Made by a program: the position numbers and the translations under genes. Of a DNA stretch of 64,000 nucleotides, positions 1-64,000 are shown piece after piece. This stretch comes from Pseudofrankia sp. DC12. Its GTDB lineage: Bacteria; Actinomycetota; Actinomycetes; Frankiales; Frankiaceae. The stretch is from positions 4,232,540 to 4,296,539 of the forward strand of contig NZ_KQ031391.1 of assembly GCF_000966285.1 (NCBI RefSeq), read 5' to 3'. Every line of letters starts with the position of its first letter. The first letter of the stretch is position 1. The notes below the pieces were generated by a model. That model was not told the origin of the DNA and made no database searches. It was given only the letters and a program-made list of their open reading frames with translations.

Positions 1-142
1 TGCTAACCAAAGGTGATCAGTCGGTCATGATAAACGACCGGTCGGATCGGCGGCAGACCGTGCCCCGTGGCCGATCGGCCCGGGCCGGACGCCGGCCCGG
101 GCCGCGCCGGAGGAGACTCGACCCGACGAGGACGGTTTGACG

Positions 143-421
143 ATGTCGACGGGAGCGGCCGTGAGCGAGGCTCGGATCACTCTGATCAGCAGGGTCGGCT
201 GCCACCTCTGCGACGACGCACGCGCGGCCGTCGCCCGGGTAGCCGGCGAGGCCGGTGTCGGCTGGCGGGAGCTGGACGTGGACGCCGACCCGGCTCGGGC
301 GGACGAGTACGGCGACCGGGTGCCCGTTGTCCTGGTCGACGGCCGCGAGCACGGCTACTGGCGGGTCGAGGAGACGCGCCTGCGCGACGCCCTCGCCGGC
401 CGCCGCTGGTCCCTGCGCTAA
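143..421 (+). CDS. glutaredoxin-like / DUF836 small thiol protein
   Basis: A 92-residue protein with the thioredoxin-fold signature of small glutaredoxin-like (DUF836) proteins: an early beta strand, a CHLC dithiol motif near residue 20, and a VPVV cis-proline segment followed by a C-terminal helix. A cytoplasmic thiol-disulfide role is inferred from the family; the partner is unknown. ATG 143 follows a purine-rich stretch (GAGG at 127-130); GTG 161, with GGGAG five bases before it, is an equally good start, and a TTG at 137 is less likely. It lies 427 bp before rex in the same direction, but the rex promoter lies between them, so it is probably not in the hem operon. Confidence 0.8.
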   Translation: MSTGAAVSEARITLISRVGCHLCDDARAAVARVAGEAGVGWRELDVDADPARADEYGDRVPVVLVDGREHGYWRVEETRLRDALAGRRWSLR

Positions 422-529
422 CCCTCGCGAGACTCGCGGCGCGCGCGACCCGCCGCCTCCAGGTGTGAGCCCCGCAGGGTATCGGAGGCTCGTGGACATG
501 CGCCGCCAGACTGACGCACCCCAGGAACC

Positions 530-557
530 GACCCTGGACAAGCGCCCGCCTCCGCAC
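530..557 (+). repeat. 28-bp dispersed repeat, copy 1
   Basis: Identical to 41394-41421; located 22 bp before the Rex operator. The reading frame through both copies gives TLDKRPPPH, but neither frame looks like a gene. Confidence 0.8.
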
Positions 558-579
558 TCGGACACCTCCCCCGACCACT

Positions 580-597
580 TTGTGAACTCTTTCACGA
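580..597 (+). promoter_or_regulatory. Rex operator
   Basis: TTGTGAACTCTTTCACGA is an inverted repeat of TTGTGAA and TTCACGA around a 4-bp spacer, one base off the known actinobacterial Rex operator (TTGTGAA-N4-TTCACAA). It covers the apparent -35 and spacer of the promoter just ahead of rex-hemACDB. Repression when NADH is high, released on a rise in NAD+/NADH, follows from the Rex family; autoregulation is inferred from position. Confidence 0.85.
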
Positions 598-608
598 AGT
601 CGTAGACT
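580..608 (+). promoter_or_regulatory. candidate rex-hem promoter
   Basis: TTGTGA (580-585) lies 17 bp from TAGACT (603-608), a vegetative-sigma-like arrangement with a TANNNT -10. The Rex operator overlaps the -35 and spacer, so bound Rex would occlude RNA polymerase. The predicted transcript starts near 615. Confidence 0.55.
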
Positions 609-847
609 CGGCCGTGCTCGGGCAGTTGCCGCGCGCGACTGGTGCGGTTACTGGCCGGCCGTCTGCCGGTCGCCCCGTCTGAACGGCCGGCGACCTGGAC
701 ACAGCTCCCCGCCTCGGCAGACGGAGCCTTCCCGTCGTCGCGTCCGAACAAGGCGCGACGGCCTGAGGCCTCAGCGAGACGGGAAAGGCTCGCTGCTGTC
801 GCGGACCACGCCCGGCCGCGGCCAGACCGCTGGAGGAGCCGCGCCTC

Positions 848-1753
848 ATGAGCCCGCCCCGGCGCCCGTCGAGGGAGAAGCGACCCCGCCCGGCGGTCCC
901 CGACGCGACCGTCGCCCGGCTGCCTCTCTACCTGCGAGTGCTGACCGGCCTGGCCGATGACGGCGTCGAGACCGTGTCGTCGGACACGCTGGCCGCCGCC
1001 GCAGGGGTGACTCCGGCGAAGGTGCGAAAGGACCTCTCGTACCTCGGTTCCTACGGCACCCGAGGCGTTGGCTACGACGTCGACGTGCTGCTGGACCGGA
1101 TCTCGGCACGCCTCGGGCTGACCGAGGACCGAGGCGTGATGCTCGTCGGAGTAGGTAATCTCGGGCACGCGCTCGCGCGCTATGGCGGTTTCCCGGCGCG
1201 TGGGTTCCGGATTGTCGCGCTCGTCGACGCCGATCCCGCTCGTGCCGGTGCGCTTGTCGGCGATGTGGAGATCCGGCCCGTCGCCGAGCTGGAAAGACTG
1301 ATCGAGGACTATCAGGTGACGATCGGTGTGATCTGTACCCCGGCTGGAGCGGCGCAGCAGGTCTGCGACCGGCTGGTCGCCGCGGGGGTCACCAGCATCC
1401 TCAATTTCGCGCCGGTTGTGCTGTCCGTGCCCGACGGGGTCGATGTGCGTAAGGTCGACCTGGCGGTTGAGCTGCAGATCCTCTCGTTCCACGAGGCGCG
1501 CAAACGCCCGGACCGGTCCGCCGAGCCGCGCGTCCGGCCGGCCGCCCCGGGCACGCTCCCCCTGGAGGGGGCGGTAGGCGCACTCTCCCCGGATGGGGCG
1601 ACAGGCTCGCGGCCTGAACTGCGCACGGTGGAGGCGGAAGGGCGCACCCGGGGAATCGCCCCGGTGGAGCGTGGGGACGCGGAGCCGGCGCCCATAACGG
1701 CGGTCGGAACGGAGGCCGTCATGCGGCTGGCCACAGGAAGTGAGGGCTCGTGA
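848..1753 (+). CDS. rex: redox-sensing transcriptional repressor Rex
   Basis: Rex reads the NADH/NAD+ ratio and represses respiratory and heme genes. The N-terminal winged helix (about residues 18-75) carries the typical [11 protein letters not shown]...VRKDLSYLG...GTRGVGYDV pattern, and a Rossmann fold follows with the dinucleotide loop GVGNLGHAL. The ATG has a good GGAGGAG site 6 bases before it. At 301 residues it is longer than most family members (about 210-260): an extra tail of about 85 residues after the dimerisation helix is low in complexity and looks disordered. The gene overlaps hemA by 4 bases (GTGA), so rex and hem are co-translated. A Rex operator lies upstream at 580-597. Confidence 0.95.
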
Positions 1754-3138
1754 GCCTCCTCGCCGTCGGTCTGAACCACCGGACCGCGCCCACCGCGTTA
1801 CTGGAGCTCGCCGCGGTCTCGGGCGACGACGCCCCCAAGGTCCTCGGCGACCTGGTCCAGGCCGACCACGTGGTCGAGGCCGTGGTGCTGTCCACCTGCA
1901 ACCGCACCGAGATCTACGCCGAGGTCGACACGTTCCACGGCGGCCTCGCCGACATCTCCGACACGCTGTCCCGCGTCTGTGGCGTCGAGCTGTCCGAGCT
2001 GTCGCCGCACCTGTACGTCCATCACGAGGCGCGCGCGGTCGGGCACCTGTTCTCAGTGGTCTGCGGCCTGGACTCGATGCTCGTCGGCGAGAGCCAGATC
2101 CTCGGCCAGGTCCGCGGTGCCTTCCGCGGTGCCCAGGAGGCCGGCACCGCCGGCGGGGCCCTCGCAGCCCTGTTCCAGACCGCGCTGCGGGTGGGCAAGC
2201 GGGCCCACAGCGAGACGTCCATCGACGCCGCTGGGGCGTCGATCGTCTCGGTCGGCCTGCAGATCGCCGCCGGTAGCCTCGATGTGCGGCGCCCGGAGCG
2301 GCTGTCCACCGACGTCACCGAGATCGACGGCGCTGCGCCGGCCGAGGTGACAGACCCGGCCAGCCAGCCGCTCACGGGCTGCCGGGTGCTCATCATCGGC
2401 GCCGGCGCGGTCGGCGGCCTGACGGCGGCGACCGTCCGGCGGGCGGGGGCAGCCGAGCTGGTCGTGGCCAACCGCACCCCGGCTCGCGCCGCCGCGATCG
2501 CGGAGAACCACGGCGCCCGCGTCGTCGGCCTGGCCGACCTGCCGCACGAGGTCGGCCAGGCGGACCTGGTCGTGTCCTCGACCGGTGCGACCGGCCTGGT
2601 GGTCACCTACGAGATGGTCGAGGCGGCCTCGGTCGCCCGGTCCGGCCGGCCGCTGGTCTTCCTCGACCTCGCCCTGCCACACGACATCGACCCAGGGGTG
2701 CGCGCGCTGCCCGGCGTGACCCTCGTCGACCTGGAGTCGCTGCGGGTCGCGCTCGATGGCGCGCAGGTCTCGCACGATCTCGAGGCGGTCCGCGCGCTGG
2801 TGGCCTCCGAGGTCGCCGGGTTCCTCAACAAGCGTGGGGCTGTGCGGGTCGCGCCGACGGTCGTCGCGCTGCGCGCCCAGGCCGCCGGGATCGTGCAGGA
2901 GGAGCTCGACCGGCTGCGCGGCCGGCTGCCCGATCTGGACACCCGGGAGTGGGAGATGGTCACCGGGACCGTCCGGCGCGTCGTCGACAAGCTGCTGCAC
3001 GCACCGACGGTGCGGGTCCAGCAGCTAGCCGGTGGGCCTGGTGGCGACTCCTATGCCGAGGCGCTGCGTGAACTGTTCGACCTACCCAGGGAGGTGCCGG
3101 CCGTCGTGTCGGCCCCCGACCTGCTGGAGCAACCGTGA
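1750..3138 (+). CDS. hemA: glutamyl-tRNA reductase
   Basis: First committed step of C5-pathway tetrapyrrole synthesis: NADPH-dependent reduction of glutamyl-tRNA to glutamate-1-semialdehyde. The protein has 462 residues. GLNHRTAP at the N-terminus, catalytic Cys50 in [26 protein letters not shown] and an NADPH-binding GAGAVGG motif around residue 218 are all present, with a C-terminal helical dimerisation domain. The GTG start overlaps the rex stop, and the next gene, hemC, overlaps by 4 bases. The product goes to HemL, encoded separately at 12700. Confidence 0.96.
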
Positions 3139-4262
3139 CCCTCTCATCCTTGACCTCGCTGGGCCAGCTGGGCCCGGCCGCCGGCCGAAAGCCCGGCGCG
3201 CTGGCCGCCGCCGGGCCGGCGGTCCAGGCCGGCGGCCAGCCGAGCCGGCTGCGGTTGGGGACCAGGCGGTCCGCCCTCGCGCTCACCCAGTCGGGACTGG
3301 TGGCCGACGAACTGCGTACCCGGCTCGGTGTCGAGGTCGACCTCGTCCACATCGTCACCGAGGGTGACCGTAACCGGGCCGAGATCAGCCAGCTTGGGAG
3401 CACCGGGGTGTGGGTCAGCGCACTGCGTGAGGCGCTGCTGGCCGGCGAGGTCGACCTGGCCGTGCACTCGCTCAAGGACCTGCCGACGGCTGCCCCGGAG
3501 GGCATCACGCTCGCCGCGATCCCGGGGCGCGAGGACGTCCGCGACGTTCTTGTCTCGCCCTCCGGCCGTACGCTCGCCGAGCTCGGCCCGGGCGCGCGGA
3601 TCGGCACCGGTGCGCCGCGCCGCGCCGCCCAGCTGCGGGCCCTCGGACTCGGCCTGGACGTGGTGGCGATCCGCGGCAACGTGGACACCCGGATCAGGAA
3701 GGCCGTCGACGGCGAGGTCGACGCGGTCGTGCTCGCCCGCGCCGGGCTCGCCCGCCTGGGCCGGCTGGACGCGATCACGGAGGTGCTGGAGCCGGAGGTG
3801 ATGCTTCCGGCGCCGGGCCAGGGCGCGCTCGCGATCGAGTGCGCGACCACGACGCTCGCTCCGTTGACACTGCTGACGGTCGGCACCCCGGAGGACCAGG
3901 GGGCGGTCACGGGGATGAGCTGCCCGGTCGCGCCCGGAAGCGGAGTTGAGATTCCGCTTGAGCGACTGCTACGGTTTGTGCTCGACGATGCACCGTCGTC
4001 CGTGGCGGTCAGAGCGGAACGCGCCTTCCTGGCGGCGATCGAGGCGGGTTGCACCGCCCCGGTCGGCGCGTTGGCGCAGGTGGCTGACGGCTCCGCCAGC
4101 GGAGGTGAGCTTCGCCTGCGCGCGGTGGTCGCGTCGCTGGACGGCAAGACCGTCCTGCGCCGTGAGCTGGAAGGTCAGACCGCCGACCCGGAGGCGCTGG
4201 GTAGGCGCCTCGCGGACGACCTGCTGTCCGCAGGAGCACACACGCTGATGGGAACCCGCTGA
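3135..4262 (+). CDS. hemC: hydroxymethylbilane synthase (porphobilinogen deaminase)
   Basis: Polymerises four porphobilinogens into hydroxymethylbilane on a dipyrromethane cofactor. [12 protein letters not shown], the HSLKDLPT loop, the RRAAQLRA segment and the cofactor cysteine (Cys306, EAGCTAPVG) are intact. Two features are unusual: about 36 Gly/Ala/Pro-rich residues precede the catalytic domain, and about 30 extra residues lie between [10 protein letters not shown] and RAERAFLA (about 3860-3985), where codon use is less GC3-rich than around it. The GTG start overlaps the hemA stop. Probably functional, since all catalytic segments remain. Confidence 0.93.
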
Positions 4263-4266
4263 CGTC

Positions 4267-6111
4267 ATGGCCACTCGACGAACGAAGAAGCCAGTATCCC
4301 CGGTCGCCCTGGTGGGCGCCGGGCCCCGTGACCCCGGCCTGCTGACCGTGCTGGCCGTCGAGACCCTGCAAGCCGCCGACGTGGTCGTCGCGGATCCGGA
4401 CGTCGCGCCCGCGGTGCTCGAACCGCTGGCCGCCGAGGTCCTCAAGATCGGTGACCTGGACGCGCCGAAGCCGATCCGCGACGCGGAGGCCGCGACGGCC
4501 GCCGTCGTCAGCCGGGCGCGCGCCGGCGAAAAGGTCGTCCGGCTCTACTCGTCCGATCCGTGGCTCACCCGGATCGGCGCGAACGACGCGCAGTCGCTGG
4601 CCAAGGCGAAGATCCCCTACAAGGTCATCCCCGGGATCGCGACCGGCGCGGCCGTCTCCACCTACGCAGGCGTCGCCCCCGGCCTTCCCGTGACCTACGC
4701 GAGCACCACCGGCGTCTTCTCGTCCAGTGGTGAGCTGCCGGTGGCGTCGCCGTTCGGGCCGGACGCCGTCGGCCTCGGCTCGTCGCCGTTCGGTAGCTCG
4801 CGTGGCCTGATCGGGCGGCCGCTCGGCGGCTCGCTGGGCGGTGGCCTCGGTGGCGGGCTGGGCTCCAACGGTGGTCTCGGTGGCGGCCTCGGCGCGGGCG
4901 GGCTGGGCGGTGGCCTCAGCCTCGGCGCCGGGTTCGGCGGGCTGGGCGGCACGGTCGCGGGCGTCTCGGACGTCGACTGGGCCGGCCTCGCGCAGGCCCC
5001 GGGCACCTTGGTGATCACCGCGGCGCCGAACGAGATCGGCAAGGTCGCGACCGCCCTCGTCGAGCACGGCCGGCCGGGCGACACCCCGACCGCGGTCACC
5101 GTCGATGGCACCACCACCGACCAGCGGACCGTCAGCTCCACCCTCGACCGGATCGAGAACGAGGCCGCGCCCCTGCTGGCGAACTCCAGCCAGCCGCCGG
5201 CCCAGGTCGTGCTCTCGATCGGCCCGGTGGTCGCGACCCGCGCGAAGCTCTCCTGGTGGGAGACCCGGGCGCTGTTCGGCTGGACCGTGCTGGTGCCGCG
5301 GACGAAGGAGCAGGCCGCGATCCTGTCGGACCTGCTGCGCTCGCACGGCGCGAGCCCGCTGGAGGTGCCGACGATCGCCGTCGAGCCGCCGCGGACCGCG
5401 GCCCCGATGGAGCGGGCTATCACAGGCCTGGTCTCGGGCCGTTACCAGTGGGTCGCGTTCACCTCGGTCAACGCGGTCAGGGCCGTGCAGGAAAAGGTCG
5501 AGGAGCGCAGCCTTGACGCCCGCTCGTTCGCCGGCGTCAAGGTCGCCGCGATCGGCGAGGCGACGGCGGAAGCGCTGCGGTCCTTCGGTATCCGGCCAGA
5601 CCTCGTGCCCACGGGCCAGCAGTCGTCGGAGGGCCTGCTCGCCGACTGGCCCGAGTACGACAGCTCGCTGGACCTGCTCGACCGGGTACTGCTGCCGCGG
5701 GCCGACATCGCCACCGAGATCCTTGAGGCGGGCCTGAAGGAACGCGGCTGGCAGGTCGACGACGTCACCGCTTACCGGACGGTGCGCGCCGCGCCGCCGC
5801 CCGCGCCGATCCGGGAGGCCCTCAAGGGCGGCCGGGTCGACGCCGTCGTGTTCACCTCGTCCTCCACCGTGCGGAACCTGGTCGGTATCGCCGGCAAGCC
5901 GCACGAGACGACCGTCATCGCGTGCATCGGCCCGAAGACCGCCGAGACCGCCCAGGAGCTGGGCCTGCGGGTAGACGTCGAGGCGCCGGAGGCGACGATC
6001 GCCGCGCTGGTCGGGGCGCTCGCCGACTTCGCCGCCGAGCACCGTGAGGAGCTCGGCAAGGTCGGCCCGCTCGCCGCCCGGCTGCCGAAGCCGCGCCGGG
6101 GCCGGCGGTGA
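4267..6111 (+). CDS. hemD: uroporphyrinogen-III synthase with decayed CobA-like N-terminal domain
   Basis: The C-terminal half (about residues 338-610) is a HemD domain, cyclising hydroxymethylbilane to uroporphyrinogen III, with WVAFTSVNAVRAV and FTSSSTVRNLV segments intact. The N-terminal half resembles the SUMT/CobA methyltransferase, but its SAM-site motifs are degraded: GAGPRDPG (residues 18-25) instead of GAGPGDPG, and RLYSSDPWLTRIG where active enzymes have RLKGGDP. A Gly-rich linker (about residues 177-228, GGLGGGLG repeats) interrupts it. Methyltransferase activity is therefore doubtful. Fusions of CobA-like and HemD domains are common in actinobacteria; the Gly-rich insert is the odd part. 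ATG 4267 is 4 bases after hemC. Confidence 0.9.
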   Translation: MATRRTKKPVSPVALVGAGPRDPGLLTVLAVETLQAADVVVADPDVAPAVLEPLAAEVLKIGDLDAPKPIRDAEAATAAVVSRARAGEKVVRLYSSDPWLTRIGANDAQSLAKAKIPYKVIPGIATGAAVSTYAGVAPGLPVTYASTTGVFSSSGELPVASPFGPDAVGLGSSPFGSSRGLIGRPLGGSLGGGLGGGLGSNGGLGGGLGAGGLGGGLSLGAGFGGLGGTVAGVSDVDWAGLAQAPGTLVITAAPNEIGKVATALVEHGRPGDTPTAVTVDGTTTDQRTVSSTLDRIENEAAPLLANSSQPPAQVVLSIGPVVATRAKLSWWETRALFGWTVLVPRTKEQAAILSDLLRSHGASPLEVPTIAVEPPRTAAPMERAITGLVSGRYQWVAFTSVNAVRAVQEKVEERSLDARSFAGVKVAAIGEATAEALRSFGIRPDLVPTGQQSSEGLLADWPEYDSSLDLLDRVLLPRADIATEILEAGLKERGWQVDDVTAYRTVRAAPPPAPIREALKGGRVDAVVFTSSSTVRNLVGIAGKPHETTVIACIGPKTAETAQELGLRVDVEAPEATIAALVGALADFAAEHREELGKVGPLAARLPKPRRGRR

Positions 6112-7130
6112 CCACCGGGGGCTGGCCGGCGGGCGGTTCGCCCGCCGGCTTCCCGCTCGCCCGGCCGCGCCGGCTGCGCCGGACGCCGGCGCTGCGCCGG
6201 CTGGTGTCGGACGTGCGGCTGCACCCGGCGGATCTGATCCTCCCGGCGTTCGTCAAGGAAGGCGTCAGCGAGCCGGTGCCGGTCGGGTCGATGCCGGGGG
6301 TCGTCCAGCACACCAGGGACTCGCTGCGCAAGGCGGCGGCCGAGGCCGCCGAGGCGGGCGTCGGCGGGATCATCCTGTTCGGCGTGCCGGCGCAGAAGGA
6401 CGCTCGTGGCTCGGCCGCCGACGACCCGGACGGGATCGTGCAGCTGGCGATCGCCGACCTCGTGTCCGAGGTGGGCGGGTCGATGGTCATCATGGCCGAC
6501 CTCTGCCTCGACGAGTACACCGACCACGGCCATTGCGGCCTGCTCACCGAGACCGGCGACGTGGACAACGACGTGACGCTTGAGCGGTACGCGTCGATCG
6601 CCGTGGCGCAGGCACGCGCCGGCGTCGAGGTGGTCGCGCCGAGCGGGATGATGGACGGCCAGGTCGGCGCGATCCGGGCGGCCCTCGACGGCGCGGGGTA
6701 TCCGGAGCTCCCGATCCTGGCCTACTCGGTCAAGTACGCGTCCGCCTTCTACGGACCGTTCCGGGAGGCCGCCGAGTGCGCGCCGCAGTTCGGCGACCGG
6801 GCCGGCTACCAGCAGGACCCGGCCCGCTCGGCCGCCGAGGCGCTGCGCGAGGTCGCCCTCGACCTGGCCGAGGGCGCGGACGCCGTGATGGTCAAGCCGG
6901 CGCTCGCCTACCTGGACGTCCTGCGGGCCGTCGCCGACGCCGTGGACGTGCCGGTCGCGGCCTACCAGGTCTCCGGCGAGTACGCGATGGTCGAGGCGGC
7001 CGCGGCCAACGGCTGGGTCGACCGTGACCGGATCATCAACGAGACGCTGACCGCGATCCACCGCGCCGGCGCCGACCTGATCCTCACCTACTGGGCCACA
7101 GAGGTCGCGCAGAAGCTGCGCCGCGCCTGA
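6108..7130 (+). CDS. hemB: delta-aminolevulinic acid dehydratase (porphobilinogen synthase)
   Basis: Condenses two aminolevulinates into porphobilinogen. 340 residues. Both Schiff-base lysines are visible in YSVKYASAFYGPFREA and VMVKPALAYLD. The metal loop reads DLCLDEYTDHGHCG, intermediate between the all-cysteine zinc type and the aspartate-based magnesium type, so the active-site metal cannot be assigned by motif alone. The GTG start overlaps the hemD stop by 4 bases. It is the last gene of rex-hemACDB and is followed by a strong hairpin. Confidence 0.96.
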   Translation: MTTGGWPAGGSPAGFPLARPRRLRRTPALRRLVSDVRLHPADLILPAFVKEGVSEPVPVGSMPGVVQHTRDSLRKAAAEAAEAGVGGIILFGVPAQKDARGSAADDPDGIVQLAIADLVSEVGGSMVIMADLCLDEYTDHGHCGLLTETGDVDNDVTLERYASIAVAQARAGVEVVAPSGMMDGQVGAIRAALDGAGYPELPILAYSVKYASAFYGPFREAAECAPQFGDRAGYQQDPARSAAEALREVALDLAEGADAVMVKPALAYLDVLRAVADAVDVPVAAYQVSGEYAMVEAAAANGWVDRDRIINETLTAIHRAGADLILTYWATEVAQKLRRA

Positions 7131-7639
7131 CGCAGGCCCTGGCTCGGGCGCCAACGCGCGGCGGGTCGGGGTGCCAGCCCACCGAGTGCAGCGGCCAGCA
7201 GCGAAATCGCCGCTGGCCGCTCGGCGCCTGCCCACCCGGGCGTTCCAGGGCTCCCCGGTACCCCCTGGGAGTAGTCCTCTCCAACGGCCTGCGTCTGCGC
7301 CGTTTCACCCGTCGGTCCTGACTCGACGGTCCTGGGCGTTGGCAGTGGGAATCGGGCAACCTCAGCGCCCGGTTTGCACCTTTTCCTCAGTCCCACCTAG
7401 GGGCCCGGTGTGCGTCTGGGAAAAGTTTCGGTAACCGTTCATGACAGGTGGGCCGGTTCGCCAATCCCGAGGTGGCGGGCGTGCCACCGTGTGACCTATC
7501 TGGCGCGCTATGTGGTCTCTCGGACACGGCAGGACTGGTCGGCCAATATCGGCACAACGCGGGGTGCGACGACGGCGCCGCGTCGACATAGGCGACCACG
7601 TTCCAGGCCGCTCGCGAAGCAATCGCCTTGAGGGAGCGA
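7131..7639 (+). other. intergenic region downstream of hemB
   Basis: About 510 bp with the hemB terminator at its start, then moderately GC-rich DNA. Reading frames here are short, lack ribosome sites and have mixed third positions, so I call no gene. No clear -35/-10 pair for the following ABC genes is evident. Confidence 0.4.
7191..7220 (+). terminator. hemB terminator hairpin
   Basis: GCGGCCAGC (7191-7199) pairs with GCTGGCCGC (7212-7220). After one mismatch the stem continues as GCG/CGC around an AAAT loop. It lies 60 bases past the hemB stop. No U-tract, as usual in actinobacteria. Confidence 0.6.
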
Positions 7640-7819
7640 ATGAGCGCGGCGACGAAGGAACCAGCCGAGCCGGTCCTCGGACCGGCCTGCCCTAGCGAAG
7701 GGTTACCAAGAAACGGTCATGACGGCCACCCAGCCGGCGCGGCAGCCCGCGCCAACGGCGGTCCCCGCCACCCCAGCCACCGAACCGGAGCCCGCGGCCG
7801 CGGCGCCGGACGAGGGTGA
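7640..7819 (+). CDS. possible short upstream ORF overlapping the ABC gene
   Basis: A 59-residue frame starting MSAATKEPAEPVLGP, with a strong ribosome site (GAGGGAG at 7630-7636, 3 bases before ATG). It runs 100 bases into the next gene in another frame. It may be a leader that couples translation into the transporter gene, or the true N-terminus of that protein if an indel separates the frames. No function is recognisable, and it could also be spurious. Confidence 0.3.
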   Translation: MSAATKEPAEPVLGPACPSEGLPRNGHDGHPAGAAARANGGPRHPSHRTGARGRGAGRG

Positions 7820-9074
7820 CGGCCCAGCACCGACGGCCGAGGACGTGACCTCGGCCGAGGCCGCCCAGCCGGCGGCCGAGGCCGAGCCGGACCAGCCTGA
7901 AGGCGCCAGGCCGACGGCCGGCAGCGAGCCCGTCCCCGTCGACGCCCCGGAGCTGCTGGCCGAGGTCGTGCCAGAGCCGGCTGGCGACGCCGAACCGGAC
8001 CGGGCCACCGTCACCCAGACCCAGACCCAGACCCAGCCTGAGCTGGACCCGGTCAGTGAGATCGCCGTGATCCTCGCGGAGGCCGAGCCGGTCTGGGCGA
8101 TCGACGCCAAGGACCTGGTGAAGACCTATCGCGGCCGGCGTCGCGCGGACCCGCCGGTGCAGGCGGTCCGCGGGATCACCCTGCGAGTTCGGGCTGGAAC
8201 GATCTTCGGGCTGCTCGGTCCGAACGGTGCCGGGAAGTCGACGACCGTACGCATGCTGGCCACGTTGACCCGCCCGGACGCCGGTTCGGCGACCGTCGCC
8301 GGGCACGACCTGCTGCGCGCCCCCTGGGAGGTCCGCCGCCTGATCGGGATCGTGCCGCAGCGCTCCGGGGCCGACCCGGACGCCACCGGCAGTGAGAACC
8401 TGCTGCTGCAGGGCCGGCTCTACGGACTCGGCGGGGACGGGCTCGCCCGGCGGGCCGGCGAGCTGCTCGACCAGTTCGGTCTGGCCGACGCGGCCAACCG
8501 GCTGGCCCGCACCTACTCGGGCGGCATGCTGCGCCGCCTCGACGTGGCGATCGGCCTGGTCGCCCGCCCGGCCGTGCTGTTCCTCGACGAGCCAACCACT
8601 GGCCTGGACCCGGAGGCCCGCGCGGTGATGTGGGCCGAGATCGAGTCCCTCGCCGCCGACGGCCTGTCCATCCTGCTGACCACGCACTACCTGGAGGAGG
8701 CCGACCGGCTGGCCGCCCAGGTCGCGATCATCGAGAACGGCCTGGTGGTGGTCCAGGGGACGCCCGACGAGCTCAAGAGCGAGCTGCATGGCGACGCCGT
8801 CAACCTGGAGCTCGCCGCGACGCCCGACGCGGCCCAGGCCGACACGCTGCGCGCCCGGCTGGCGGCCCTGCCCGGCGTCGGTGAGGTGACCCTGACCGGA
8901 CGCGCGGTGCGGGCCCGGGTCGACGGGGGCGCGGCGGTTCTCCCGGCGGTCCTCGCGGCGGTGGACGGTGCCGGCTTGGTCAGCGCCGCCGCCAGCGTCG
9001 CCCGGCCATCGCTCGACGACGTCTATCTGCGCCATGTCGGCCATCGGTTCGGCCGGCAGGAGGAGGTGGCCTGA
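7719..9074 (+). CDS. ABC exporter ATP-binding protein, DrrA-like
   Basis: ATPase subunit of an ABC-2 exporter, 451 residues. Walker A GPNGAGKST (about 167-175), signature YSGGMLRRLD (about 266), Walker B VLFLDEPTTGLDP (about 287) and the switch histidine in TTHYLEEADRLA are all intact. The C-terminal extension is typical of the daunorubicin-resistance DrrA family. About 125 Pro/Glu/Ala-rich residues, including TQTQTQTQ, precede the first core strand, and ATG 7719 has no evident ribosome site, so the true start is uncertain. The stop overlaps the permease start (TGATG). The exported substrate cannot be inferred. Confidence 0.85.
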   Translation: MTATQPARQPAPTAVPATPATEPEPAAAAPDEGDGPAPTAEDVTSAEAAQPAAEAEPDQPEGARPTAGSEPVPVDAPELLAEVVPEPAGDAEPDRATVTQTQTQTQPELDPVSEIAVILAEAEPVWAIDAKDLVKTYRGRRRADPPVQAVRGITLRVRAGTIFGLLGPNGAGKSTTVRMLATLTRPDAGSATVAGHDLLRAPWEVRRLIGIVPQRSGADPDATGSENLLLQGRLYGLGGDGLARRAGELLDQFGLADAANRLARTYSGGMLRRLDVAIGLVARPAVLFLDEPTTGLDPEARAVMWAEIESLAADGLSILLTTHYLEEADRLAAQVAIIENGLVVVQGTPDELKSELHGDAVNLELAATPDAAQADTLRARLAALPGVGEVTLTGRAVRARVDGGAAVLPAVLAAVDGAGLVSAAASVARPSLDDVYLRHVGHRFGRQEEVA

Positions 9075-9949
9075 TGACGGCGATCACCGAGACCGCGGCG
9101 ATCGCGGCTCCCGTCCCAGCGGACGCGGCCGCCGGGGCAGCCCCCTCGGCCGCGGCGGCGCGTTCGGGCGCGCGACCGGTCGGGCGGGTCCAGTTCGGAG
9201 CGCTGACGGCCCGGCTGCTGCGCTCTCTGCTGCGCCGGCCGGCGTTCGTCGCGATCACCCTTGTGCAGGCGGTGGTCTGGCTGCCGCTGTTCGGCTCGCT
9301 GTTCCGTAGCGTGGCGACGGTGCCGGGCTTCGGCGCGGGGGACTACATCGACTACCTGACCCCGGGCGTCGCCACGATGAGCGTGCTCTTCTCCGCTGGC
9401 TGGACCGGGATCCGGTTCATCGACGACATGGAGAACGGCGTGATGGAGCGGCTGCTCGCCTCCCCAACCCGGCGCTGGGCCGTCGTCGGCGGCACCGTGG
9501 CCCACGAGGCGGTGATCGTCGCCGTGCAGGTGACGTTGGTCGTGCTGCTCGGCTGGGCGCTCGGCGCCCACCTGCGTTCCGGGGTTCCTGGAGTGCTGGT
9601 CCTGATCGTCGTAGCGGTGACGCTGAGCACGGCGGTCGCGGCGCTGTCCGACGCGCTCGCGCTGGTGGTGCGCCGCCGGGAGGCGCTGATCGCGGCGGCG
9701 AACTTCCTGGTGCTGCCCCTGACGTTCCTGTCGACCGCGATGATGCCCGCTGGTCTGCTGCCGGGCTGGATTCGCGCCGTCGCGCACTACAACCCGGCCA
9801 ACTGGGCGGTGATCGCGTCGCGGGGCGCGATCGCCGCGGACCCCGACTGGGTGTCCGTCGGGTGGAACCTTCTCGGTCTCGTGGCGCTCGCCGGGCTGGC
9901 GTGGGCGGTGGCGGTCCGTGCCTTCCGGGGCTACCAGCGCTCGCTGTAG
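9074..9949 (+). CDS. ABC-2 type exporter permease, DrrB-like
   Basis: 291-residue integral membrane protein: an Ala-rich cytoplasmic N-terminus followed by about six hydrophobic segments, with the ABC-2 permease pattern (LTPGVATMSVLFSAGWTG, ENGVMERLLASPTRR, then a FLSTAMMP helix). It pairs with the upstream ATPase, with which it shares a TGATG overlap. Drug or lipid export is a family-level guess. hpnB starts 107 bases later in the same direction, so a hopanoid or other lipid cargo is conceivable but unproven. Confidence 0.85.
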   Translation: MTAITETAAIAAPVPADAAAGAAPSAAAARSGARPVGRVQFGALTARLLRSLLRRPAFVAITLVQAVVWLPLFGSLFRSVATVPGFGAGDYIDYLTPGVATMSVLFSAGWTGIRFIDDMENGVMERLLASPTRRWAVVGGTVAHEAVIVAVQVTLVVLLGWALGAHLRSGVPGVLVLIVVAVTLSTAVAALSDALALVVRRREALIAAANFLVLPLTFLSTAMMPAGLLPGWIRAVAHYNPANWAVIASRGAIAADPDWVSVGWNLLGLVALAGLAWAVAVRAFRGYQRSL

Positions 9950-10056
9950 CCGGCCCGGCGGCTGACGACGCGGCGTGCCCGTCATTCGTGACGGGCCGTC
10001 GCGCGCGGGCTGCGCGGCTGCCGTCTGCTCCGTGCCGTGGCAGGCTACGGAGAGTG

Positions 10057-11418
10057 ATGGCTCAGATGGTTCTGGTGCTGACAGCGGCGGCGGCCGTCGC
10101 GCTGGGCGCCTGGGTGTGGCTGGTGGTCTGCTGGGGTGGCTACTGGCGGACCGGCCAGCGGCTGCCAGCGCGGCGCGCACCGGCGAAGTGGCCGCCCGTC
10201 GCGATCGTCGTCCCGGCCCGGGACGAGGCGCTCGTGCTGCCGATGACCCTGCCCAGCCTGCTCGGCCAGGACTACCCTGGCCCGGTCACCCTGGTGCTCG
10301 TCGACGACGCGAGCACCGACGGCACGGCGGAGGTCGCCCGTGACCTGGCCGCCCAGGAGCTTGCTCGCCGGGCCGCCGCCCGAGACGCCGGTGACGCGGC
10401 CGCGCTCGGTGGGGTCGGGCTCACGGTGCTGTCCTGCACGCCGCCGCCGGCCGGCTGGACCGGCAAGCTCTGGGCGCTGCAGTACGGGGTCGAGTTCGCC
10501 GGCGAGGCCGAGTTCGTGCTGCTCACGGACGCCGACCTCGCGCACCGGCCTGGCTCGCTGCGCGCCCTGGTCGAGGCGGCGACGACCCATCGGCTCGACC
10601 TGGTCTCCCAGCTGGCGCGGCTCGCCATCACCTCCCGATGGGAGCGGCTGGTCGTCCCGGCGTTCGGCTATTTCTTCGCCATGCTCTACCCCTTCCGCTG
10701 GTCGAACCGGCCGCGGTCCGCGGTGGCGGCGGCCGGCGGCTGCTCGCTCGTGCGCCGCGAGGTGCTGCGTGACGCGGGCGGGCTCGCGGCGGTCCGCGGC
10801 GCGGGCATCGACGACGTGGCGATCGCCCGCCTGGTCAAGAACGCGGGCGGCCGGACCTGGCTCGGCCTCGCCGACCGGGCCGACAGCGTCCGGCCCCACC
10901 CGTCGCTCGCCGACCTGTGGAACCGGGTCGCCCGCGGTGCCTTCACCCGGCTGCGGCACTCGGCCGCGCTGCTCGCCGGGACGGCCGTCGGCATGCTGCT
11001 GCTGTTCGTGGTGCCGGTCGTGGCCACGGTGGCGGGGCTCGCCGTCGGCGCGTGGCCGCTCGCCGCGCTCGGCGGCGCCGGCTGGCTGCTGCTCGCCGGC
11101 ACCTACCTGCCGATGATCCGGTACTACCGCCAGCCGCCGCCGGCCGCGCTGCTGCTGCCGGTGACGGCGATGCTCTACCTCGGGATGACGCTCGACTCGG
11201 CCCGGCGCCACCGGGCCGGGCATGGCGCCAGCTGGAAGGGCCGCACCTACGGCGACCCGGCGGCCCGCCACCAGCGGGCGGCGAAGCGCCGGGAGCCGGG
11301 CGTCGACGCGGGCCAGCTCGTGCCCGGCCTCGTGCCCGACCAGGCGCCCGCTCCCGTGGCGGACGCCGGCGCGGCCCGCCCGGCCATTCCTGACGGCATC
11401 TTCGGCGAGCCGCGCTGA
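10057..11418 (+). CDS. hpnB: HpnB-type membrane glycosyltransferase
   Basis: 453-residue GT2 glycosyltransferase with an N-terminal membrane anchor, nucleotide-sugar motifs (VVPARDEA, LVDDASTDGT, LLTDADLAHRPGS), a GIDDVAIARLVK acceptor segment and two or three C-terminal membrane helices. The pattern, including WTGKLWALQYGVE and AMLYPFRWSN, matches the hopene-associated HpnB family. Frankia makes abundant hopanoids, so a role in hopanoid or another lipid glycosylation is plausible, although no squalene-hopene cyclase is in this window. ATG 10057 follows GGAGAG; the open frame runs further upstream without a good start. Confidence 0.8.
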   Translation: MAQMVLVLTAAAAVALGAWVWLVVCWGGYWRTGQRLPARRAPAKWPPVAIVVPARDEALVLPMTLPSLLGQDYPGPVTLVLVDDASTDGTAEVARDLAAQELARRAAARDAGDAAALGGVGLTVLSCTPPPAGWTGKLWALQYGVEFAGEAEFVLLTDADLAHRPGSLRALVEAATTHRLDLVSQLARLAITSRWERLVVPAFGYFFAMLYPFRWSNRPRSAVAAAGGCSLVRREVLRDAGGLAAVRGAGIDDVAIARLVKNAGGRTWLGLADRADSVRPHPSLADLWNRVARGAFTRLRHSAALLAGTAVGMLLLFVVPVVATVAGLAVGAWPLAALGGAGWLLLAGTYLPMIRYYRQPPPAALLLPVTAMLYLGMTLDSARRHRAGHGASWKGRTYGDPAARHQRAAKRREPGVDAGQLVPGLVPDQAPAPVADAGAARPAIPDGIFGEPR

Positions 11419-11462
11419 GTCCCCGGCGACCCGCGAGATCTCACGCGACCCGGGAGCTGGCT

Positions 11463-11505
11463 CAGCCGGTGAGCGGGCCTGCCCAGCGGACCCGCTCGCC
11501 GGCTG
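11463..11505. terminator. long hairpin between convergent genes
   Basis: A 15-bp arm (11463-11477) pairs with 11491-11505 with a single G-T wobble around a 13-base loop. It lies just after hpnB and before the 3' end of the convergent luciferase-like gene, where it could stop transcription from either side. Confidence 0.6.
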
Positions 11506-11511
11506 TCGGCT

Positions 11512-11538
11512 GTCCGCCGGATTGGCCAACCGGCGGAC
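11512..11538. terminator. second hairpin between convergent genes
   Basis: GTCCGCCGG (11512-11520) and CCGGCGGAC (11530-11538) flank a 9-base loop that itself contains the palindrome TTGGCCAA. It ends 5 bases from the stop of the minus-strand gene at 11543, a position expected for its terminator. Confidence 0.6.
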
Positions 11539-11542
11539 GCGG

Positions 11543-12466
11543 CTACCCGGCGGACTGGGCCGCGGCGCGCAGGAAGGCCCGGGTGCGCCGCTCGTCGACG
11601 CTGCCCTCGGGAGCGAACGGCACGGCGACGAGATCGGTGGCACCCGCGGCCGCGACCTCGGCGACCCGGGCCGCGACGGTCTCCTCGTCGCCGATGATCG
11701 CGACGTCGGCCGGCCCGGCCGCACCCTCCCGGTCGAGCATCGCCCGGTAGGACGGGAGCTTGCCGTAGATCGCGAAGGTCTTGTTGGCCGCGGCGCGCGC
11801 GCCCTCGACGTCGTCGGTGACGCGGATCGGCAGCGAGGCCACCACCCGGGGCTCCGGGCGGCCCGCCTGCGCGGCGGCGGCCCGGATCGTCGGGACCGTG
11901 TGGTCGCGGATGGTCGCCGGCCCGGTCATCCACAGCACCGTCCCGTCGGTGCGCTCGCCCGCCAGCCGCAGCATCGCCGGCCCCAGCGCCGCGACCAGCA
12001 CCGGCACCCGGCCGGACCGCGGCGTCGAGAGGCCCGCGGCGGCCCGCAGGGTCTCGCCCTTGAAGTCCACCGGCTGCCCGTCGAGCAGCGGCACCAGCGC
12101 GGACAGGTACTCGGACATGTGCCGCGCGGGCCGGGCGAAGCTGTAGCCGAACATGTCCTCGATCACCAGCCGGTGCGACAGGCCGATGCCCAGGGTGAGC
12201 CGGCCGCCGGTGGCGAGCGCCGTCGTCAGGGCCTGCTGGGCGAGCGCGACCGGGTGGCGTGGGTAGGTCGCCACCACCGCGGTGCCGAGCTCGATCCCCG
12301 GGACCTGGCTGCCGGCGACGGCGAGCGACGTCAGCGCGTCCAGGCCGAAGATGTGACTCATCCACGCGGACGTGAGCCCGTCGTCGGCGGCCTGGGCCAG
12401 CGCGTCCCGCAGCCGGGCGAGCGCGTCCGTGCCGCCGGGATCCGGCAGGATGGTCCCGATGCGCAT
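11543..12466 (-). CDS. F420-dependent LLM-class oxidoreductase
   Basis: 307-residue luciferase-like monooxygenase/F420 reductase fold (TIM barrel). The N-terminal MRIGTILPD strand, TAVVATYPRHPVALAQQALT, GIGLSHRLVIEDMFG and LVAALGPAMLRLAGE are typical of actinobacterial LLM-class F420 oxidoreductases with TIGR03564-like architecture. The substrate is unknown. ATG 12466 has GGAG five bases before it; the frame extends upstream but without a ribosome site. It stands alone, convergent with hpnB and divergent from hemL. Confidence 0.8.
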   Translation of the reverse strand: MRIGTILPDPGGTDALARLRDALAQAADDGLTSAWMSHIFGLDALTSLAVAGSQVPGIELGTAVVATYPRHPVALAQQALTTALATGGRLTLGIGLSHRLVIEDMFGYSFARPARHMSEYLSALVPLLDGQPVDFKGETLRAAAGLSTPRSGRVPVLVAALGPAMLRLAGERTDGTVLWMTGPATIRDHTVPTIRAAAAQAGRPEPRVVASLPIRVTDDVEGARAAANKTFAIYGKLPSYRAMLDREGAAGPADVAIIGDEETVAARVAEVAAAGATDLVAVPFAPEGSVDERRTRAFLRAAAQSAG

Positions 12467-12699
12467 GACGACTCCGATCGTTCGGCTCTTGGCACGAGGG
12501 CTGCCGTAATCTTCGTCGCCGCGAGGCCGCACACGCCATCGGGCCGGCCGGCCGCCACCGAGGCGGGCGCGGGCCGGAATGTCGCGGAGAGTGGTGGTTC
12601 GTCGACTCGGCCCGGCGCGGCATGAGTTGAATCACATCCTTCGCGGGACGGGCCTGGTGGGCGGGTAGCGACCTCCCGCGGACCTGCGAGGATCGGGGC

Positions 12700-14106
12700 A
12701 TGCCTGTTCCCGCAGCCCCAGGCGGCCCCGCGCGTTCGGCCGGTGTGGTGGTCCCGTCCGCGGCCCCGGCCTCCGAGCATCTGTTCGCACGTGCCGCGCG
12801 AGTCACGCCCGGTGGGGTCAACTCGCCGGTCCGGGCCTTCCGGGCGGTCGGGGGTGTGCCGCGGTTCATGGTGTCCGGGAAGGGCGCCTACCTCACCGAC
12901 GCCGACGGGCGTAACTACGTCGACCTGGTCTGCTCCTGGGGTCCGATGATCCTCGGCCACGCGCACCCGGACGTCGTCGACGCGCTGCACCGCGCGGCCT
13001 CCAGCGGCACCAGCTTCGGCACACCGACGCCCGGTGAGGTGGAGCTGGCCGAGGCGCTGGTCGACCGGGTGGCCCCGCTGGAGCAGGTCCGGCTGGTGAA
13101 CTCGGGCACCGAGGCGACGATGAGCGCGGTCCGGCTGGCCCGCGGCTTCACCGGCCGCACGAAGATCATAAAGTTCGCCGGCTGCTACCACGGCCACGTC
13201 GACGCGCTGCTCGCCTCGGCCGGCTCGGGTATCGCGACGTTCGGCCTGCCTGACACCCCCGGCGTCACCGGCGCGGCCACCGCCGACACGATCGTGCTGC
13301 CCTACAACGACCTGGCCCTCGTCGAGTCGGTCTTCGCCGAGCACGGCGGCGAGATCGCGGCCGTCATCACCGAGGCCGTCGCGGCGAACATGGGCGTCGT
13401 CCCGCCGCTGCCGGGCTTCAACGCCGGTCTGCGCCGGTTGTGCGACCAGCATGGCGCGCTGTTCATCTTCGACGAGGTGATGACCGGGTTCCGGGTGTCC
13501 CGGGCCGGTTGGTGGGGGATCGAGGGTGCGGCCGAGGGCTGGGCGCCCGACCTGTTCACCTTCGGCAAGGTGATGGGCGGCGGCCTGCCCGCCGCGGCCT
13601 TCGGCGGCCGGGCCGACGTGATGGCGCGGCTGGCCCCGGCCGGCCCGGTCTACCAGGCCGGCACCCTGTCCGGGAACCCGCTGGCCGTCGCCGCCGGCCT
13701 CGCGACCCTGCGGGCCTGCACGGACGAGGTCTACGCGGCCGTCGACGCCCGCGCGGGAGACGTCGCGGGGATCGTCTCCACCGCGCTCACCGAGGCCGGG
13801 GTCGCCCATCTGCCGGCGAGCGCCGGCAACCTGTTCAGCTTCTTCTTCACCGACGCCGCCGCCGTCATCGACTACGCGGGAGCCGCTGCCCAGGAAGCCG
13901 CCCGCTACGCGGCTTTCTTCCACAGCATGCTCGACGCCGGCGTCTACCTGCCTCCGTCGGCGTTCGAGGCCTGGTTCGTCTCCGCCGCGCACGACGACGA
14001 GGCCGTCGAACGGATCGCCGCCGCGGCGCCGGCCGCGGCCCGTGCGGCCTCCGCGGTCGCCGACCCACCGATCGCCGCCGGCCGGGCCGGGGCGGTGTCC
14101 TCGTGA
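12700..14106 (+). CDS. hemL: glutamate-1-semialdehyde 2,1-aminomutase
   Basis: PLP enzyme converting glutamate-1-semialdehyde to 5-aminolevulinate, the step between HemA and HemB. 468 residues. [13 protein letters not shown], the HGHVDALL loop, [11 protein letters not shown] and PLP lysine Lys290 in [10 protein letters not shown] are all present. ATG 12700 follows GAGG by 8 bases. It opens a run of heme/cytochrome c genes: the histidine phosphatase start overlaps its stop (GTGA). No Rex-like operator is visible upstream. Confidence 0.96.
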
Positions 14107-14759
14107 CGCAGCCGGCGGCCGAGCCGGGGACGACCACCGTGCACCTGGTTCGCCACGGCGAGGTGTTCAACCCCGAGAAGATCCTCTACGGCCGGCTGCC
14201 GAACTACCGGCTGTCGGAGAACGGCGAGCGCCAGGCGAAGGTCACGGCCGAGTACCTCGCCGGCCTGGACGTGGCGGCGGTCGTCGCGAGCCCGCTGCTG
14301 CGGGCCCAGCAGACCGCGGCCCCGATCGCCGCAGCCCACGGCCTGCCGGTGCTCACCGACCACCGGCTGATCGAGAGCCGCAACTTCTTCGAGGGCCGCA
14401 AGTTCGAGGCGAGCCCCCGGCTGCTGCGGGACCCGAAGATGTGGTCGGTCCTGCGTAACCCGCTCAAGCCGTCCTGGGGCGAGCCGTACACCGAGATCGC
14501 GGACCGCATGCTGCGCGCGGCCGGGGAGTGGCGCGACGCCCATCCCGGCCGGAACGTCATCCTGGTCAGCCACCAGCTCCCGGTCTGGACGGCGCGGCGC
14601 GCACTCGAGGGCCGCCGCCTGTTCCACCGGCCCGACCGCCGCCAGTGCGGGCTGGCGAGTGTCACCTCCGCCGTCTACCGCGACGGGACGCTGCTGCGCG
14701 TCGGCTACGCCGAACCGAGCGGACCCACCGCCGAGGGCGCCGGCTCGGTCGGCGCCTAG
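14103..14759 (+). CDS. histidine phosphatase family protein
   Basis: 218-residue phosphoglycerate-mutase-like protein. VHLVRHGE near the N-terminus carries the catalytic histidine, and the second conserved histidine is in VSHQLPVW; Arg in [10 protein letters not shown] also fits. The substrate is unknown. A gene of this family between hemL and the resABC genes is, as I recall, conserved in Streptomyces, suggesting a link to cytochrome maturation, but no direct function is established. The GTG start overlaps the hemL stop; the frame is open far upstream inside hemL, but that part is a shadow. Confidence 0.85.
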
Positions 14760-14865
14760 GACCGTCGCCGCGGCCCGGGCTGGCTCCCACGCCTGGACTG
14801 ACCGCCGATGGGGCTTGTCACAACCGTTCCCGGGGCCCCGGCCGTCGTCTGGGACGGGCGCGGCT

Positions 14866-14871
14866 TACTGT
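14866..14871 (+). promoter_or_regulatory. candidate -10 element before resA
   Basis: TACTGT fits TANNNT and sits 18 bases before the first repeat of the array at 14890. No good -35 accompanies it, so the call is weak. Confidence 0.25.
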
Positions 14872-14889
14872 GGTGAGTGAAGTTCTACG

Positions 14890-14950
14890 GATGGTCGTAG
14901 ATGTCGATGGTCCTGGAGTCGGATGGTCCTGGACGCCGGACGGTCCTAGA
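14890..14950 (+). repeat. four-copy 12-bp direct-repeat array upstream of resA
   Basis: Copies of GATGGTCCTGGA start at 14890, 14906, 14922 and 14939 (16-17 bp period); the outer copies differ by one to three bases (GATGGTCGTAGA, GACGGTCCTAGA). The period is not a multiple of three, so it is not a coding repeat. It lies between the phosphatase gene and the likely resA start and could bind a regulator about every 1.5 helical turns or act in the mRNA leader. Confidence 0.6.
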
Positions 14951-15020
14951 CGCGGGTCCTCGTGGTCGGGGAGCGGGTGCGGCGACGGAAGGGACCCGAG
15001 GCACAGTGGGGGCGCGGAAC

Positions 15021-15674
15021 GTGGCGCACATACTGAGTGACGTGCTGAGGTCGCGGCGGGGCGCGCGCGTGCCCGTGCTCGTGGGGCGTGGCGCGCGTGG
15101 CTGGCGCCGGGCCGTGCTGCCGTCGTTGGCGCTGGCCGTCGGGGTCGGGGGGCTCGGCCTGTCCGGCTGCTCCAGCTCGGCGAACCGGGTCGACGCGTCC
15201 ACCGGAACCTTCAAGTTCGTCCAGCAGGCGCCGGGCCAGGACTTCGCGGAGCCGGGCCACCGCAAGGCCGCCCCCAACCTGGCCGGCACGACGCTGACCG
15301 GCACGAAGCTGGACCTGGCCTCGTTGCGCGGCAAGATCGTCGTCGTCAACTTCTGGGCCTCGTGGTGCGCGCCGTGCCGGGCCGAGACGCCGAACCTGCT
15401 CCAGGTGTCCACGCAGAAGCCGGACGTCGCGTTCCTGGGCGTGGACGAGCGGGAGGACGCGTCACCCGCGCAGGCGTTCGTCCGGGACTACAAGGTCACC
15501 TACCCGAGCATCATCGACAAGCTCGGGACCCTCGCCGCGCACTGGCCGGTCGCGGTCGCCCTCCCGACGACGTTTGTGCTCGACCCGAAGGGCGACATCG
15601 CGGCGCGCTTCGCCGGCGGTGTGACCGCGCAGACCCTGGGCCCGGTCCTCGACAAGCTCGCGGCCGAGACGTGA
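15021..15674 (+). CDS. resA: TlpA/ResA-family thiol-disulfide oxidoreductase lipoprotein
   Basis: Reduces apocytochrome c cysteines outside the membrane before heme attachment. The N-terminus has arginines, a hydrophobic stretch and a lipobox ending LSGC (cleavage before Cys), so it should be an exported lipoprotein. A thioredoxin domain follows, with WASWCAPC (Cys116 and Cys119 counted from this start) and a LPTTFVLD cis-proline segment. GTG 15021 and GTG 15006 (GAGG 4 bases before) are both possible; an in-frame ATG at 14901 would place the repeat array inside the gene and leave an over-long signal region. Its neighbours ccdA, resB and ccsB complete system II. Confidence 0.88.
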   Translation: MAHILSDVLRSRRGARVPVLVGRGARGWRRAVLPSLALAVGVGGLGLSGCSSSANRVDASTGTFKFVQQAPGQDFAEPGHRKAAPNLAGTTLTGTKLDLASLRGKIVVVNFWASWCAPCRAETPNLLQVSTQKPDVAFLGVDEREDASPAQAFVRDYKVTYPSIIDKLGTLAAHWPVAVALPTTFVLDPKGDIAARFAGGVTAQTLGPVLDKLAAET

Positions 15675-15705
15675 TCTCGGCCGCGACGGGCGGCGGGGAC
15701 CCACG

Positions 15706-16659
15706 ATGAGCGTCGCCGGGCTCGTCACCGACGGGCCGCTGCTGTTGGCGACTCCGGTCGCCGCTGTGGCCGGCCTGCTGTCCTTCTTCTCACCGTGCGT
15801 ACTGCCGCTCGTTCCCGGCTATCTCTCCTACGTCACGGGCCTGTCCGGCGCCGATCTGCAGGGTGAGCCCCGCCAGGCCGCGAGGACGACGGCCGACGAG
15901 ACCGTTCCCGCCGAGGCCGTGCTGGTCGGGGCGGCGGCATGGGCAGCCGCCGGTGGAACGGGGCTGGCCGACGCGTCGACCGCGGCCACGCCCGTGGGCA
16001 CCGGCCCGGTGAGCCCCGCGGCCAGGACGCCGGCCCGGCTGCTCGGCAGCGGGCTTGACCGGGTCCGCCGGGTCGGGCGGGTGACCGTGGGGACCGGGCT
16101 GTTCGTGCTCGGGTTCTCGGCCGTGTTCGTGTCCTACGGCGTGGCGTTCGGCGGGGTCGGGAGCTGGATTCGGATCCATCAGGTCGGGGTGACCCGGGTT
16201 CTCGGCGTCGTCACGATCGTGATGGGCCTGCTGTTCGCGGGGGCGTTCTCCCGGTTCATGTGGGCCAACCGGGAGCTGCGCCTGCACCGGCTGCCGTCGC
16301 CGGGGCTGCTGGGCGCTCCGCTGCTCGGCGTGCTGTTCGGCCTCGGCTGGACACCGTGCCTCGGCCCCACGCTGACCGCCGTCCTGGGCCTGGCGGTCCA
16401 GAGCGCGACCGCGGGGCGCGGCGCGTTCCTGTCCGCCGTGTACTGCCTGGGCCTGGGCGTACCGTTCGTCGTCGTCGGCCTCGGGTTCCGCCGGGCCGCC
16501 GGCGCGCTGGCGGTGGTCCGGTCGCACGCCCGGCTGCTCACCCTCGCCGGCGGCGCGCTGCTGATCGCCGTCGGCGTCCTGCAGGTGACCGGTCAGTGGG
16601 CCGACCTGGTCTCGACGCTGCGCTCGTTCGCCCCCGGATTCGCGGAGACACCGCTGTGA
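15706..16659 (+). CDS. ccdA: cytochrome c biogenesis protein CcdA
   Basis: Carries electrons from cytoplasmic thioredoxin across the membrane to ResA. 317 residues with about six membrane helices. The two redox cysteines are Cys31 (FFSPCVLPLVPGY) and Cys218 (GWTPCLGPTLTA), at the usual places in helices 1 and 4. An Ala/Pro-rich loop of about 80 residues between the first and second helices makes it longer than typical CcdA (about 240). The gene overlaps the resB start by 4 bases (GTGA). Confidence 0.92.
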   Translation: MSVAGLVTDGPLLLATPVAAVAGLLSFFSPCVLPLVPGYLSYVTGLSGADLQGEPRQAARTTADETVPAEAVLVGAAAWAAAGGTGLADASTAATPVGTGPVSPAARTPARLLGSGLDRVRRVGRVTVGTGLFVLGFSAVFVSYGVAFGGVGSWIRIHQVGVTRVLGVVTIVMGLLFAGAFSRFMWANRELRLHRLPSPGLLGAPLLGVLFGLGWTPCLGPTLTAVLGLAVQSATAGRGAFLSAVYCLGLGVPFVVVGLGFRRAAGALAVVRSHARLLTLAGGALLIAVGVLQVTGQWADLVSTLRSFAPGFAETPL

Positions 16660-18641
16660 CGCCACCCTCGACGAGCTCCACCGCCACGGCCGGCAAGGCC
16701 GAGCCGGCGGCCGCTTCGCCGACCGAGGTCGACGCCGGCGTCGACACCGACGCCGACGAGATCGTCGCCCAGCCGGACGCGTTCGGCGTCCCGGCGGCCC
16801 GGCAGACGGGGATGCCCGACGTCACGGCGAAGCCGCCCGAGGGCGCCGCGGACGGTGGGCGGACCAGTCTGGCCAGGCTGGTCGACCCGGTCCGGCGCGG
16901 CTGGCGCGTGCTGACCAGCATGCGCACCGCGCTGATCCTGCTGTTCCTGCTGGCGGTGGCCGCGATCCCGGGCTCCCTGCTCCCGCAGAACAACATCAAC
17001 CCGATCCTGGTGCAGCGTTACCGGGCCAACCATCCGACGCTCGGGCCGATCTTCGAGCGCCTCTCGCTGTTCCACGTCTTCAGCGCGCCGTGGTTCGCCG
17101 CGATCTACGTGCTGCTCTTCATCTCGCTGATCGGCTGCCTGTGGTCGCGGGTGCGCTGGCACGCGCAGGCGCTGCTCGGCCGCCCGCCCGCGGCACCGGC
17201 CCGGCCGGCGCGCCTCGCCGGCGGCTCCGCCTTCGCGAGCCCGCTCGCGCCGGGCGAGGCCACCGCCGCCGCGGCCGCGATGCTGCGTGCGCGCCGCTTC
17301 CGGGTCGCGGTCGCTGCCCACGGGGCCACCCGTCCGGATGGCAGCCCCGACCACTCGGTCGCCGCCGAGAAGGGCTACCTGCGCGAGACCGGGAACCTGG
17401 TCTTCCACATCGCGCTGATGATCCTGCTGCTGGGTGTCGGGCTCGGCTCCTGGTACGGCTACCAGGGCTCGATGCTGGTCGTCCAGGGCGACGGGTTCTC
17501 GAACACGCTGCTGTCCTACGACCAGTTCACCGCCGGCGCGATGGTCAACACCGCCGACCTGCGGCCGTACTCGGTCACACTGGACAAATTCAGCGCCAGC
17601 TACCAGCTCAGCGGCGAGCCCAAGGAGTTCGCCGCGACGGTGTCGTACTCCACCGGCCTGGACGCGCCGGTCAAGAAGACCGTGATCAAGCCGAACCACC
17701 CGCTGGTGATCGGCAAGGACAAGGTCTACCTGCTCGGCCACGGCTACGCGCCGCACTTCGTGCTGCGGGACAAGGCCGGGAAGGTCGTCTGGGAGTCGTA
17801 CGTCACCTGCGCCCAGGAGGACCCGAACTTCCGCTCGCTGTGCGTCGTCAAGATCCCCGACGCCGGGCTCGCGCCGGTGGGCAGGCTCCAGACGCCCCAG
17901 CAGCTCGCCTTCACCGGCTTCTTCACCCCGACGACGATCGCCGACCCGGCTCAGGGCCTCGTCTCGATCTACCCGGCGGCCGCCAACCCCGCCATCACGC
18001 TGACCGGCTACGTCGGCAACCTGCACGTCAACGAGGGAATCCCGCAGAACATCTACTCCCTCGACACGCGGGACATGAAGCAGTTCACCTCCGACGGGCC
18101 GACCGGCAACGGCGTGATCTCGCAGGCCCTGTGGATCGGCCAGGCCGACGAGCGGACGATGACCAACCTGCCGGGTGGGCTGTCGCTCTCCGTCGACGGG
18201 GTACGCGAGTACGCCCAGTTCCAGGTGAAGTCCGACCCGACGAAGGACCTGGTGCTCGCCGCGGCCATCGCGATCATCCTGGGTCTGATCGTCAGCCTGC
18301 GGGTCCGCCGCCGGCGCGTCTGGGTCCGGGCCCGTACCGCCGGTGCCGGTAGCAGGGTCGAGATCGGTGGCCTGTCCCGCTCGGACGCCGAGGGCTTCGC
18401 CGCGGAGCTCACCGCACTGACCACCCAGCTGCGCGCCGCGACCGCCGCCGCGGAGGCGGCAGGCCCGACCCGGGCCAGCCCTGGTCCGGCCGCCTCGGCC
18501 TCGGAAACGTCCGCCTCCAAGGCCGTCGCCACGCCGAAGCCCGCCGAGCCGGCGCCCCCGCGACCTGGCCAGGCCGCAGCCGGCGGCGCCACCCCGACCA
18601 ACGATGAGAACGCCCCCTCCAGCAGCAGACGGGAGCCGTGA
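16656..18641 (+). CDS. resB: cytochrome c biogenesis protein ResB
   Basis: One half of the system II heme-ligation complex (with CcsB). 661 residues from GTG 16656: an acidic/Ala-rich tail of about 85 residues, three N-terminal membrane helices (first about 90-110, LILLFLLAVAAIPGSLLPQ), a large external domain (about 260-530) and a last helix (LVLAAAIAIILGLIVSLRV) before a Ser/Ala-rich cytoplasmic end. The GTG overlaps the ccdA stop; the frame is open upstream in ccdA but with no plausible start. The stop overlaps ccsB (TGATG). Confidence 0.93.
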   Translation: MTPPSTSSTATAGKAEPAAASPTEVDAGVDTDADEIVAQPDAFGVPAARQTGMPDVTAKPPEGAADGGRTSLARLVDPVRRGWRVLTSMRTALILLFLLAVAAIPGSLLPQNNINPILVQRYRANHPTLGPIFERLSLFHVFSAPWFAAIYVLLFISLIGCLWSRVRWHAQALLGRPPAAPARPARLAGGSAFASPLAPGEATAAAAAMLRARRFRVAVAAHGATRPDGSPDHSVAAEKGYLRETGNLVFHIALMILLLGVGLGSWYGYQGSMLVVQGDGFSNTLLSYDQFTAGAMVNTADLRPYSVTLDKFSASYQLSGEPKEFAATVSYSTGLDAPVKKTVIKPNHPLVIGKDKVYLLGHGYAPHFVLRDKAGKVVWESYVTCAQEDPNFRSLCVVKIPDAGLAPVGRLQTPQQLAFTGFFTPTTIADPAQGLVSIYPAAANPAITLTGYVGNLHVNEGIPQNIYSLDTRDMKQFTSDGPTGNGVISQALWIGQADERTMTNLPGGLSLSVDGVREYAQFQVKSDPTKDLVLAAAIAIILGLIVSLRVRRRRVWVRARTAGAGSRVEIGGLSRSDAEGFAAELTALTTQLRAATAAAEAAGPTRASPGPAASASETSASKAVATPKPAEPAPPRPGQAAAGGATPTNDENAPSSSRREP

Positions 18642-19774
18642 TGGCCGTCAACGAGGGCCTCGCCTCGCTATCCGACCACCTCTACGGCGGCGCGATGGCC
18701 TTGTACGCGGCCGGGATGCTCGGCTATGCGGCCGAGTTCGCCTTCAGCCGGTTCGGCCGTATCGGAGCGGAGGCGCAGGCGGCAGTCGGGGCCGCCGGCT
18801 CGGTCGCCGCCAAGGCGGACAAGCCGGCCCGGGAGCCCGCGCTCGTCGGTGCCACGACGACCGGCGCGGCCGCCGACGTCCCCGCCCCCGCCACGACAGC
18901 TGCGCCCGCCGCCAGCCCGGAGCCCCCGGCCGCCGGGGGCCCGGGCATCGGCGGGGAGGACGACGAGCAGCCGGCCCGGGCGCTGCTGATCGGCCGGATC
19001 GCGGTCGTGCTCACCGTGCTCGGCTGGGCGCTGCACCTGAGCTCCGTGGTGACCCGCGGCCTGGCCGCCGGCCGGGTGCCGTGGGGCAACATGTACGAGT
19101 TCTCGTCGATGATCTGCCTGATCGCGATCACGGCTTTCCTCGTGCTGCTGGCCCGGTTCGACGTCCGCTGGCTCGGCGTCTTCGTCACGTTCCCGGTGCT
19201 GGTCTACATGGGGCTCGCCGGCACGGTGCTCTATGTGGCGGCCGGGCCGCTGGTGCCCGCGCTGAACTCGTACTGGCTGAAGATCCATGTGGTCGCGGCC
19301 ATCCTGGCCAGCGGCATCTATCTGGTCTCCGCGGTGACCACGGTGCTGTTCCTGGTCAAGAACCGCTGGGAGCACCAGCTCGCCGAGGTCGCCGCCGGCC
19401 GGGCCGAGGTCACCGCCGCGATGCGCAGCCGCGGCGGCATCGTCATGAAGCTGCCGGCGGCCGCCTCGCTGGACACGCTGACCTACCGTCTGATCGCCTT
19501 CGGCTTCCCGATCTGGACGTTCGCCGTCATCGCCGGCGCGATCTGGGCCGAGGCTGCCTGGGGCCGCTACTGGGGCTGGGACCCGAAGGAGACCTGGTCG
19601 TTCATCACCTGGGTCTGTTACGCCGCCTACCTGCATGCCCGTGCCACCGCCGGCTGGCGGGGCAAGAAGGCCGCCGCGGTCTCCCTGGTCGCCTTCAGCG
19701 CGCTGTTCGTCGACTACTACGTGGTCAACCTGTTCCTGACCGGCCTGCACTCGTACGCGGGCGTCTCGGCCTGA
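18641..19774 (+). CDS. ccsB: cytochrome c biogenesis protein CcsB/CcsA (heme handling)
   Basis: Integral membrane heme exporter/ligase partner of ResB. 377 residues: one N-terminal helix, a Pro/Ala-rich loop (about 45-110), then about seven helices. The tryptophan-rich WGWDPKETWSF motif (about 311-321) that presents heme is intact, as are the flanking histidines (for example LKIHVVAA). ATG 18641 shares TGATG with resB; a GTG three bases earlier is possible. Last gene of the hemL-to-ccsB run, ending 32 bases from a convergent small gene. Confidence 0.94.
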   Translation: MAVNEGLASLSDHLYGGAMALYAAGMLGYAAEFAFSRFGRIGAEAQAAVGAAGSVAAKADKPAREPALVGATTTGAAADVPAPATTAAPAASPEPPAAGGPGIGGEDDEQPARALLIGRIAVVLTVLGWALHLSSVVTRGLAAGRVPWGNMYEFSSMICLIAITAFLVLLARFDVRWLGVFVTFPVLVYMGLAGTVLYVAAGPLVPALNSYWLKIHVVAAILASGIYLVSAVTTVLFLVKNRWEHQLAEVAAGRAEVTAAMRSRGGIVMKLPAAASLDTLTYRLIAFGFPIWTFAVIAGAIWAEAAWGRYWGWDPKETWSFITWVCYAAYLHARATAGWRGKKAAAVSLVAFSALFVDYYVVNLFLTGLHSYAGVSA

Positions 19775-19806
19775 CGCGGCTAACCAGAAGGATCGCGGGC
19801 GAAGGT

Positions 19807-20217
19807 TCAGAGCAGCGGTGCCGGGCCGTCGGGGTTCTCCCGGCGGAGGCGCTCGGAGAGCTCGCGGAGGAACTCGGGGTCGTCATCCGGGCCGACGGGG
19901 CCAGTCGGCCGGTCGGTACGGGCGTGGCCGCGGAACAGGCTCGGACCGGCGACGCGCTGCGACTCGACGATGTCGAACCGGCCGCCGAACGCGGGGTGGT
20001 CGCGGCGCGACGCCATCCCGCGGCGGCGCCCGAGCGCCGACGAGCGGGGCCGGCCGAAGACGAACCAGAGCACGCCGCCGATGGGGTAGAGCAGCAGCGC
20101 CAGCACGATCCAGATCGCCTTCGTGAGCGTCCGGACGTCCTCGCGCGGCGTCCGCGCGATGTCCACGATCACATAGGCGAGTAGTGCGTAGAACACGACA
20201 TAGAGCAGGAGGCTCAC
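19807..20217 (-). CDS. PLDc_N-domain membrane protein
   Basis: 136 residues: two N-terminal membrane helices (residues about 3-19 and 31-54) with the PLDc_N pattern KAIWIVLALLLYPIGGVLWFVFGRPR, then a charged cytoplasmic tail. Such proteins have no assigned function. As I recall, one also follows ccsA in Streptomyces, so the association with cytochrome c maturation genes is conserved, although it lies here on the opposite strand. The ATG has a GGAG-like site upstream. Confidence 0.75.
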   Translation of the reverse strand: MSLLLYVVFYALLAYVIVDIARTPREDVRTLTKAIWIVLALLLYPIGGVLWFVFGRPRSSALGRRRGMASRRDHPAFGGRFDIVESQRVAGPSLFRGHARTDRPTGPVGPDDDPEFLRELSERLRRENPDGPAPLL

Positions 20218-20590
20218 CGGCTGTCCGCACCCCTTCCTGCTCGCTGCTCACCGCGCTGTCGGGCCGCCCGGCCGATACCGGCGTCGGGCGCGGGCCGCTC
20301 CGTTCTGCGCGAGGACCCTCTCGGCAGCCATCTCAGCCTACGGCGCGCCGAATCGTCCACGGGCCGTGCCCCGAAGTCGTCACACGGCCACCATCCGCCT
20401 GCCCGCGCGGGGCGGGGCCCGGCGGTCCGCGCGCACGGACAGTGTGCGTCATGACCGGGCGCCCTGTCCGCCCGGTCACAAGACGCGCGCACCGGTGCCG
20501 CCGGCTGGTGGCCCTCGCCCGCGCCGCGCGACCAGATCCGGCCGGGGAGGCGACGACGCGACGGGCCTGGTCGCTGCGAGGATGGGTGCC
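20218..20590 (+). other. intergenic region before the menaquinone genes
   Basis: 373 bp between the divergent PLDc_N gene and the ubiD-like gene. The open frame of the next gene extends through part of it but without a ribosome site and with un-actinobacterial third positions. I find no convincing promoter pair, operator or hairpin. Confidence 0.35.
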
Positions 20591-22045
20591 ATGGCTTGGG
20601 CGGATCTGCGCGCGTTTCTGGGCGACCTCGAGAAGCACGGCGAACTGCGCCGCATCAAGGCCCCGGTCGATCCGCGCCTCGAGGTGACGGAGATCGTCCA
20701 ACGCGTGGTGCGCGCGGGTGGGCCGGCGCTGCTGTTCGAGAACCCGGTCGGCTCGGACCTGCCGCTGGCGATCAACGTCTTCGGCACCGAGAAGCGGATG
20801 GCCCGGGCGCTCGGCGTCGAGAAGCTGGACGACCTGGGTGACCGGATCGCCGACATGCTGCGCCCGGAGCTGCCACACGGCTTCTCCGGCATGCGGGACG
20901 CCCTCGGCAAGGCCGCGCGCCTGACGAACATGCCGCCGAAGAAGGTCCGGACCGCGCCCTGCCAGGACGTCGTCTACAAGGGCGACGAGGTCGACCTGTT
21001 CCGGCTGCCGGGCATCCTGTCCTGGCCGGACGACGGCGGCGCGTTCCTGAACCTCGGTCTGACTCACACCCGCCATCCGGAGACCGGCGCCCGCAACCTC
21101 GGCATGTACCGGCTGCAGCGGCACGACGCCCGGACCGTCGGGATGCACTGGCAGATCCACAAGGACTCGAACGCCCACCACGCCGTCGCCGAGCGGCGCG
21201 GCGAGCGGCTTCCGGTCGCGATCGCGTTCGGCTGTGACCCGGTGGTCACCTACGCGGCGAGCGCTCCGCTTCCGGCGGACATCGACGAATACCTGTTCGC
21301 CGGCTTCCTGCGCAGTGAGCGAGTGGAGCTGGTCGACTGCCTGACCGTCCCACTGCAGGTTCCGGCGAACGCCCAGATCGTGCTCGAAGGCTGGCTGGAG
21401 CCGGGGGAGCGCCTCCCAGAGGGCCCGTTCGGCGACCACACCGGATTCTACACTCCCGTCGAGCCGTTCCCGGCCCTGCACGTCGACGTCATGACCATGC
21501 AGCGGGACCCGATCTACCAGACGATCGTCGTCGGCCGCCCCCCGCAGGAGGACGGCCCGATGGGCAAGGCCACCGAGCGGATCTTCCTACCGTTGATCAA
21601 GATGCTCATCCCGGAGATCGTCGACTACGACCTGCCCGAGGCCGGGGTCTTCCACAACTGCGCGGTCGTGTCGATCGACAAGCGCTACCCGAAGCAGGCG
21701 CAGAAGGTGATGCACGCGGTCTGGGGTGCCGGGCTGCTCTCGCTGTCGAAGCTGGTGATCGTCGTCGACGCGGACTGTGACGTGCACGACTACTCCGAGG
21801 TCGCCTGGCGAGCGTTCGGCAATGTCGACTACGCCCACGACCTGGTCACCACCATCGGCCCGGTCGACCACCTCGACCACTCGTCGTACGAGCAGTTCTA
21901 CGGCGGCAAGGCGGGCATCGACGCCACCCGCAAGCTGCCCACCGAGGGCTACCGCCGGGCCGGGGGCTGGCCGGACGAGTGCGTCATGGACGAGGCCACC
22001 CGGGACCTGGTGACCTCGCGCTGGAAGGAGTACGGGATCTCGTGA
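20591..22045 (+). CDS. mqnL: UbiD-family menaquinone biosynthesis decarboxylase
   Basis: Prenylated-FMN-dependent decarboxylase, inferred to act in the late futalosine menaquinone pathway. 484 residues. It has the N-terminal WADLRAFLGDLEKHGELRRI typical of UbiD, NLGMYRLQRHDARTVGMHW, the catalytic-type EGPFGDHTGFY loop and a C-terminal helical region. ATG 20591 has GAGG 9 bases before it. With the ubiA- and ubiX-like genes downstream it forms the same trio and order I recall from Streptomyces (SCO4490-4492). The cofactor for it would come from the UbiX-like product at 23000. Confidence 0.9.
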   Translation: MAWADLRAFLGDLEKHGELRRIKAPVDPRLEVTEIVQRVVRAGGPALLFENPVGSDLPLAINVFGTEKRMARALGVEKLDDLGDRIADMLRPELPHGFSGMRDALGKAARLTNMPPKKVRTAPCQDVVYKGDEVDLFRLPGILSWPDDGGAFLNLGLTHTRHPETGARNLGMYRLQRHDARTVGMHWQIHKDSNAHHAVAERRGERLPVAIAFGCDPVVTYAASAPLPADIDEYLFAGFLRSERVELVDCLTVPLQVPANAQIVLEGWLEPGERLPEGPFGDHTGFYTPVEPFPALHVDVMTMQRDPIYQTIVVGRPPQEDGPMGKATERIFLPLIKMLIPEIVDYDLPEAGVFHNCAVVSIDKRYPKQAQKVMHAVWGAGLLSLSKLVIVVDADCDVHDYSEVAWRAFGNVDYAHDLVTTIGPVDHLDHSSYEQFYGGKAGIDATRKLPTEGYRRAGGWPDECVMDEATRDLVTSRWKEYGIS

Positions 22046-22100
22046 GCCGAACCTCCACGATCTGCTTCGCCGGTCGGACGGGAACTCCGGGAGCGGGACG

Positions 22101-23003
22101 TTGACCGAGGCCGTGGCGTTGCCGGGAGCCATCGAGAAGCCGAAGGCGTTCCTGCGGCTGGTGAAGATCGAGCACTCGGTCTTCGCGCTGCCGTTCGCCT
22201 ATGTCGCGGCGCTCGCCGCCGGGTTCCGGGCCTCCGGAACGGTGCACTGGGCCGATCTGGTTCTCGTCACGGTCGCGATGGTCGCGGCTCGGACGTTCGC
22301 GATGGCCGCGAACCGGGTCATCGACCGGCGGATCGACGCGCAGAACCCGCGGACGGCGACGCGCGAGCTGGTCACCGGCGTGGTCGCGGTCCGCACCGCG
22401 GTGATCGGCAGCGTGGTCGCGCTGGCGGTGTTCCTGGCGGCCGCGGCGGCGCTGGGCTGGCTGTGCCTGGCGCTCGCGCCGGCCGCCGCCGTGCCGCTGG
22501 TCGTCTACCCGTACGCCAAGCGGTTCACCGACTTCCCGCAGGTCATTCTCGGGATCGCCCAGGCGGTGGCGCCGATCGGTGCGTGGATCGCGATCACCGG
22601 GCACTGGTCGTGGGCCGCCGTCGTGCTCGGGCTCGCGGTCGGGACGTGGATCGGTGGCTTCGACCTGATCTACGCCTGCCAGGACGTCGAGGTCGACCGG
22701 CGGATCGGGGTCCGTTCGGTGCCGGCCCGGTTCGGGGTGCGGGCCGCGCTGGCCGCCTCGGTCGTCACCCACGCCGTGACGTTCGCGCTGTTCGTGGTCT
22801 TCGGCCTGATGGAGCATTTCGGCGCGCTGTGGTGGGTCGGTATCGCCGTCACCGCCGTGGCGTTCGGGTACGAGCACGCGATCGTCAGGCCGAACGACCT
22901 TTCCAAGGTCAACCGGGCGTTCTTCACGGCGAACGGCTTCGTCGGCATCGCGCTGTTCGTCTTCGCCCTCGCAGACCTGGTCATCCGCGGCCTGCGCGGG
23001 TGA
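22101..23003 (+). CDS. mqnP: UbiA-family polyprenyltransferase (MqnP-like)
   Basis: Membrane prenyltransferase attaching a polyprenyl chain to the naphthoate-type intermediate of the futalosine route. 300 residues, about eight helices. Both Asp-rich motifs are there: NRVIDRRIDAQN (first) and DLIYACQDVEVDRRIG (second). The TTG start has GGGAG 6 bases upstream. It overlaps the ubiX-like gene by 4 bases (GTGA). Its prenyl donor could be made by the diphosphate synthase at 62332. Confidence 0.9.
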   Translation: MTEAVALPGAIEKPKAFLRLVKIEHSVFALPFAYVAALAAGFRASGTVHWADLVLVTVAMVAARTFAMAANRVIDRRIDAQNPRTATRELVTGVVAVRTAVIGSVVALAVFLAAAAALGWLCLALAPAAAVPLVVYPYAKRFTDFPQVILGIAQAVAPIGAWIAITGHWSWAAVVLGLAVGTWIGGFDLIYACQDVEVDRRIGVRSVPARFGVRAALAASVVTHAVTFALFVVFGLMEHFGALWWVGIAVTAVAFGYEHAIVRPNDLSKVNRAFFTANGFVGIALFVFALADLVIRGLRG

Positions 23004-23824
23004 CGGATCCGGCCGGCAGTCCCGCCGCGAACGGCGCCGCCGCGACGGCAGGGCTCGTCGCGAGGCCCGGCGGTGACGAGGCCCGGCGGCCGTGGGTGGT
23101 CGGGGTCAGCGGCGCGAGTGGGACGCCCTACGCCGCGTCGGTGCTGCGTGGGCTGCTGGCGGCGGGCCTGCCGGTCGACCTGGTGGTGTCCCGGGCCGCC
23201 CGGCTGACCCTGCTCGATGAGACAGGAATCGCCTGGCGGGACGGAGCCGGCGCCTGGCCGGGGGCGCTCGCCGACTGGCTCGGTACCAGCCTCGCCGGCC
23301 GGGCGCGCCCCGACCGGGACGAGGTCGCTGCCCGGGCCGAGGTGCTGGTCAGGGTGCACGCTGCCGACAACCTGGCCGCCGGGCCGAGCAGCGGCTCCTA
23401 CCCGGCCAGGGGCATGATCGTCGTTCCGGCGAGCACCGCGACCGTGGCCGGGATCGCACTCGGGCTGTCGAAGGACCTGCTGCAGCGCGCGGCCGACGTC
23501 ACGCTCAAGGAGAGCCGCCGCCTGGTCGTCGTGCCGCGTGAGATGCCCTTCACCGGGGCGACCCTGCGCCACCTGGTGACGCTGCACGACGCGGGCGCGG
23601 TGGTCGCGGCCGCGAGTCCCGGCTTCTATGCCGGGGCCGCCGACGCCCAGGCCCTGGTCGATTTCGTCGCCGGCCGGGTGCTGGATGCCGCCGAGGTACC
23701 GAACGCCCTTTTCCGTCGATGGACTGGCGAGCTGGGCGCGGCGCGGACCGACCGGCCCCGACCTGGCACAGTGGACGCTGAAACAGCAGTGGACAGCGGA
23801 ACAACAGCGGGACCAGGGGCATGA
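23000..23824 (+). CDS. mqnM: UbiX-family flavin prenyltransferase
   Basis: Prenylates FMN to make the UbiD cofactor. 274 residues. GVSGASGTPYAASVLRGLL (FMN loop), ASTATVAGIALGLSKDLLQRAADV, and the VVPREMPFTGATLRHLVTLHDAGAVV core are typical. The C-terminal 30 residues are low-complexity. An Ala-rich stretch of about 25 residues precedes the first strand. The GTG start overlaps the prenyltransferase stop, and the next gene overlaps its stop by ATGA. Confidence 0.9.
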   Translation: MTDPAGSPAANGAAATAGLVARPGGDEARRPWVVGVSGASGTPYAASVLRGLLAAGLPVDLVVSRAARLTLLDETGIAWRDGAGAWPGALADWLGTSLAGRARPDRDEVAARAEVLVRVHAADNLAAGPSSGSYPARGMIVVPASTATVAGIALGLSKDLLQRAADVTLKESRRLVVVPREMPFTGATLRHLVTLHDAGAVVAAASPGFYAGAADAQALVDFVAGRVLDAAEVPNALFRRWTGELGAARTDRPRPGTVDAETAVDSGTTAGPGA

Positions 23825-24258
23825 GGGAGATCGGTATGGCGCGCGGGCGCGGGGACCGGGCAGAGAAGGCGGCGACGCCGACCAAGGTCACGCCGACCAA
23901 GGTCACGCCGACCAAGGTCACGCCGGCGAAGGTGAAGGTGAAGGCGGTCAAGGCGTCCCCGGCCGGGGCGAAGCCGGGGCGGAAGGCGGCGCCCTGGGAG
24001 AAGAAGCCGAAGCGGGAACTCGAGCAGTTCGACCTGCGGGCCGCGCTGCCGTTCTTCCTCGCGAGGATCGGGATCTTCCTCGTGATCGCCGTGGTGCTCT
24101 GGCTCGCGGCCGGTCTGCCTGCCGTCCTGGCCGTGCTGCTCGGCCTGATCGGTGGTGCGCTGGCCGGCTACCCACTGGCCCGGCTGCAGAAGCAGGCCGC
24201 CCATGTCGAGAGCTCCGCCCCCGTGAAGCCAGTCAAGCCGCCGAAGGCCCGCAAGTAG
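23821..24258 (+). CDS. DUF4229-like small membrane protein with TPTKV repeats
   Basis: 145 residues: a lysine-rich cytoplasmic N-terminus with four copies of a five-residue repeat (TPTKV x3, TPAKV), then two hydrophobic helices (about 78-120) resembling DUF4229, and a basic tail. No catalytic motif, function unknown. The ATG overlaps the ubiX-like stop (ATGA), and an internal ATG at 23836 is also possible. Similar small membrane proteins occur again at 25510 and 25898 in the same gene run, suggesting a membrane role near menaquinone synthesis. Confidence 0.65.
   Translation: MREIGMARGRGDRAEKAATPTKVTPTKVTPTKVTPAKVKVKAVKASPAGAKPGRKAAPWEKKPKRELEQFDLRAALPFFLARIGIFLVIAVVLWLAAGLPAVLAVLLGLIGGALAGYPLARLQKQAAHVESSAPVKPVKPPKARK
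23875..23934 (+). repeat. 15-bp in-frame tandem repeat
   Basis: Three exact copies of ACGCCGACCAAGGTC and a fourth divergent one encode TPTKV/TPAKV in the basic N-terminus of the DUF4229-like protein. Confidence 0.9.
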
Positions 24259-24349
24259 CCGACGTCCAGCGGTCCAGCCGCGCCGACCGCCCCACACCGT
24301 TCCCTCTGGATCATCTGGTGTCGGTGGAAGGCGGATAGGCTTGCCGGTT

Positions 24350-25498
24350 ATGGATGCCGGGCGCAAGCGGGAGATCGAGGACAAGGTCCGTGCCGGGGAC
24401 CGGCTGGACCGATCCGACGGCGAGGCGCTGTACGCCAGCGACGACCTCGCCTGGCTGGGCGACCTCGCGCACGAGGTCCGGACCCGCAAGAACGGGAACC
24501 AGACCTTCTTCAACGTCAACCGGCACCTCAACCTGACGAACGTCTGTTCCGCGAGCTGCGCCTACTGCTCCTTCCAACGCAAGCCGGGGGAGGCCGACGC
24601 CTACACGATGCGCATCGAGGAGGCCGTCCGGCTCGCCAAGGAGATGGAGCCGTCCGGCATCACCGAGCTGCACATCGTCAACGGCCTGCACCCGACCCTG
24701 CCGTGGCGGTACTACCCACGGTCGCTGCGCGAGCTGAAGGCGGCGCTGCCCAACGTGGCGCTGAAGGCGTTCACCGCCACCGAGATCCACTGGTTCGAGA
24801 AGATCAGCGGTCTGGGCGCCGACGAGATCCTCGACGAGCTGATCGACGCTGGCCTCGAGTCGCTGACCGGCGGTGGCGCCGAGATCTTCGACTGGGAGAT
24901 CCGCCAGCAGATCGTCGGCCATGAGACCCACTGGGAGGACTGGTCGCGCATCCACCGGCTGGCGCACGCCAAGGGCCTGCGCACGCCGAGCACGATGCTC
25001 TACGGCCACGTCGAGTCGCCCCGCCACCGCGTCGACCATGTGCTGCGGCTGCGTGAACTACAGGACGAGACCGGCGGTTTCGCCGTCTTCATCCCGCTGC
25101 GGTTCCAGCACGACGCCGCCGGCGACCCGCGCAACCGGCTGATGAACCAGCCGATGGCGACCGGAGCCGAGGCGCTGAAGACCTTCGCCGTCTCCCGGCT
25201 GCTGTTCGACAACGTGGACCACCTCAAGTGCTTCTGGGTCATGCACGGCCTGACCACGGCCCAGCTGGCGCTGAACTTCGGCGCCGACGACCTGGACGGG
25301 TCGGTCGTCGAGTACAAGATCACTCATGACGCGGACCGGTTCGGCACCCCGAACACGATGACCCGTGAGGACCTGCTCACGCTGATCCGGGACGCCGGCT
25401 TCCAGCCGGTCGAGCGGGACACCCGCTACCGGGTGATCCGCGGCTACGACGGCCCTGACCCGGCCCGCCGCGACGTCCCGCAGCCGATCGACGCATAG
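24350..25498 (+). CDS. mqnE: aminofutalosine synthase
   Basis: Radical-SAM enzyme joining 3-[(1-carboxyvinyl)oxy]benzoate (made by MqnA from chorismate) to SAM to give 6-amino-6-deoxyfutalosine. 382 residues. The cluster motif CSASCAYC gives Cys66, Cys70 and Cys73. NVNRHLNLTNVC, ELHIVNGLHPTLPW and STMLYGHVE are family hallmarks, and the C-terminus has the HDADRFGTPNTM pattern. ATG 24350 is preceded at some distance by GGAAGG; a TTG at 24341 is possible. It is 91 bases after the DUF4229-like gene. Confidence 0.95.
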   Translation: MDAGRKREIEDKVRAGDRLDRSDGEALYASDDLAWLGDLAHEVRTRKNGNQTFFNVNRHLNLTNVCSASCAYCSFQRKPGEADAYTMRIEEAVRLAKEMEPSGITELHIVNGLHPTLPWRYYPRSLRELKAALPNVALKAFTATEIHWFEKISGLGADEILDELIDAGLESLTGGGAEIFDWEIRQQIVGHETHWEDWSRIHRLAHAKGLRTPSTMLYGHVESPRHRVDHVLRLRELQDETGGFAVFIPLRFQHDAAGDPRNRLMNQPMATGAEALKTFAVSRLLFDNVDHLKCFWVMHGLTTAQLALNFGADDLDGSVVEYKITHDADRFGTPNTMTREDLLTLIRDAGFQPVERDTRYRVIRGYDGPDPARRDVPQPIDA

Positions 25499-25509
25499 GC
25501 GAGGCCGAC

Positions 25510-25878
25510 GTGACCGACCAGGACCGCCCCGCGAGCGCATCCGGGACCGAACCCGTCGTGGACGAGCCGCCGGCTCCGGCGGCACCGCAGGTCGGTCAGC
25601 CGACGCAGCGCCGGCCGGAGCCGGGCCGGCCCGCTCCGTTCCGGCCGGCGGGCGGCGCGGGTATCGGGTCGATCTTCGTGCTGGCGTTCCTGGTGATCCT
25701 CGTGCCCGGGGTCGTGCTGTACCTGGTCACGCACGCGCTGGGCCTGGGGCTCGCGCCGGCGACCCTGCTGGGGCTGCTGACGGTGATCGTCTGCCTGGCC
25801 CTCTACCCGAGCGTGCTGGTCCGGCTGGGCTGGGTGAAGAAGCGCCAGCGCGCCAAGCCGGCCGGGAGGCAACGATGA
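25510..25878 (+). CDS. small two-helix membrane protein of unknown function
   Basis: 122 residues: a Pro/Ala-rich, acidic N-terminus (about 55 residues), two membrane helices (about 55-78 and 83-105), and a basic C-terminus. No family recognised with confidence. GTG 25510 lies 11 bases after mqnE, and the next gene follows within 20 bases, so it sits in the mqnE-mqnA operon. Confidence 0.6.
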   Translation: MTDQDRPASASGTEPVVDEPPAPAAPQVGQPTQRRPEPGRPAPFRPAGGAGIGSIFVLAFLVILVPGVVLYLVTHALGLGLAPATLLGLLTVIVCLALYPSVLVRLGWVKKRQRAKPAGRQR

Positions 25879-25897
25879 CGCAGGGTCGGAGGATCCC

Positions 25898-27276
<1,379 letters not shown>

Positions 27277-27325
27277 CCGTCCACACGCCCAGGCCGCCCT
27301 CGCGGCAGCCGACCCGCGCCGGCGC

Positions 27326-28507
27326 TCAGACCGGGGGGTGGAAGGCGCGGGACAGGCCGGCCAACGGGCGCTCCCGGCGGGCGTGGGTGGTGGCGAACCG
27401 GGCGATCCGGCCCTTCACCAGCGCGGCCAGCAGCGGTGTGATGGCCCGTCCACCCGGTGCGGTCAGCACGTCGCCGAGGCCGCGCCAGAGCGGGCCGACC
27501 GGTTCCGCGCCCAGCTCCGGCGAGTCGTAGCCGAGGCGACCGGCGGCGAGCTCGTCGGCCGGCCGCGCGAGCAGGCCGCGCAACGCCGCTCCGGATCCGT
27601 AACCCACGGCATCGGTCTGCGCCGTGGAACCGTCGACATAACCGAAGTCGACATGGTTGATGGGGGCCGCGTCGGTGTGCGAGGCCGTGGCCGGACGGTT
27701 GTACACCGGGTACGGATCGTCGACGTCGCGAACCGCCAGTTCGTCGACTTCTGTCGCGATTGTCAGGTCATCGTTTATCGCGCCGTTCGACTGCGCGGCG
27801 AGTGTCTCGGCGTGACGCGCCGCCTCGGCCACCAGCCGGTTGACCGCGAGCGTCCAGGCGCGCAGTCCCGCGTGGCCGGTCAGCTCGGCGAACACCGCCG
27901 CCTCCAGGCAGCAGGTGCAGGCGCCGGAGAGCTCGCCCAGGTCAAGCAGCGCGATCGCGAGCAGCCCGGCCAGATGGCCCGCGATCAGGAAGAGCCGCAC
28001 CTGCTGGTGCGGCAGCATCGGGGCCTGCCGCAGGCCGTCGACGATCGCCTGCTGGTCGAGCACCCGGTCGCGGATCTCGCGCGGGCCGAGCCCGCCGGCC
28101 ATCGCGATCAGCTCGCCGACGGTACGGTCGAGGTAGTCCAGATCGACGTCGCTGCGGCGGTTGCCGAGCAGGTCATGGACCCGGGCCCTGGACTCGTCCG
28201 CCGGGTCACGCCGCGGGCTGACCAGCCCGGCCCGGGCCGCCGCGGCCTCGTCGCGCAGCGCGATCAGTGCGCCTTCCGCGCCCAGCGCCCGGTCGACGGC
28301 CACCACGACCGGGCGGGCGGGAATTCCCTTGCTCGGCTGCTCGAGCTGGCTGACGTAACGCCGGCTGTAGCCGGTGGCCTCGGCCAGCTCTTCGCGGGAC
28401 AGCCCGCGGGCGCACCGGCGACGTCGAAGCTCCTGGTGGAAGCCCACCTCGACGGCCACCGTGCCTTCCGGGCCACGGCCGCCCTGCCGCCTGCCCGCAT
28501 TCAGCAT
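27326..28507 (-). CDS. XRE-family helix-turn-helix regulator
   Basis: 393 residues. The N-terminal HTH (about 20-75: FHQELRRRRCARGLSREEL...GYSRRYVSQLEQ) is a lambda-repressor-type DNA-binding domain. The long C-terminal part is helical and TPR-like (ELSGACTCCLEAAVFAELTGH...AWTLAVNRLVAEAARH), as in many actinobacterial regulators of this type. Ligand and targets are unknown. ATG 28507 or GTG 28513 start. A perfect 9-bp inverted repeat lies 25-55 bases upstream and may be its own operator. Divergent from the receiver gene. Confidence 0.85.
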   Translation of the reverse strand: MLNAGRRQGGRGPEGTVAVEVGFHQELRRRRCARGLSREELAEATGYSRRYVSQLEQPSKGIPARPVVVAVDRALGAEGALIALRDEAAAARAGLVSPRRDPADESRARVHDLLGNRRSDVDLDYLDRTVGELIAMAGGLGPREIRDRVLDQQAIVDGLRQAPMLPHQQVRLFLIAGHLAGLLAIALLDLGELSGACTCCLEAAVFAELTGHAGLRAWTLAVNRLVAEAARHAETLAAQSNGAINDDLTIATEVDELAVRDVDDPYPVYNRPATASHTDAAPINHVDFGYVDGSTAQTDAVGYGSGAALRGLLARPADELAAGRLGYDSPELGAEPVGPLWRGLGDVLTAPGGRAITPLLAALVKGRIARFATTHARRERPLAGLSRAFHPPV

Positions 28508-28531
28508 GTGCACCCCACTGGTCGCGCCGCG

Positions 28532-28562
28532 GGCACGATCCGACCTAAATCATGATCGTGCC
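28532..28562. promoter_or_regulatory. inverted repeat, candidate operator of the XRE gene
   Basis: GGCACGATC (28532-28540) and GATCGTGCC (28554-28562) are perfect 9-bp arms around a 13-bp AT-richer spacer. The element lies between a possible minus-strand -10 (TAGACT, 28588-28583) and the XRE start. Confidence 0.5.
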
Positions 28563-28582
28563 GCGGGTCACTGTTTGTGATC

Positions 28583-28588
28583 AGTCTA
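28583..28588 (-). promoter_or_regulatory. candidate -10 of the XRE gene
   Basis: TAGACT on the minus strand, the same hexamer as at the rex promoter; no good -35 seen. Confidence 0.25.
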
Positions 28589-28757
28589 TTGCGTGCGGGG
28601 CCTTGCGCCGCTAGAGGCAAAAGGTCCCATACGGGCATCGTTAGCCGGAATAGCGCTTTCCTGGTCACGCCATTCACGCGGAGTGCCCCGGGCCATCCGC
28701 GAATACCACCCCGAATGACGATGGGCGCACCGGGCGCCGGCCGGTAGAACGGTAGGA

Positions 28758-29405
28758 GTGGACCGGAACATCGACGCGGACCCGGGGGCGGACGGAGGGG
28801 CGGACGTGGGTACCGCGGGTGGGGTCTGTTCGGGCCGGCCGGCGGGGTCGCCCATGAGTGCCTTCCGTTCCCCCTACGGGCGCCCGGTGACCGGGCGTCA
28901 TCGCGCCGACGGCCGCGACCCGGTCACGGGCCGGCGCGACGTCCCCACCGGCCCGGCGGGCGACGCGGGCAGCGCCGTCGCCCGGACTCCCGCCGCCGCG
29001 CCGCCGGCCCCGGCCGGGCCCGTCCCGGTGCGGGTCGTGGTCGCGGACGACGCCGACGGGGTGCGCGAGCTGATCTGCCTGCTGCTGGACATGGAGCCGG
29101 ACTTCACCATCGTCGGCCGGGCCGCCAACGGCGCGGAGGCGGTCGACGTCGTCGCCGAGACCGGGCCTGATCTGGTGCTTCTCGACGTCGCGATGCCCGT
29201 GCTGGACGGGATCGCCGCGCTGCCGCGGATTCGCCGCCTGGTGCCGGGCGCCCGGGTGGTCGTCTTCACGGGATTCTCGGCACATACCGTGCGCGAGGAG
29301 GCGGTGGCGCTCGGCGCCGACGACGTCATGGAGAAGGGGCTCGGCGCCGGCCCGCTCATCGATCGCCTGCGCGCCGTCTGCGCGCGCTCCTCCCCGGCTG
29401 GATGA
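28758..29405 (+). CDS. stand-alone response-regulator receiver protein
   Basis: 215 residues. The CheY-like receiver domain (about residues 94-210) has the acidic pocket VVADDADG, phosphoacceptor Asp in VLLDVAMPVLDG, Thr in VVFTGFS and the conserved Lys in DVMEKG. There is no DNA-binding or output domain, so it may act by protein contact. The N-terminal 90 residues are Gly/Ala/Pro-rich and may not be translated: GTG 28758 (GGAG immediately before) and ATG 28854 are both candidates. No histidine kinase gene is in the window. Confidence 0.75.
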   Translation: MDRNIDADPGADGGADVGTAGGVCSGRPAGSPMSAFRSPYGRPVTGRHRADGRDPVTGRRDVPTGPAGDAGSAVARTPAAAPPAPAGPVPVRVVVADDADGVRELICLLLDMEPDFTIVGRAANGAEAVDVVAETGPDLVLLDVAMPVLDGIAALPRIRRLVPGARVVVFTGFSAHTVREEAVALGADDVMEKGLGAGPLIDRLRAVCARSSPAG

Positions 29406-29560
29406 TCATCTGTCGGCCTCGCGCGGCCCGCCGGTCACTCGCGGGGCACCGGGAGCTTTCGCTTCGACGTGGTCGGTCCCTCGGAATCCTAACCATTTCG
29501 GTGGGAAAAATGATGAATCCGTTCGCGGAGCATTGCCTACGCCACAAACTCGGCGTCCGC

Positions 29561-29574
29561 TTCACATCTGTGAA
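29561..29574. promoter_or_regulatory. palindrome before the sulfur operon leader
   Basis: TTCACATCTGTGAA: 6-bp arms around TC, 12 bases before the leader-peptide ATG. The arms match the Rex half-site but face outwards, so it is not a Rex operator. It may bind an unidentified regulator. Confidence 0.4.
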
Positions 29575-29586
29575 ACCATGGGGGCT

Positions 29587-29718
29587 ATGACTGCGCCTCG
29601 CCACCATTCGCGGCCGTTTGCCGTCGTGGCGCAGCGCGTTCCGGAGCTCCTCCTGGTCTCACGGCTGCACGTGGACCTGCTCCGGGTTGCCAGCGCGGGC
29701 TGTTGTCGCACTCGCTGA
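29587..29718 (+). CDS. cysteine leader peptide of the sulfite reductase operon
   Basis: 43-residue ORF ending SRLHVDLLRVASAGCCRTR. The HVDLLRVA...CC pattern matches the actinobacterial putative leader peptides found ahead of sulfur-assimilation genes, where ribosomes stalling at cysteine codons adjust downstream expression. Here two consecutive Cys codons lie three codons before the stop, 204 bases before the sulfite reductase ATG. ATG 29587 is close to a G-run that may serve as a ribosome site; the frame opens 54 bases earlier at a weaker start. Cysteine-responsive control is inferred from the family. Confidence 0.75.
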   Translation: MTAPRHHSRPFAVVAQRVPELLLVSRLHVDLLRVASAGCCRTR

Positions 29719-29922
29719 CCGGCTGAGCCCGACCCCCCTCGCTCCCCGTCAGACGCCCCAGGCGGCCTACGGGCCCGGGCGAGATGACCCCCGCTGTGAC
29801 TAGGCCCCCTGGATGACCAGAGGCGACCGGCCGGCGGCTGGCCAGAGGTGACAGAAGCTGACCCGGACCCGGCGCCGTCCAGCTGGCGGTGCTCCGCTCC
29901 TCCCAACGTCGCGAGAGATCAG

Positions 29923-31629
29923 ATGACTTCTCCTGCTCGGCCCCGCCCAGCCCGCCCGACCCGTCCCAAGGGACAGGGCCAGTGGGCGCTCGGCTACAGC
30001 GAACCGCTCAACGCCAACGAGCGGATGAAGAAGGACCAGGACGGCCTCGCGGTCCGGGACCGGATCCTCAACCGGTACCCGTACACCGGCTTCGACAGCA
30101 TCGACCCGCAGGACCTGCGCGGCCGGTTCCGCTGGTGGGGGCTCTACACCCAGCGCAAGCCCGGCATCGACGGCGGCCGTACCGCGATCCTGGAGCCGGA
30201 GGAGATCGAGGACTCCTACTTCATGCAGCGGGTCCGGCTCGACGGTGGCCGGATGACGTCCGACCAGCTTCGGGTGATCGGCGACATCTCGACCCGCTAC
30301 GGGCGGGATGTCGCCGACGTCACCGACCGGCAGAACATCCAGCTGCACTGGATCCGGATCGAGGACGTGCCGGCGATCTGGGGCGCCCTCGAGGCGAACG
30401 GCATGACCACCCAGGAGTCATGCGGTGACACCCCGCGGGTCATGCTCGGCTGCCCGCTCGCCGGCGTCGACGGGGACGAGATCATCGACGCCACCTCGGT
30501 CATCGACGAGGTCGTCGCGAAGTTCGTCGGCGACCCGTCGCTGTCGAACCTGCCGCGCAAGTTCAAGTCGGCGATGTCCGGCTGTGCCGACCACTGCACC
30601 CTGCACGAGATCAACGACATCGCCTTCGTCGGCGTCGTGCACCCCGAGCTCGGCGCGGGCTACGACCTGTGGGTCGGCGGTGGCCTCTCGACCAACCCGC
30701 ACCTGGGCGTCCGCCTGGGCACCTTCGTCCAGCCGGACCGGGTGGCCGAGGTCTGGCACGGCGTCGCCTGCCTGTTCCGCGACTACGGCTACCGGCGGCT
30801 GCGCACCCGGGCCCGGCTGAAGTTCCTGGTCGCCGACATGGGCGTGGAGTGGGTGCGGGCGACCCTGGAGAAGGAGTACCTCCAGGCGCCGCTGCCAGAC
30901 GGCCCGGCGCCGGCCGCGCCGCGCACGGAGGGGCGCGACCACGTCGGCGTTTACCGGCAGCAGGACGGGAACTTCGCCGTCGGCTTCGCGCCGCGCGCCG
31001 GCCGGCTCACCGGGACCACGCTCACCGCGGTCGCGAACCTCGCCGACCGGCACGGCCAGGGCCGGATCCGCGCGACCACCGCGCAGAAGCTGGTCGTCCT
31101 CGACGTCCCCGAGGCCGAGGTGCCCGCCCTGGAGGCGGCGCTGGCGGAGCTCGACCTGATCGTGCGCCCGAGCGTGTTCCGCCGCGGCACGATGGCCTGC
31201 ACCGGCATCGAGTTCTGCAAGCTCGCGATCGTCGAGACCAAGGCCAACGCGGGCCGCCTCATTGAGGAGCTGGAGCGGCGGCTGCCGGACTTCGACGAGC
31301 CGATCGGCATCAACGTCAACGGCTGCCCGAACGCCTGCGCCCGCTTCCAGGTCGCCGATATCGGCCTGAAGGGCTCCCTGGTGCCCGGGACGGACGGCGA
31401 GATGGTCGAGGGCTTCCAGCTGCACCTCGGCGGTCACCTGGGCAGCCGGTCCCGGCTCGGCCGCAAGTCGCGGGGCCTGAAGATCACATCGGAGGAGCTC
31501 GTCGACTACGTCGTCGGGCTGCTGAAGACCTACCAGGCCGACCGGTCCGACGGCGAGGTCTTCGCCGACTGGGTCGAGAAGGTCGACGAATCCAAGATCA
31601 CGCACGACGCGGTGGTGGCCCGCGCATGA
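29923..31629 (+). CDS. sir: ferredoxin-dependent sulfite reductase
   Basis: Six-electron reduction of sulfite to sulfide for cysteine synthesis, using siroheme and a coupled [4Fe-4S] cluster. 568 residues. The cluster ligands are Cys426, Cys432, Cys468 and Cys472 (ACTGIEFCK and GCPNACAR), and both ferredoxin-like half-domains are present. Assimilatory sulfite reductase is preferred over nitrite reductase because cysH and siroheme genes follow. ATG 29923 has GAGAG upstream; GTG 29848 is in frame but its ribosome site touches the start. The cobA product at 32933 would feed siroheme. Confidence 0.93.
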   Translation: MTSPARPRPARPTRPKGQGQWALGYSEPLNANERMKKDQDGLAVRDRILNRYPYTGFDSIDPQDLRGRFRWWGLYTQRKPGIDGGRTAILEPEEIEDSYFMQRVRLDGGRMTSDQLRVIGDISTRYGRDVADVTDRQNIQLHWIRIEDVPAIWGALEANGMTTQESCGDTPRVMLGCPLAGVDGDEIIDATSVIDEVVAKFVGDPSLSNLPRKFKSAMSGCADHCTLHEINDIAFVGVVHPELGAGYDLWVGGGLSTNPHLGVRLGTFVQPDRVAEVWHGVACLFRDYGYRRLRTRARLKFLVADMGVEWVRATLEKEYLQAPLPDGPAPAAPRTEGRDHVGVYRQQDGNFAVGFAPRAGRLTGTTLTAVANLADRHGQGRIRATTAQKLVVLDVPEAEVPALEAALAELDLIVRPSVFRRGTMACTGIEFCKLAIVETKANAGRLIEELERRLPDFDEPIGINVNGCPNACARFQVADIGLKGSLVPGTDGEMVEGFQLHLGGHLGSRSRLGRKSRGLKITSEELVDYVVGLLKTYQADRSDGEVFADWVEKVDESKITHDAVVARA

Positions 31630-31732
31630 GCCGACCTTCCGCCGCGCGGGCCGGCCGCCTCGTGTCTTTCGGATCCGGCCAGGCCGATGCTCATCGTCCG
31701 CACAGGAACGACCGCGAAGGCCGGGCCTACCG

Positions 31733-32023
31733 ATGAGTGCCCGCGCGGTCCCGTTCTTCTGTCCGTACTGCGGCGAGGAGACCCTGGTCCCCGAGGTGGC
31801 CTCCGGAGGCGCGCGGGAAAGGCATTCTCGCGCCTCCTCCGGCCAGGCCGTCCCGGACATCCCGGAAGGGGTTTCCGGCGAGGGGCACGGCCACTGGGCC
31901 TGTCGCTCCTGCCGGCGTTCCTTCCGGCTGAGCCTGACCGCGCTGGCCAGCGCCTCGACCTCGACTACTCGGCCCAAGCAGGGGTCCTCGGCCGGCGCGG
32001 CTGCGCCGGCCGGGGAGCGATGA
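31733..32023 (+). CDS. small zinc-ribbon protein between sir and cysH
   Basis: 96 residues with one four-cysteine zinc-ribbon: CPYCG near residue 10 and CRSCRRSF near residue 57, separated by a glycine- and histidine-containing loop. A small gene in this position is, as I recall, also found in Streptomyces between sir and cysH. Function unknown; a zinc-dependent regulatory or redox adaptor role is only inference. The C-terminal 25 residues are Ser/Thr/Ala-rich. It is 103 bases after sir and 22 before cysH. Confidence 0.7.
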   Translation: MSARAVPFFCPYCGEETLVPEVASGGARERHSRASSGQAVPDIPEGVSGEGHGHWACRSCRRSFRLSLTALASASTSTTRPKQGSSAGAAAPAGER

Positions 32024-32045
32024 CCACACCGGAGGAGAACGGCTG

Positions 32046-32717
32046 ATGGACGCCGCGTTGAAGGCCCGCGCCGAGCGCGTGGGCAGGGAGCTGGCCGACG
32101 CGCCTGCCGAGGAGATCCTGCGCTGGGCCGTCGAGGAGTTCGGGACGAAGCTCGTCGTCGCCGCGTCGATGGCCGAGGCCGTCCTCGTCGACATGCTCGC
32201 GAAGATCCGGTCGGATGTTCCAGTCGTCTTCATCGACACCGGCTACCACTTCGCCGAGACGGTCGGCACCAGGGACGCCGTCGCGGCGACCTACAACCTG
32301 CCGCTGATCAGCGTCCGGCCCCAGCTGACCGTCGCGGGGCAGGACGCCGTCCATGGCAAGGACCTGTACGCCAGCGACCCCGACCTGTGCTGCCGGATGC
32401 GCAAGGTCGTCCCGCTGGACCGGGCGCTCGCGCCCTACCGGGCCTGGGCGGCCGGGTCGCGCCGGGCCGAGTCGGACGGCCGCAAGGCCCTGCCGGTCGT
32501 CGGCTGGGACGAGCGGCGCGGGAAGGTGAAGATCCACCCGCTGGCGACCTGGACCGACGAGGACGTCGATCGCTACGTCGAGGAGAACAACGTCCTCGTC
32601 AACCCGCTGCTGACCGACGGGTACCAGTCGGTCGGCTGCTGGCCCTGCACCCAGCGCGGCACCGGCCGGGCCGGTCGCTGGGCCGGCAGCACGAAGACCG
32701 AGTGCGGCATCCACTAG
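32046..32717 (+). CDS. cysH: adenylylsulfate (APS) reductase, assimilatory
   Basis: Reduces APS to sulfite. 223 residues. The paired CC...CXXC motif (Cys115, Cys116; Cys198, Cys201) binds a [4Fe-4S] cluster, which marks APS rather than PAPS reductases. The catalytic cysteine near the end is in TECGIH. VFIDTGYHFAET and the P-loop-like VVAASMAEAVL are typical. GGAGG precedes the ATG by about 9 bases. No cysD/cysN sulfurylase genes are in the window, so APS supply is encoded elsewhere. Confidence 0.93.
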   Translation: MDAALKARAERVGRELADAPAEEILRWAVEEFGTKLVVAASMAEAVLVDMLAKIRSDVPVVFIDTGYHFAETVGTRDAVAATYNLPLISVRPQLTVAGQDAVHGKDLYASDPDLCCRMRKVVPLDRALAPYRAWAAGSRRAESDGRKALPVVGWDERRGKVKIHPLATWTDEDVDRYVEENNVLVNPLLTDGYQSVGCWPCTQRGTGRAGRWAGSTKTECGIH

Positions 32718-32932
32718 CGGACACCACACCCGGTCCGCCGGCTGCTTGATCGCGGCCTGGGCCTCCAGGTGGTCGTGAACCGAAGGCCGGTGCGACCGCC
32801 GGAGGGCGCAAACGCTGATCAAGGCCGCTTGAACGGACCGGCGGCCGGATCAGGCCGCCGAGTGCCGGGTGGTTAGGTCGCGTTTGAGCCGGTTTCGGCC
32901 GATGGTGGTGCCTTGGTCGTCCAAGTAGGGGC
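32718..32932 (+). other. gap between cysH and cobA with imperfect inverted repeats
   Basis: CTTGATC (32745-32751) and GATCAAG (32817-32823), with partly complementary flanks, could form a long imperfect hairpin. A terminator or processing site between cysH and cobA is possible. Confidence 0.3.
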
Positions 32933-34669
32933 GTGGGCGGCGAAGCCGGTAACGTTCCGTGTGTGTCGAGCGGCTGGGGGGACGGCGCCGGCCCGCCTTC
33001 GCGCCCGCGTGGCGCGGGCGGCCCGCGCGGCGGCAACGGGGCGACAGCGCGCCGTGGTCACGTCTGGCTGGTTGGGGCCGGCCCAGGCGATCCGGGTCTG
33101 ATCACTGTGCGTGGCGCCGAATTGCTGGCGGGAGCGGACGTCGTGGTCACCGACCTGGCCGTGGACGCCCCCCTGCACGCGCACACCCGGCCGGGCGCCG
33201 AGATCGTCCGGGTCGGCCCGGACGGCGACCTGCGGGCCCAGGACGAGGTGAACGCCCTGCTCGTCGAGCGAGCACTGGCCGGTGCCCGGGTCGTCCGGCT
33301 CAAGGGCGGCGATCCCTACCTGCTCGGCCGCGGCGGCGAGGAGTCCGAGGCCTGTGCCGCCGCCGGTGTCTGGGTGACGGTGGTCCCCGGAGTGTCGTCG
33401 GCGCTCGCCGGCCCGGCCTTCGCGGGCATTCCGGTGACCCACCGGGGCCTCGCCCAGGACGTCGCGATCGTCTCCGGCCATCTGCCGCCCGGGCACCCGG
33501 ACTCGACCGTCGACTGGTCCACGCTGACCTCGCCCGCGCTCACTGTCGTGATCATGATGGGCGTCGCTCACCTCGTCGCGATCGCCGAGGCGTTACTGGC
33601 CGCTGGGCGGGAACCGGGAACTCCGGTGGCCGTGGTCGAGCGGGCCACCACCCAGACCCAGCGGGTCCTGCGGACCACCCTGGAGTCGCTCGGCGCCGAC
33701 GCGGTCGAGACCGGGGTGCGCTCGCCGGCCGTCATCGTCGTCGGGGACGTCGCCGCCCGCATCGACGCCCGCGGCGCCGCCTCCCCGCACCGCCCGGTGC
33801 CCGGTCGGCCGGCGGCACCCGTGGGAAGGGCGGATCGGCGAACCAGCCAGGAGGACCGCGCCGGCGGGGCGGATCATGACCTCACCGACGACGGGAGCGG
33901 ACGGGTGAACCCGATGGCGCGCCCGGCGCCGGTCGGCGCCGATCAGGGGCCGCTGAGCGGGGCACGAGTGCTCGTGCCGCGCACCCGGCAGCGTCCTGGG
34001 CTGTTGGCCCGTGACCTGCGCAGGCAGGGCGCCGAGGCCGTCGAGACGGTGGTCTCGATGCTCGCGCCGGTGCCGGACGCCTCCGGGTTGCTCGCCGCGC
34101 TGCCCGGGGCCGACGCGCTGGTGCTCGCCGACGCGGACGAGGTGGCGACGGTGGTCGCCCTGCTGCGCGGCGCCGGGCAGGATGTCCGCGCGCTGGCCGG
34201 CCTGACCCTGGTGTCGGCGTCCGGCTCCGCGGCGGACGCGCTGGAGGCGCTCGGGCTCGCGACCGTCCGGTCGTCCGCTGAGGTGCGGGTCGCGCACGTG
34301 GTCGTCACCGAGATCCCGGTGACCGGCCTGCGGGTTGCCGTCTGCGCGTCGGCCGCGCCGCCGATGGGAGTCCGGACGGTCCGGCGCGTCACGCTGCGGA
34401 CGGACGTCCCAGCCGCCGCCGACCCCGCCGTCGCCGCCGACCTGCGCGACGGCCGGCTACACGCGGTGGCCTTCGCGTCGTCGACAGCCGCCCGTCGTAC
34501 CGCCGAGCTCTATGGCCCGCTCCCGCCTGGCCTGCTGGTGGTCGCCATGGGCCGGCGCACGGTCCTCGCCTGCGACGAGGCGGGTATCCGGGTCGACGCC
34601 GTCGCCGACGAGCCAGGAATCGCCGGCCTCGTCACCGCGGTCTGCCGCCTGATGGCGCCACATGCCTAA
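32933..34669 (+). CDS. cobA: uroporphyrinogen-III C-methyltransferase fused to a decayed HemD-like domain
   Basis: SUMT methylates uroporphyrinogen III at C2 and C7 to precorrin-2, the entry to siroheme and cobalamin. The N-terminal domain (about residues 42-280) is intact: VGAGPGDPGLIT, RLKGGDPYLLGRGGEE (about 122-137), GIPVTHRGLA and MMGVAHL. After a charged linker, residues about 342-578 have a HemD-like fold (GARVLVPRTRQRPG...), but the conserved FTSSSxVR segments are replaced by VLADADEVATVVAL and FASSTAARRTAELYG, so synthase activity is doubtful. It is the mirror image of the hemD gene at 4267. GTG 32933 is one candidate start; about 40 Gly/Arg-rich residues precede the domain. Confidence 0.88.
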   Translation: MGGEAGNVPCVSSGWGDGAGPPSRPRGAGGPRGGNGATARRGHVWLVGAGPGDPGLITVRGAELLAGADVVVTDLAVDAPLHAHTRPGAEIVRVGPDGDLRAQDEVNALLVERALAGARVVRLKGGDPYLLGRGGEESEACAAAGVWVTVVPGVSSALAGPAFAGIPVTHRGLAQDVAIVSGHLPPGHPDSTVDWSTLTSPALTVVIMMGVAHLVAIAEALLAAGREPGTPVAVVERATTQTQRVLRTTLESLGADAVETGVRSPAVIVVGDVAARIDARGAASPHRPVPGRPAAPVGRADRRTSQEDRAGGADHDLTDDGSGRVNPMARPAPVGADQGPLSGARVLVPRTRQRPGLLARDLRRQGAEAVETVVSMLAPVPDASGLLAALPGADALVLADADEVATVVALLRGAGQDVRALAGLTLVSASGSAADALEALGLATVRSSAEVRVAHVVVTEIPVTGLRVAVCASAAPPMGVRTVRRVTLRTDVPAAADPAVAADLRDGRLHAVAFASSTAARRTAELYGPLPPGLLVVAMGRRTVLACDEAGIRVDAVADEPGIAGLVTAVCRLMAPHA

Positions 34670-34783
34670 TCTCGCCAGGGGAAAGCGCCGCGCTACCTCG
34701 GCTAGGAACAGTTTGTGTACCATGTCGCGAACCTATTGTGGTGTCTGCGTAAATCAGCGGTAGCGCTGTATCGGCGTGACTGC

Positions 34784-36298
34784 CTAGAAGTGGCACGGCT
34801 CGTCGGCCGGGGTCCGTTGCTGGGGCAGGAGCTGGCGGCCGTGCCGTGCGCTGGCCCTGGCGGGGCCGGCAGTCTTGGTGCGATTGCCTTCGGCCGGAGG
34901 CAGGGCTTCGTCGTCGTTCGTGCGGGTGTTGACCGTGTAGGTCCGGCCGGTGGGGCTGGTCCAGGTGAAGATGCCGGGTCGGGGCTGGTCCAGGTGCCAC
35001 TGGCCTCGATGTTTGGCGCGGTGGTGGTGCCTACAGAGGAGGCCGAGGTTGTCGAGGGCGGTGTGGCCGCCGTGGGCGTGGTCGATGGTGTGGTCGATGT
35101 CGGTGTGGGTGGCGGGCATGCCGCAGCCGGGGAAGAGGCAGCGGGTTTGTTGGTGGCGGATGAGGCGGGCGAGTGCTGGGGTGGGGACTCGGCGGTGGCC
35201 GAGGTCGAGGACGGTGCCGGTGGTGGGGTCGGTGAGGACGCGGCGCCAGTGGGCGTCGGCGGCGAGTGCGCGGCCGACGTGGGCGGGGATGGGGCCGTAG
35301 CCGGCGAGTTCGGCCGGGTTGTCGTCGAGTCCGGCCAGGGTTCCGACAGGGGCGATGACCTGGAGTTCGACGCTGACGTGTTCGCGGCGGTTGCCGAGGA
35401 GCAGTGCGGCCAGGACGTCGGCGCGGCGGGCGTCGATCGGGCGGGTGTCGCCGTCGGTCCGGGCGTCGGTCCGGGCGATCTTGTTGATGCGGTCGTAGAT
35501 CGCCTGGGCGTCCTCGGCGGGCAGGACCGCTGTGAGCAGGGCCATGCCGTCTTCGAGAGGTTGAAGGCTGATGCTGCGTTGGGTGTGGGCGTGGCGGCGG
35601 CGTTTCGCGGCGGCCTGTGGGTCGAGCCGGGCGACGAGTCGGTGGATCTTGCGGCGCCATTGGGGTGGGGAGGCCAGCCGGCTGCCGGCGAGCATGGCGG
35701 CCTCGATGGTGGCGCGCTGCGCGGTGGTGAGGCAGCGGGTGAGTTGGTGCAGCGCGGTGAGGCGGGTGTGGTCGAGCATCCCGGCGGTCAGGTCGGCGAG
35801 CGCGGCGGGGAGCTGGTCGGCGATCTCCCAGGCGGTGGCGAGCCGGCTGGACATCGTGCGTGGGGACTGTCCCAGCTCGGCGGCGAGCTCATCGGCGGCG
35901 AACGGCGAGTACGGATCGCCCGGCTCGCCGTCTCCCTGGCCCGGGTTGGCCGGGCGCTGGCGGGTGAGATGCACCTGGGTGTGGATCGTCAGCCCCTCCA
36001 GCCTGGCCGTCAGCCGGGCCAACCTGGCCGCCAGCGATAGCGTCGCCGCTGCGTCGCACACGGCCAGGTTGTTTAGCACGGCGTCGAACACCGCGTCGAC
36101 CGTGCCGAGGCGCCCGAATAGTTCCTCGACAAGCCCGCGATCCCGCTCGCGGGGGTTTTCGGGCAACAATGTTTCGGTCGACTGGCCGTCGGTCGACTGG
36201 CCGACACGTTGAGTGGGGGTCGAGAGTGCGTCAGGCCAGGTGGCATCGGCGGTGCGGTTCGGTGCCGACGGCGCATGGCCGGCCCGGGAGTCGAACAT
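34784..36298 (-). CDS. DUF222 / 13E12-type HNH endonuclease protein
   Basis: 504 residues. The middle is a DUF222 helical domain (LAARLARLTARLEGLTI...LGQSPRTMSSRLATAWEI). The C-terminal HNH (about residues 384-431) has CLFPGCG, TDIDHTIDHAHGG and LCRHHHRAKH. Such genes belong to the REP13E12-like repeat family of actinobacteria, often present in many copies and associated with mobile DNA; function unclear. It interrupts the cobA-sirB siroheme group and sits in a less GC-rich patch, so transfer is likely. ATG 36298 lies six bases past a good -10, so the mRNA may be leaderless. Confidence 0.85.
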   Translation of the reverse strand: MFDSRAGHAPSAPNRTADATWPDALSTPTQRVGQSTDGQSTETLLPENPRERDRGLVEELFGRLGTVDAVFDAVLNNLAVCDAAATLSLAARLARLTARLEGLTIHTQVHLTRQRPANPGQGDGEPGDPYSPFAADELAAELGQSPRTMSSRLATAWEIADQLPAALADLTAGMLDHTRLTALHQLTRCLTTAQRATIEAAMLAGSRLASPPQWRRKIHRLVARLDPQAAAKRRRHAHTQRSISLQPLEDGMALLTAVLPAEDAQAIYDRINKIARTDARTDGDTRPIDARRADVLAALLLGNRREHVSVELQVIAPVGTLAGLDDNPAELAGYGPIPAHVGRALAADAHWRRVLTDPTTGTVLDLGHRRVPTPALARLIRHQQTRCLFPGCGMPATHTDIDHTIDHAHGGHTALDNLGLLCRHHHRAKHRGQWHLDQPRPGIFTWTSPTGRTYTVNTRTNDDEALPPAEGNRTKTAGPARASARHGRQLLPQQRTPADEPCHF

Positions 36299-36304
36299 GG
36301 GTTC

Positions 36305-36333
36305 ACAATATCGCCGTGGCGGGGACGTGTAAA
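36305..36333 (-). promoter_or_regulatory. leaderless-type promoter of the HNH gene
   Basis: On the minus strand TTTACA (36333-36328) is followed after 17 bp by TATTGT (36310-36305), and the A of the start codon is 7 bases past the -10. This spacing predicts transcription starting at the ATG itself. Confidence 0.65.
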
Positions 36334-36777
36334 TGCGCTTTACGGGTCGGCCGGTGAGATCGGGAAGGCAGAGAAATCCGCTCTGACACCCGGAGCGAAG
36401 GCTTTGACTGTCGAAACTTGGTCGGCTGTGCGGTGCGCATAATCTGGGTGCATCCGGGCTAAGCGTGGCTGATCTCTTCATCGGCCTTGTTTGTTGGCAT
36501 GGCGGCGCCCGAGGCCTTCGATGATGCTGGGACCCCGGGTGATTCCAGGGCTGCGGCGAGATCGCTCTTGGTAGCACGTGACTACTCAAGGTAGTCGGAT
36601 TCGGTCGGCACGAATAGGCTGGCAGCGACGTGAACCGCTTGTGGTTACTGGGTTTCCTGATCAACTCTAAGCGCTTCTCCAGGCCCGACCAGACGGGAAG
36701 CGTAGTTTGATCAATCTGGACTGTTATCTTGCCGCGGCCCCGGGTGATTCTGTGCTGTTTTGGCTTCCCCGGTATTC

Positions 36778-36831
36778 GGTGATGCCGGCGCCTCCGGTGA
36801 TGCCGGGGCCTCCGGCGATGTCGGGGGTGCC
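36778..36831 (-). repeat. 18-bp direct repeats, three units
   Basis: GGTGATGCCGGCGCCTCC, GGTGATGCCGGGGCCTCC and a third unit with five changes follow each other 3' of the sirB stop (minus strand). They are probably non-coding. Confidence 0.7.
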
Positions 36832-36890
36832 GCCGTGTTCGCCGGGGGTTACGCGCCGTTCAGCGGGGATGTCGCCGGTGCCGTCACCGG

Positions 36891-37472
36891 CTATTCTCCA
36901 GTGGGGCCGGGATCGCCGTCCCCTGTCCGTTCGGCGACGCGGGCTCGGACGGCGGTGACCACGCCGGGGTGCAGGCCGAGGGGCTCGGTGACGGTCCAAC
37001 TGGTGTGGGGGTGGCTGGCCTGCGCCGCGGCCAGCGCCGCCGGGATGTCGTGCGCCGTGTGCCGCCCGGCGAACAGGAAGAACGGGTGCGCGACGATCCG
37101 TGTGCAGCCCGCGTCGACCAGCGCCGCGTAGCCGTCGGCGATGTCGGGCCGCAGCACGTCCAGGAACGCGACCTCGACGACATCCCACGCGGGCTGGCCG
37201 CCGGGCGGCGCGGCCTGTCCATCCGGCGCCGCGGGCTCGGCCGGGAGTGCCGCGGGCTCGGCTGCCAGTGCCGCGGGCTCGGCCGGGAGTGCCGCGGGCT
37301 CGGCTGCCAGTGCCGCGGGCTCGGCCGGGAGTGCCGCGGGCTCGGCTGCCAGTGCCGCGGGCTCGGCCGGGAGTGCCGCGGGCTCGGCTGCCAGTGCTGA
37401 GGCCAACGCGAACACGGTCGCGTTGGCCTCGTCGCGGCGTGAACCGTGCCCGATGACCAGCAGACCCCGCAT
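36891..37472 (-). CDS. sirB: CbiX/SirB-like sirohydrochlorin chelatase with internal tandem repeat
   Basis: 193 residues. MRGLLVIGHGSRRDEAN at the N-terminus and HPFFLFAGRHTAHDIP are the metal-chelatase motifs of the CbiX/SirB family, which inserts iron (siroheme) or cobalt into sirohydrochlorin. With sulfite reductase and cobA nearby, ferrochelatase is the better guess; the oxidase step could be elsewhere. Between the first helix and second strand lies a 55-residue AEPAALPAEPAAL repeat that no relative needs, encoded by 21-bp units. A single-domain chelatase like this normally acts as a dimer. ATG 37472. Confidence 0.82.
   Translation of the reverse strand: MRGLLVIGHGSRRDEANATVFALASALAAEPAALPAEPAALAAEPAALPAEPAALAAEPAALPAEPAALAAEPAALPAEPAAPDGQAAPPGGQPAWDVVEVAFLDVLRPDIADGYAALVDAGCTRIVAHPFFLFAGRHTAHDIPAALAAAQASHPHTSWTVTEPLGLHPGVVTAVRARVAERTGDGDPGPTGE
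37236..37403 (-). repeat. 21-bp minisatellite inside sirB
   Basis: Eight 21-bp units, alternating between CTCGGCCGGGAGTGCCGCGG-type and CTCGGCTGCCAGTGCCGCGG-type (plus-strand text), i.e. a 42-bp higher-order unit repeated four times; the last unit is divergent. In frame it encodes alternating PAEPAAL and AAEPAAL. Confidence 0.92.
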
Positions 37473-37547
37473 CGGCCCAGTCTGCTCGGTCCAGGGCCGG
37501 TCCCGAACTCGACCTGCCGGATTGCTCAGCCCAACCCGGCCGTCACA

Positions 37548-37618
37548 GGGGTCAGGCGGCGCCGGAGCCAGGAGTAGTGGGCCAGGAGTAACCAGGAGTA
37601 AGTGGGGTCAGGCGGCGC
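37548..37618. repeat. short direct repeats between sirB and the ferredoxin reductase gene
   Basis: A 15-bp repeat (starts 37548 and 37604) brackets three copies of CCAGGAGTA. Non-coding; no function evident. Confidence 0.6.
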
Positions 37619-37622
37619 AGCG

Positions 37623-38624
37623 TCAGACGGCGGGGGTGCCGTCGTCGGAGCTGTGGCCGGGGAAGACCTTCGCGGACGGGTCGATGACCGGCGCCGCGTT
37701 GTTGACGGCCGTGGCGGCCTCGCCGAAGCCGGTGGCGATCAGGCGGACCTTGCCGGGGTACTCGGTGATGTCGCCGGCCGCGAAGATGCGCTCGACGCCG
37801 GTGTACATGGTCGAGTCGACCACGATGTGCCGCTTGTCGATGTTCAGGCCCCAGCGGGTCAGCGGGCCGAGGTCGGCGGTGAAGCCAAGCGCCGCGACGA
37901 CGGCCTGCGCCGGCCGGACGTGCCGGTCGCCGGACTTGCTGTGCACCAGCTCGACCTTCTCGATCCGCTCCTCGCCGGTGATCGAGGCGACCTCGGTGAA
38001 CGTGAGCACCTCGCAGGACGAGGCGAGCACCCGGTCGATGGTGTGCTGGTGGGCGCGGAACTTGTCCCGTCGGTGCACCACGGTGACGGAGCGGGCCAGC
38101 GGCTCGAGCGCCAGCGCCCAGTCGAAAGCGCTGTCGCCGCCGCCGACGACCACGACGTCAAGGTCGCGGAGGTCGTCGAGGCGGGGGACGAAGTAGACGA
38201 GGCCGCGGCCCAGGTGCTCGGTCCCCGTAGGCAGTGGGCGGGGCGTGAAGGTGCCGAGGCCGCCCGTGATCAGGACCACCTTGGCCCGGACCCGCAGGCC
38301 CTCCGCGCTGGTGACGACGATGGCGTCCGGCTCGTGCGTGATCTCGGCGGCCTGCTGGCCGAGCAGGTAGAGGGGGCTGAAGGGCGCGGCCTGCGCGACG
38401 AGGTCGTTGACGAGCTCGCGGCCGCGGACCGCCGGGAACCCGGCGACGTCGTAGATGACCTTCTCCGGGTACATCGCGGTCACCTGGCCGCCGGCCTCGG
38501 GCAGTGAGTCCATCAGTGCGACCGACATACCGCGGAAGCCCGCGTAGTAGGCGGCGAACAGCCCGGCCGGGCCGGCGCCGACGATGAGCATGTCGATGGA
38601 CTGGTCGACGGACGTGTCACCCAT
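37623..38624 (-). CDS. ferredoxin-NADP+ reductase (thioredoxin-reductase-like type)
   Basis: 333 residues. It has FAD Rossmann VGAGPAGLFAAYYAGF near the N-terminus, GGQVTAMYPEK, an NADPH Rossmann VVVVGGGDSAFDWA and the final GDITEYPGKVRLIATGFGE FAD motif. It lacks the CXXC of thioredoxin reductases, as in YumC-type ferredoxin-NADP reductases. It could supply reduced ferredoxin to sulfite reductase encoded nearby. ATG 38624 has GGAGAG five bases upstream. Divergent from the kinase gene; an 8-bp inverted repeat lies in the shared upstream DNA. Confidence 0.9.
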   Translation of the reverse strand: MGDTSVDQSIDMLIVGAGPAGLFAAYYAGFRGMSVALMDSLPEAGGQVTAMYPEKVIYDVAGFPAVRGRELVNDLVAQAAPFSPLYLLGQQAAEITHEPDAIVVTSAEGLRVRAKVVLITGGLGTFTPRPLPTGTEHLGRGLVYFVPRLDDLRDLDVVVVGGGDSAFDWALALEPLARSVTVVHRRDKFRAHQHTIDRVLASSCEVLTFTEVASITGEERIEKVELVHSKSGDRHVRPAQAVVAALGFTADLGPLTRWGLNIDKRHIVVDSTMYTGVERIFAAGDITEYPGKVRLIATGFGEAATAVNNAAPVIDPSAKVFPGHSSDDGTPAV

Positions 38625-39117
38625 GGCGTCTCTCCATCCGCTGGTGCCCGCGGACCCGGGCCCGAAGCTCGCTCTGGCCCGGCTGGGCCCTGGACTGCCG
38701 ATAGCGCGTTCTGAACGCCCGAACCCGGCCGATTCGCCGTTCGCCGGACAACCAGGTCCCGGCGGCCAGTTCGGCGCCACTGGAGTACTCCAGGACCTTC
38801 ATACTGCCCGAGGCTCGGCTGACGCGCCCTGATCCAGGTTGTCGGAGAGTCGGCCGTCCAATGTCACACCCGTGGTGGAACCCGGTGTGACGTCGGATGC
38901 GCTGCTCCGTCGGCTGGCGGCCCGGAAAGGTCAGAACTTCGACAAGTCCTCGGGGCCAGCCGGTCAGCGGGTTACCGTCGGCAAGAACACAGCTTGAAGC
39001 CTCGGCGATGGCGCCCTGCGACTGTTGGGATTACCCGGCTCGCGGTCGCGGCCGGCGTGTCCCGGGTCACGCCAGGCGTGGATGGACAATGAAGTGAGGT
39101 CGACGAGCGGGGTGGCA
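38625..39117. other. divergent intergenic region between FNR and kinase genes
   Basis: 493 bp with no supported gene. The clearest element is the GTCACACC...GGTGTGAC inverted repeat at 38863-38891. Short frames here lack ribosome sites. Confidence 0.4.
38863..38891. promoter_or_regulatory. inverted repeat, candidate operator
   Basis: GTCACACC (38863-38870) and GGTGTGAC (38884-38891) are perfect 8-bp arms around a 13-bp spacer, about 240 bp upstream of both divergent genes. It could be a regulator site or a hairpin. Confidence 0.4.
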
Positions 39118-40911
39118 GTGACGGAACGATCGGTGCGACCGGAGCGGCCCTCGGCTGGACCGCCGCTCCCGGGCGAACCGCTGCGCTCCTCCGACCCGAG
39201 CCAGATCGGCCGCTATGAGATCCTCAGCCGGCTCGGCGCCGGCGGCATGGGCGCCGTCTACCTGGGCCGCGACCCGCGTGGCCGGCGGGTGGCGGTCAAG
39301 GTCATCCGCGGCGAGCTGGCGAACGACGACGAGTTCCGGGCCCGGTTCGGCGACGAGGTGACGGCGGCCCGGCGGGTCGCGCCGTTCTGCACCGCCGAGG
39401 TGCTCGATGCCGACCCGCATGCCCGCCACCCCTACCTGGTCACCGAGTTCATCGACGGGAAGCGGCTCGACGAGGTCGTCGAGGAGTCCGGCCCGCTCGG
39501 TATGTCGACCCTGCAGGGCGTCGCGGTCGGCGTCGCCAGCGCGTTGACCGCGATCCACGGCGCCGGCATCGTGCACCGCGACCTCAAGCCCAGCAACGTC
39601 ATGCTGTCGTACTCCGGCCCCCGTGTGATCGACTTCGGGATCGCCCGGGCGCTCGACGCCGTCGCCGGCCGCACCCGTTCGGGCATCGTGCTCGGCTCGC
39701 TCGGCTGGATGGCGCCGGAGCAGATGGAGGGCAGCCCGGTCGGCCCGGCGACCGACATCTTCGCGTGGGGCCTGCTGATCGGCTACGCCGCGACCGGCGT
39801 GCACCCCTACGGCCAGGGCACCTTCTACGAGATCTCGGAGCGGGTCCTCACCGGCACCCCGGACCTGTCCGGTATCCCGGAGGACCTGCGCGCCGTGGTG
39901 GCGCGGACTCTCGGGCGCGACCCGCGGCTGCGCCCGTCCGGCGAGCAGATCCTGCTGACGCTGCTCGGCGAGCCTGGCCGCGGCAACGTGCGCGCCGCCG
40001 CGACCCGGGTGCTCGACGGCACGTGGCCGGGCGTCGGTGGCTTCGACCCCACCCGGATCGGCGGGCCGACCGAGGCGCCGGCTCGCTCGTCGGCCGCGAA
40101 GGCCGCCGGCTACGGTGCCGCCGCGGGCGCTGCCGCCGGCTACGCCGTCGGGTCGGGACTGGACCGTCCGAATGGTCGTGGCGCGGGCGGCGACCCGGCG
40201 TACCGAGGTGGCCAGGCCCTCGCGCCGCGCCAGCCCGCCGACCTCGACGACCGGTACCGGCAGCACCGCGAGCCGCGGGCCCGCCAGGCAGGCGCCGGCT
40301 ACCCCGCCGGCGCGGGAGACGCCGGGCGCGCACCCGGCGTCGGCGGCTACCCGAACGGCCGCGGCTACCAGGCTGGCGGTGCCGCGAACCGGGCGGCGGG
40401 CCGCAGCCAGCGCGACGGCTACATCCGCTATGAGAAGCCGGCCGCGCCACCGCCGGCGCGCCCCGCGCCACCGCCGGCGCGCCCCGCGCCACCGCCGGCG
40501 CGCCCCGCGCCACCGCCGGCGCGCCCCGCGCCACCGCCCGCAGCGCCGCAGGCTCCGCACCGGCCGCCCTACCAGCCGCCGGCGCAGGCCCGCCCGACGC
40601 CGCCCGCGCCGGAACCGGTCGCCCGGCGCGAGCAGATGCCACGGCGCCGCCGACGGATGCGGCTGCGCATCCCGTTCAAGAAGACGATCATCTTCGTCAT
40701 CCTGGTCATCGTGCTGCTCGGGTCGGCCGACCGGATCGCGAGCGCGGTCGACAAGCAGCGCCAGACGTTGCAGCATCGCCTGATACATCGGATCGAGCAG
40801 CAGTGGCGGCACCAGACGAGCAACGTCGGCGGCCAGCTCGGCGATCAGATCAGCAAGCGGCTGCAGGACAAGTCCGGCATCACGGCCCCGTTGGCCTCGC
40901 CAGGTCGGTGA
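39118..40911 (+). CDS. transmembrane Ser/Thr protein kinase without sensor repeats
   Basis: 597 residues from GTG 39118 (GGGG upstream; ATG 39082 is an alternative). The kinase domain (about 34-300) is complete: glycine loop LGAGGMGAVYLG, Lys61 in VAVKVI, HRDLKPSN with Asp155, DFG with Asp172, and MAPEQ. A Gly/Ala/Pro-rich linker with four APPPARP repeats leads to a membrane helix (about 522-540, IIFVILVIVLLGSADR) and a short external tail of about 57 residues with no PASTA domains. Targets are unknown. It lies between the sulfur and menaquinone groups without a clear operon partner. Confidence 0.9.
   Translation: MTERSVRPERPSAGPPLPGEPLRSSDPSQIGRYEILSRLGAGGMGAVYLGRDPRGRRVAVKVIRGELANDDEFRARFGDEVTAARRVAPFCTAEVLDADPHARHPYLVTEFIDGKRLDEVVEESGPLGMSTLQGVAVGVASALTAIHGAGIVHRDLKPSNVMLSYSGPRVIDFGIARALDAVAGRTRSGIVLGSLGWMAPEQMEGSPVGPATDIFAWGLLIGYAATGVHPYGQGTFYEISERVLTGTPDLSGIPEDLRAVVARTLGRDPRLRPSGEQILLTLLGEPGRGNVRAAATRVLDGTWPGVGGFDPTRIGGPTEAPARSSAAKAAGYGAAAGAAAGYAVGSGLDRPNGRGAGGDPAYRGGQALAPRQPADLDDRYRQHREPRARQAGAGYPAGAGDAGRAPGVGGYPNGRGYQAGGAANRAAGRSQRDGYIRYEKPAAPPPARPAPPPARPAPPPARPAPPPARPAPPPAAPQAPHRPPYQPPAQARPTPPAPEPVARREQMPRRRRRMRLRIPFKKTIIFVILVIVLLGSADRIASAVDKQRQTLQHRLIHRIEQQWRHQTSNVGGQLGDQISKRLQDKSGITAPLASPGR
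40444..40527 (+). repeat. 21-bp tandem repeat in the kinase linker
   Basis: Four identical 21-bp units (starting 40444, 40465, 40486, 40507) and a partial fifth encode APPPARP just before the transmembrane helix. Confidence 0.92.
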
Positions 40912-40914
40912 CGG

Positions 40915-40931
40915 TCACCCACTACGGGTGA
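40915..40931 (+). terminator. weak hairpin after the kinase gene
   Basis: TCACCC and GGGTGA pair around a 5-base loop directly after the kinase stop. Only six base pairs, so a weak call. Confidence 0.35.
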
Positions 40932-40995
40932 TCGAATGAAAGACAGACCGTGTTCGACGCGCATGATGAAGGCCTCTGGCAGGTACAACCCCCTC

Positions 40996-41199
40996 ATGGC
41001 GAACTTCACGCAGCGGGTCTCGGAGATGCTGCACAGCCCGAAGACCCAGGAGATGATCAACAAAGTCAAGTCTCAGGCCACCAAGCCCGAGAACAAGGCG
41101 AAGATCACGAGCTTCACCGACAAGTTCCGCAACCGGGGAGGCGGCTCCTCGACCCACGGCGGCGGCTCCTCGACCCACGGCGGCGGCCCCAGCTACTGA
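40996..41199 (+). CDS. small basic protein with Gly-Ser-Thr-His repeats
   Basis: 67 residues starting MANFTQRVSEMLHS, an amphipathic, lysine-rich helix, ending in RGGGSSTHGGGSSTHGGGPSY. The GGGSSTH repeat comes from an 18-bp duplicated unit. It resembles the small antitoxin-like or DNA-binding actinobacterial proteins of about this size, but I cannot name a family. ATG 40996 is chosen because the earlier frame start (40936) adds an unlike, Cys-containing segment. A strong hairpin follows. Confidence 0.55.
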   Translation: MANFTQRVSEMLHSPKTQEMINKVKSQATKPENKAKITSFTDKFRNRGGGSSTHGGGSSTHGGGPSY

Positions 41200-41218
41200 C
41201 CCACCAGCCCCAGACCCC

Positions 41219-41251
41219 GTCGTCCCCGAGCGCCCTACGCCCGGGGACGAC
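41219..41251 (+). terminator. terminator hairpin of the small basic protein gene
   Basis: GTCGTCCCCG (41219-41228) pairs perfectly with CGGGGACGAC (41242-41251) around a 13-base loop, 20 bases past the stop. Confidence 0.65.
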
Positions 41252-41393
41252 TCGTCCGACCAGACCCCGCGCGACCTTCGCGTGAACCTCGGCCAAGCTC
41301 CAATCCCAAGGCCCGGCGTCCAGAGCCGCGAAGCGCGGAGCGCGGAGCGGCAAGACGTGAGGAACCCTCGGAACGTGACTCGGCCAAGGTCCT

Positions 41394-41421
41394 GACCCTG
41401 GACAAGCGCCCGCCTCCGCAC
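41394..41421 (+). repeat. 28-bp dispersed repeat, copy 2
   Basis: Identical over 28 bp to 530-557 (core GGACAAGCGCCCGCCTCCGC). Flanks differ, so it is not a recent large duplication. Confidence 0.8.
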
Positions 41422-41478
41422 CTCGCCCTGTCCCCGAATCACGTTGGGGAGGGCGCTCAGCGCCCGACCCAGGCGGAG

Positions 41479-41510
41479 CGGCCAGAGGCGCCAAGCGCCG
41501 TCTCTGGCCG
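41479..41510 (+). promoter_or_regulatory. hairpin immediately upstream of mqnC
   Basis: CGGCCAGAG (41479-41487) pairs with CTCTGGCCG (41502-41510), ending 21 bases before the mqnC GTG. It may be a terminator remnant or a structured leader affecting mqnC translation. Confidence 0.4.
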
Positions 41511-41531
41511 ATCGCCGGTAACGTCAGGGTC

Positions 41532-42686
41532 GTGAGCGAGATCCGATCCCTGCTGGCCCGGGCCGCCGATGGTGGCCGGATCACCCCCGATGAGGCGTTG
41601 CTGCTGTACACGCAGGCGCCGCTGCACGCGCTCGGGCAGGCTGCGGACGCCGTGCGCCGGCGTCGCTTCCCGGACGGCATCGCGACCTACATCATCGACC
41701 GGAACATCAACTACACCAACGTCTGCGTGACGGCGTGCAAGTTCTGCGCGTTCTACCGGGCACCGAAGCACGAAGAGGGCTGGGTCCGCGACGTCGACGA
41801 CATCGTCGCCAAGTGCGGCGAGGCGGTCGAGCTCGGTGCCACGCAGATCATGCTGCAGGGCGGCCACCACCCCGAGTTCGGCATCGAGTGGTACGAGACC
41901 GCCTTCTCCTCGATCAAGGCGGCCTACCCCCAGCTGGCGCTGCACTCGCTGGGCGCGAGCGAGGTCGTGCACATCGGGCGCACCTCTGGGCTGACCCACG
42001 AGCAGGTCATCGTCCGGTTGCGCGCCGCCGGGCTCGACAGCTTCGCCGGGGCCGGCGCCGAGATCCTCACCGAGCGGCCGCGGGCCGCGATCGCGCCGCT
42101 CAAGGAGCCGGGCCACGTCTGGCTCTCGGTGATGGAGACCGCGCACGGCCTGGGCCTCGAGTCAACAGCGACGTTCATGATGGGCACCGGCGAGACGAAC
42201 GCCGAGCGGATCGAGCACATGCGGATGATCCGTGATGTGCAGGACCGTACCGGCGGGTTCCGGTCCTTCATCCCGTGGACCTACCAGCCGGAGAACAACC
42301 ACCTGAAGGGCCGCACCCAGGCGACTCTCTTCGAGTACCTGCGCCTGGTCGCGGTCGCCCGGCTGTTCTTCGACAACGTCGCCCACCTACAGGGCTCGTG
42401 GCTGACGACTGGCAAGGAGGTCGGCCAGCTCACCCTGCACCTGGGTGCCGACGACCTCGGCTCGGTGATGCTGGAGGAGAATGTCGTCTCCTCGGCTGGC
42501 GCCCGGCACCGCACCAACCGGACCGAGCTGATCCACCTGATCCGCTCGGCCGACCGGATCCCGGCCCAGCGCGACACCCTGTACAACCACCTCGTCGTCC
42601 ACCGCGACCCGGCCGACGACCCGGTCGACGAGCGGGTTGCCTCGCACTACTCGTCCACCGCGCTCCCGCTCGTCCAGGCGAGCTGA
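41532..42686 (+). CDS. mqnC: cyclic dehypoxanthinyl futalosine synthase
   Basis: Radical-SAM cyclisation of dehypoxanthinyl futalosine, the third enzyme class of the futalosine menaquinone pathway. 384 residues. The cluster motif CVTACKFC gives Cys65, Cys69 and Cys72. [42 protein letters not shown] and [14 protein letters not shown] are typical of MqnC. GTG 41532 is preceded by an AGGG site. menG starts 38 bases after its stop. The hydrolase mqnB and the final cyclase mqnD are not in this window. Confidence 0.95.
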
Positions 42687-42724
42687 ATGCGGGCGATTCG
42701 TGCCGCGGCTCGGGAGCCGCGCCG

Positions 42725-43498
42725 GTGACCGCCTTGGGCAAGCCCGACCAGACCAGCGCGCCCGAGGCCGCCGCCCCGGTTGGCCGGGGAAGACGGGCTG
42801 GTCTGGACAAGCGTCCAGACCAGGTCGCCGCGATGTTCGACCAGGTGGCGCGCCGCTACGACATCACCAACGCGGTCCTGTCGGCCGGGATGGACCGTGG
42901 CTGGCGGACGGCGACCGCGCGCGAGCTGCGGCTTGCCGCGGGCCAGCGGGTGCTCGACCTGGCCGCCGGCACCGCCACGTCCTCGCGGGCGTTCGCCGCG
43001 GCCGGTACCGACGTGCTCGCCTGCGACTTCTCCGTCGGGATGCTGCGCGCGGGCCAGACGCGGCTGGCTCGCCGGCCGCCGGCCGCCGGCTCCGTGCGGC
43101 TGGTGGCCGGAGACGGGCTGCAGCTGCCGTTTCCGGACGAGGCCTTCGACCGGGTGACGATCTCCTTCGGGCTGCGTAACGTCGCGGACGTGCCGGCCTG
43201 CCTGGCCGAGCTGCGCCGGGTGACCCGGCCGGGCGGGCGGCTGGTCGTCTGCGAGTTCAGCCAGCCGACCTGGGGGCCGATGCGCCGGCTGTACCTGGAG
43301 TACCTGATGCGCGCGCTGCCCGCGGTGGCCCGCGCGGTCTCCAGCAGCGCCGACTCCTACGTCTACCTGGCCGAGTCGATCAGGGCCTGGCCCGCGCAGC
43401 CCGACCTCGCCGCCCTGCTCACGGCGTCCGGCTGGACCAACGTCGGCTGGCGGAACCTCTCCGGCGGCATCGTTGCCCTGCACCACGGCGACCGCTGA
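42725..43498 (+). CDS. menG: demethylmenaquinone methyltransferase
   Basis: SAM-dependent methylation of demethylmenaquinone to menaquinone, the last step. 257 residues with UbiE/MenG features: [24 protein letters not shown] motif [31 protein letters not shown] and [19 protein letters not shown]. The GTG start is the first plausible codon; the longer open frame upstream runs through the end of mqnC as a shadow. An Ala/Pro-rich stretch of about 25 residues precedes the domain. Confidence 0.94.
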
Positions 43499-44157
43499 GG
43501 TAATTCCGCGGACGCGTCGCCAGCGTGGGTACGGAGATCGGCAGCGGGGATGGTCCACGGGATGGGCAACGGCGCTGAGATCGGCGAGCGGGCCGGGCGG
43601 CACGACCGCCCGCCCTCGGCCGACCGCACCGCGGTTCTTGTCCGTTTGTCATAACTGCCCGTCGGTCGGGCGGTGCCGGTCCGCGCCGGTCCCCGCGACC
43701 GGGTGCCTACCTGGGCGGTGAAATCGGCCCGGTCGCCGGCCGGGTGGCTGACGTCTCGCCTGTCGTCCTTGACGGAGTCCAACCCAGGCCGCGCCCGCCC
43801 AGGCCCTCCTGATCGCTCTACTTTGTCGCGGCTCGGAGATCGCCGTGGTAGCAGGGCCTGACAGGCGCCGATCGCGAGCGTGACCGGGCCTTAGCAGATG
43901 AGCTGGGTCACTCGATGGTGGGTCACTTGTCAGAGCGCCGACAAATCGGCCGGGCGCCGGCGGCGGGTCGAGCTCCTCTCGGCGCCGCATCGCCCCAGTG
44001 GTCGAACGGCTGCCCGGCGAGGCAGTTCGGGCCCGATCGCGCCTCGTCATGCGACGTAGGTGGCAGCGCAACGACCCTTCGTGGTCGCCCGAAGAGCGAC
44101 GTCGGCCAGTCTGGGAGCGGAACCATCCTGGTTGATGCCAATGGCGGTGTGAGCGCC

Positions 44158-44163
44158 TACACT
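44158..44163 (+). promoter_or_regulatory. candidate -10 of the MenJ-like gene
   Basis: TACACT fits TANNNT; TTGATG (44132-44137) lies 20 bp upstream, a long spacer. Start of transcription would be near 44170, just before the Rex palindrome. Confidence 0.35.
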
Positions 44164-44178
44164 CGGCCGTGGCGGGAC

Positions 44179-44200
44179 GCTCGTGAAGAAATTCACGAGC
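44179..44200 (+). promoter_or_regulatory. Rex operator upstream of the MenJ-like/nuo block
   Basis: Perfect 9-bp arms GCTCGTGAA (44179-44187) and TTCACGAGC (44192-44200) around GAAA. The core TCGTGAA-N4-TTCACGA is nearly the same as the 580-597 operator arm TTCACGA and close to the known Rex consensus. It sits just downstream of a possible -10 and 80 bases before the MenJ-like start, so Rex binding would block elongation. Confidence 0.8.
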
Positions 44201-44279
44201 GTGGCGAGGAACACGCGGGCAACGACCGGCGAACGGCCGGGGTTCCCGCCGGTCTGCCCCGGAGGATCCGCGAAGGAAG

Positions 44280-45650
44280 ATGCGGAACCTCAGGAGGCGG
44301 ATCGGTGTGGCACCTGGTGACGAGTCGGCTGTCGGTGGGGAGTATCGGGTGACTGGGACCACGGCGACGTCGGGCGGCGCGACAGGCGCCGATGCCGACG
44401 TGATCGTCGTCGGTGCCGGCCCGGCTGGCTCCGCCGCCGCGTACCACCTGGCCAACGCGGGCCTGGACGTGCTGTTGCTGGAGAAGGCGACCTTCCCGCG
44501 CGACAAGGTCTGCGGTGACGGCCTGACGCCACGAGCGGTCGCCTGCCTGGTCAAGATGGGGATCGAGACCGGCCAGGACGCCGGCTGGGCCCGCAACAAG
44601 GGCCTGCGGATCGTGGGCGGTGGCCTGCGCCTGGAGCTGCCCTGGCCGGAGCTGGCGAGCTTCCCGGACTACGGCCTGGTCCGCCCTCGCGCGGACTTCG
44701 ACGAGCTGCTCGCCCGGGCGGCCGAGAAGGCCGGCGCCCGGCTGCGGGAGGACACGACGGTGTCCGGCCCCGTGCGCGACGAGCGGACCGGCCGCGTCGT
44801 CGGGGTGACCGCCCGGTCCGGGGACGACCGTGAGCCGGTGACCTACCGGGCGCCGGTCGTCGTCGCCGCGGATGGGAACAGCGCCCGTCTCGCTCTCTCG
44901 ATGGACATCCGGCGGCGTGACGACCGGCCGCTCGGAGTGGCGGTCCGCCGCTACTACCGCAGTCCGCGCACCCATGATGACTACCTCGAGTCCCACCTGG
45001 AGCTCTGGGAGGGCAAGCCGAACGCCAGCCGGCTGCTGCCCGGCTACGGCTGGATCTTCGGGATGGGCGACGGCACCAGCAACGTCGGCCTCGGGATCCT
45101 GAACACCACCCCGGCCTTCGGTAACACCGACTACCGGGATCTGCTGCGCCGCTGGCTGTCCGCGCTGCCGCCCGAGTGGGGGTACACCGAGGACAACGCC
45201 ACCGGGCCGGTGCGCGGCAGTGCGCTGCCGATGGGCTTCAACCGCACCCCGCACTACGCCGACGGCGTGCTGCTCGTCGGCGACGCGGCCGGCATGGTCA
45301 ACCCGTTCAACGGTGAGGGCATCGCCTACGCGATGGAGTCCGGCGAGCTCGCGGCCGAGGTGGTCGCGCAGGCGCTGGCCCGGCCGGCGGGCGCGGGGCG
45401 GGAGAAGGCGCTGCTTCAGTACCCGGAGGCGGTGCGGGCCCGCTACGGCGGCTACTACACGCTTGGCCGCGTCTTCGTGAACCTCATCGGCAACCCGACC
45501 GTGATGCGGATGGCCACGAAGTACGGCCTGCCGCACCCGGTGCTCATGAGGTTCATGTTGAAGATCATGGCGAACCTCACTGACCCGCGGGGAGGTGATG
45601 CGCACGACCGGGTGATCAACGCACTGTGCCGGCTCGCGCCGAGCGCGTAA
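44280..45650 (+). CDS. geranylgeranyl reductase family FAD protein (MenJ-like)
   Basis: 456 residues. FAD-binding VIVVGAGPAGSAAAYHLANAG, KVCGDGLTPRAV, RPRADFDELLARAAEKAG and GDAAGMVNPFNGEGIAYAMESG define the family. Members reduce isoprenoid double bonds; in mycobacteria the homologue MenJ partly saturates the menaquinone side chain, and a role of this kind is likely next to nuo and menaquinone genes. ATG 44280 has GAAGG just upstream; GTG 44307 or GTG 44349 could also be used, since the domain begins near residue 40. A Rex operator precedes it and nuoA follows after 306 bp. Confidence 0.9.
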   Translation: MRNLRRRIGVAPGDESAVGGEYRVTGTTATSGGATGADADVIVVGAGPAGSAAAYHLANAGLDVLLLEKATFPRDKVCGDGLTPRAVACLVKMGIETGQDAGWARNKGLRIVGGGLRLELPWPELASFPDYGLVRPRADFDELLARAAEKAGARLREDTTVSGPVRDERTGRVVGVTARSGDDREPVTYRAPVVVAADGNSARLALSMDIRRRDDRPLGVAVRRYYRSPRTHDDYLESHLELWEGKPNASRLLPGYGWIFGMGDGTSNVGLGILNTTPAFGNTDYRDLLRRWLSALPPEWGYTEDNATGPVRGSALPMGFNRTPHYADGVLLVGDAAGMVNPFNGEGIAYAMESGELAAEVVAQALARPAGAGREKALLQYPEAVRARYGGYYTLGRVFVNLIGNPTVMRMATKYGLPHPVLMRFMLKIMANLTDPRGGDAHDRVINALCRLAPSA

Positions 45651-45956
45651 CTCCAGACGTGGAATGCGCCGCGACCGGGCCAGCGATACCGCGAGCCGCG
45701 CCAGCGGTACGGGGGCTGTCGCGCAGGGAAACCACAGTGGACACCCGAACAACGTGGGTCAAAAGGTCCGTCCGTACTACCCCTATTGCGCGCCGAAGGC
45801 CACGGGAAAGTGCCGGTGCGCAATTGTGCGGCCATGCGCGCCCAGGCGAGCGAGAACCTGGACCGAGTAGGACCGCCCGGCCTGGGCGGCGTATAAGGGA
45901 ACAGAACCGAACCGGCGCAGCGCCGGCCAAAATTTCTCTGGAGAGAGGAGCTCGGC
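45651..45956 (+). other. nuo upstream region
   Basis: 306 bp before nuoA. It has a CCGCCC/GGGCGG hairpin (45873-45889) followed by TATAAG (45892-45897), a weak -10 candidate with TAGGAC (45867-45872 region) about 18 bp before it. I find no Rex-type palindrome here, so redox control of nuo, if any, would come through the upstream operator. A small frame across it is probably not coding. Confidence 0.4.
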
Positions 45957-46319
45957 ATGCTCTCCAACTACGTGCCGATCCTCGTCCTGATCGCGATCGC
46001 CACAGCGTTCGCGGGCGGGTCGATCGTGATCAGCATGCTGGTCGGGCCGAAGCGGTTCAACCGGGCAAAGCTCGACGCCTATGAGTGCGGCATCGAGCCG
46101 GAGCCGGAGCCCGCCGGGCCCCGCCGTTTCCCGGTGAAGTTCTATCTCATCGCGATGCTCTTCATCGTCTTCGACATCGAGATCATCTTTCTGTACCCGT
46201 GGGCGGTCGCCTTCGGCGGGCTGGGCGTGTTCGGCCTCGTCGAGATGGTGCTGTTCGTGGCTACGGTGTTCGTCGCCTATGCCTACGTCTGGCGGCGGGG
46301 AGGCCTGGAATGGGACTAG
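45957..46319 (+). CDS. nuoA: NADH-quinone oxidoreductase subunit A
   Basis: 120-residue membrane-arm subunit with three helices; [11 protein letters not shown] on the loop between helices 1 and 2, and FLYPWAVAF in helix 2. GAGAGGAG before the ATG is the strongest ribosome site in the operon. It starts the 14-gene nuo operon and overlaps nuoB by 10 bases. Confidence 0.96.
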
Positions 46320-47140
46320 AGGAGAAGCTGCCCAGCGGGGTGCTTCTCGCCAGTGTCGAGAAGCTCGCCGGAATGGGCCGCAAGTCGTCGCTGTGGCCGG
46401 TGACGTTCGGCCTGGCGTGCTGCGCCATCGAGATGATGGGCACCGGTGCCGCGCGCTATGACCTCGCCCGGTTCGGCATGGAGGTCTTCCGGGCGAGCCC
46501 CCGTCAGGCCGACCTGATGATCGTGGCCGGCCGGGTCAGCCAGAAGATGGCCCCGGTGCTGCGCCAGATCTACGACCAGATGCCCGAGCCCAAGTGGGTG
46601 CTCTCGATGGGTGTCTGCGCCAGCTCCGGCGGCATGTTCAACAACTACGCGATCGTCCAGGGTGTCGACCACATCGTCCCGGTCGACATGTATCTCCCCG
46701 GCTGCCCGCCGCGGCCCGAGATGCTGATGGACGCGATCATGAAACTCCACCGGAAGATCCAGACCGGGCCGGTCAACGGCAAGCTGGACCGCACCGAGAT
46801 CGGCAACTCGCCGTACCCGAAGCCGATCGAGGTCGCCACCGCCCAGTCCGCGCTGCCCGAGGGCAGCCTCGACACCCGGACGCTGTCGGTCAACGACCGC
46901 AAGCGGTTCCGGATGCCGGCCAATGCCCCGCTGCCCGCTGGCCGCGGCGCCGTCGAGGCTGTGCTGAACGACCGCAGGCCCGCCGCCGTAGCGCCGCCCT
47001 CGGTGTTCGGTCGCCGCAAGATGCTCCCGGTCGTCGGCCAGCCCAACGAGGAGGCGTTCGACCCGGAGCTGTTCGACGCCGAGCCGACGGACAACATCCA
47101 CGGCCGCGGCACCGGACCGACGACCAAGGACCTGGGCTGA
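46310..47140 (+). CDS. nuoB: NADH-quinone oxidoreductase subunit B
   Basis: Carries terminal cluster N2, which passes electrons to menaquinone. Ligands Cys37, Cys38 (CCAIEMM), Cys103 (GVCASSGG) and Cys132 (PGCPPRPE) are intact. The body ends near residue 170; about 100 further residues form a tail beyond the E. coli/Thermus length. Such extensions are seen in other actinobacteria, with no known role. The open frame upstream of 46310 overlaps nuoA as a shadow. Confidence 0.95.
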
Positions 47141-47829
47141 TGAGTGACCTGGAACAGGGCGGCGGAGCTGGCCGGGGCGGCCGCGCGGCGTCCCGACACG
47201 ACGCCTTCGGCGCGAAGGGGACCGGAGACACCTCCGGCTTCGGCGGGCTGGTCGCCCCGGCGCGGGTGCTCTCCTCCAGTGAGCGCCCGTTCGGCGACGA
47301 GAACGCCGACGCGATCTACGACGCGCTGGAGCGGGCCTTCGCCGGGTTGGACGAGGCCATCGAGCTGGTGGTCGTCGACCGCGGCGAGCTGACGCTGCAC
47401 GTCCGTCGCGAGCGGCTGCTCGACGTCGCCCGCGCCCTGCGCGACGACCCGGCGCTGCGGTTCGAGCTGCTCTCGTCGCTGTCCGGTGCCGACTACCCGG
47501 ACGACCCGAGTGGCCGACGGCTGCACTCCGTCGCCCACCTGCTGTCGCTGACCCACCGGCGCCGGATCCGCGTCGAGGTGTCGGTGTCGGTCGAGGACCC
47601 GGCGATGCCGAGCCTCACGCCGGTCTGGCCGACCGCCGACTGGCACGAGCGGGAGACCTACGACTTCTTCGGCATCGTCTACGACGGCCACCACGGGCTG
47701 ACCCGGATCATGATGCCGGACGACTGGGTCGGCTATCCGCAGCGCAAGGACTACCCACTCGGTGGCATCCCGGTCGACTACAAGGGCGCCCAGGTGCCGC
47801 CACCCGAGAAGCGCCGGAGCTACTCATGA
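47140..47829 (+). CDS. nuoC: NADH-quinone oxidoreductase subunit C
   Basis: 229-residue peripheral subunit: [52 protein letters not shown] and [12 protein letters not shown]. Separate from nuoD, unlike the E. coli fusion. An Ala/Gly/Ser-rich N-terminus of about 45 residues precedes the fold. The ATG shares TGATG with nuoB and the stop shares ATGA with nuoD. Confidence 0.95.
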
Positions 47830-49184
47830 CCGCCGACACGCACATCCCGCCGGGAGCGGGCCCGTACGAGGCCGGCTTCACCGAGTCGGGCGCGAACCGC
47901 GTCTACACCGTCACCGGTGGGGACTGGGAGCAGGTTCTCGGCGCGGGCGAAGAGGCCGCCGAGACGATCGTCGTCAACATGGGGCCGCAGCACCCGTCGA
48001 CGCACGGTGTGCTGCGCCTCGTCCTCGACATCGAGGGTGAGACGGTCCGGCAGACCCGGCTGGTCATCGGCTACCTGCACACCGGCATCGAGAAGAGCTG
48101 CGAGTACCGCACCTGGACCCAGGCGGTCACCTTCCTGACCCGGGCGGACTACCTCTCGCCGCTGTTCACCGAGACGGCCTACTGCCTGTCGGTGGAGAAG
48201 CTGCTTGGTATCACCGAGCAGATCCCCGAGCGGGCGACCGTGATCCGGGTGCTGGTGATGGAGCTGCAGCGGATCTCCTCGCACCTGGTCGGCCTCGCCA
48301 CCTCCGGCATGGAGCTCGGCGCCACCACGGCGATGATCGTCGGCTTCCGTGAGCGCGAGAAGATCCTCGACCTGCTGGAGATGATCACCGGCCTGCGGAT
48401 GAACCACGCCTACGTCCGCCCCGGTGGCCTCGCCCAGGACCTGCCGGACGGTGCCGAGAAGGCGATCCGCGGGTTCCTGGCGGACATGCCCGGCCGGATC
48501 AAGGAGTACCACCGGCTGCTGACGGGCCAGCCGATCTGGCGCAACCGGATGATCGACGTCAACTACCTGGACGCCGGCTCCTGCCTCGCCCTCGGCGTCA
48601 CCGGGCCGCTGCTGCGGGCCGCCGGGCTGCCCTGGGACCTGCGCAAGACCATGCCCTACTGCGGCTACGAGAACTACGAGTTCGACGTGCCGACGGCCAC
48701 CGAGGCCGACTCCTTCGCCCGCTACCTGGTGCGGCTGGAGGAGATGTCCGAGTCCCTGAAGATCGTCGAACAGTGCCTGGACAAGCTGTCGGCACTCGGC
48801 CCCGGCCCGGTGATGGTCGCGGACAAGAAGATCGCCTGGCCGGCGCAGCTGTCCATCGGCTCCGACGGCATGGGCAACTCGCTCGCTCACATCCGGGAGA
48901 TCATGGGCACCTCGATGGAGGCCCTGATCCACCACTTCAAGCTGGTCACCGAGGGCTTCCGGGTGCCGCCCGGCCAGGTGTACACGGCGATCGAGGGCCC
49001 GCGCGGCGAGTTGGGCGTCCACGTCGTCAGCGACGGCGGGACCAGGCCCTACCGCGTCCACGTGCGTGACCCAAGCTTCGTCAACCTGCAGGCGGTTCCC
49101 GCGATGACCGAGGGCGGGCAGGTCGGCGACGTGATCGTCGCGGTCGCCTCGGTCGACCCGGTGCTCGGGGGAGTTGATCGTTGA
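47826..49184 (+). CDS. nuoD: NADH-quinone oxidoreductase subunit D
   Basis: 49-kDa homologue lining the quinone site. 452 residues: [16 protein letters not shown] (quinone-site His), [27 protein letters not shown], and the C-terminal [17 protein letters not shown]. About 45 extra N-terminal residues. ATGA overlap with nuoC and TGATG overlap with nuoE. Confidence 0.96.
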
Positions 49185-50041
49185 TGGCTGTCACACCACA
49201 GGCCAGTTCCGGGCTGACGCCGTCTGAGGCACCGACGGTTCCTGATGCCGTGAACAGTCCCACCCCGGCTGGTCCGGGGGGCGGAGTTGGACCGTTCAGC
49301 GCCGCGACGGTGGCCGCTGCCGCGGAGGTCATCGCCCGCTACCCGCTCGGGCGGCAGCGCTCGGCCCTGCTGCCGCTGCTGCACCTGGTCCAGGCCGAGG
49401 AGGGCTGCGTCACCGCGGAGGGCATCGACTTCTGCGCCAAGCAGCTCGGCATCACGGCGGCCGAGGTCCAGGCCGTCGCGAGCTTCTACACGATGTACAA
49501 GCGCCGCCCGGTCGGCGACTGGCTGGTCTCCGTCTGCACGAACCTGTCCTGCTCGCTGGTGGGCGGCCAGGACGTGTACGACCGGCTGTCGAAGAAGCTC
49601 GGCGTCGGCCATGACCAGACCACCGCCGACGGCACGATCACGCTGGAGCACGCCGAGTGTCTGGCGGCCTGCGACTACGCCCCGGTCATGACCGTCAACT
49701 ACGAGTTCTATGACGGCGTCGACACGGAGGCGGCCGAGGGCATCGTCGAGGCGCTGACCCGCGGTGAGCGGCCCGTGCCCACCCGGGGTGGCCCGCTGTG
49801 CACCTTCAAAGAGGTCTCCTACCAGCTCGCCGGGTTCGAGGACCCGCGGCCCGACGGCGTCGCCGGAACCGGGTTCCTGGAGCCGTCGGTCGTCGGGCTG
49901 ACGGTCGCCGAGCAGACCGGCTGGCAGGGCGAGATCGCCGGGACGGTGCCGGTCGACGGTGCCGACACGACGACTCCGGCCGCTCCTGCCGACATGACGA
50001 CTCCGGCCGCTCCTGCCGACATAACGACAAAGGGGGCGTGA
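49184..50041 (+). CDS. nuoE: NADH-quinone oxidoreductase subunit E with repeat-bearing C-terminus
   Basis: 24-kDa subunit with a [2Fe-2S] cluster ligated by Cys118, Cys123, Cys159 and Cys163 (CTNLSC and ECLAAC). 285 residues, longer than E. coli NuoE (166): a 35-residue N-terminal and a 55-residue C-terminal extension. The C-terminal end has PAAPADMTTPAAPAD, from 27-bp tandem units. ATG 49184 overlaps the nuoD stop; a TTG at 49181 is unlikely. Confidence 0.94.
   Translation: MAVTPQASSGLTPSEAPTVPDAVNSPTPAGPGGGVGPFSAATVAAAAEVIARYPLGRQRSALLPLLHLVQAEEGCVTAEGIDFCAKQLGITAAEVQAVASFYTMYKRRPVGDWLVSVCTNLSCSLVGGQDVYDRLSKKLGVGHDQTTADGTITLEHAECLAACDYAPVMTVNYEFYDGVDTEAAEGIVEALTRGERPVPTRGGPLCTFKEVSYQLAGFEDPRPDGVAGTGFLEPSVVGLTVAEQTGWQGEIAGTVPVDGADTTTPAAPADMTTPAAPADITTKGA
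49964..50017 (+). repeat. 27-bp tandem repeat at the 3' end of nuoE
   Basis: Two full units (49964-49990, 49991-50017) with three differences and a partial third encode the Pro/Ala/Thr-rich end of NuoE, directly before the nuoF ribosome site. Confidence 0.85.
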
Positions 50042-50043
50042 CG

Positions 50044-51354
<1,311 letters not shown>

Positions 51355-51403
51355 TGGCAACCGCCGAGCTGGGAGCGTCAACACGCATGGGAGCGGCCTG
51401 AAC

Positions 51404-53944
51404 ATGACTGTCGCTACTGACGCGCCGGCGGGGCCGGGCGGAGCGCCCGCGCCCCCGCCCGACCACGTCACGCTGACCATCGACGGCCTGCCCGTCAGCG
51501 TCCCCAAGGGCACGCTGATCATCCGGGCAGCCGAGCTGCTGGGCATCGAGGTCCCGCGGTTCTGCGACCACCCGCTGCTCGACCCGGTCGGCGCCTGCCG
51601 GCAGTGCATCGTCGAGGTGGAGGGCCAGCGCAAGCCGGTCGCCTCCTGCACGACGACGGTGGCAGCGGACATGGTCGTCAAGACGCAGCTCACGTCGCCG
51701 GTCGCCAGCAAGGCGCAGGCCGGGACGATGGAGTTCCTGCTCCTCAACCACCCGCTGGACTGCCCGGTCTGCGACAAGGGCGGCGAGTGCCCCCTGCAGA
51801 ACCAGGCGATGGCCAACGGGGGATCCGAGTCACGGTTCCAGGAGCAGAAGCGGACCTACCCGAAGCCGCTGGCCATCTCCTCGGAGATCCTGCTCGACCG
51901 GGAGCGCTGCGTGCTGTGCGCGCGCTGCACCCGGTTCTCCGAGCAGATCGCCGGCGACCCGTTCATCGAGCTGTTCGAGCGGGGCGCGGCCGAGCAGGTC
52001 GGCGTCGCGGCCGACGAGCCGTTCTCGTCCTACTTCTCCGGCAACACCGTGCAGATCTGCCCGGTCGGCGCGCTCACCTCCAGCGCCTACCGGTTCCGGT
52101 CCCGCCCGTTCGACCTGGTCTCCACGCCGACGTCCTGTGAGCACTGCGCCTCCGGCTGCTCGCTGCGCACCGACCACCGGCGCGGCACCGTGATGCGCCG
52201 GCTCGCCGGCGACGACGGCGCGGTGAACGAGGAGTGGAGCTGTGACAAGGGCCGGTTCGCGTTCGCCTACGCGCGGCAGGCCGACCGGCTGACCAGCCCG
52301 CTCATCCGGGATGACGCGACCGGCCAGCTCGTCGAGGCGAGCTGGAGCGAGGCCCTCGCCTACGCGGCCCGCGGCCTCGCCGAGACCCGGGACCGCTACG
52401 GCGTCGGGGTCCTCGCCGGTGGCCGGCTCACCCGCGAGGATGCCTACGCCTACGCGAAGTTCGCGCGGCTCGCCCTGCGGACCAACGACATCGACTTCCG
52501 GTCCCGGCCGCACTCGGCCGAGGAGGAGGCGTTCCTCGGGAACGCGGTCGCCGGCACCGGCATCGGCGTCACCTACGCCGACCTGGAGGCCGCGCCGACC
52601 GTCGTGCTGGTCGCCTTCGAACCGGAGGAGGAGTCGCCGATCGTCTTCCTGCGGCTGCGCAAGGCGGTCCGCAAGAATGGCACGGCTGTCTACGCCGTCG
52701 GCCCGGTGCCGACCCGGGCGCTCGGCAAGCTCGCCGGCACGCTGCTGCCGGCCGCGCCGGGCGGCGAGGCCGACCTGCTCACCGGCCTCGCCGGCGGGCG
52801 GCCGGGCCCGGCCGGGGAACTGGCCGGCGCCCTCGCCGAGGCGCTGCGCAAGCCCGGCTCGGTGATCCTGGTCGGCGAGCGGGCCGCCGAGTCGCCCGGC
52901 ACCCTGACCGCGGCGCTGCGCCTGGCCGAGGCCACCGGCGCCGGCCTCGGCTGGGTGCCGCGCCGGGCCGGCGAGCGCGGGGCCCTCGCGGCCGGTGCGT
53001 TCCCCTCGTTGCTGCCCGGCGGCCGTCCGGTCGCTGACGCGGCCGCCCGGGCCGAGGTCGAGGCCGCCTGGGGCGCGAAGCTGCCCGGCGGGCCCGGCCG
53101 GAGCACCGCCGAGATCCTGGCCGACGCCGGCCTGGAGAACGCTGGTCTCGACGGCCTGGTCGTCGCCGGGGTGGACGTCGAGGACCTGCCCGACCCGGCG
53201 GCGGCGCTGGAGGCGCTCGCGACCGTGCCCTTCCTGGTCTCCCTTGAGATCCGCCGCTCGGCGATCTCCGAGGTGGCCGACGTGGTGCTGCCCGTCGCGC
53301 CGGTGGCCGAGAAGGCCGGCTCGTTCGTGGACTGGGAGGGCCGGCTGCGGCCGTTCCAGCGGGCGCTGGAGACCCCGGCCCTGCCCGACCTACGGGTGCT
53401 GCACCTGCTCGCGCAGCACATGGGCGTCGATCTGGGTGTGCCGGATGTCGGTGCCGCGGCCCGCGAGCTCGCCGCGCTCGGCCGGGCCAACGCTCAGACC
53501 AGCAATGGCCAGAAGCGGGCCGGCCGGGTACCGGCGCCGGCCGTCTCGGCGGCGGCGCCCGTTGTCCCGCCGGCTGGTTCGGCGCTGCTGGCCAGCTGGC
53601 ACCAGCTGATCGACGACGGTGCGCTGCAGGCTGGCGAGCCGTACCTGGCCGGGACCGCCCGGCCGGCGCGGGCGCTGCTGTCCGCGGTGACCGCCGCCGA
53701 GATCGGCGCGACCGAAGGCGGGTCCGTCACGGTCAGCACCGACCGCGGCGCGATCACGCTCCCGCTGGAGGTCATCGACATGCCCGACCGGGTCGTCTGG
53801 GTGCCGGCCCACTCGCCGGGCTCGCACCTGCACCGGTCGCTGGCTGTGTCGGCGGGCGCCGTCGTCGCCATCGCCGCCGCCGAGGCCGCGCCGGCCACGT
53901 TGTCGACCACCCGCGAGACCGTCGCGGCGGGAGGTGCGGCATGA
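51404..53944 (+). CDS. nuoG: NADH-quinone oxidoreductase subunit G
   Basis: 846-residue, multi-cluster subunit. The N-terminal [2Fe-2S] domain ([19 protein letters not shown]), [28 protein letters not shown] and [10 protein letters not shown] hold the standard clusters. CEHCASGC plus a later Cys in CDKGRF also provide ligands for the extra N7 cluster seen in some bacteria. The C-terminal part is a degenerate molybdopterin-oxidoreductase fold. ATG 51404; the long open frame upstream is the end of nuoF in another frame. Confidence 0.94.
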
Positions 53945-55269
53945 ACTCCGCCCTCCTGGTCGCCGCCGGCTCGACCGGGGCCGACCCGGACCTGACCCGG
54001 TTCGGCACCGACCCGTTCTGGCTGGTCCTGATCAAGGGGGTCGCGGTCTTCGCGTTCCTCATGATCATGACGCTGTTCGGGATCGTGTTCGAGCGCAAGG
54101 TCGTCGCCCGGATGCAGGTCCGGCTCGGGCCGAACCGGCACGGGCCGAAGGGCTGGGGACAGAGCCTCCTCGACGGCATCAAGCTGATGCTGAAGGAGGA
54201 CATCATCCCGGCGCTGGCCGACAAGCCGGTGTTCCTGCTGGCCCCGCTGGTGTCCGTCATCCCGGCGCTGATCGCGTTCGCGGTGATCCCGTTCGGGCCC
54301 GAGGTCTCGATCTTCGGCCACCACACGGTGCTGCAGCTGGCCGACCTGCCCGTCGGCGTGCTCTACCTGCTCTCCGCTGCCTCCATCGGGGTGTACGGGC
54401 TGATCCTGTCCGGCTGGTCGAGCGGCTCGACCTACCCGCTGCTCGGCTCGCTGCGCTCCGCCGCGCAGATCATCTCCTACGAGATCGCGATGGGCCTGGC
54501 CTTCGTCGCGGTGTTCATGTACTCCGGGACGCTGTCGACCTCGGGGATCGTCGAGCACCAGCGGCACATGTGGTATATCGCGCTGTTCCCGTCCTTCGTG
54601 ATCTACATGATCTCGATGGTCGGCGAGACGAACCGGACGCCGTTCGACCTCCCCGAGGCCGAGGGCGAGCTGGTCGGTGGCTTCCTCACCGAGTACAGCT
54701 CGATCAAGTTCGCATTCTTCTACCTGGCCGAGTACGTAAACCTGGTAACGGTCTCCGCGGTCATGACGACGCTGTTCCTCGGTGGCTGGCAGCCGCCGCC
54801 GATCCCGGGGCTGTCGTCCCTGGACCACGGCTGGGTCCCGCTGATCTGGTTCATGATCAAACTTCTGTTGGTGATGTTCTTCTTCGTGTGGCTGCGCGGC
54901 ACGCTGCCCCGGCTGCGTTACGACCAGTTCATGAGCTTCGGCTGGAAGATCCTTATCCCCGCCGGGTTGATCTGGGTGCTGCTCATCGCCGCGCTGCGCA
55001 CCATCCGGGAGAGCAACACCTCTGACGCCCGGCCTTGGCTGATCGGTCTGGCCGTGATTCTGGGGCTGTTCGTCGTCGCCGAGTTCCTCTTCGGCGGGCG
55101 GAGTTCGTCCAATGACGACGACCTCGACGAGGAAGGCCCGCCGGGCCTGGAGAACATCCCGTGGCCCCCGTCGCCCGGCTCGCGGCGCGACGCCGTGGAC
55201 ATCGAGACGGGAGCGGCGAGAAACCCGGCCGTCATCCCTGCTGGCCCGCGCCAGCGTGAGGAGAGCTAG
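53941..55269 (+). CDS. nuoH: NADH-quinone oxidoreductase subunit H
   Basis: 442-residue membrane subunit at the quinone-channel mouth, about eight helices. [25 protein letters not shown] and [21 protein letters not shown] are characteristic. A charged, Asp/Ser/Arg-rich C-terminal extension of about 60 residues follows the last helix. ATG overlaps nuoG (ATGA). Confidence 0.96.
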
Positions 55270-55271
55270 CC

Positions 55272-55829
55272 ATGGGCTACTTCGATTTCTTCAAGGGCTT
55301 CGGTCTCACCTTCGGCAACATGTTCCGCAAGCCGGTGACGGAGTCCTACCCGGAGCAGAAGAAGCCGACCGCGCCCCGGTTCCACGGCCGTCACCAGCTC
55401 AACCGGCACCCGGACGGGCTGGAGAAGTGCGTCGGCTGTGAGCTGTGCGCCTGGGCCTGCCCGGCCGACGCCATCTACGTCGAGGGCGCCGACAACACCG
55501 ACGAGGAGCGATTCTCGCCCGGCGAGCGGTACGGCAAGGTCTACCAGATCAACTATCTGCGCTGCATTCTGTGCGGACTGTGTATCGAGGCCTGCCCGAC
55601 CAGGGCGCTGACGATGGGGAACGAGTACGAGCTCGCCGACGACAGCCGCAACGACCTGATCTTCACCAAGGAGCAGCTGCTCGCGCCGCTGCGGGAGGGG
55701 ATGGCGGCGCCGCCCCACCCGATGTACCTCGGTGACAGCGAGACCGACTACTACCGCTGGGACCCGAACACACCGTTGCCCGCCTTCCAGGAACTGGCGC
55801 GCGACGGCGGGTCCGGTTCGGAGCACTGA
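55272..55829 (+). CDS. nuoI: NADH-quinone oxidoreductase subunit I
   Basis: 185-residue ferredoxin-like subunit with clusters N6a and N6b: [12 protein letters not shown] and [12 protein letters not shown], each with the CXXCXXCXXXCP pattern. Electrons pass from NuoG to NuoB here. GGAG lies upstream of the ATG; the stop overlaps the nuoJ ATG by one base. Confidence 0.97.
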
Positions 55830-56704
55830 TGGGCCCGCAGTTGCTAGCCGCGGCGGCCCCGATCACCCATGTGGGGATCGGCGAGACGCTGACCTTCTGG
55901 ATCATTGCCCCGATCGCGGTACTCGGGGCGCTGGGCATGGTCTTCGCCAAGAAGGCCGTGCACGGCGCGCTCATGCTGGTCGCCAACCTGTTCTGCGTGG
56001 CGGTCTGCTACCTGCTGCAGGACGCACCGTTCCTCGGCTTCGTGCAGATCGTGGTCTACACCGGCGCGATCATGGTGCTGTTCCTGTTCGTGCTGATGCT
56101 GATCGGCGTCGAGTCCAGCGAGTCGCTGGTCGAGACGCTGCGCGGGCAGCGGGTCGCGGCCGTCGTGCTCGGCCTCGGCTTCGCCGGCCTGCTGGTCTTC
56201 CCGCTCGGGAAGGCGATCAAGAACCAGCCGGCCGCCGGGCTCGCCTCGGTCAACCAGGCCGGTGGCGGCAACATCCACGCGATCGCTCGGCTGCTGTTCA
56301 CGCAGTACGTGTTCGCCTTCGAGGCCGTCTCGGCGCTGCTGGTCATCGCCGCGGTCGGCGCGATGATCCTCGGCCATCGCGAGCGGACCGGTCCGAAGCC
56401 GTCGCAGAAGGAGACGCTGCGTCGGCGGATCGCCGAAGGCCGTGTGCTCACGCCGGTGCCGGGCCCGGGCGTGTACGCCCGCGCGGACTCCGCGGACCAG
56501 GCCCCGGCGCTGCCCGGCACGGACCGAGGCCTGGTCGGCGGCCCGCCGGCCGCGCCGACGCGCCTGCCGCCGGGTGAGGAACCACCTGGCGGTACCGGGC
56601 CTGGCAACGGCGCGACCGGGGGCGGCGGGCCCGAGGGCGCGACCGGACCCGGTGTCGCGGACGGGTCGGCGCCGGTTGGCGCCGGAAAGGGGAGCGGGCT
56701 GTGA
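55829..56704 (+). CDS. nuoJ: NADH-quinone oxidoreductase subunit J
   Basis: 291 residues with about five membrane helices in the first 180: [24 protein letters not shown] and [21 protein letters not shown] are typical. The remaining ~110 residues are a Gly/Pro-rich cytoplasmic-side tail not found in E. coli NuoJ. The stop overlaps nuoK (GTGA). Confidence 0.94.
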
Positions 56705-57000
56705 ACCCGGGGAACTACCTGATCCTGGCCGGGCTGCTGTTCGCGATCGGTGCGGTCGGCGTGCTGGTCCGGCGCAACGCCATCGTCGTGTTCATGTGCA
56801 TCGAGCTGATGCTCAACGCGGTGAACCTGACGCTGGTGACCTTCTCCCGGATCAACGGCAACCTCGAGGGCCAGGTCATCGCCTTCTTCGTGATGGTGGT
56901 GGCCGCGGCCGAGGTCGTGATCGGCCTGGCGATCATTCTGGCGATCTTCCGAACGCGCAAGTCCGCGTCCGTCGACGACGTGAACCTGCTGAAGTACTGA
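56701..57000 (+). CDS. nuoK: NADH-quinone oxidoreductase subunit K
   Basis: 99-residue, three-helix antiporter-like subunit with [13 protein letters not shown] and the proton-path glutamates in helices 2 and 3 ([11 protein letters not shown]). GTG start overlapping nuoJ. Followed by 221 bp before nuoL, the only sizeable gap in the operon. Confidence 0.97.
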
Positions 57001-57221
57001 GGCCCGTTGCACGCCGAGCTTCCGGGCTCGGCGGTACCGGGCGGCCGGCCACCCAGCGGGCCAGGCCCCCGGTCTCGGGCCCCTCCTGCCCTGAAGAACC
57101 GACGCAGTACGGAACAACGCCGTCCTGAGCCGCTAGCGAAGAACGGACCCACTTCAGTGACGCTGCTAGCCGAAAACCCGCCGTCCGCCGACGCGTCGGC
57201 GCGTCCCCTGGCCGACGCGCG
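57001..57221 (+). other. gap between nuoK and nuoL
   Basis: 221 bp. A 72-residue frame here ends in an ATGA overlap with nuoL, but its third-position GC is visibly below that of neighbouring genes and it has no ribosome site or recognisable fold. A short GTG-initiated leader (from 57157) coupled to nuoL cannot be excluded. Confidence 0.35.
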
Positions 57222-59183
57222 ATGAGCCCGGCTGCCCCGGCCCACGCTGTGCACTACGCCGCCGCGAGCGGTGCGTTCTCGCTGACCTGGCTGCTCATCG
57301 CCCTGCCGCTGGCCGGCGCGGCGATCCTGCTGCTCGGTGGCAGGCGCACCGACCAGTGGGGCCACCTGCTGGGCACGCTGGCGGCGGCCGCGAGCTTCGT
57401 CGTCGGTCTGGTGCTGTTCTTCTCGCTGCACAGCCGGGCCGGCGACCAGCGGGCCGTATCCCAGCACCTGTTCTCCTGGATTCCGGTCAATGGCTTCCAG
57501 GTCGACGTCGGCCTTCTCGTCGACCAGCTCTCCGTCGTCTTCGTGCTGCTGATCACCGGTGTGGGCACGCTGATTCACATCTACTCGGTCGGCTACATGG
57601 CGCACGACCCGGCCCGGCGGAAGTTCTTCGCCTACATGAACCTGTTCCTGGCCTCCATGCTGCTGCTGGTGCTCGGGAACAACTTCCTGGCGCTCTACGG
57701 CGGCTGGGAGCTGGTCGGGCTCTCGTCGTTCCTGCTCATCAAGTTCTGGGAGTACAAGCCGGCCGCGGCCACCGCGGCGAACAAGGCCTTCTACATGAAC
57801 CGGGTCGGCGACGTCGGCCTGGCGCTGGCGATCATGTTCCTGTTCGCCACGCTCGGCTCGACGAACTACGACACGGTCTTCACCGCGGCCGCCGGGCATC
57901 TGATCAGCTACGGCACGATCACCGCGATCGCCCTGCTGCTCCTGCTCGGTGCCTGTGGCAAGTCCGGCCAGTTCCCGCTGCAGGCCTGGCTCCCGGACGC
58001 GATGGAGGGCCCGACCCCGATCTCCGCGCTCATCCACGCGGCGACGATGGTCACCGCCGGCGTCTACCTGATCGCCCGGTCGGCCCCGATCTTCAACGAG
58101 ACCCACGCCGCCCGGACCGTCGTCCTCATCATCGGCGCGGTCACGATCATGATCGGCTGCATCATCGGCTGCGCGTACGACGACATCAAGAAGGTGCTCG
58201 CGTACTCGACGGTCAGCCAGATCGGCTACATGTTCCTGGCGGTCGGCCTGGGCCCGGCCGGCTACGCGCTGGGCATCATGCACCTGCTCGCGCACGGCTT
58301 CTTCAAGGCCGGCCTGTTCCTCGGCTCCGGCTCCGTCATCCACGCGATGGACGACGAGCAGGACATGCGCAGGTACGGCGGCCTGTGGAAGTACATGAAG
58401 GTCACCTGGGTGACGTTCGGCCTCGGCTACCTGGCCATCATCGGCTTCCCGCCGTTCTCCGGGTTCTTCACCAAGGACAAGATCATCGAGACGGCGTTCG
58501 ACAAGGGCGGGACGTCCGGCTACGTGCTCGGGATCATCGCCCTGCTCGGCGCCGGGATCACCGCGTTCTACATGACCCGGCTGTTCCTGATGACCTTCCA
58601 CGGCAAGGCGCGCTGGGAGCACGAAGGCAAGAACGCCAAGCACCCGCATGAGTCGCCGTTCACGATGACCGGGCCGATGATGCTGCTGGCCGTCGGGTCG
58701 GTCTTCGCCGGTGGCCTGTTCGTCCTGGGCAGCTCGATGCAGAACTGGCTCGCCCCGGTCGTCGGCGAGCACGGCGAGGCCGACCACACGCTGAACCCGG
58801 TCGTGCTGACCCTGCTGACGCTGGTCGTGATGCTCGGCGGTGTCGCGGGCGGGCTGCTGCGCTACCAGCTGCGCCCGGTGGACGCGGTCGCCAAGCCCGA
58901 CGCGCAGGTCAGCCCGCTGACCGTGGCGGCCCGCCACGACCTCTACGCGAACACCTTCAACGAGGCCGCGTTCATGATCCCGGGCAACTTCCTGGTCCGG
59001 TTCCTGGTCTGGTTCGACAAGATCATCATCGATGGCGCGGTGGGCGGGACCGCCGCCGGCATCGGTGGGCTGTCCGGCCGGTTGAGGCGCACCCAGACCG
59101 GCTACGTCCGGACCTACGCACTTTCGATGTTGGGAGGCGCGATCCTCGTGATCGGGGCCCTGCTGCTGGTGAGGGCGGGCTGA
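57222..59183 (+). CDS. nuoL: NADH-quinone oxidoreductase subunit L
   Basis: 653-residue antiporter-like subunit, about 16 helices including the long lateral helix. [21 protein letters not shown] (key Glu), [20 protein letters not shown] and [17 protein letters not shown] are signatures of the proton channel. ATG 57222; one base separates its stop from nuoM. Confidence 0.97.
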
Positions 59184-59184
59184 C

Positions 59185-60744
59185 ATGCACACCGCTCCCT
59201 GGCTGACAATTCTGCTTGCCATCCCGCTCGTCGGCGCGATCGTCGTCGCCCTGATCCCGAAGACCGCCGGCACGCTCGCCAAGCAGCTCACGCTGGCGCT
59301 GACGCTGGTCGAGCTGGTCATCGCGGTGATCGCGACGGCCGCCTACCGGCCGAACGTCCCCGGCTTCCAGTTCACGCAGCAGTACGACTGGATCAAGCAG
59401 TTCGGAGTGTCGTACTCGGTCGGTGCCGACGGCATCTCGATCGTGCTGATCCTGCTCGCCGCGGTGCTGGTGCCCGTCGTCGTGCTGGCCAGCTGGCACG
59501 AGTCCGAGGAGGGCAAGCGCTCGGTCCCGGCGTTCTTCGCCCTGCTGCTGGCCCTGGAGGCCGGCATGGTCGGCGTCTTCGCCGCGACCGACGTCTTCCT
59601 GTTCTATGTCTTCTTCGAGGCGATGCTCATCCCGATGTACTTCCTCATCGGGAGCTACGGGGCGCCGAAGGAGCAGACGCAGCGTGCGTACGCGGCCGTG
59701 AAGTTCCTGCTGTACAGCCTGTTCGGCGGCCTGCTGATGCTCGCCGCGGTCATCGGGCTCTACGTCGTCTCCGTGCACCAGCTCGGCCACGGGACGTTCG
59801 ACTTCGCCACGCTGCGCCAGCTGAAGATCGACCCGACCACGCAGAAGTGGCTGTTCCTCGGCTTCTTCCTCGCGTTCGCGATCAAGGCGCCGCTGTTCCC
59901 GTTCCACACCTGGCTGCCGGACGCCGGCGCCCAGTCGCCGACCGGGGGCGCGGTGCTGCTCGTCGGCGTGCTCGACAAGGTCGGCACCTTCGGCCTGATC
60001 CGGTACTGCATCCCGCTGTTCCCGGACGCGGCGGACTACTTCGCCCCCCTGGTGCTGGCCCTAGCGGTGATCGGAATCTTCTACGGCGCGCTGCTCGCGA
60101 TCGGGCAGCGGGACATGAAGCGCCTGGTCTCCTACACCTCGCTGGCTCACTTCGGCTTCATCGCGCTGGGCTGCTTCGCCTTCACCTCGCAGGCCGGCGT
60201 CGGCGCGGTCCTCTACATGGTCAACCACGGTCTCTCCACCGGCCTGCTGTTCCTGGTGGTCGGCTTCCTGGTGGCCCGCCGGGGCAGCCGTGACGTCGAC
60301 GCCTACGGCGGCATGGCCAAGGTGACGCCGGTGCTGGCCGGGGTGTTCCTCATCGGCGGCCTTTCGTCGCTCGCGCTGCCCGGCCTGAACAGCTTCGTCT
60401 CCGAGTTCCTCGTCCTGGTCGGCACCTTCACCCGCTACCGGGCGCTGGCGATCGTCGCGACGTGCGGCATCGTGCTGGCCGCGATCTACGTCCTGAACCT
60501 CTACAAGCGCACGATGACCGGCCCGGTGACGCAGGAGAACTCGCTGCTCACCGACCTGTCGGTGCGCGAGAAGCTCGTGGTCGCGCCGATCATCGCGCTG
60601 ATCATCGCCCTCGGGGTCTACCCCAAGCCGTTGATCGACATCATCCGCCCGTCGGTGACCGCCACGTTCACCGACGTCGGCCATCACGACCCGGCACCGA
60701 CCACTCCGGTCGCCGGCGCGAGCACCACCGGAGGCCACTCGTGA
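59185..60744 (+). CDS. nuoM: NADH-quinone oxidoreductase subunit M
   Basis: 519-residue antiporter-like subunit: FFEAMLIPMYFLIG (key Glu), FHTWLPDAGAQSPTGGAVLL and YMVNHGLSTGLLFLVVGF. A Thr/Gly-rich C-terminal end overlaps nuoN by 4 bases (GTGA). Confidence 0.97.
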   Translation: MHTAPWLTILLAIPLVGAIVVALIPKTAGTLAKQLTLALTLVELVIAVIATAAYRPNVPGFQFTQQYDWIKQFGVSYSVGADGISIVLILLAAVLVPVVVLASWHESEEGKRSVPAFFALLLALEAGMVGVFAATDVFLFYVFFEAMLIPMYFLIGSYGAPKEQTQRAYAAVKFLLYSLFGGLLMLAAVIGLYVVSVHQLGHGTFDFATLRQLKIDPTTQKWLFLGFFLAFAIKAPLFPFHTWLPDAGAQSPTGGAVLLVGVLDKVGTFGLIRYCIPLFPDAADYFAPLVLALAVIGIFYGALLAIGQRDMKRLVSYTSLAHFGFIALGCFAFTSQAGVGAVLYMVNHGLSTGLLFLVVGFLVARRGSRDVDAYGGMAKVTPVLAGVFLIGGLSSLALPGLNSFVSEFLVLVGTFTRYRALAIVATCGIVLAAIYVLNLYKRTMTGPVTQENSLLTDLSVREKLVVAPIIALIIALGVYPKPLIDIIRPSVTATFTDVGHHDPAPTTPVAGASTTGGHS

Positions 60745-62324
60745 GCGCCCTCTCTGTCGTCACGGCCGCCGCGCCGGTAACAATCCCGCCGCTCCAGGTC
60801 CCGTCGGTCGAGTACTCCTCGATCAGCCCGGTCCTGGTCGTGCTCGGGCTCGCGTTCGTCGGCATCCTGGTCGAGGCGTTCACCGCGGCGTCCACCCGTC
60901 GGACGCTGCAGCCGGTACTGGCCTTCCTCGGCTTCCTGGTGGCGTTCATCGCCGTCGTCCTGCTGCACGCGCGCCGCGCGACCCTGGTGGCCGGCGCGCT
61001 GGCCATCGACGGGCCGACGCTGTTCCTGGAGGGCACGATCCTGCTGTTCGCCCTCCTGGCCGTGCTGCTCGTCGCCGAGCGGCGGCTGGACTCCACCGGC
61101 GGCGCCATCGTCGCCCAGGCCTCGGTGACTCCCGGCGCGGCCGGCTCCAACGCGCTGCAGACCTCCCAGGACGTCCAGACCGAGGTCTACCCGCTGATGG
61201 CCTTCTCGGTCTCCGGCATGCTGATGTTCGTCCAGTCGAACAACCTGTTGGTGATGTTCGTCGCGCTGGAGATCCTCTCGCTGCCGCTCTACCTGCTCGC
61301 GGGCCTCGCCCGCCGCCGCCGGCTGCTCTCGCAGGAGGCGGCGCTGAAGTACTTCCTGCTCGGCGCGTTCTCGTCGGCCTTCTTCCTCTACGGCCTGGCG
61401 ATGATCTACGGCTACGCCAGCACCGTGAACCTCGGCGGCATCGCGACGGCGGCGAGCGCCGTCGGTAAGAACGACACGTACCTGTACTTCGGGATCGGCC
61501 TGCTCGCCGTCGGGTTCTTCTTCAAGATCGGCGCGGCGCCGTTCCACTCGTGGACGCCGGACGTGTACCAGGGCTCGCCGACGCCGATCACCGCGTTCAT
61601 GGCGGCCGGCACGAAGGTCGCGGCCTTCGGCGGCCTGCTGCGCGTGTTCTACGTCGCCTTCGGCGGCCTGCGCTGGGACTGGCGGCCGATCGTCTGGGCC
61701 GTGGCTATTCTCACAATGGTCGTCGGCGCCGTTCTCGCGCTGACCCAGCGTGACATCAAGCGGATGCTCGCCTACTCGGCGATCGCCCACGCCGGCTTCC
61801 TGCTCGTCGGCCTGGCCGGCACGAACACCGACGGCCTGTCCGGCTCGATGTTCTACCTCGTCACCTACGGCTTCACAACGATCGCCGCGTTCGGCGTCGT
61901 CTCGCTGGTACGCACCAGCGACGGTGAGGCAAGCGACCTGTCCCAGTGGCAGGGGCTGGGCCGGACATCGCCGCTGCTGGCGGGCATCTTCGCCTTCCTG
62001 CTGCTCGCGCTCGCGGGCATCCCGCTGACGAGCGGCTTCACCGGCAAGTTCGCCGTCTTCCAGGCGGCGATCGCGGGCAACGCGGCCGGGCTCGTGGTCA
62101 TTGCCCTGGTCTGCAGCGCCATCGCCGCGTTCTTCTACGTCCGGGTGATCGTGCTGATGTTCTTCTCGAACCCGCCGGCCGACGGCCCGGTCGTGGTGAC
62201 GCGGCCCACGCTAACCTACGCGACGGTCGGTGTCGGAACCCTGCTGACACTGCTCCTCGGCGTCGCGCCGCAGCCTTTGTTGGACCTCGCTAGTCACGCG
62301 GCGGCCTCAGGCTTCGTACGCTGA
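60741..62324 (+). CDS. nuoN: NADH-quinone oxidoreductase subunit N
   Basis: 527-residue antiporter-like subunit: FVALEILSLPLYLLAGLAR, APFHSWTPDVYQGSPTPITAFMA, RDIKRMLAYSAIAHAGF. GTG 60741 overlaps nuoM; the frame is open far upstream only as a shadow. It closes the nuo operon; hepT-like starts 7 bases later. Confidence 0.97.
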   Translation: MSALSVVTAAAPVTIPPLQVPSVEYSSISPVLVVLGLAFVGILVEAFTAASTRRTLQPVLAFLGFLVAFIAVVLLHARRATLVAGALAIDGPTLFLEGTILLFALLAVLLVAERRLDSTGGAIVAQASVTPGAAGSNALQTSQDVQTEVYPLMAFSVSGMLMFVQSNNLLVMFVALEILSLPLYLLAGLARRRRLLSQEAALKYFLLGAFSSAFFLYGLAMIYGYASTVNLGGIATAASAVGKNDTYLYFGIGLLAVGFFFKIGAAPFHSWTPDVYQGSPTPITAFMAAGTKVAAFGGLLRVFYVAFGGLRWDWRPIVWAVAILTMVVGAVLALTQRDIKRMLAYSAIAHAGFLLVGLAGTNTDGLSGSMFYLVTYGFTTIAAFGVVSLVRTSDGEASDLSQWQGLGRTSPLLAGIFAFLLLALAGIPLTSGFTGKFAVFQAAIAGNAAGLVVIALVCSAIAAFFYVRVIVLMFFSNPPADGPVVVTRPTLTYATVGVGTLLTLLLGVAPQPLLDLASHAAASGFVR

Positions 62325-62331
62325 TGGCGGT

Positions 62332-63333
62332 ATGAGCGTAACCGGGCTGGACACCATGGGGATCAGGGCCGACCCTGATCTCGAAATCGCCGTGCGAGCG
62401 GGTCTCACGGGCGTGGAGCGCGTGCTGCGCGACGCGATCCGCAGCGAGTTCGCGTTCGTCACGGAGGCGTCGCGACATCTCACCGATGCGGGCGGAAAAC
62501 GATTCCGCCCCATGGTGGTGCTGCTCGCGGCGCACTTCGCCGACCCGGCCGCGCCGGAGGTGATCCAGGCCGCGGCCGCCATCGAGCTGACCCACCTGTC
62601 GACCCTGTACCACGACGACGTGATGGACGAGGCCCCGCTGCGCCGCGGGGCCGCGTCCGCGAACGCCCGATGGACGAACACGGTGGCGATCCTCGTCGGC
62701 GACTACCTGTTCGCCAGGGCCTCGGAGATCACCGCCGATCTCGGCCCGGAGGCGACCAGGATCCTCGCGCAGACGATCGCGACCCTCTGCGAGGGCCAGA
62801 TCCGCGAGACCGTGGGGCCGATGCCGGACGACGACCCGGTCGAGCACTACCTGCGGGTCGTCACGGGCAAGACCGCGTCGCTGATCGCCGCCTCCGGCCG
62901 GCTCGGGGCGATGATGAGCGGCGCGGACCCCGTCACGGCCGACATCCTCGCCACCTTCGGCGAGCGCATCGGGGTCTGCTTCCAGCTCTCCGACGACCTC
63001 ATCGACGTCTCGTCGGCCACCGCGGACTCCGGCAAGACCCCGGGGACCGACCTGCGGGCCGGCGTCCTGACGCTGCCGGTGCTCTACACACTGCGCACCC
63101 GGGACAAGGCTTCCGACCGGCTGCGCGAGCTGGTGGCGGCCGGCTTCTCCTCCGACGCGTCCGTCGACGAGGCGCTTGAGATCCTGCGCGGGCACCCGGG
63201 GATGGACGAGGCCCGGGCCGAGCTGCGTGCCTGGGCCGCCCGCGCCCGCGACTGCCTCGGTCCGCTCTCTGAGGGCTCGGCGCGGACCGCCCTGGAGAGC
63301 CTCACGGACTTCGTCATCGCCCGGACCGGCTGA
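62332..63333 (+). CDS. polyprenyl diphosphate synthase (menaquinone side chain)
   Basis: 333-residue trans-prenyl synthase of the heptaprenyl/octaprenyl type. It has two Asp-rich motifs: DDVMDEAPLRRG (first) and LSDDLIDVS (second). GGKRFRPMVVLLAA and a C-terminal basic segment are typical. It should make the long isoprenoid used by the UbiA-family enzyme at 22101; chain length cannot be set by eye. ATG 62332 is 7 bases after nuoN, so it is likely in the operon. In mycobacteria a menJ-like gene also neighbours a gene of this family. Confidence 0.9.
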   Translation: MSVTGLDTMGIRADPDLEIAVRAGLTGVERVLRDAIRSEFAFVTEASRHLTDAGGKRFRPMVVLLAAHFADPAAPEVIQAAAAIELTHLSTLYHDDVMDEAPLRRGAASANARWTNTVAILVGDYLFARASEITADLGPEATRILAQTIATLCEGQIRETVGPMPDDDPVEHYLRVVTGKTASLIAASGRLGAMMSGADPVTADILATFGERIGVCFQLSDDLIDVSSATADSGKTPGTDLRAGVLTLPVLYTLRTRDKASDRLRELVAAGFSSDASVDEALEILRGHPGMDEARAELRAWAARARDCLGPLSEGSARTALESLTDFVIARTG

Positions 63334-63367
63334 GGCCCTCAGCCACCAACCTCAGAACAGCGGAAGT

Positions 63368-63396
63368 GCCCGGCTCCGAGTCACTCGGAGCCGGGC
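63368..63396. terminator. strong bidirectional terminator
   Basis: GCCCGGCTCCGAG (63368-63380) pairs perfectly over 13 bp with CTCGGAGCCGGGC (63384-63396) around a 3-base loop. It lies between the convergent prenyl-synthase gene (stop 63333) and the Ser/Thr/Pro-rich gene (stop at 63481), so it can end the nuo transcript. Confidence 0.8.
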
Positions 63397-63480
63397 CCCT
63401 ACCCGATTGCCGGCGTTGCTCGCCGCCCGGCGCGATGACCCGTGGGGGGTCAGAGCCCGCGCCGGGCGGTCTGGACTGGC

Positions 63481-64000
63481 CTAGACGAACCTGCCGATGA
63501 CCGCGTGGTCGTTCGCCGGATGGTCGGCACTGGTCACCACGAACGGGTCGGTCGACCGGTAGGTGGTGCTGGTGGCCGTCACCGACGAACTCGGGCTCGG
63601 GGCCGCCGACGCGTGCGGGGTGGAGTCGGAACTGGTCGACGAGGCGCTCGGCGAGTCCGACCCCGACGGCGTCGTGGCGGACCCGCTGGGGCTTGTCGAG
63701 CCCGACGGGCTCGGCGTGCCGGACGAGTCGGGCGACGTGGACGGGTCCGGCGAGGTCGACGGGCTCGGCGTGCCGGTGCCCATGATGTCGCCCAGGTCGA
63801 GGCCGCCGATCCCGAGCCAGCCGCCCAGGGTGCCCGCCGTGCTCCCGCCGGTGCTGGCGCTGGGGCCGGTTCCCGTGCCGTCGAGCGACGACGCGTCGGC
63901 GCTGGCCGTCGCGTCCGGCGCGGCGGCCGTCGCCGGGTCCGGCGAGGTGACCGTCGGGTTGAGCGGCCCGGCGGCGTTGACGTAGCCACCGTCGCCGTAG
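63481..64000 (-). CDS. C-terminal part of a Ser/Thr/Pro-rich protein (start outside window)
   Basis: The minus-strand frame is open from the window edge to a TAG at 63481. About 172 residues are visible: a Gly-rich stretch (GYVNAAGPLNPTVTSPDP), then a long Ser/Pro/Thr/Asp tail (SPSTSPDPSTSPDSSGTPS), ending AVIGRFV. The composition suggests an exported, possibly wall-spanning tail, but no family is identifiable. An internal ATG at 63783 is not a credible gene start given the open frame upstream. Confidence 0.6.
   Translation of the reverse strand, partial: YGDGGYVNAAGPLNPTVTSPDPATAAAPDATASADASSLDGTGTGPSASTGGSTAGTLGGWLGIGGLDLGDIMGTGTPSPSTSPDPSTSPDSSGTPSPSGSTSPSGSATTPSGSDSPSASSTSSDSTPHASAAPSPSSSVTATSTTYRSTDPFVVTSADHPANDHAVIGRFV

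Follow-up and report, generated by a model that had tools for sequence, protein, structure and literature searches.

The ggr-nuo locus and its predicted Rex operator

We analyzed a 64-kb stretch of the 6.88-Mb genome of Pseudofrankia sp. DC12, called the window here, which carries the gene for the redox-sensing repressor Rex and, farther along, a geranylgeranyl-reductase-family gene (ggr) followed by the nuo genes of complex I. The features of the window that matter for the argument are as follows.

580 to 597, no strand assigned: second exact Rex operator (ROP), at rex, with a -10-like TAGACT just downstream
848 to 1753, plus strand: rex, redox-sensing repressor (NF003992, 362.8 bits; cut-off, 226)
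44126 to 44138, plus strand: conserved upstream element TCCTGGTTGATGC, seen when Frankiaceae upstream regions are set side by side
44158 to 44163, plus strand: putative -10 hexamer TACACT of a ggr-nuo promoter, starting 23 nt before the ROP core
44177 to 44202, no strand assigned: predicted Rex operator, 11-bp perfect arms and a 4-bp spacer
44349 to 45650, plus strand: ggr, geranylgeranyl-reductase-family FAD protein (TIGR02032, 267.5 bits; cut-off, 158.8)
45651 to 45956, plus strand: ggr-nuoA intergenic region, in which neither an ROP nor a plus-strand intrinsic terminator was found
45957 to 46319, plus strand: nuoA, first gene of the nuo cluster (NF005922, 210.6 bits; cut-off, 155)
46310 to 47140, plus strand: nuoB, an open reading frame matching PF01058

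The rex product is the only PF06971 match in the genome and resembles solved Rex chains. The ggr product passes the TIGR02032 cut-off, which makes it a member of the geranylgeranyl reductase superfamily. Its start is probably the GTG at 44349, giving a protein of 433 amino acids, and not the ATG at 44280. A GTG start stands at an equal distance from the operator in six of the eight genus members examined, the other two having a GTGAC start at a different distance; ATG 44280 is not common to the genus members, and one relative has GTG there. The original prediction described the gene as MenJ-like. MenJ, a menaquinone reductase, belongs to the same superfamily, but the ggr product scores only 246 bits with the MenJ model NF045655 against a curated cut-off of 700. 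This is the best NF045655 match among the five paralogues found in the genome, and no match passed that cut-off in 14 control genomes either. The MenJ identity is thus unproven, and the product should not be named MenJ. A role in menaquinone modification is nevertheless plausible because mqnC (TIGR03699, 482 bits; cut-off, 428) and menG (NF001241, 377 bits; cut-off, 327) lie 5' of ggr, and the product is probably a menaquinone side-chain reductase. The menG open reading frame at 42275 to 43498 encodes 407 amino acids with its methyltransferase domain at residues 182 to 405, so that the true menG start probably lies far downstream.

The palindrome that had been predicted at 44179 to 44200 is indeed there, reading GCTCGTGAA-GAAA-TTCACGAGC. 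The description of 9-bp perfect arms around GAAA holds for the inner 22 bp; the arms in fact extend to 11 bp each, ACGCTCGTGAA-GAAA-TTCACGAGCGT, at 44177 to 44202. The 18-bp ROP core, TCGTGAAGAAATTCACGA at 44181 to 44198, fits TYGTGAA-N4-TTCACRA (the YR form, which allows T or C at position 2 and A or G at position 17) at all 14 specified positions and has two mismatches to the strict TTGTGAA-N4-TTCACAA. As had also been noticed, the TTCACGA arm is shared with TTGTGAACTCTTTCACGA at 580 to 597, upstream of rex. Both sites belong to the same 18-bp operator family as the Streptomyces avermitilis rex-hem operator. The S. avermitilis Rex operator consensus is TTGTGAANNNNTTCACAA, and the S. avermitilis hppA site, TCGTGAATCAATTCACGA, whose probe is bound by Rex, has arms identical to those of the site before ggr (PMC5355995).

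As a bare palindrome, the element is unexceptional: inverted repeats with perfect 9-bp arms around a 4-bp spacer occur three times in the window (72% GC). As a match to the ROP, it is exceptional. The pattern TYGTGAANNNNTTCACRA has two exact matches in the 64 kb, where an order-2 Markov model trained on the window predicts 0.00013. For the looser TN...NA form, TNGTGAANNNNTTCACNA, the 6.88-Mb genome yields two sites, the expected number being 0.04, and the reversed control has none. A YR-form match is expected 0.014 times across the whole genome, and the only two exact sites stand before rex and before ggr. Allowing up to two mismatches to the YR form yields 39 sites genome-wide versus 7 for the reversed pattern. 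The sole one-mismatch site (L289) falls within long open frames of both strands. The other 36 sites, with two mismatches each, were counted as a group, and weaker Rex targets may be among them. S. avermitilis Rex binds the promoter regions of nuoA1, rex, cydA1, and hppA, and NADH lowers its binding (PMC5355995). The Pseudofrankia genome has two cytochrome bd subunit I genes (L302 and L303) that, unlike S. avermitilis cydA1, have no ROP: a search of the 1.5 kb upstream of these two cydA loci gave best matches of five and four mismatches, respectively.

The site is conserved in the Frankiaceae, whose close named relatives of this strain are Frankia, Pseudofrankia, and Parafrankia. A search of 35 genomes of the order with TNGTGAANNNNTTCACNA found exactly two sites in 29, three in 2, one in 2, and none in 2; the reversed control pattern found no site in any of them. 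Comparison of positions placed a site at rex in 31 of the 32 Rex-positive genomes, the exception (G023) being a 63% complete genome with rex at a contig edge. The ggr-nuo locus was found in every genome except G023, and 32 of these 34 loci have an ROP just 5' of ggr. One of the two loci without it (L058) is cut short by a contig end, and the other (L055) comes from G021, a Rex-negative genome that is 94% complete in 290 contigs. Against a strict rule, G013 and G017 keep the ggr site with no detected rex; both are fragmented assemblies. Taken together, the consensus match, the rarity in the genome, the conservation, and the co-occurrence with Rex bear out the proposal that 44177 to 44202 is very probably a Rex operator.

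Placement of the operator across the class

To place this layout, we used an even sample of the class in which 158 genomes were searched with NuoB and 150 matched. For 119 of the 136 matched genomes outside the Frankiaceae, the region upstream of nuoB was taken (120 loci, one genome contributing twice); the 17 left out were at contig edges or came from genera or families that the sample already represented. Rex was scored by a PF06971 match above the cut-off, so that one genome with a match below it (G077) counted as negative. Genomes absent from the PF06971 match list were taken as Rex-negative, eight of them being without a match. An ROP was called at two mismatches or fewer.

Where ggr adjoins nuoA and Rex is present, the ROP stands before ggr in 57 of 59 readable loci, 54 of them having it before ggr only and 3 also before nuoA; the exceptions are G070 and G102, and 4 further loci of this kind were truncated and are not counted. 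In Rex-positive loci whose ggr is missing or distant, the ROP stands before nuoA in 33 of 38. These comprise a streptomycete-type genus (g22) with ggr on the same strand 1.7 to 4.3 kb away (11/11 before nuoA and none before ggr) and loci with no ggr within about 6 kb (22/27, the exceptions being four genomes of family f4 and G157). In all 13 loci of the streptomycete-type genus, a two-mismatch site lies within 200 bp of nuoA. On short contigs with Rex present and no ggr in view, the ROP was before nuoA in all three cases. Of 16 Rex-negative loci, 15 lack the ROP, including G040, where ggr adjoins nuoA; the exception, G093, is a 380-contig assembly. Overall, an ROP is found at the head in 93 of 100 Rex-positive loci versus 1 of 16 Rex-negative loci. 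Random 400-bp windows from the same loci contained a site this good in 127 of 2,120 cases, an overestimate, as the true sites were kept. In three genomes of family f15 (L237, L251, and L252), operators lie before both ggr and nuoA.

Fisher tests, which ignore relatedness, gave 3e-17 for operator place versus ggr adjacency and 9e-13 for ROP versus Rex. On a NuoA+NuoB tree (127 rows and 261 columns, quick search), there were nine changes of adjacency and eight of ROP place. Place versus adjacency yielded two independent pairs on supported branches, too few for significance, and Rex loss versus ROP loss likewise yielded two supported independent pairs and was not significant.

The ggr-proximal site occurs in 37 Rex-positive genera (20 families), with 2 genera having an adjacent ggr and no site, and a site before nuoA with no adjacent ggr occurs in 11 genera (7 families). 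This distribution suggests that a ggr-proximal ROP is the usual layout in the class and that the Streptomyces layout is the exception. A second set, the best 80 named loci by ggr protein similarity, partly overlaps the class sample, and 66 of these loci have a readable nuoA. With a gap of 500 bp or less between ggr and nuoA, the ROP is before ggr in 20 of 21 loci, and none of the 21 has a site before nuoA at two mismatches or fewer. The 20 include all five Saccharopolyspora loci and Actinopolymorpha rutila; the one locus that departs from this, L099, very likely belongs to G040, the genome mentioned above in which rex was not detected. With a larger gap (45 loci, mostly Streptomyces and Kitasatospora), a two-mismatch site lies between ggr and nuoA in 45 of 45 loci; an ROP before ggr was found in none of the 45, the best matches there having four to six mismatches. 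Many streptomycete-type loci (L196, L219, L226, and others) have a second ROP-like site, of the TCGTGAACGCGTGCACGC type, about 410 to 475 bp before nuoA.

The S. avermitilis nuoA1-N1 operon shares with ggr-nuo the operator consensus, the regulator family, and complex I as target. It differs in that its ROP lies 147 bp before nuoA1 (PMC5355995, Table 1), while the Pseudofrankia ROP lies before ggr, about 1.75 kb 5' of the nuoA ATG at 45957, as originally predicted. The further suggestion that control had moved here from a nuoA-proximal site is not supported, the ggr-proximal site being the commoner one, and the direction was probably the reverse. In the streptomycete-type genus, ggr survives nearby, separated from nuoA, and this separation looks derived. 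In Streptomyces viridochromogenes (L138), ggr and nuoA are separated by two open reading frames on the opposite strand, which on visual inspection look like a peptide deformylase and an NLP/P60 protein; co-transcription from ggr is therefore unlikely there. From comparison within the class, on which the polarity rests, these patterns suggest that the ggr-proximal operator is the older state and the Streptomyces state the derived one.

Predicted promoter layout and the proposed link to nuoA

The ROP before ggr stands in the putative promoter region of a redox and respiratory unit, ggr-nuo, together with a conserved -10-like hexamer. A TANNNT hexamer starting 10 to 24 nt 5' of the ROP was found in 32 of 32 Frankiaceae loci and in 56 of 58 class loci with the site before ggr, versus 0 of 32 and at most 2 of 58, respectively, in four control offset ranges. 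In all 32 Frankiaceae loci, it starts 17 to 23 nt ahead of the operator core, and the hexamers mostly read CCTACACT or CCTAGACT in context. The position of the hexamer just 5' of the ROP suggests that Rex probably blocks RNA polymerase at or just past the start site. With TACACT at 44158 to 44163, transcription would start near 44170, and the operator would lie within the first transcribed bases. Farther upstream, TCCTGGTTGATGC (44126 to 44138) may be a -35 or an activator element; TTGATG lies 20 nt from the ggr -10, which is long for a classical -35. Several Frankiaceae genera have TCCTGGTTGRTGC about 20 nt ahead of the ggr -10, a possible activator site. A sigma-70 consensus scan of 43500 to 46000 returned no promoters, ggr included, and hence is uninformative on promoters.

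At the two exact Rex sites, the geometry is opposite: the -10-like hexamer lies 3' of the ROP at rex and 5' of it at ggr. The rex ROP is 268 bp ahead of the rex start, and in all 14 Frankiaceae rex loci examined, AGTCGTAGACT or something close to it comes immediately after the operator; the ROP would thus cover the -35 and spacer region. Both geometries have precedents among the S. avermitilis Rex footprints, which were mapped at -39 to -17 for rex, -50 to -22 for atpI, -42 to -16 for nuoA1, -3 to +25 for cydA1, and +108 to +135 for wblE (PMC5355995). The nuoA1 footprint lies 5' of the start site, unlike the layout proposed here for ggr, which argues against simply extending the ggr layout to Streptomyces. 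Among the sites assigned to nuoA in the class sample, the arrangement of a -10 followed by the ROP was seen in 21 of 36, against at most 3 of 36 in any control range; several of the 36 are distal streptomycete sites, which dilute this count.

Does the operator before ggr also govern nuo? The two genes are on a common strand, and a search for a plus-strand intrinsic terminator between them found none, but they lie 306 bp apart. The original prediction saw no palindrome in these 306 bp, and this stands: the best ROP match there has five mismatches, no better than in shuffled sequences. Across the class, an ROP is found at the head of the unit that starts the nuo cluster, and for this reason the site before ggr would control nuo too and ggr-nuo very probably forms a single Rex-repressed unit. 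The earlier proposal that control was moved to, or extended over, the quinone gene therefore survives in its second half: control probably extends over ggr and complex I.

A nuoA-proximal operator was also sought across the Frankiaceae and rejected; in 34 intergenic regions the best matches had four to seven mismatches, each equalled by at least 14% of shuffles. Among these loci, L038, L042, L048, L049, L051, L053, and others have a conserved GTCGCGTAGGCT 5' of nuoA, preceded at several of them by a CCCGGT-GCG-ACCGGG hairpin.

The main alternative is that Rex acts on ggr only and that nuoA is read mainly from a redox-independent promoter of its own in the 306-bp gap. The ggr-nuoA gap is longer in the Frankiaceae (118 to 503 bp) than elsewhere in the class sample (median, 92 bp; range, 27 to 222 bp; n = 65). 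Moreover, a motif that may serve some Frankiaceae as a second, internal nuoA promoter, CGTAGGCT, precedes nuoA in 13 of 34 loci, and at least one TANNNT occurs in the gap in 25 of 34. The gap of Pseudofrankia sp. DC12 itself, however, contains neither CGTAGGCT nor any TANNNT, and no plus-strand terminator was found in it. Control of ggr alone would also make it hard to explain why the ROP stands before nuoA in 33 of the 38 Rex-positive loci with no adjacent ggr. We therefore regard this alternative as unlikely. A much less probable one is that the transcript folds at the palindrome into a hairpin of 11 bp with a GAAA loop, which would work in the 5' leader, for example in stability or attenuation. 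Given the proposed start site, the palindrome would be transcribed, and its loop here is GAAA, but among relatives the operator letters are constant and the 4-nt spacer is not (GAAA, GAAT, CAAT, ACGT, and others), and the outer pairs are broken at some sites, such as TAGTGAA...TTCACAA. The letters also match those of the rex operator, and most genomes without Rex lack the element. That the palindrome arose by chance and has no function, as the three bare 9-bp inverted repeats with a 4-bp spacer in this GC-rich window might suggest, is already contradicted by its conservation at 32 of 34 Frankiaceae loci and by the expectation of 0.014 YR matches per genome, and this reading can be set aside. 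In our judgment it is highly likely that 44177 to 44202 is a Rex operator at, or just past, the start of a promoter that reads ggr and then nuo as one unit.

A proposed model for joint control of complex I and a probable quinone reductase

Our analysis is consistent with a model in which ggr, followed by the nuo genes, would be transcribed as a single unit from a promoter with the -10 TACACT. At a low NADH/NAD+ ratio, Rex would sit on the operator and block RNA polymerase. When NADH rises, as under oxygen limitation, Rex would leave the operator, and this release would yield more complex I together with more of a reductase whose likely role is saturation of the menaquinone side chain. We infer Rex binding, co-transcription, and the quinone substrate at ggr-nuo from the genomic pattern, and the NADH response would follow by analogy with the Streptomyces work.

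A connection between ggr and nuo has been described in Actinomyces oris, where ggr lies within the nuo locus, as it does here, and where a Tn5 insertion in ggr gave the same class of phenotype as insertions in nuoA, nuoJ, and nuoG (PMC5478893). The phenotype of the ggr insertion could reflect polarity or the function of GGR itself; the passages concerned do not treat Rex. Our literature search found no paper on a Rex site before ggr, and an earlier prediction may exist in Rex comparative-genomics work or in RegPrecise. The main text of a study of Saccharopolyspora spinosa rex (PMC4172946) mentions neither nuo, ROP, nor geranylgeranyl.

For the class as a whole, we lean toward a picture in which most Actinomycetia that have Rex would make complex I and a menaquinone-tail reductase from a single unit that responds to NADH and has a -10 and then the ROP before ggr. 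Streptomyces would be a derived exception, where other genes came to lie between ggr and nuoA by insertion and nuoA has an operator of its own. Rex control of complex I was worked out in Streptomyces, whose layout would be atypical if the class pattern holds; the usual Rex target unit would then include a probable quinone side-chain reductase. For annotation, the pattern offers a rule: the nuo unit starts with the gene just after the ROP. Judged by exact sites, the Rex regulon of the Frankiaceae usually has two members only, which makes it a convenient minimal system. If the reductase does belong to the unit, the question of whether NADH/NAD+ tunes menaquinone saturation along with complex I becomes directly testable. 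If this picture is right, the redox state of the cell would determine how much complex I is made and also the chemistry of the electron acceptor that it uses.
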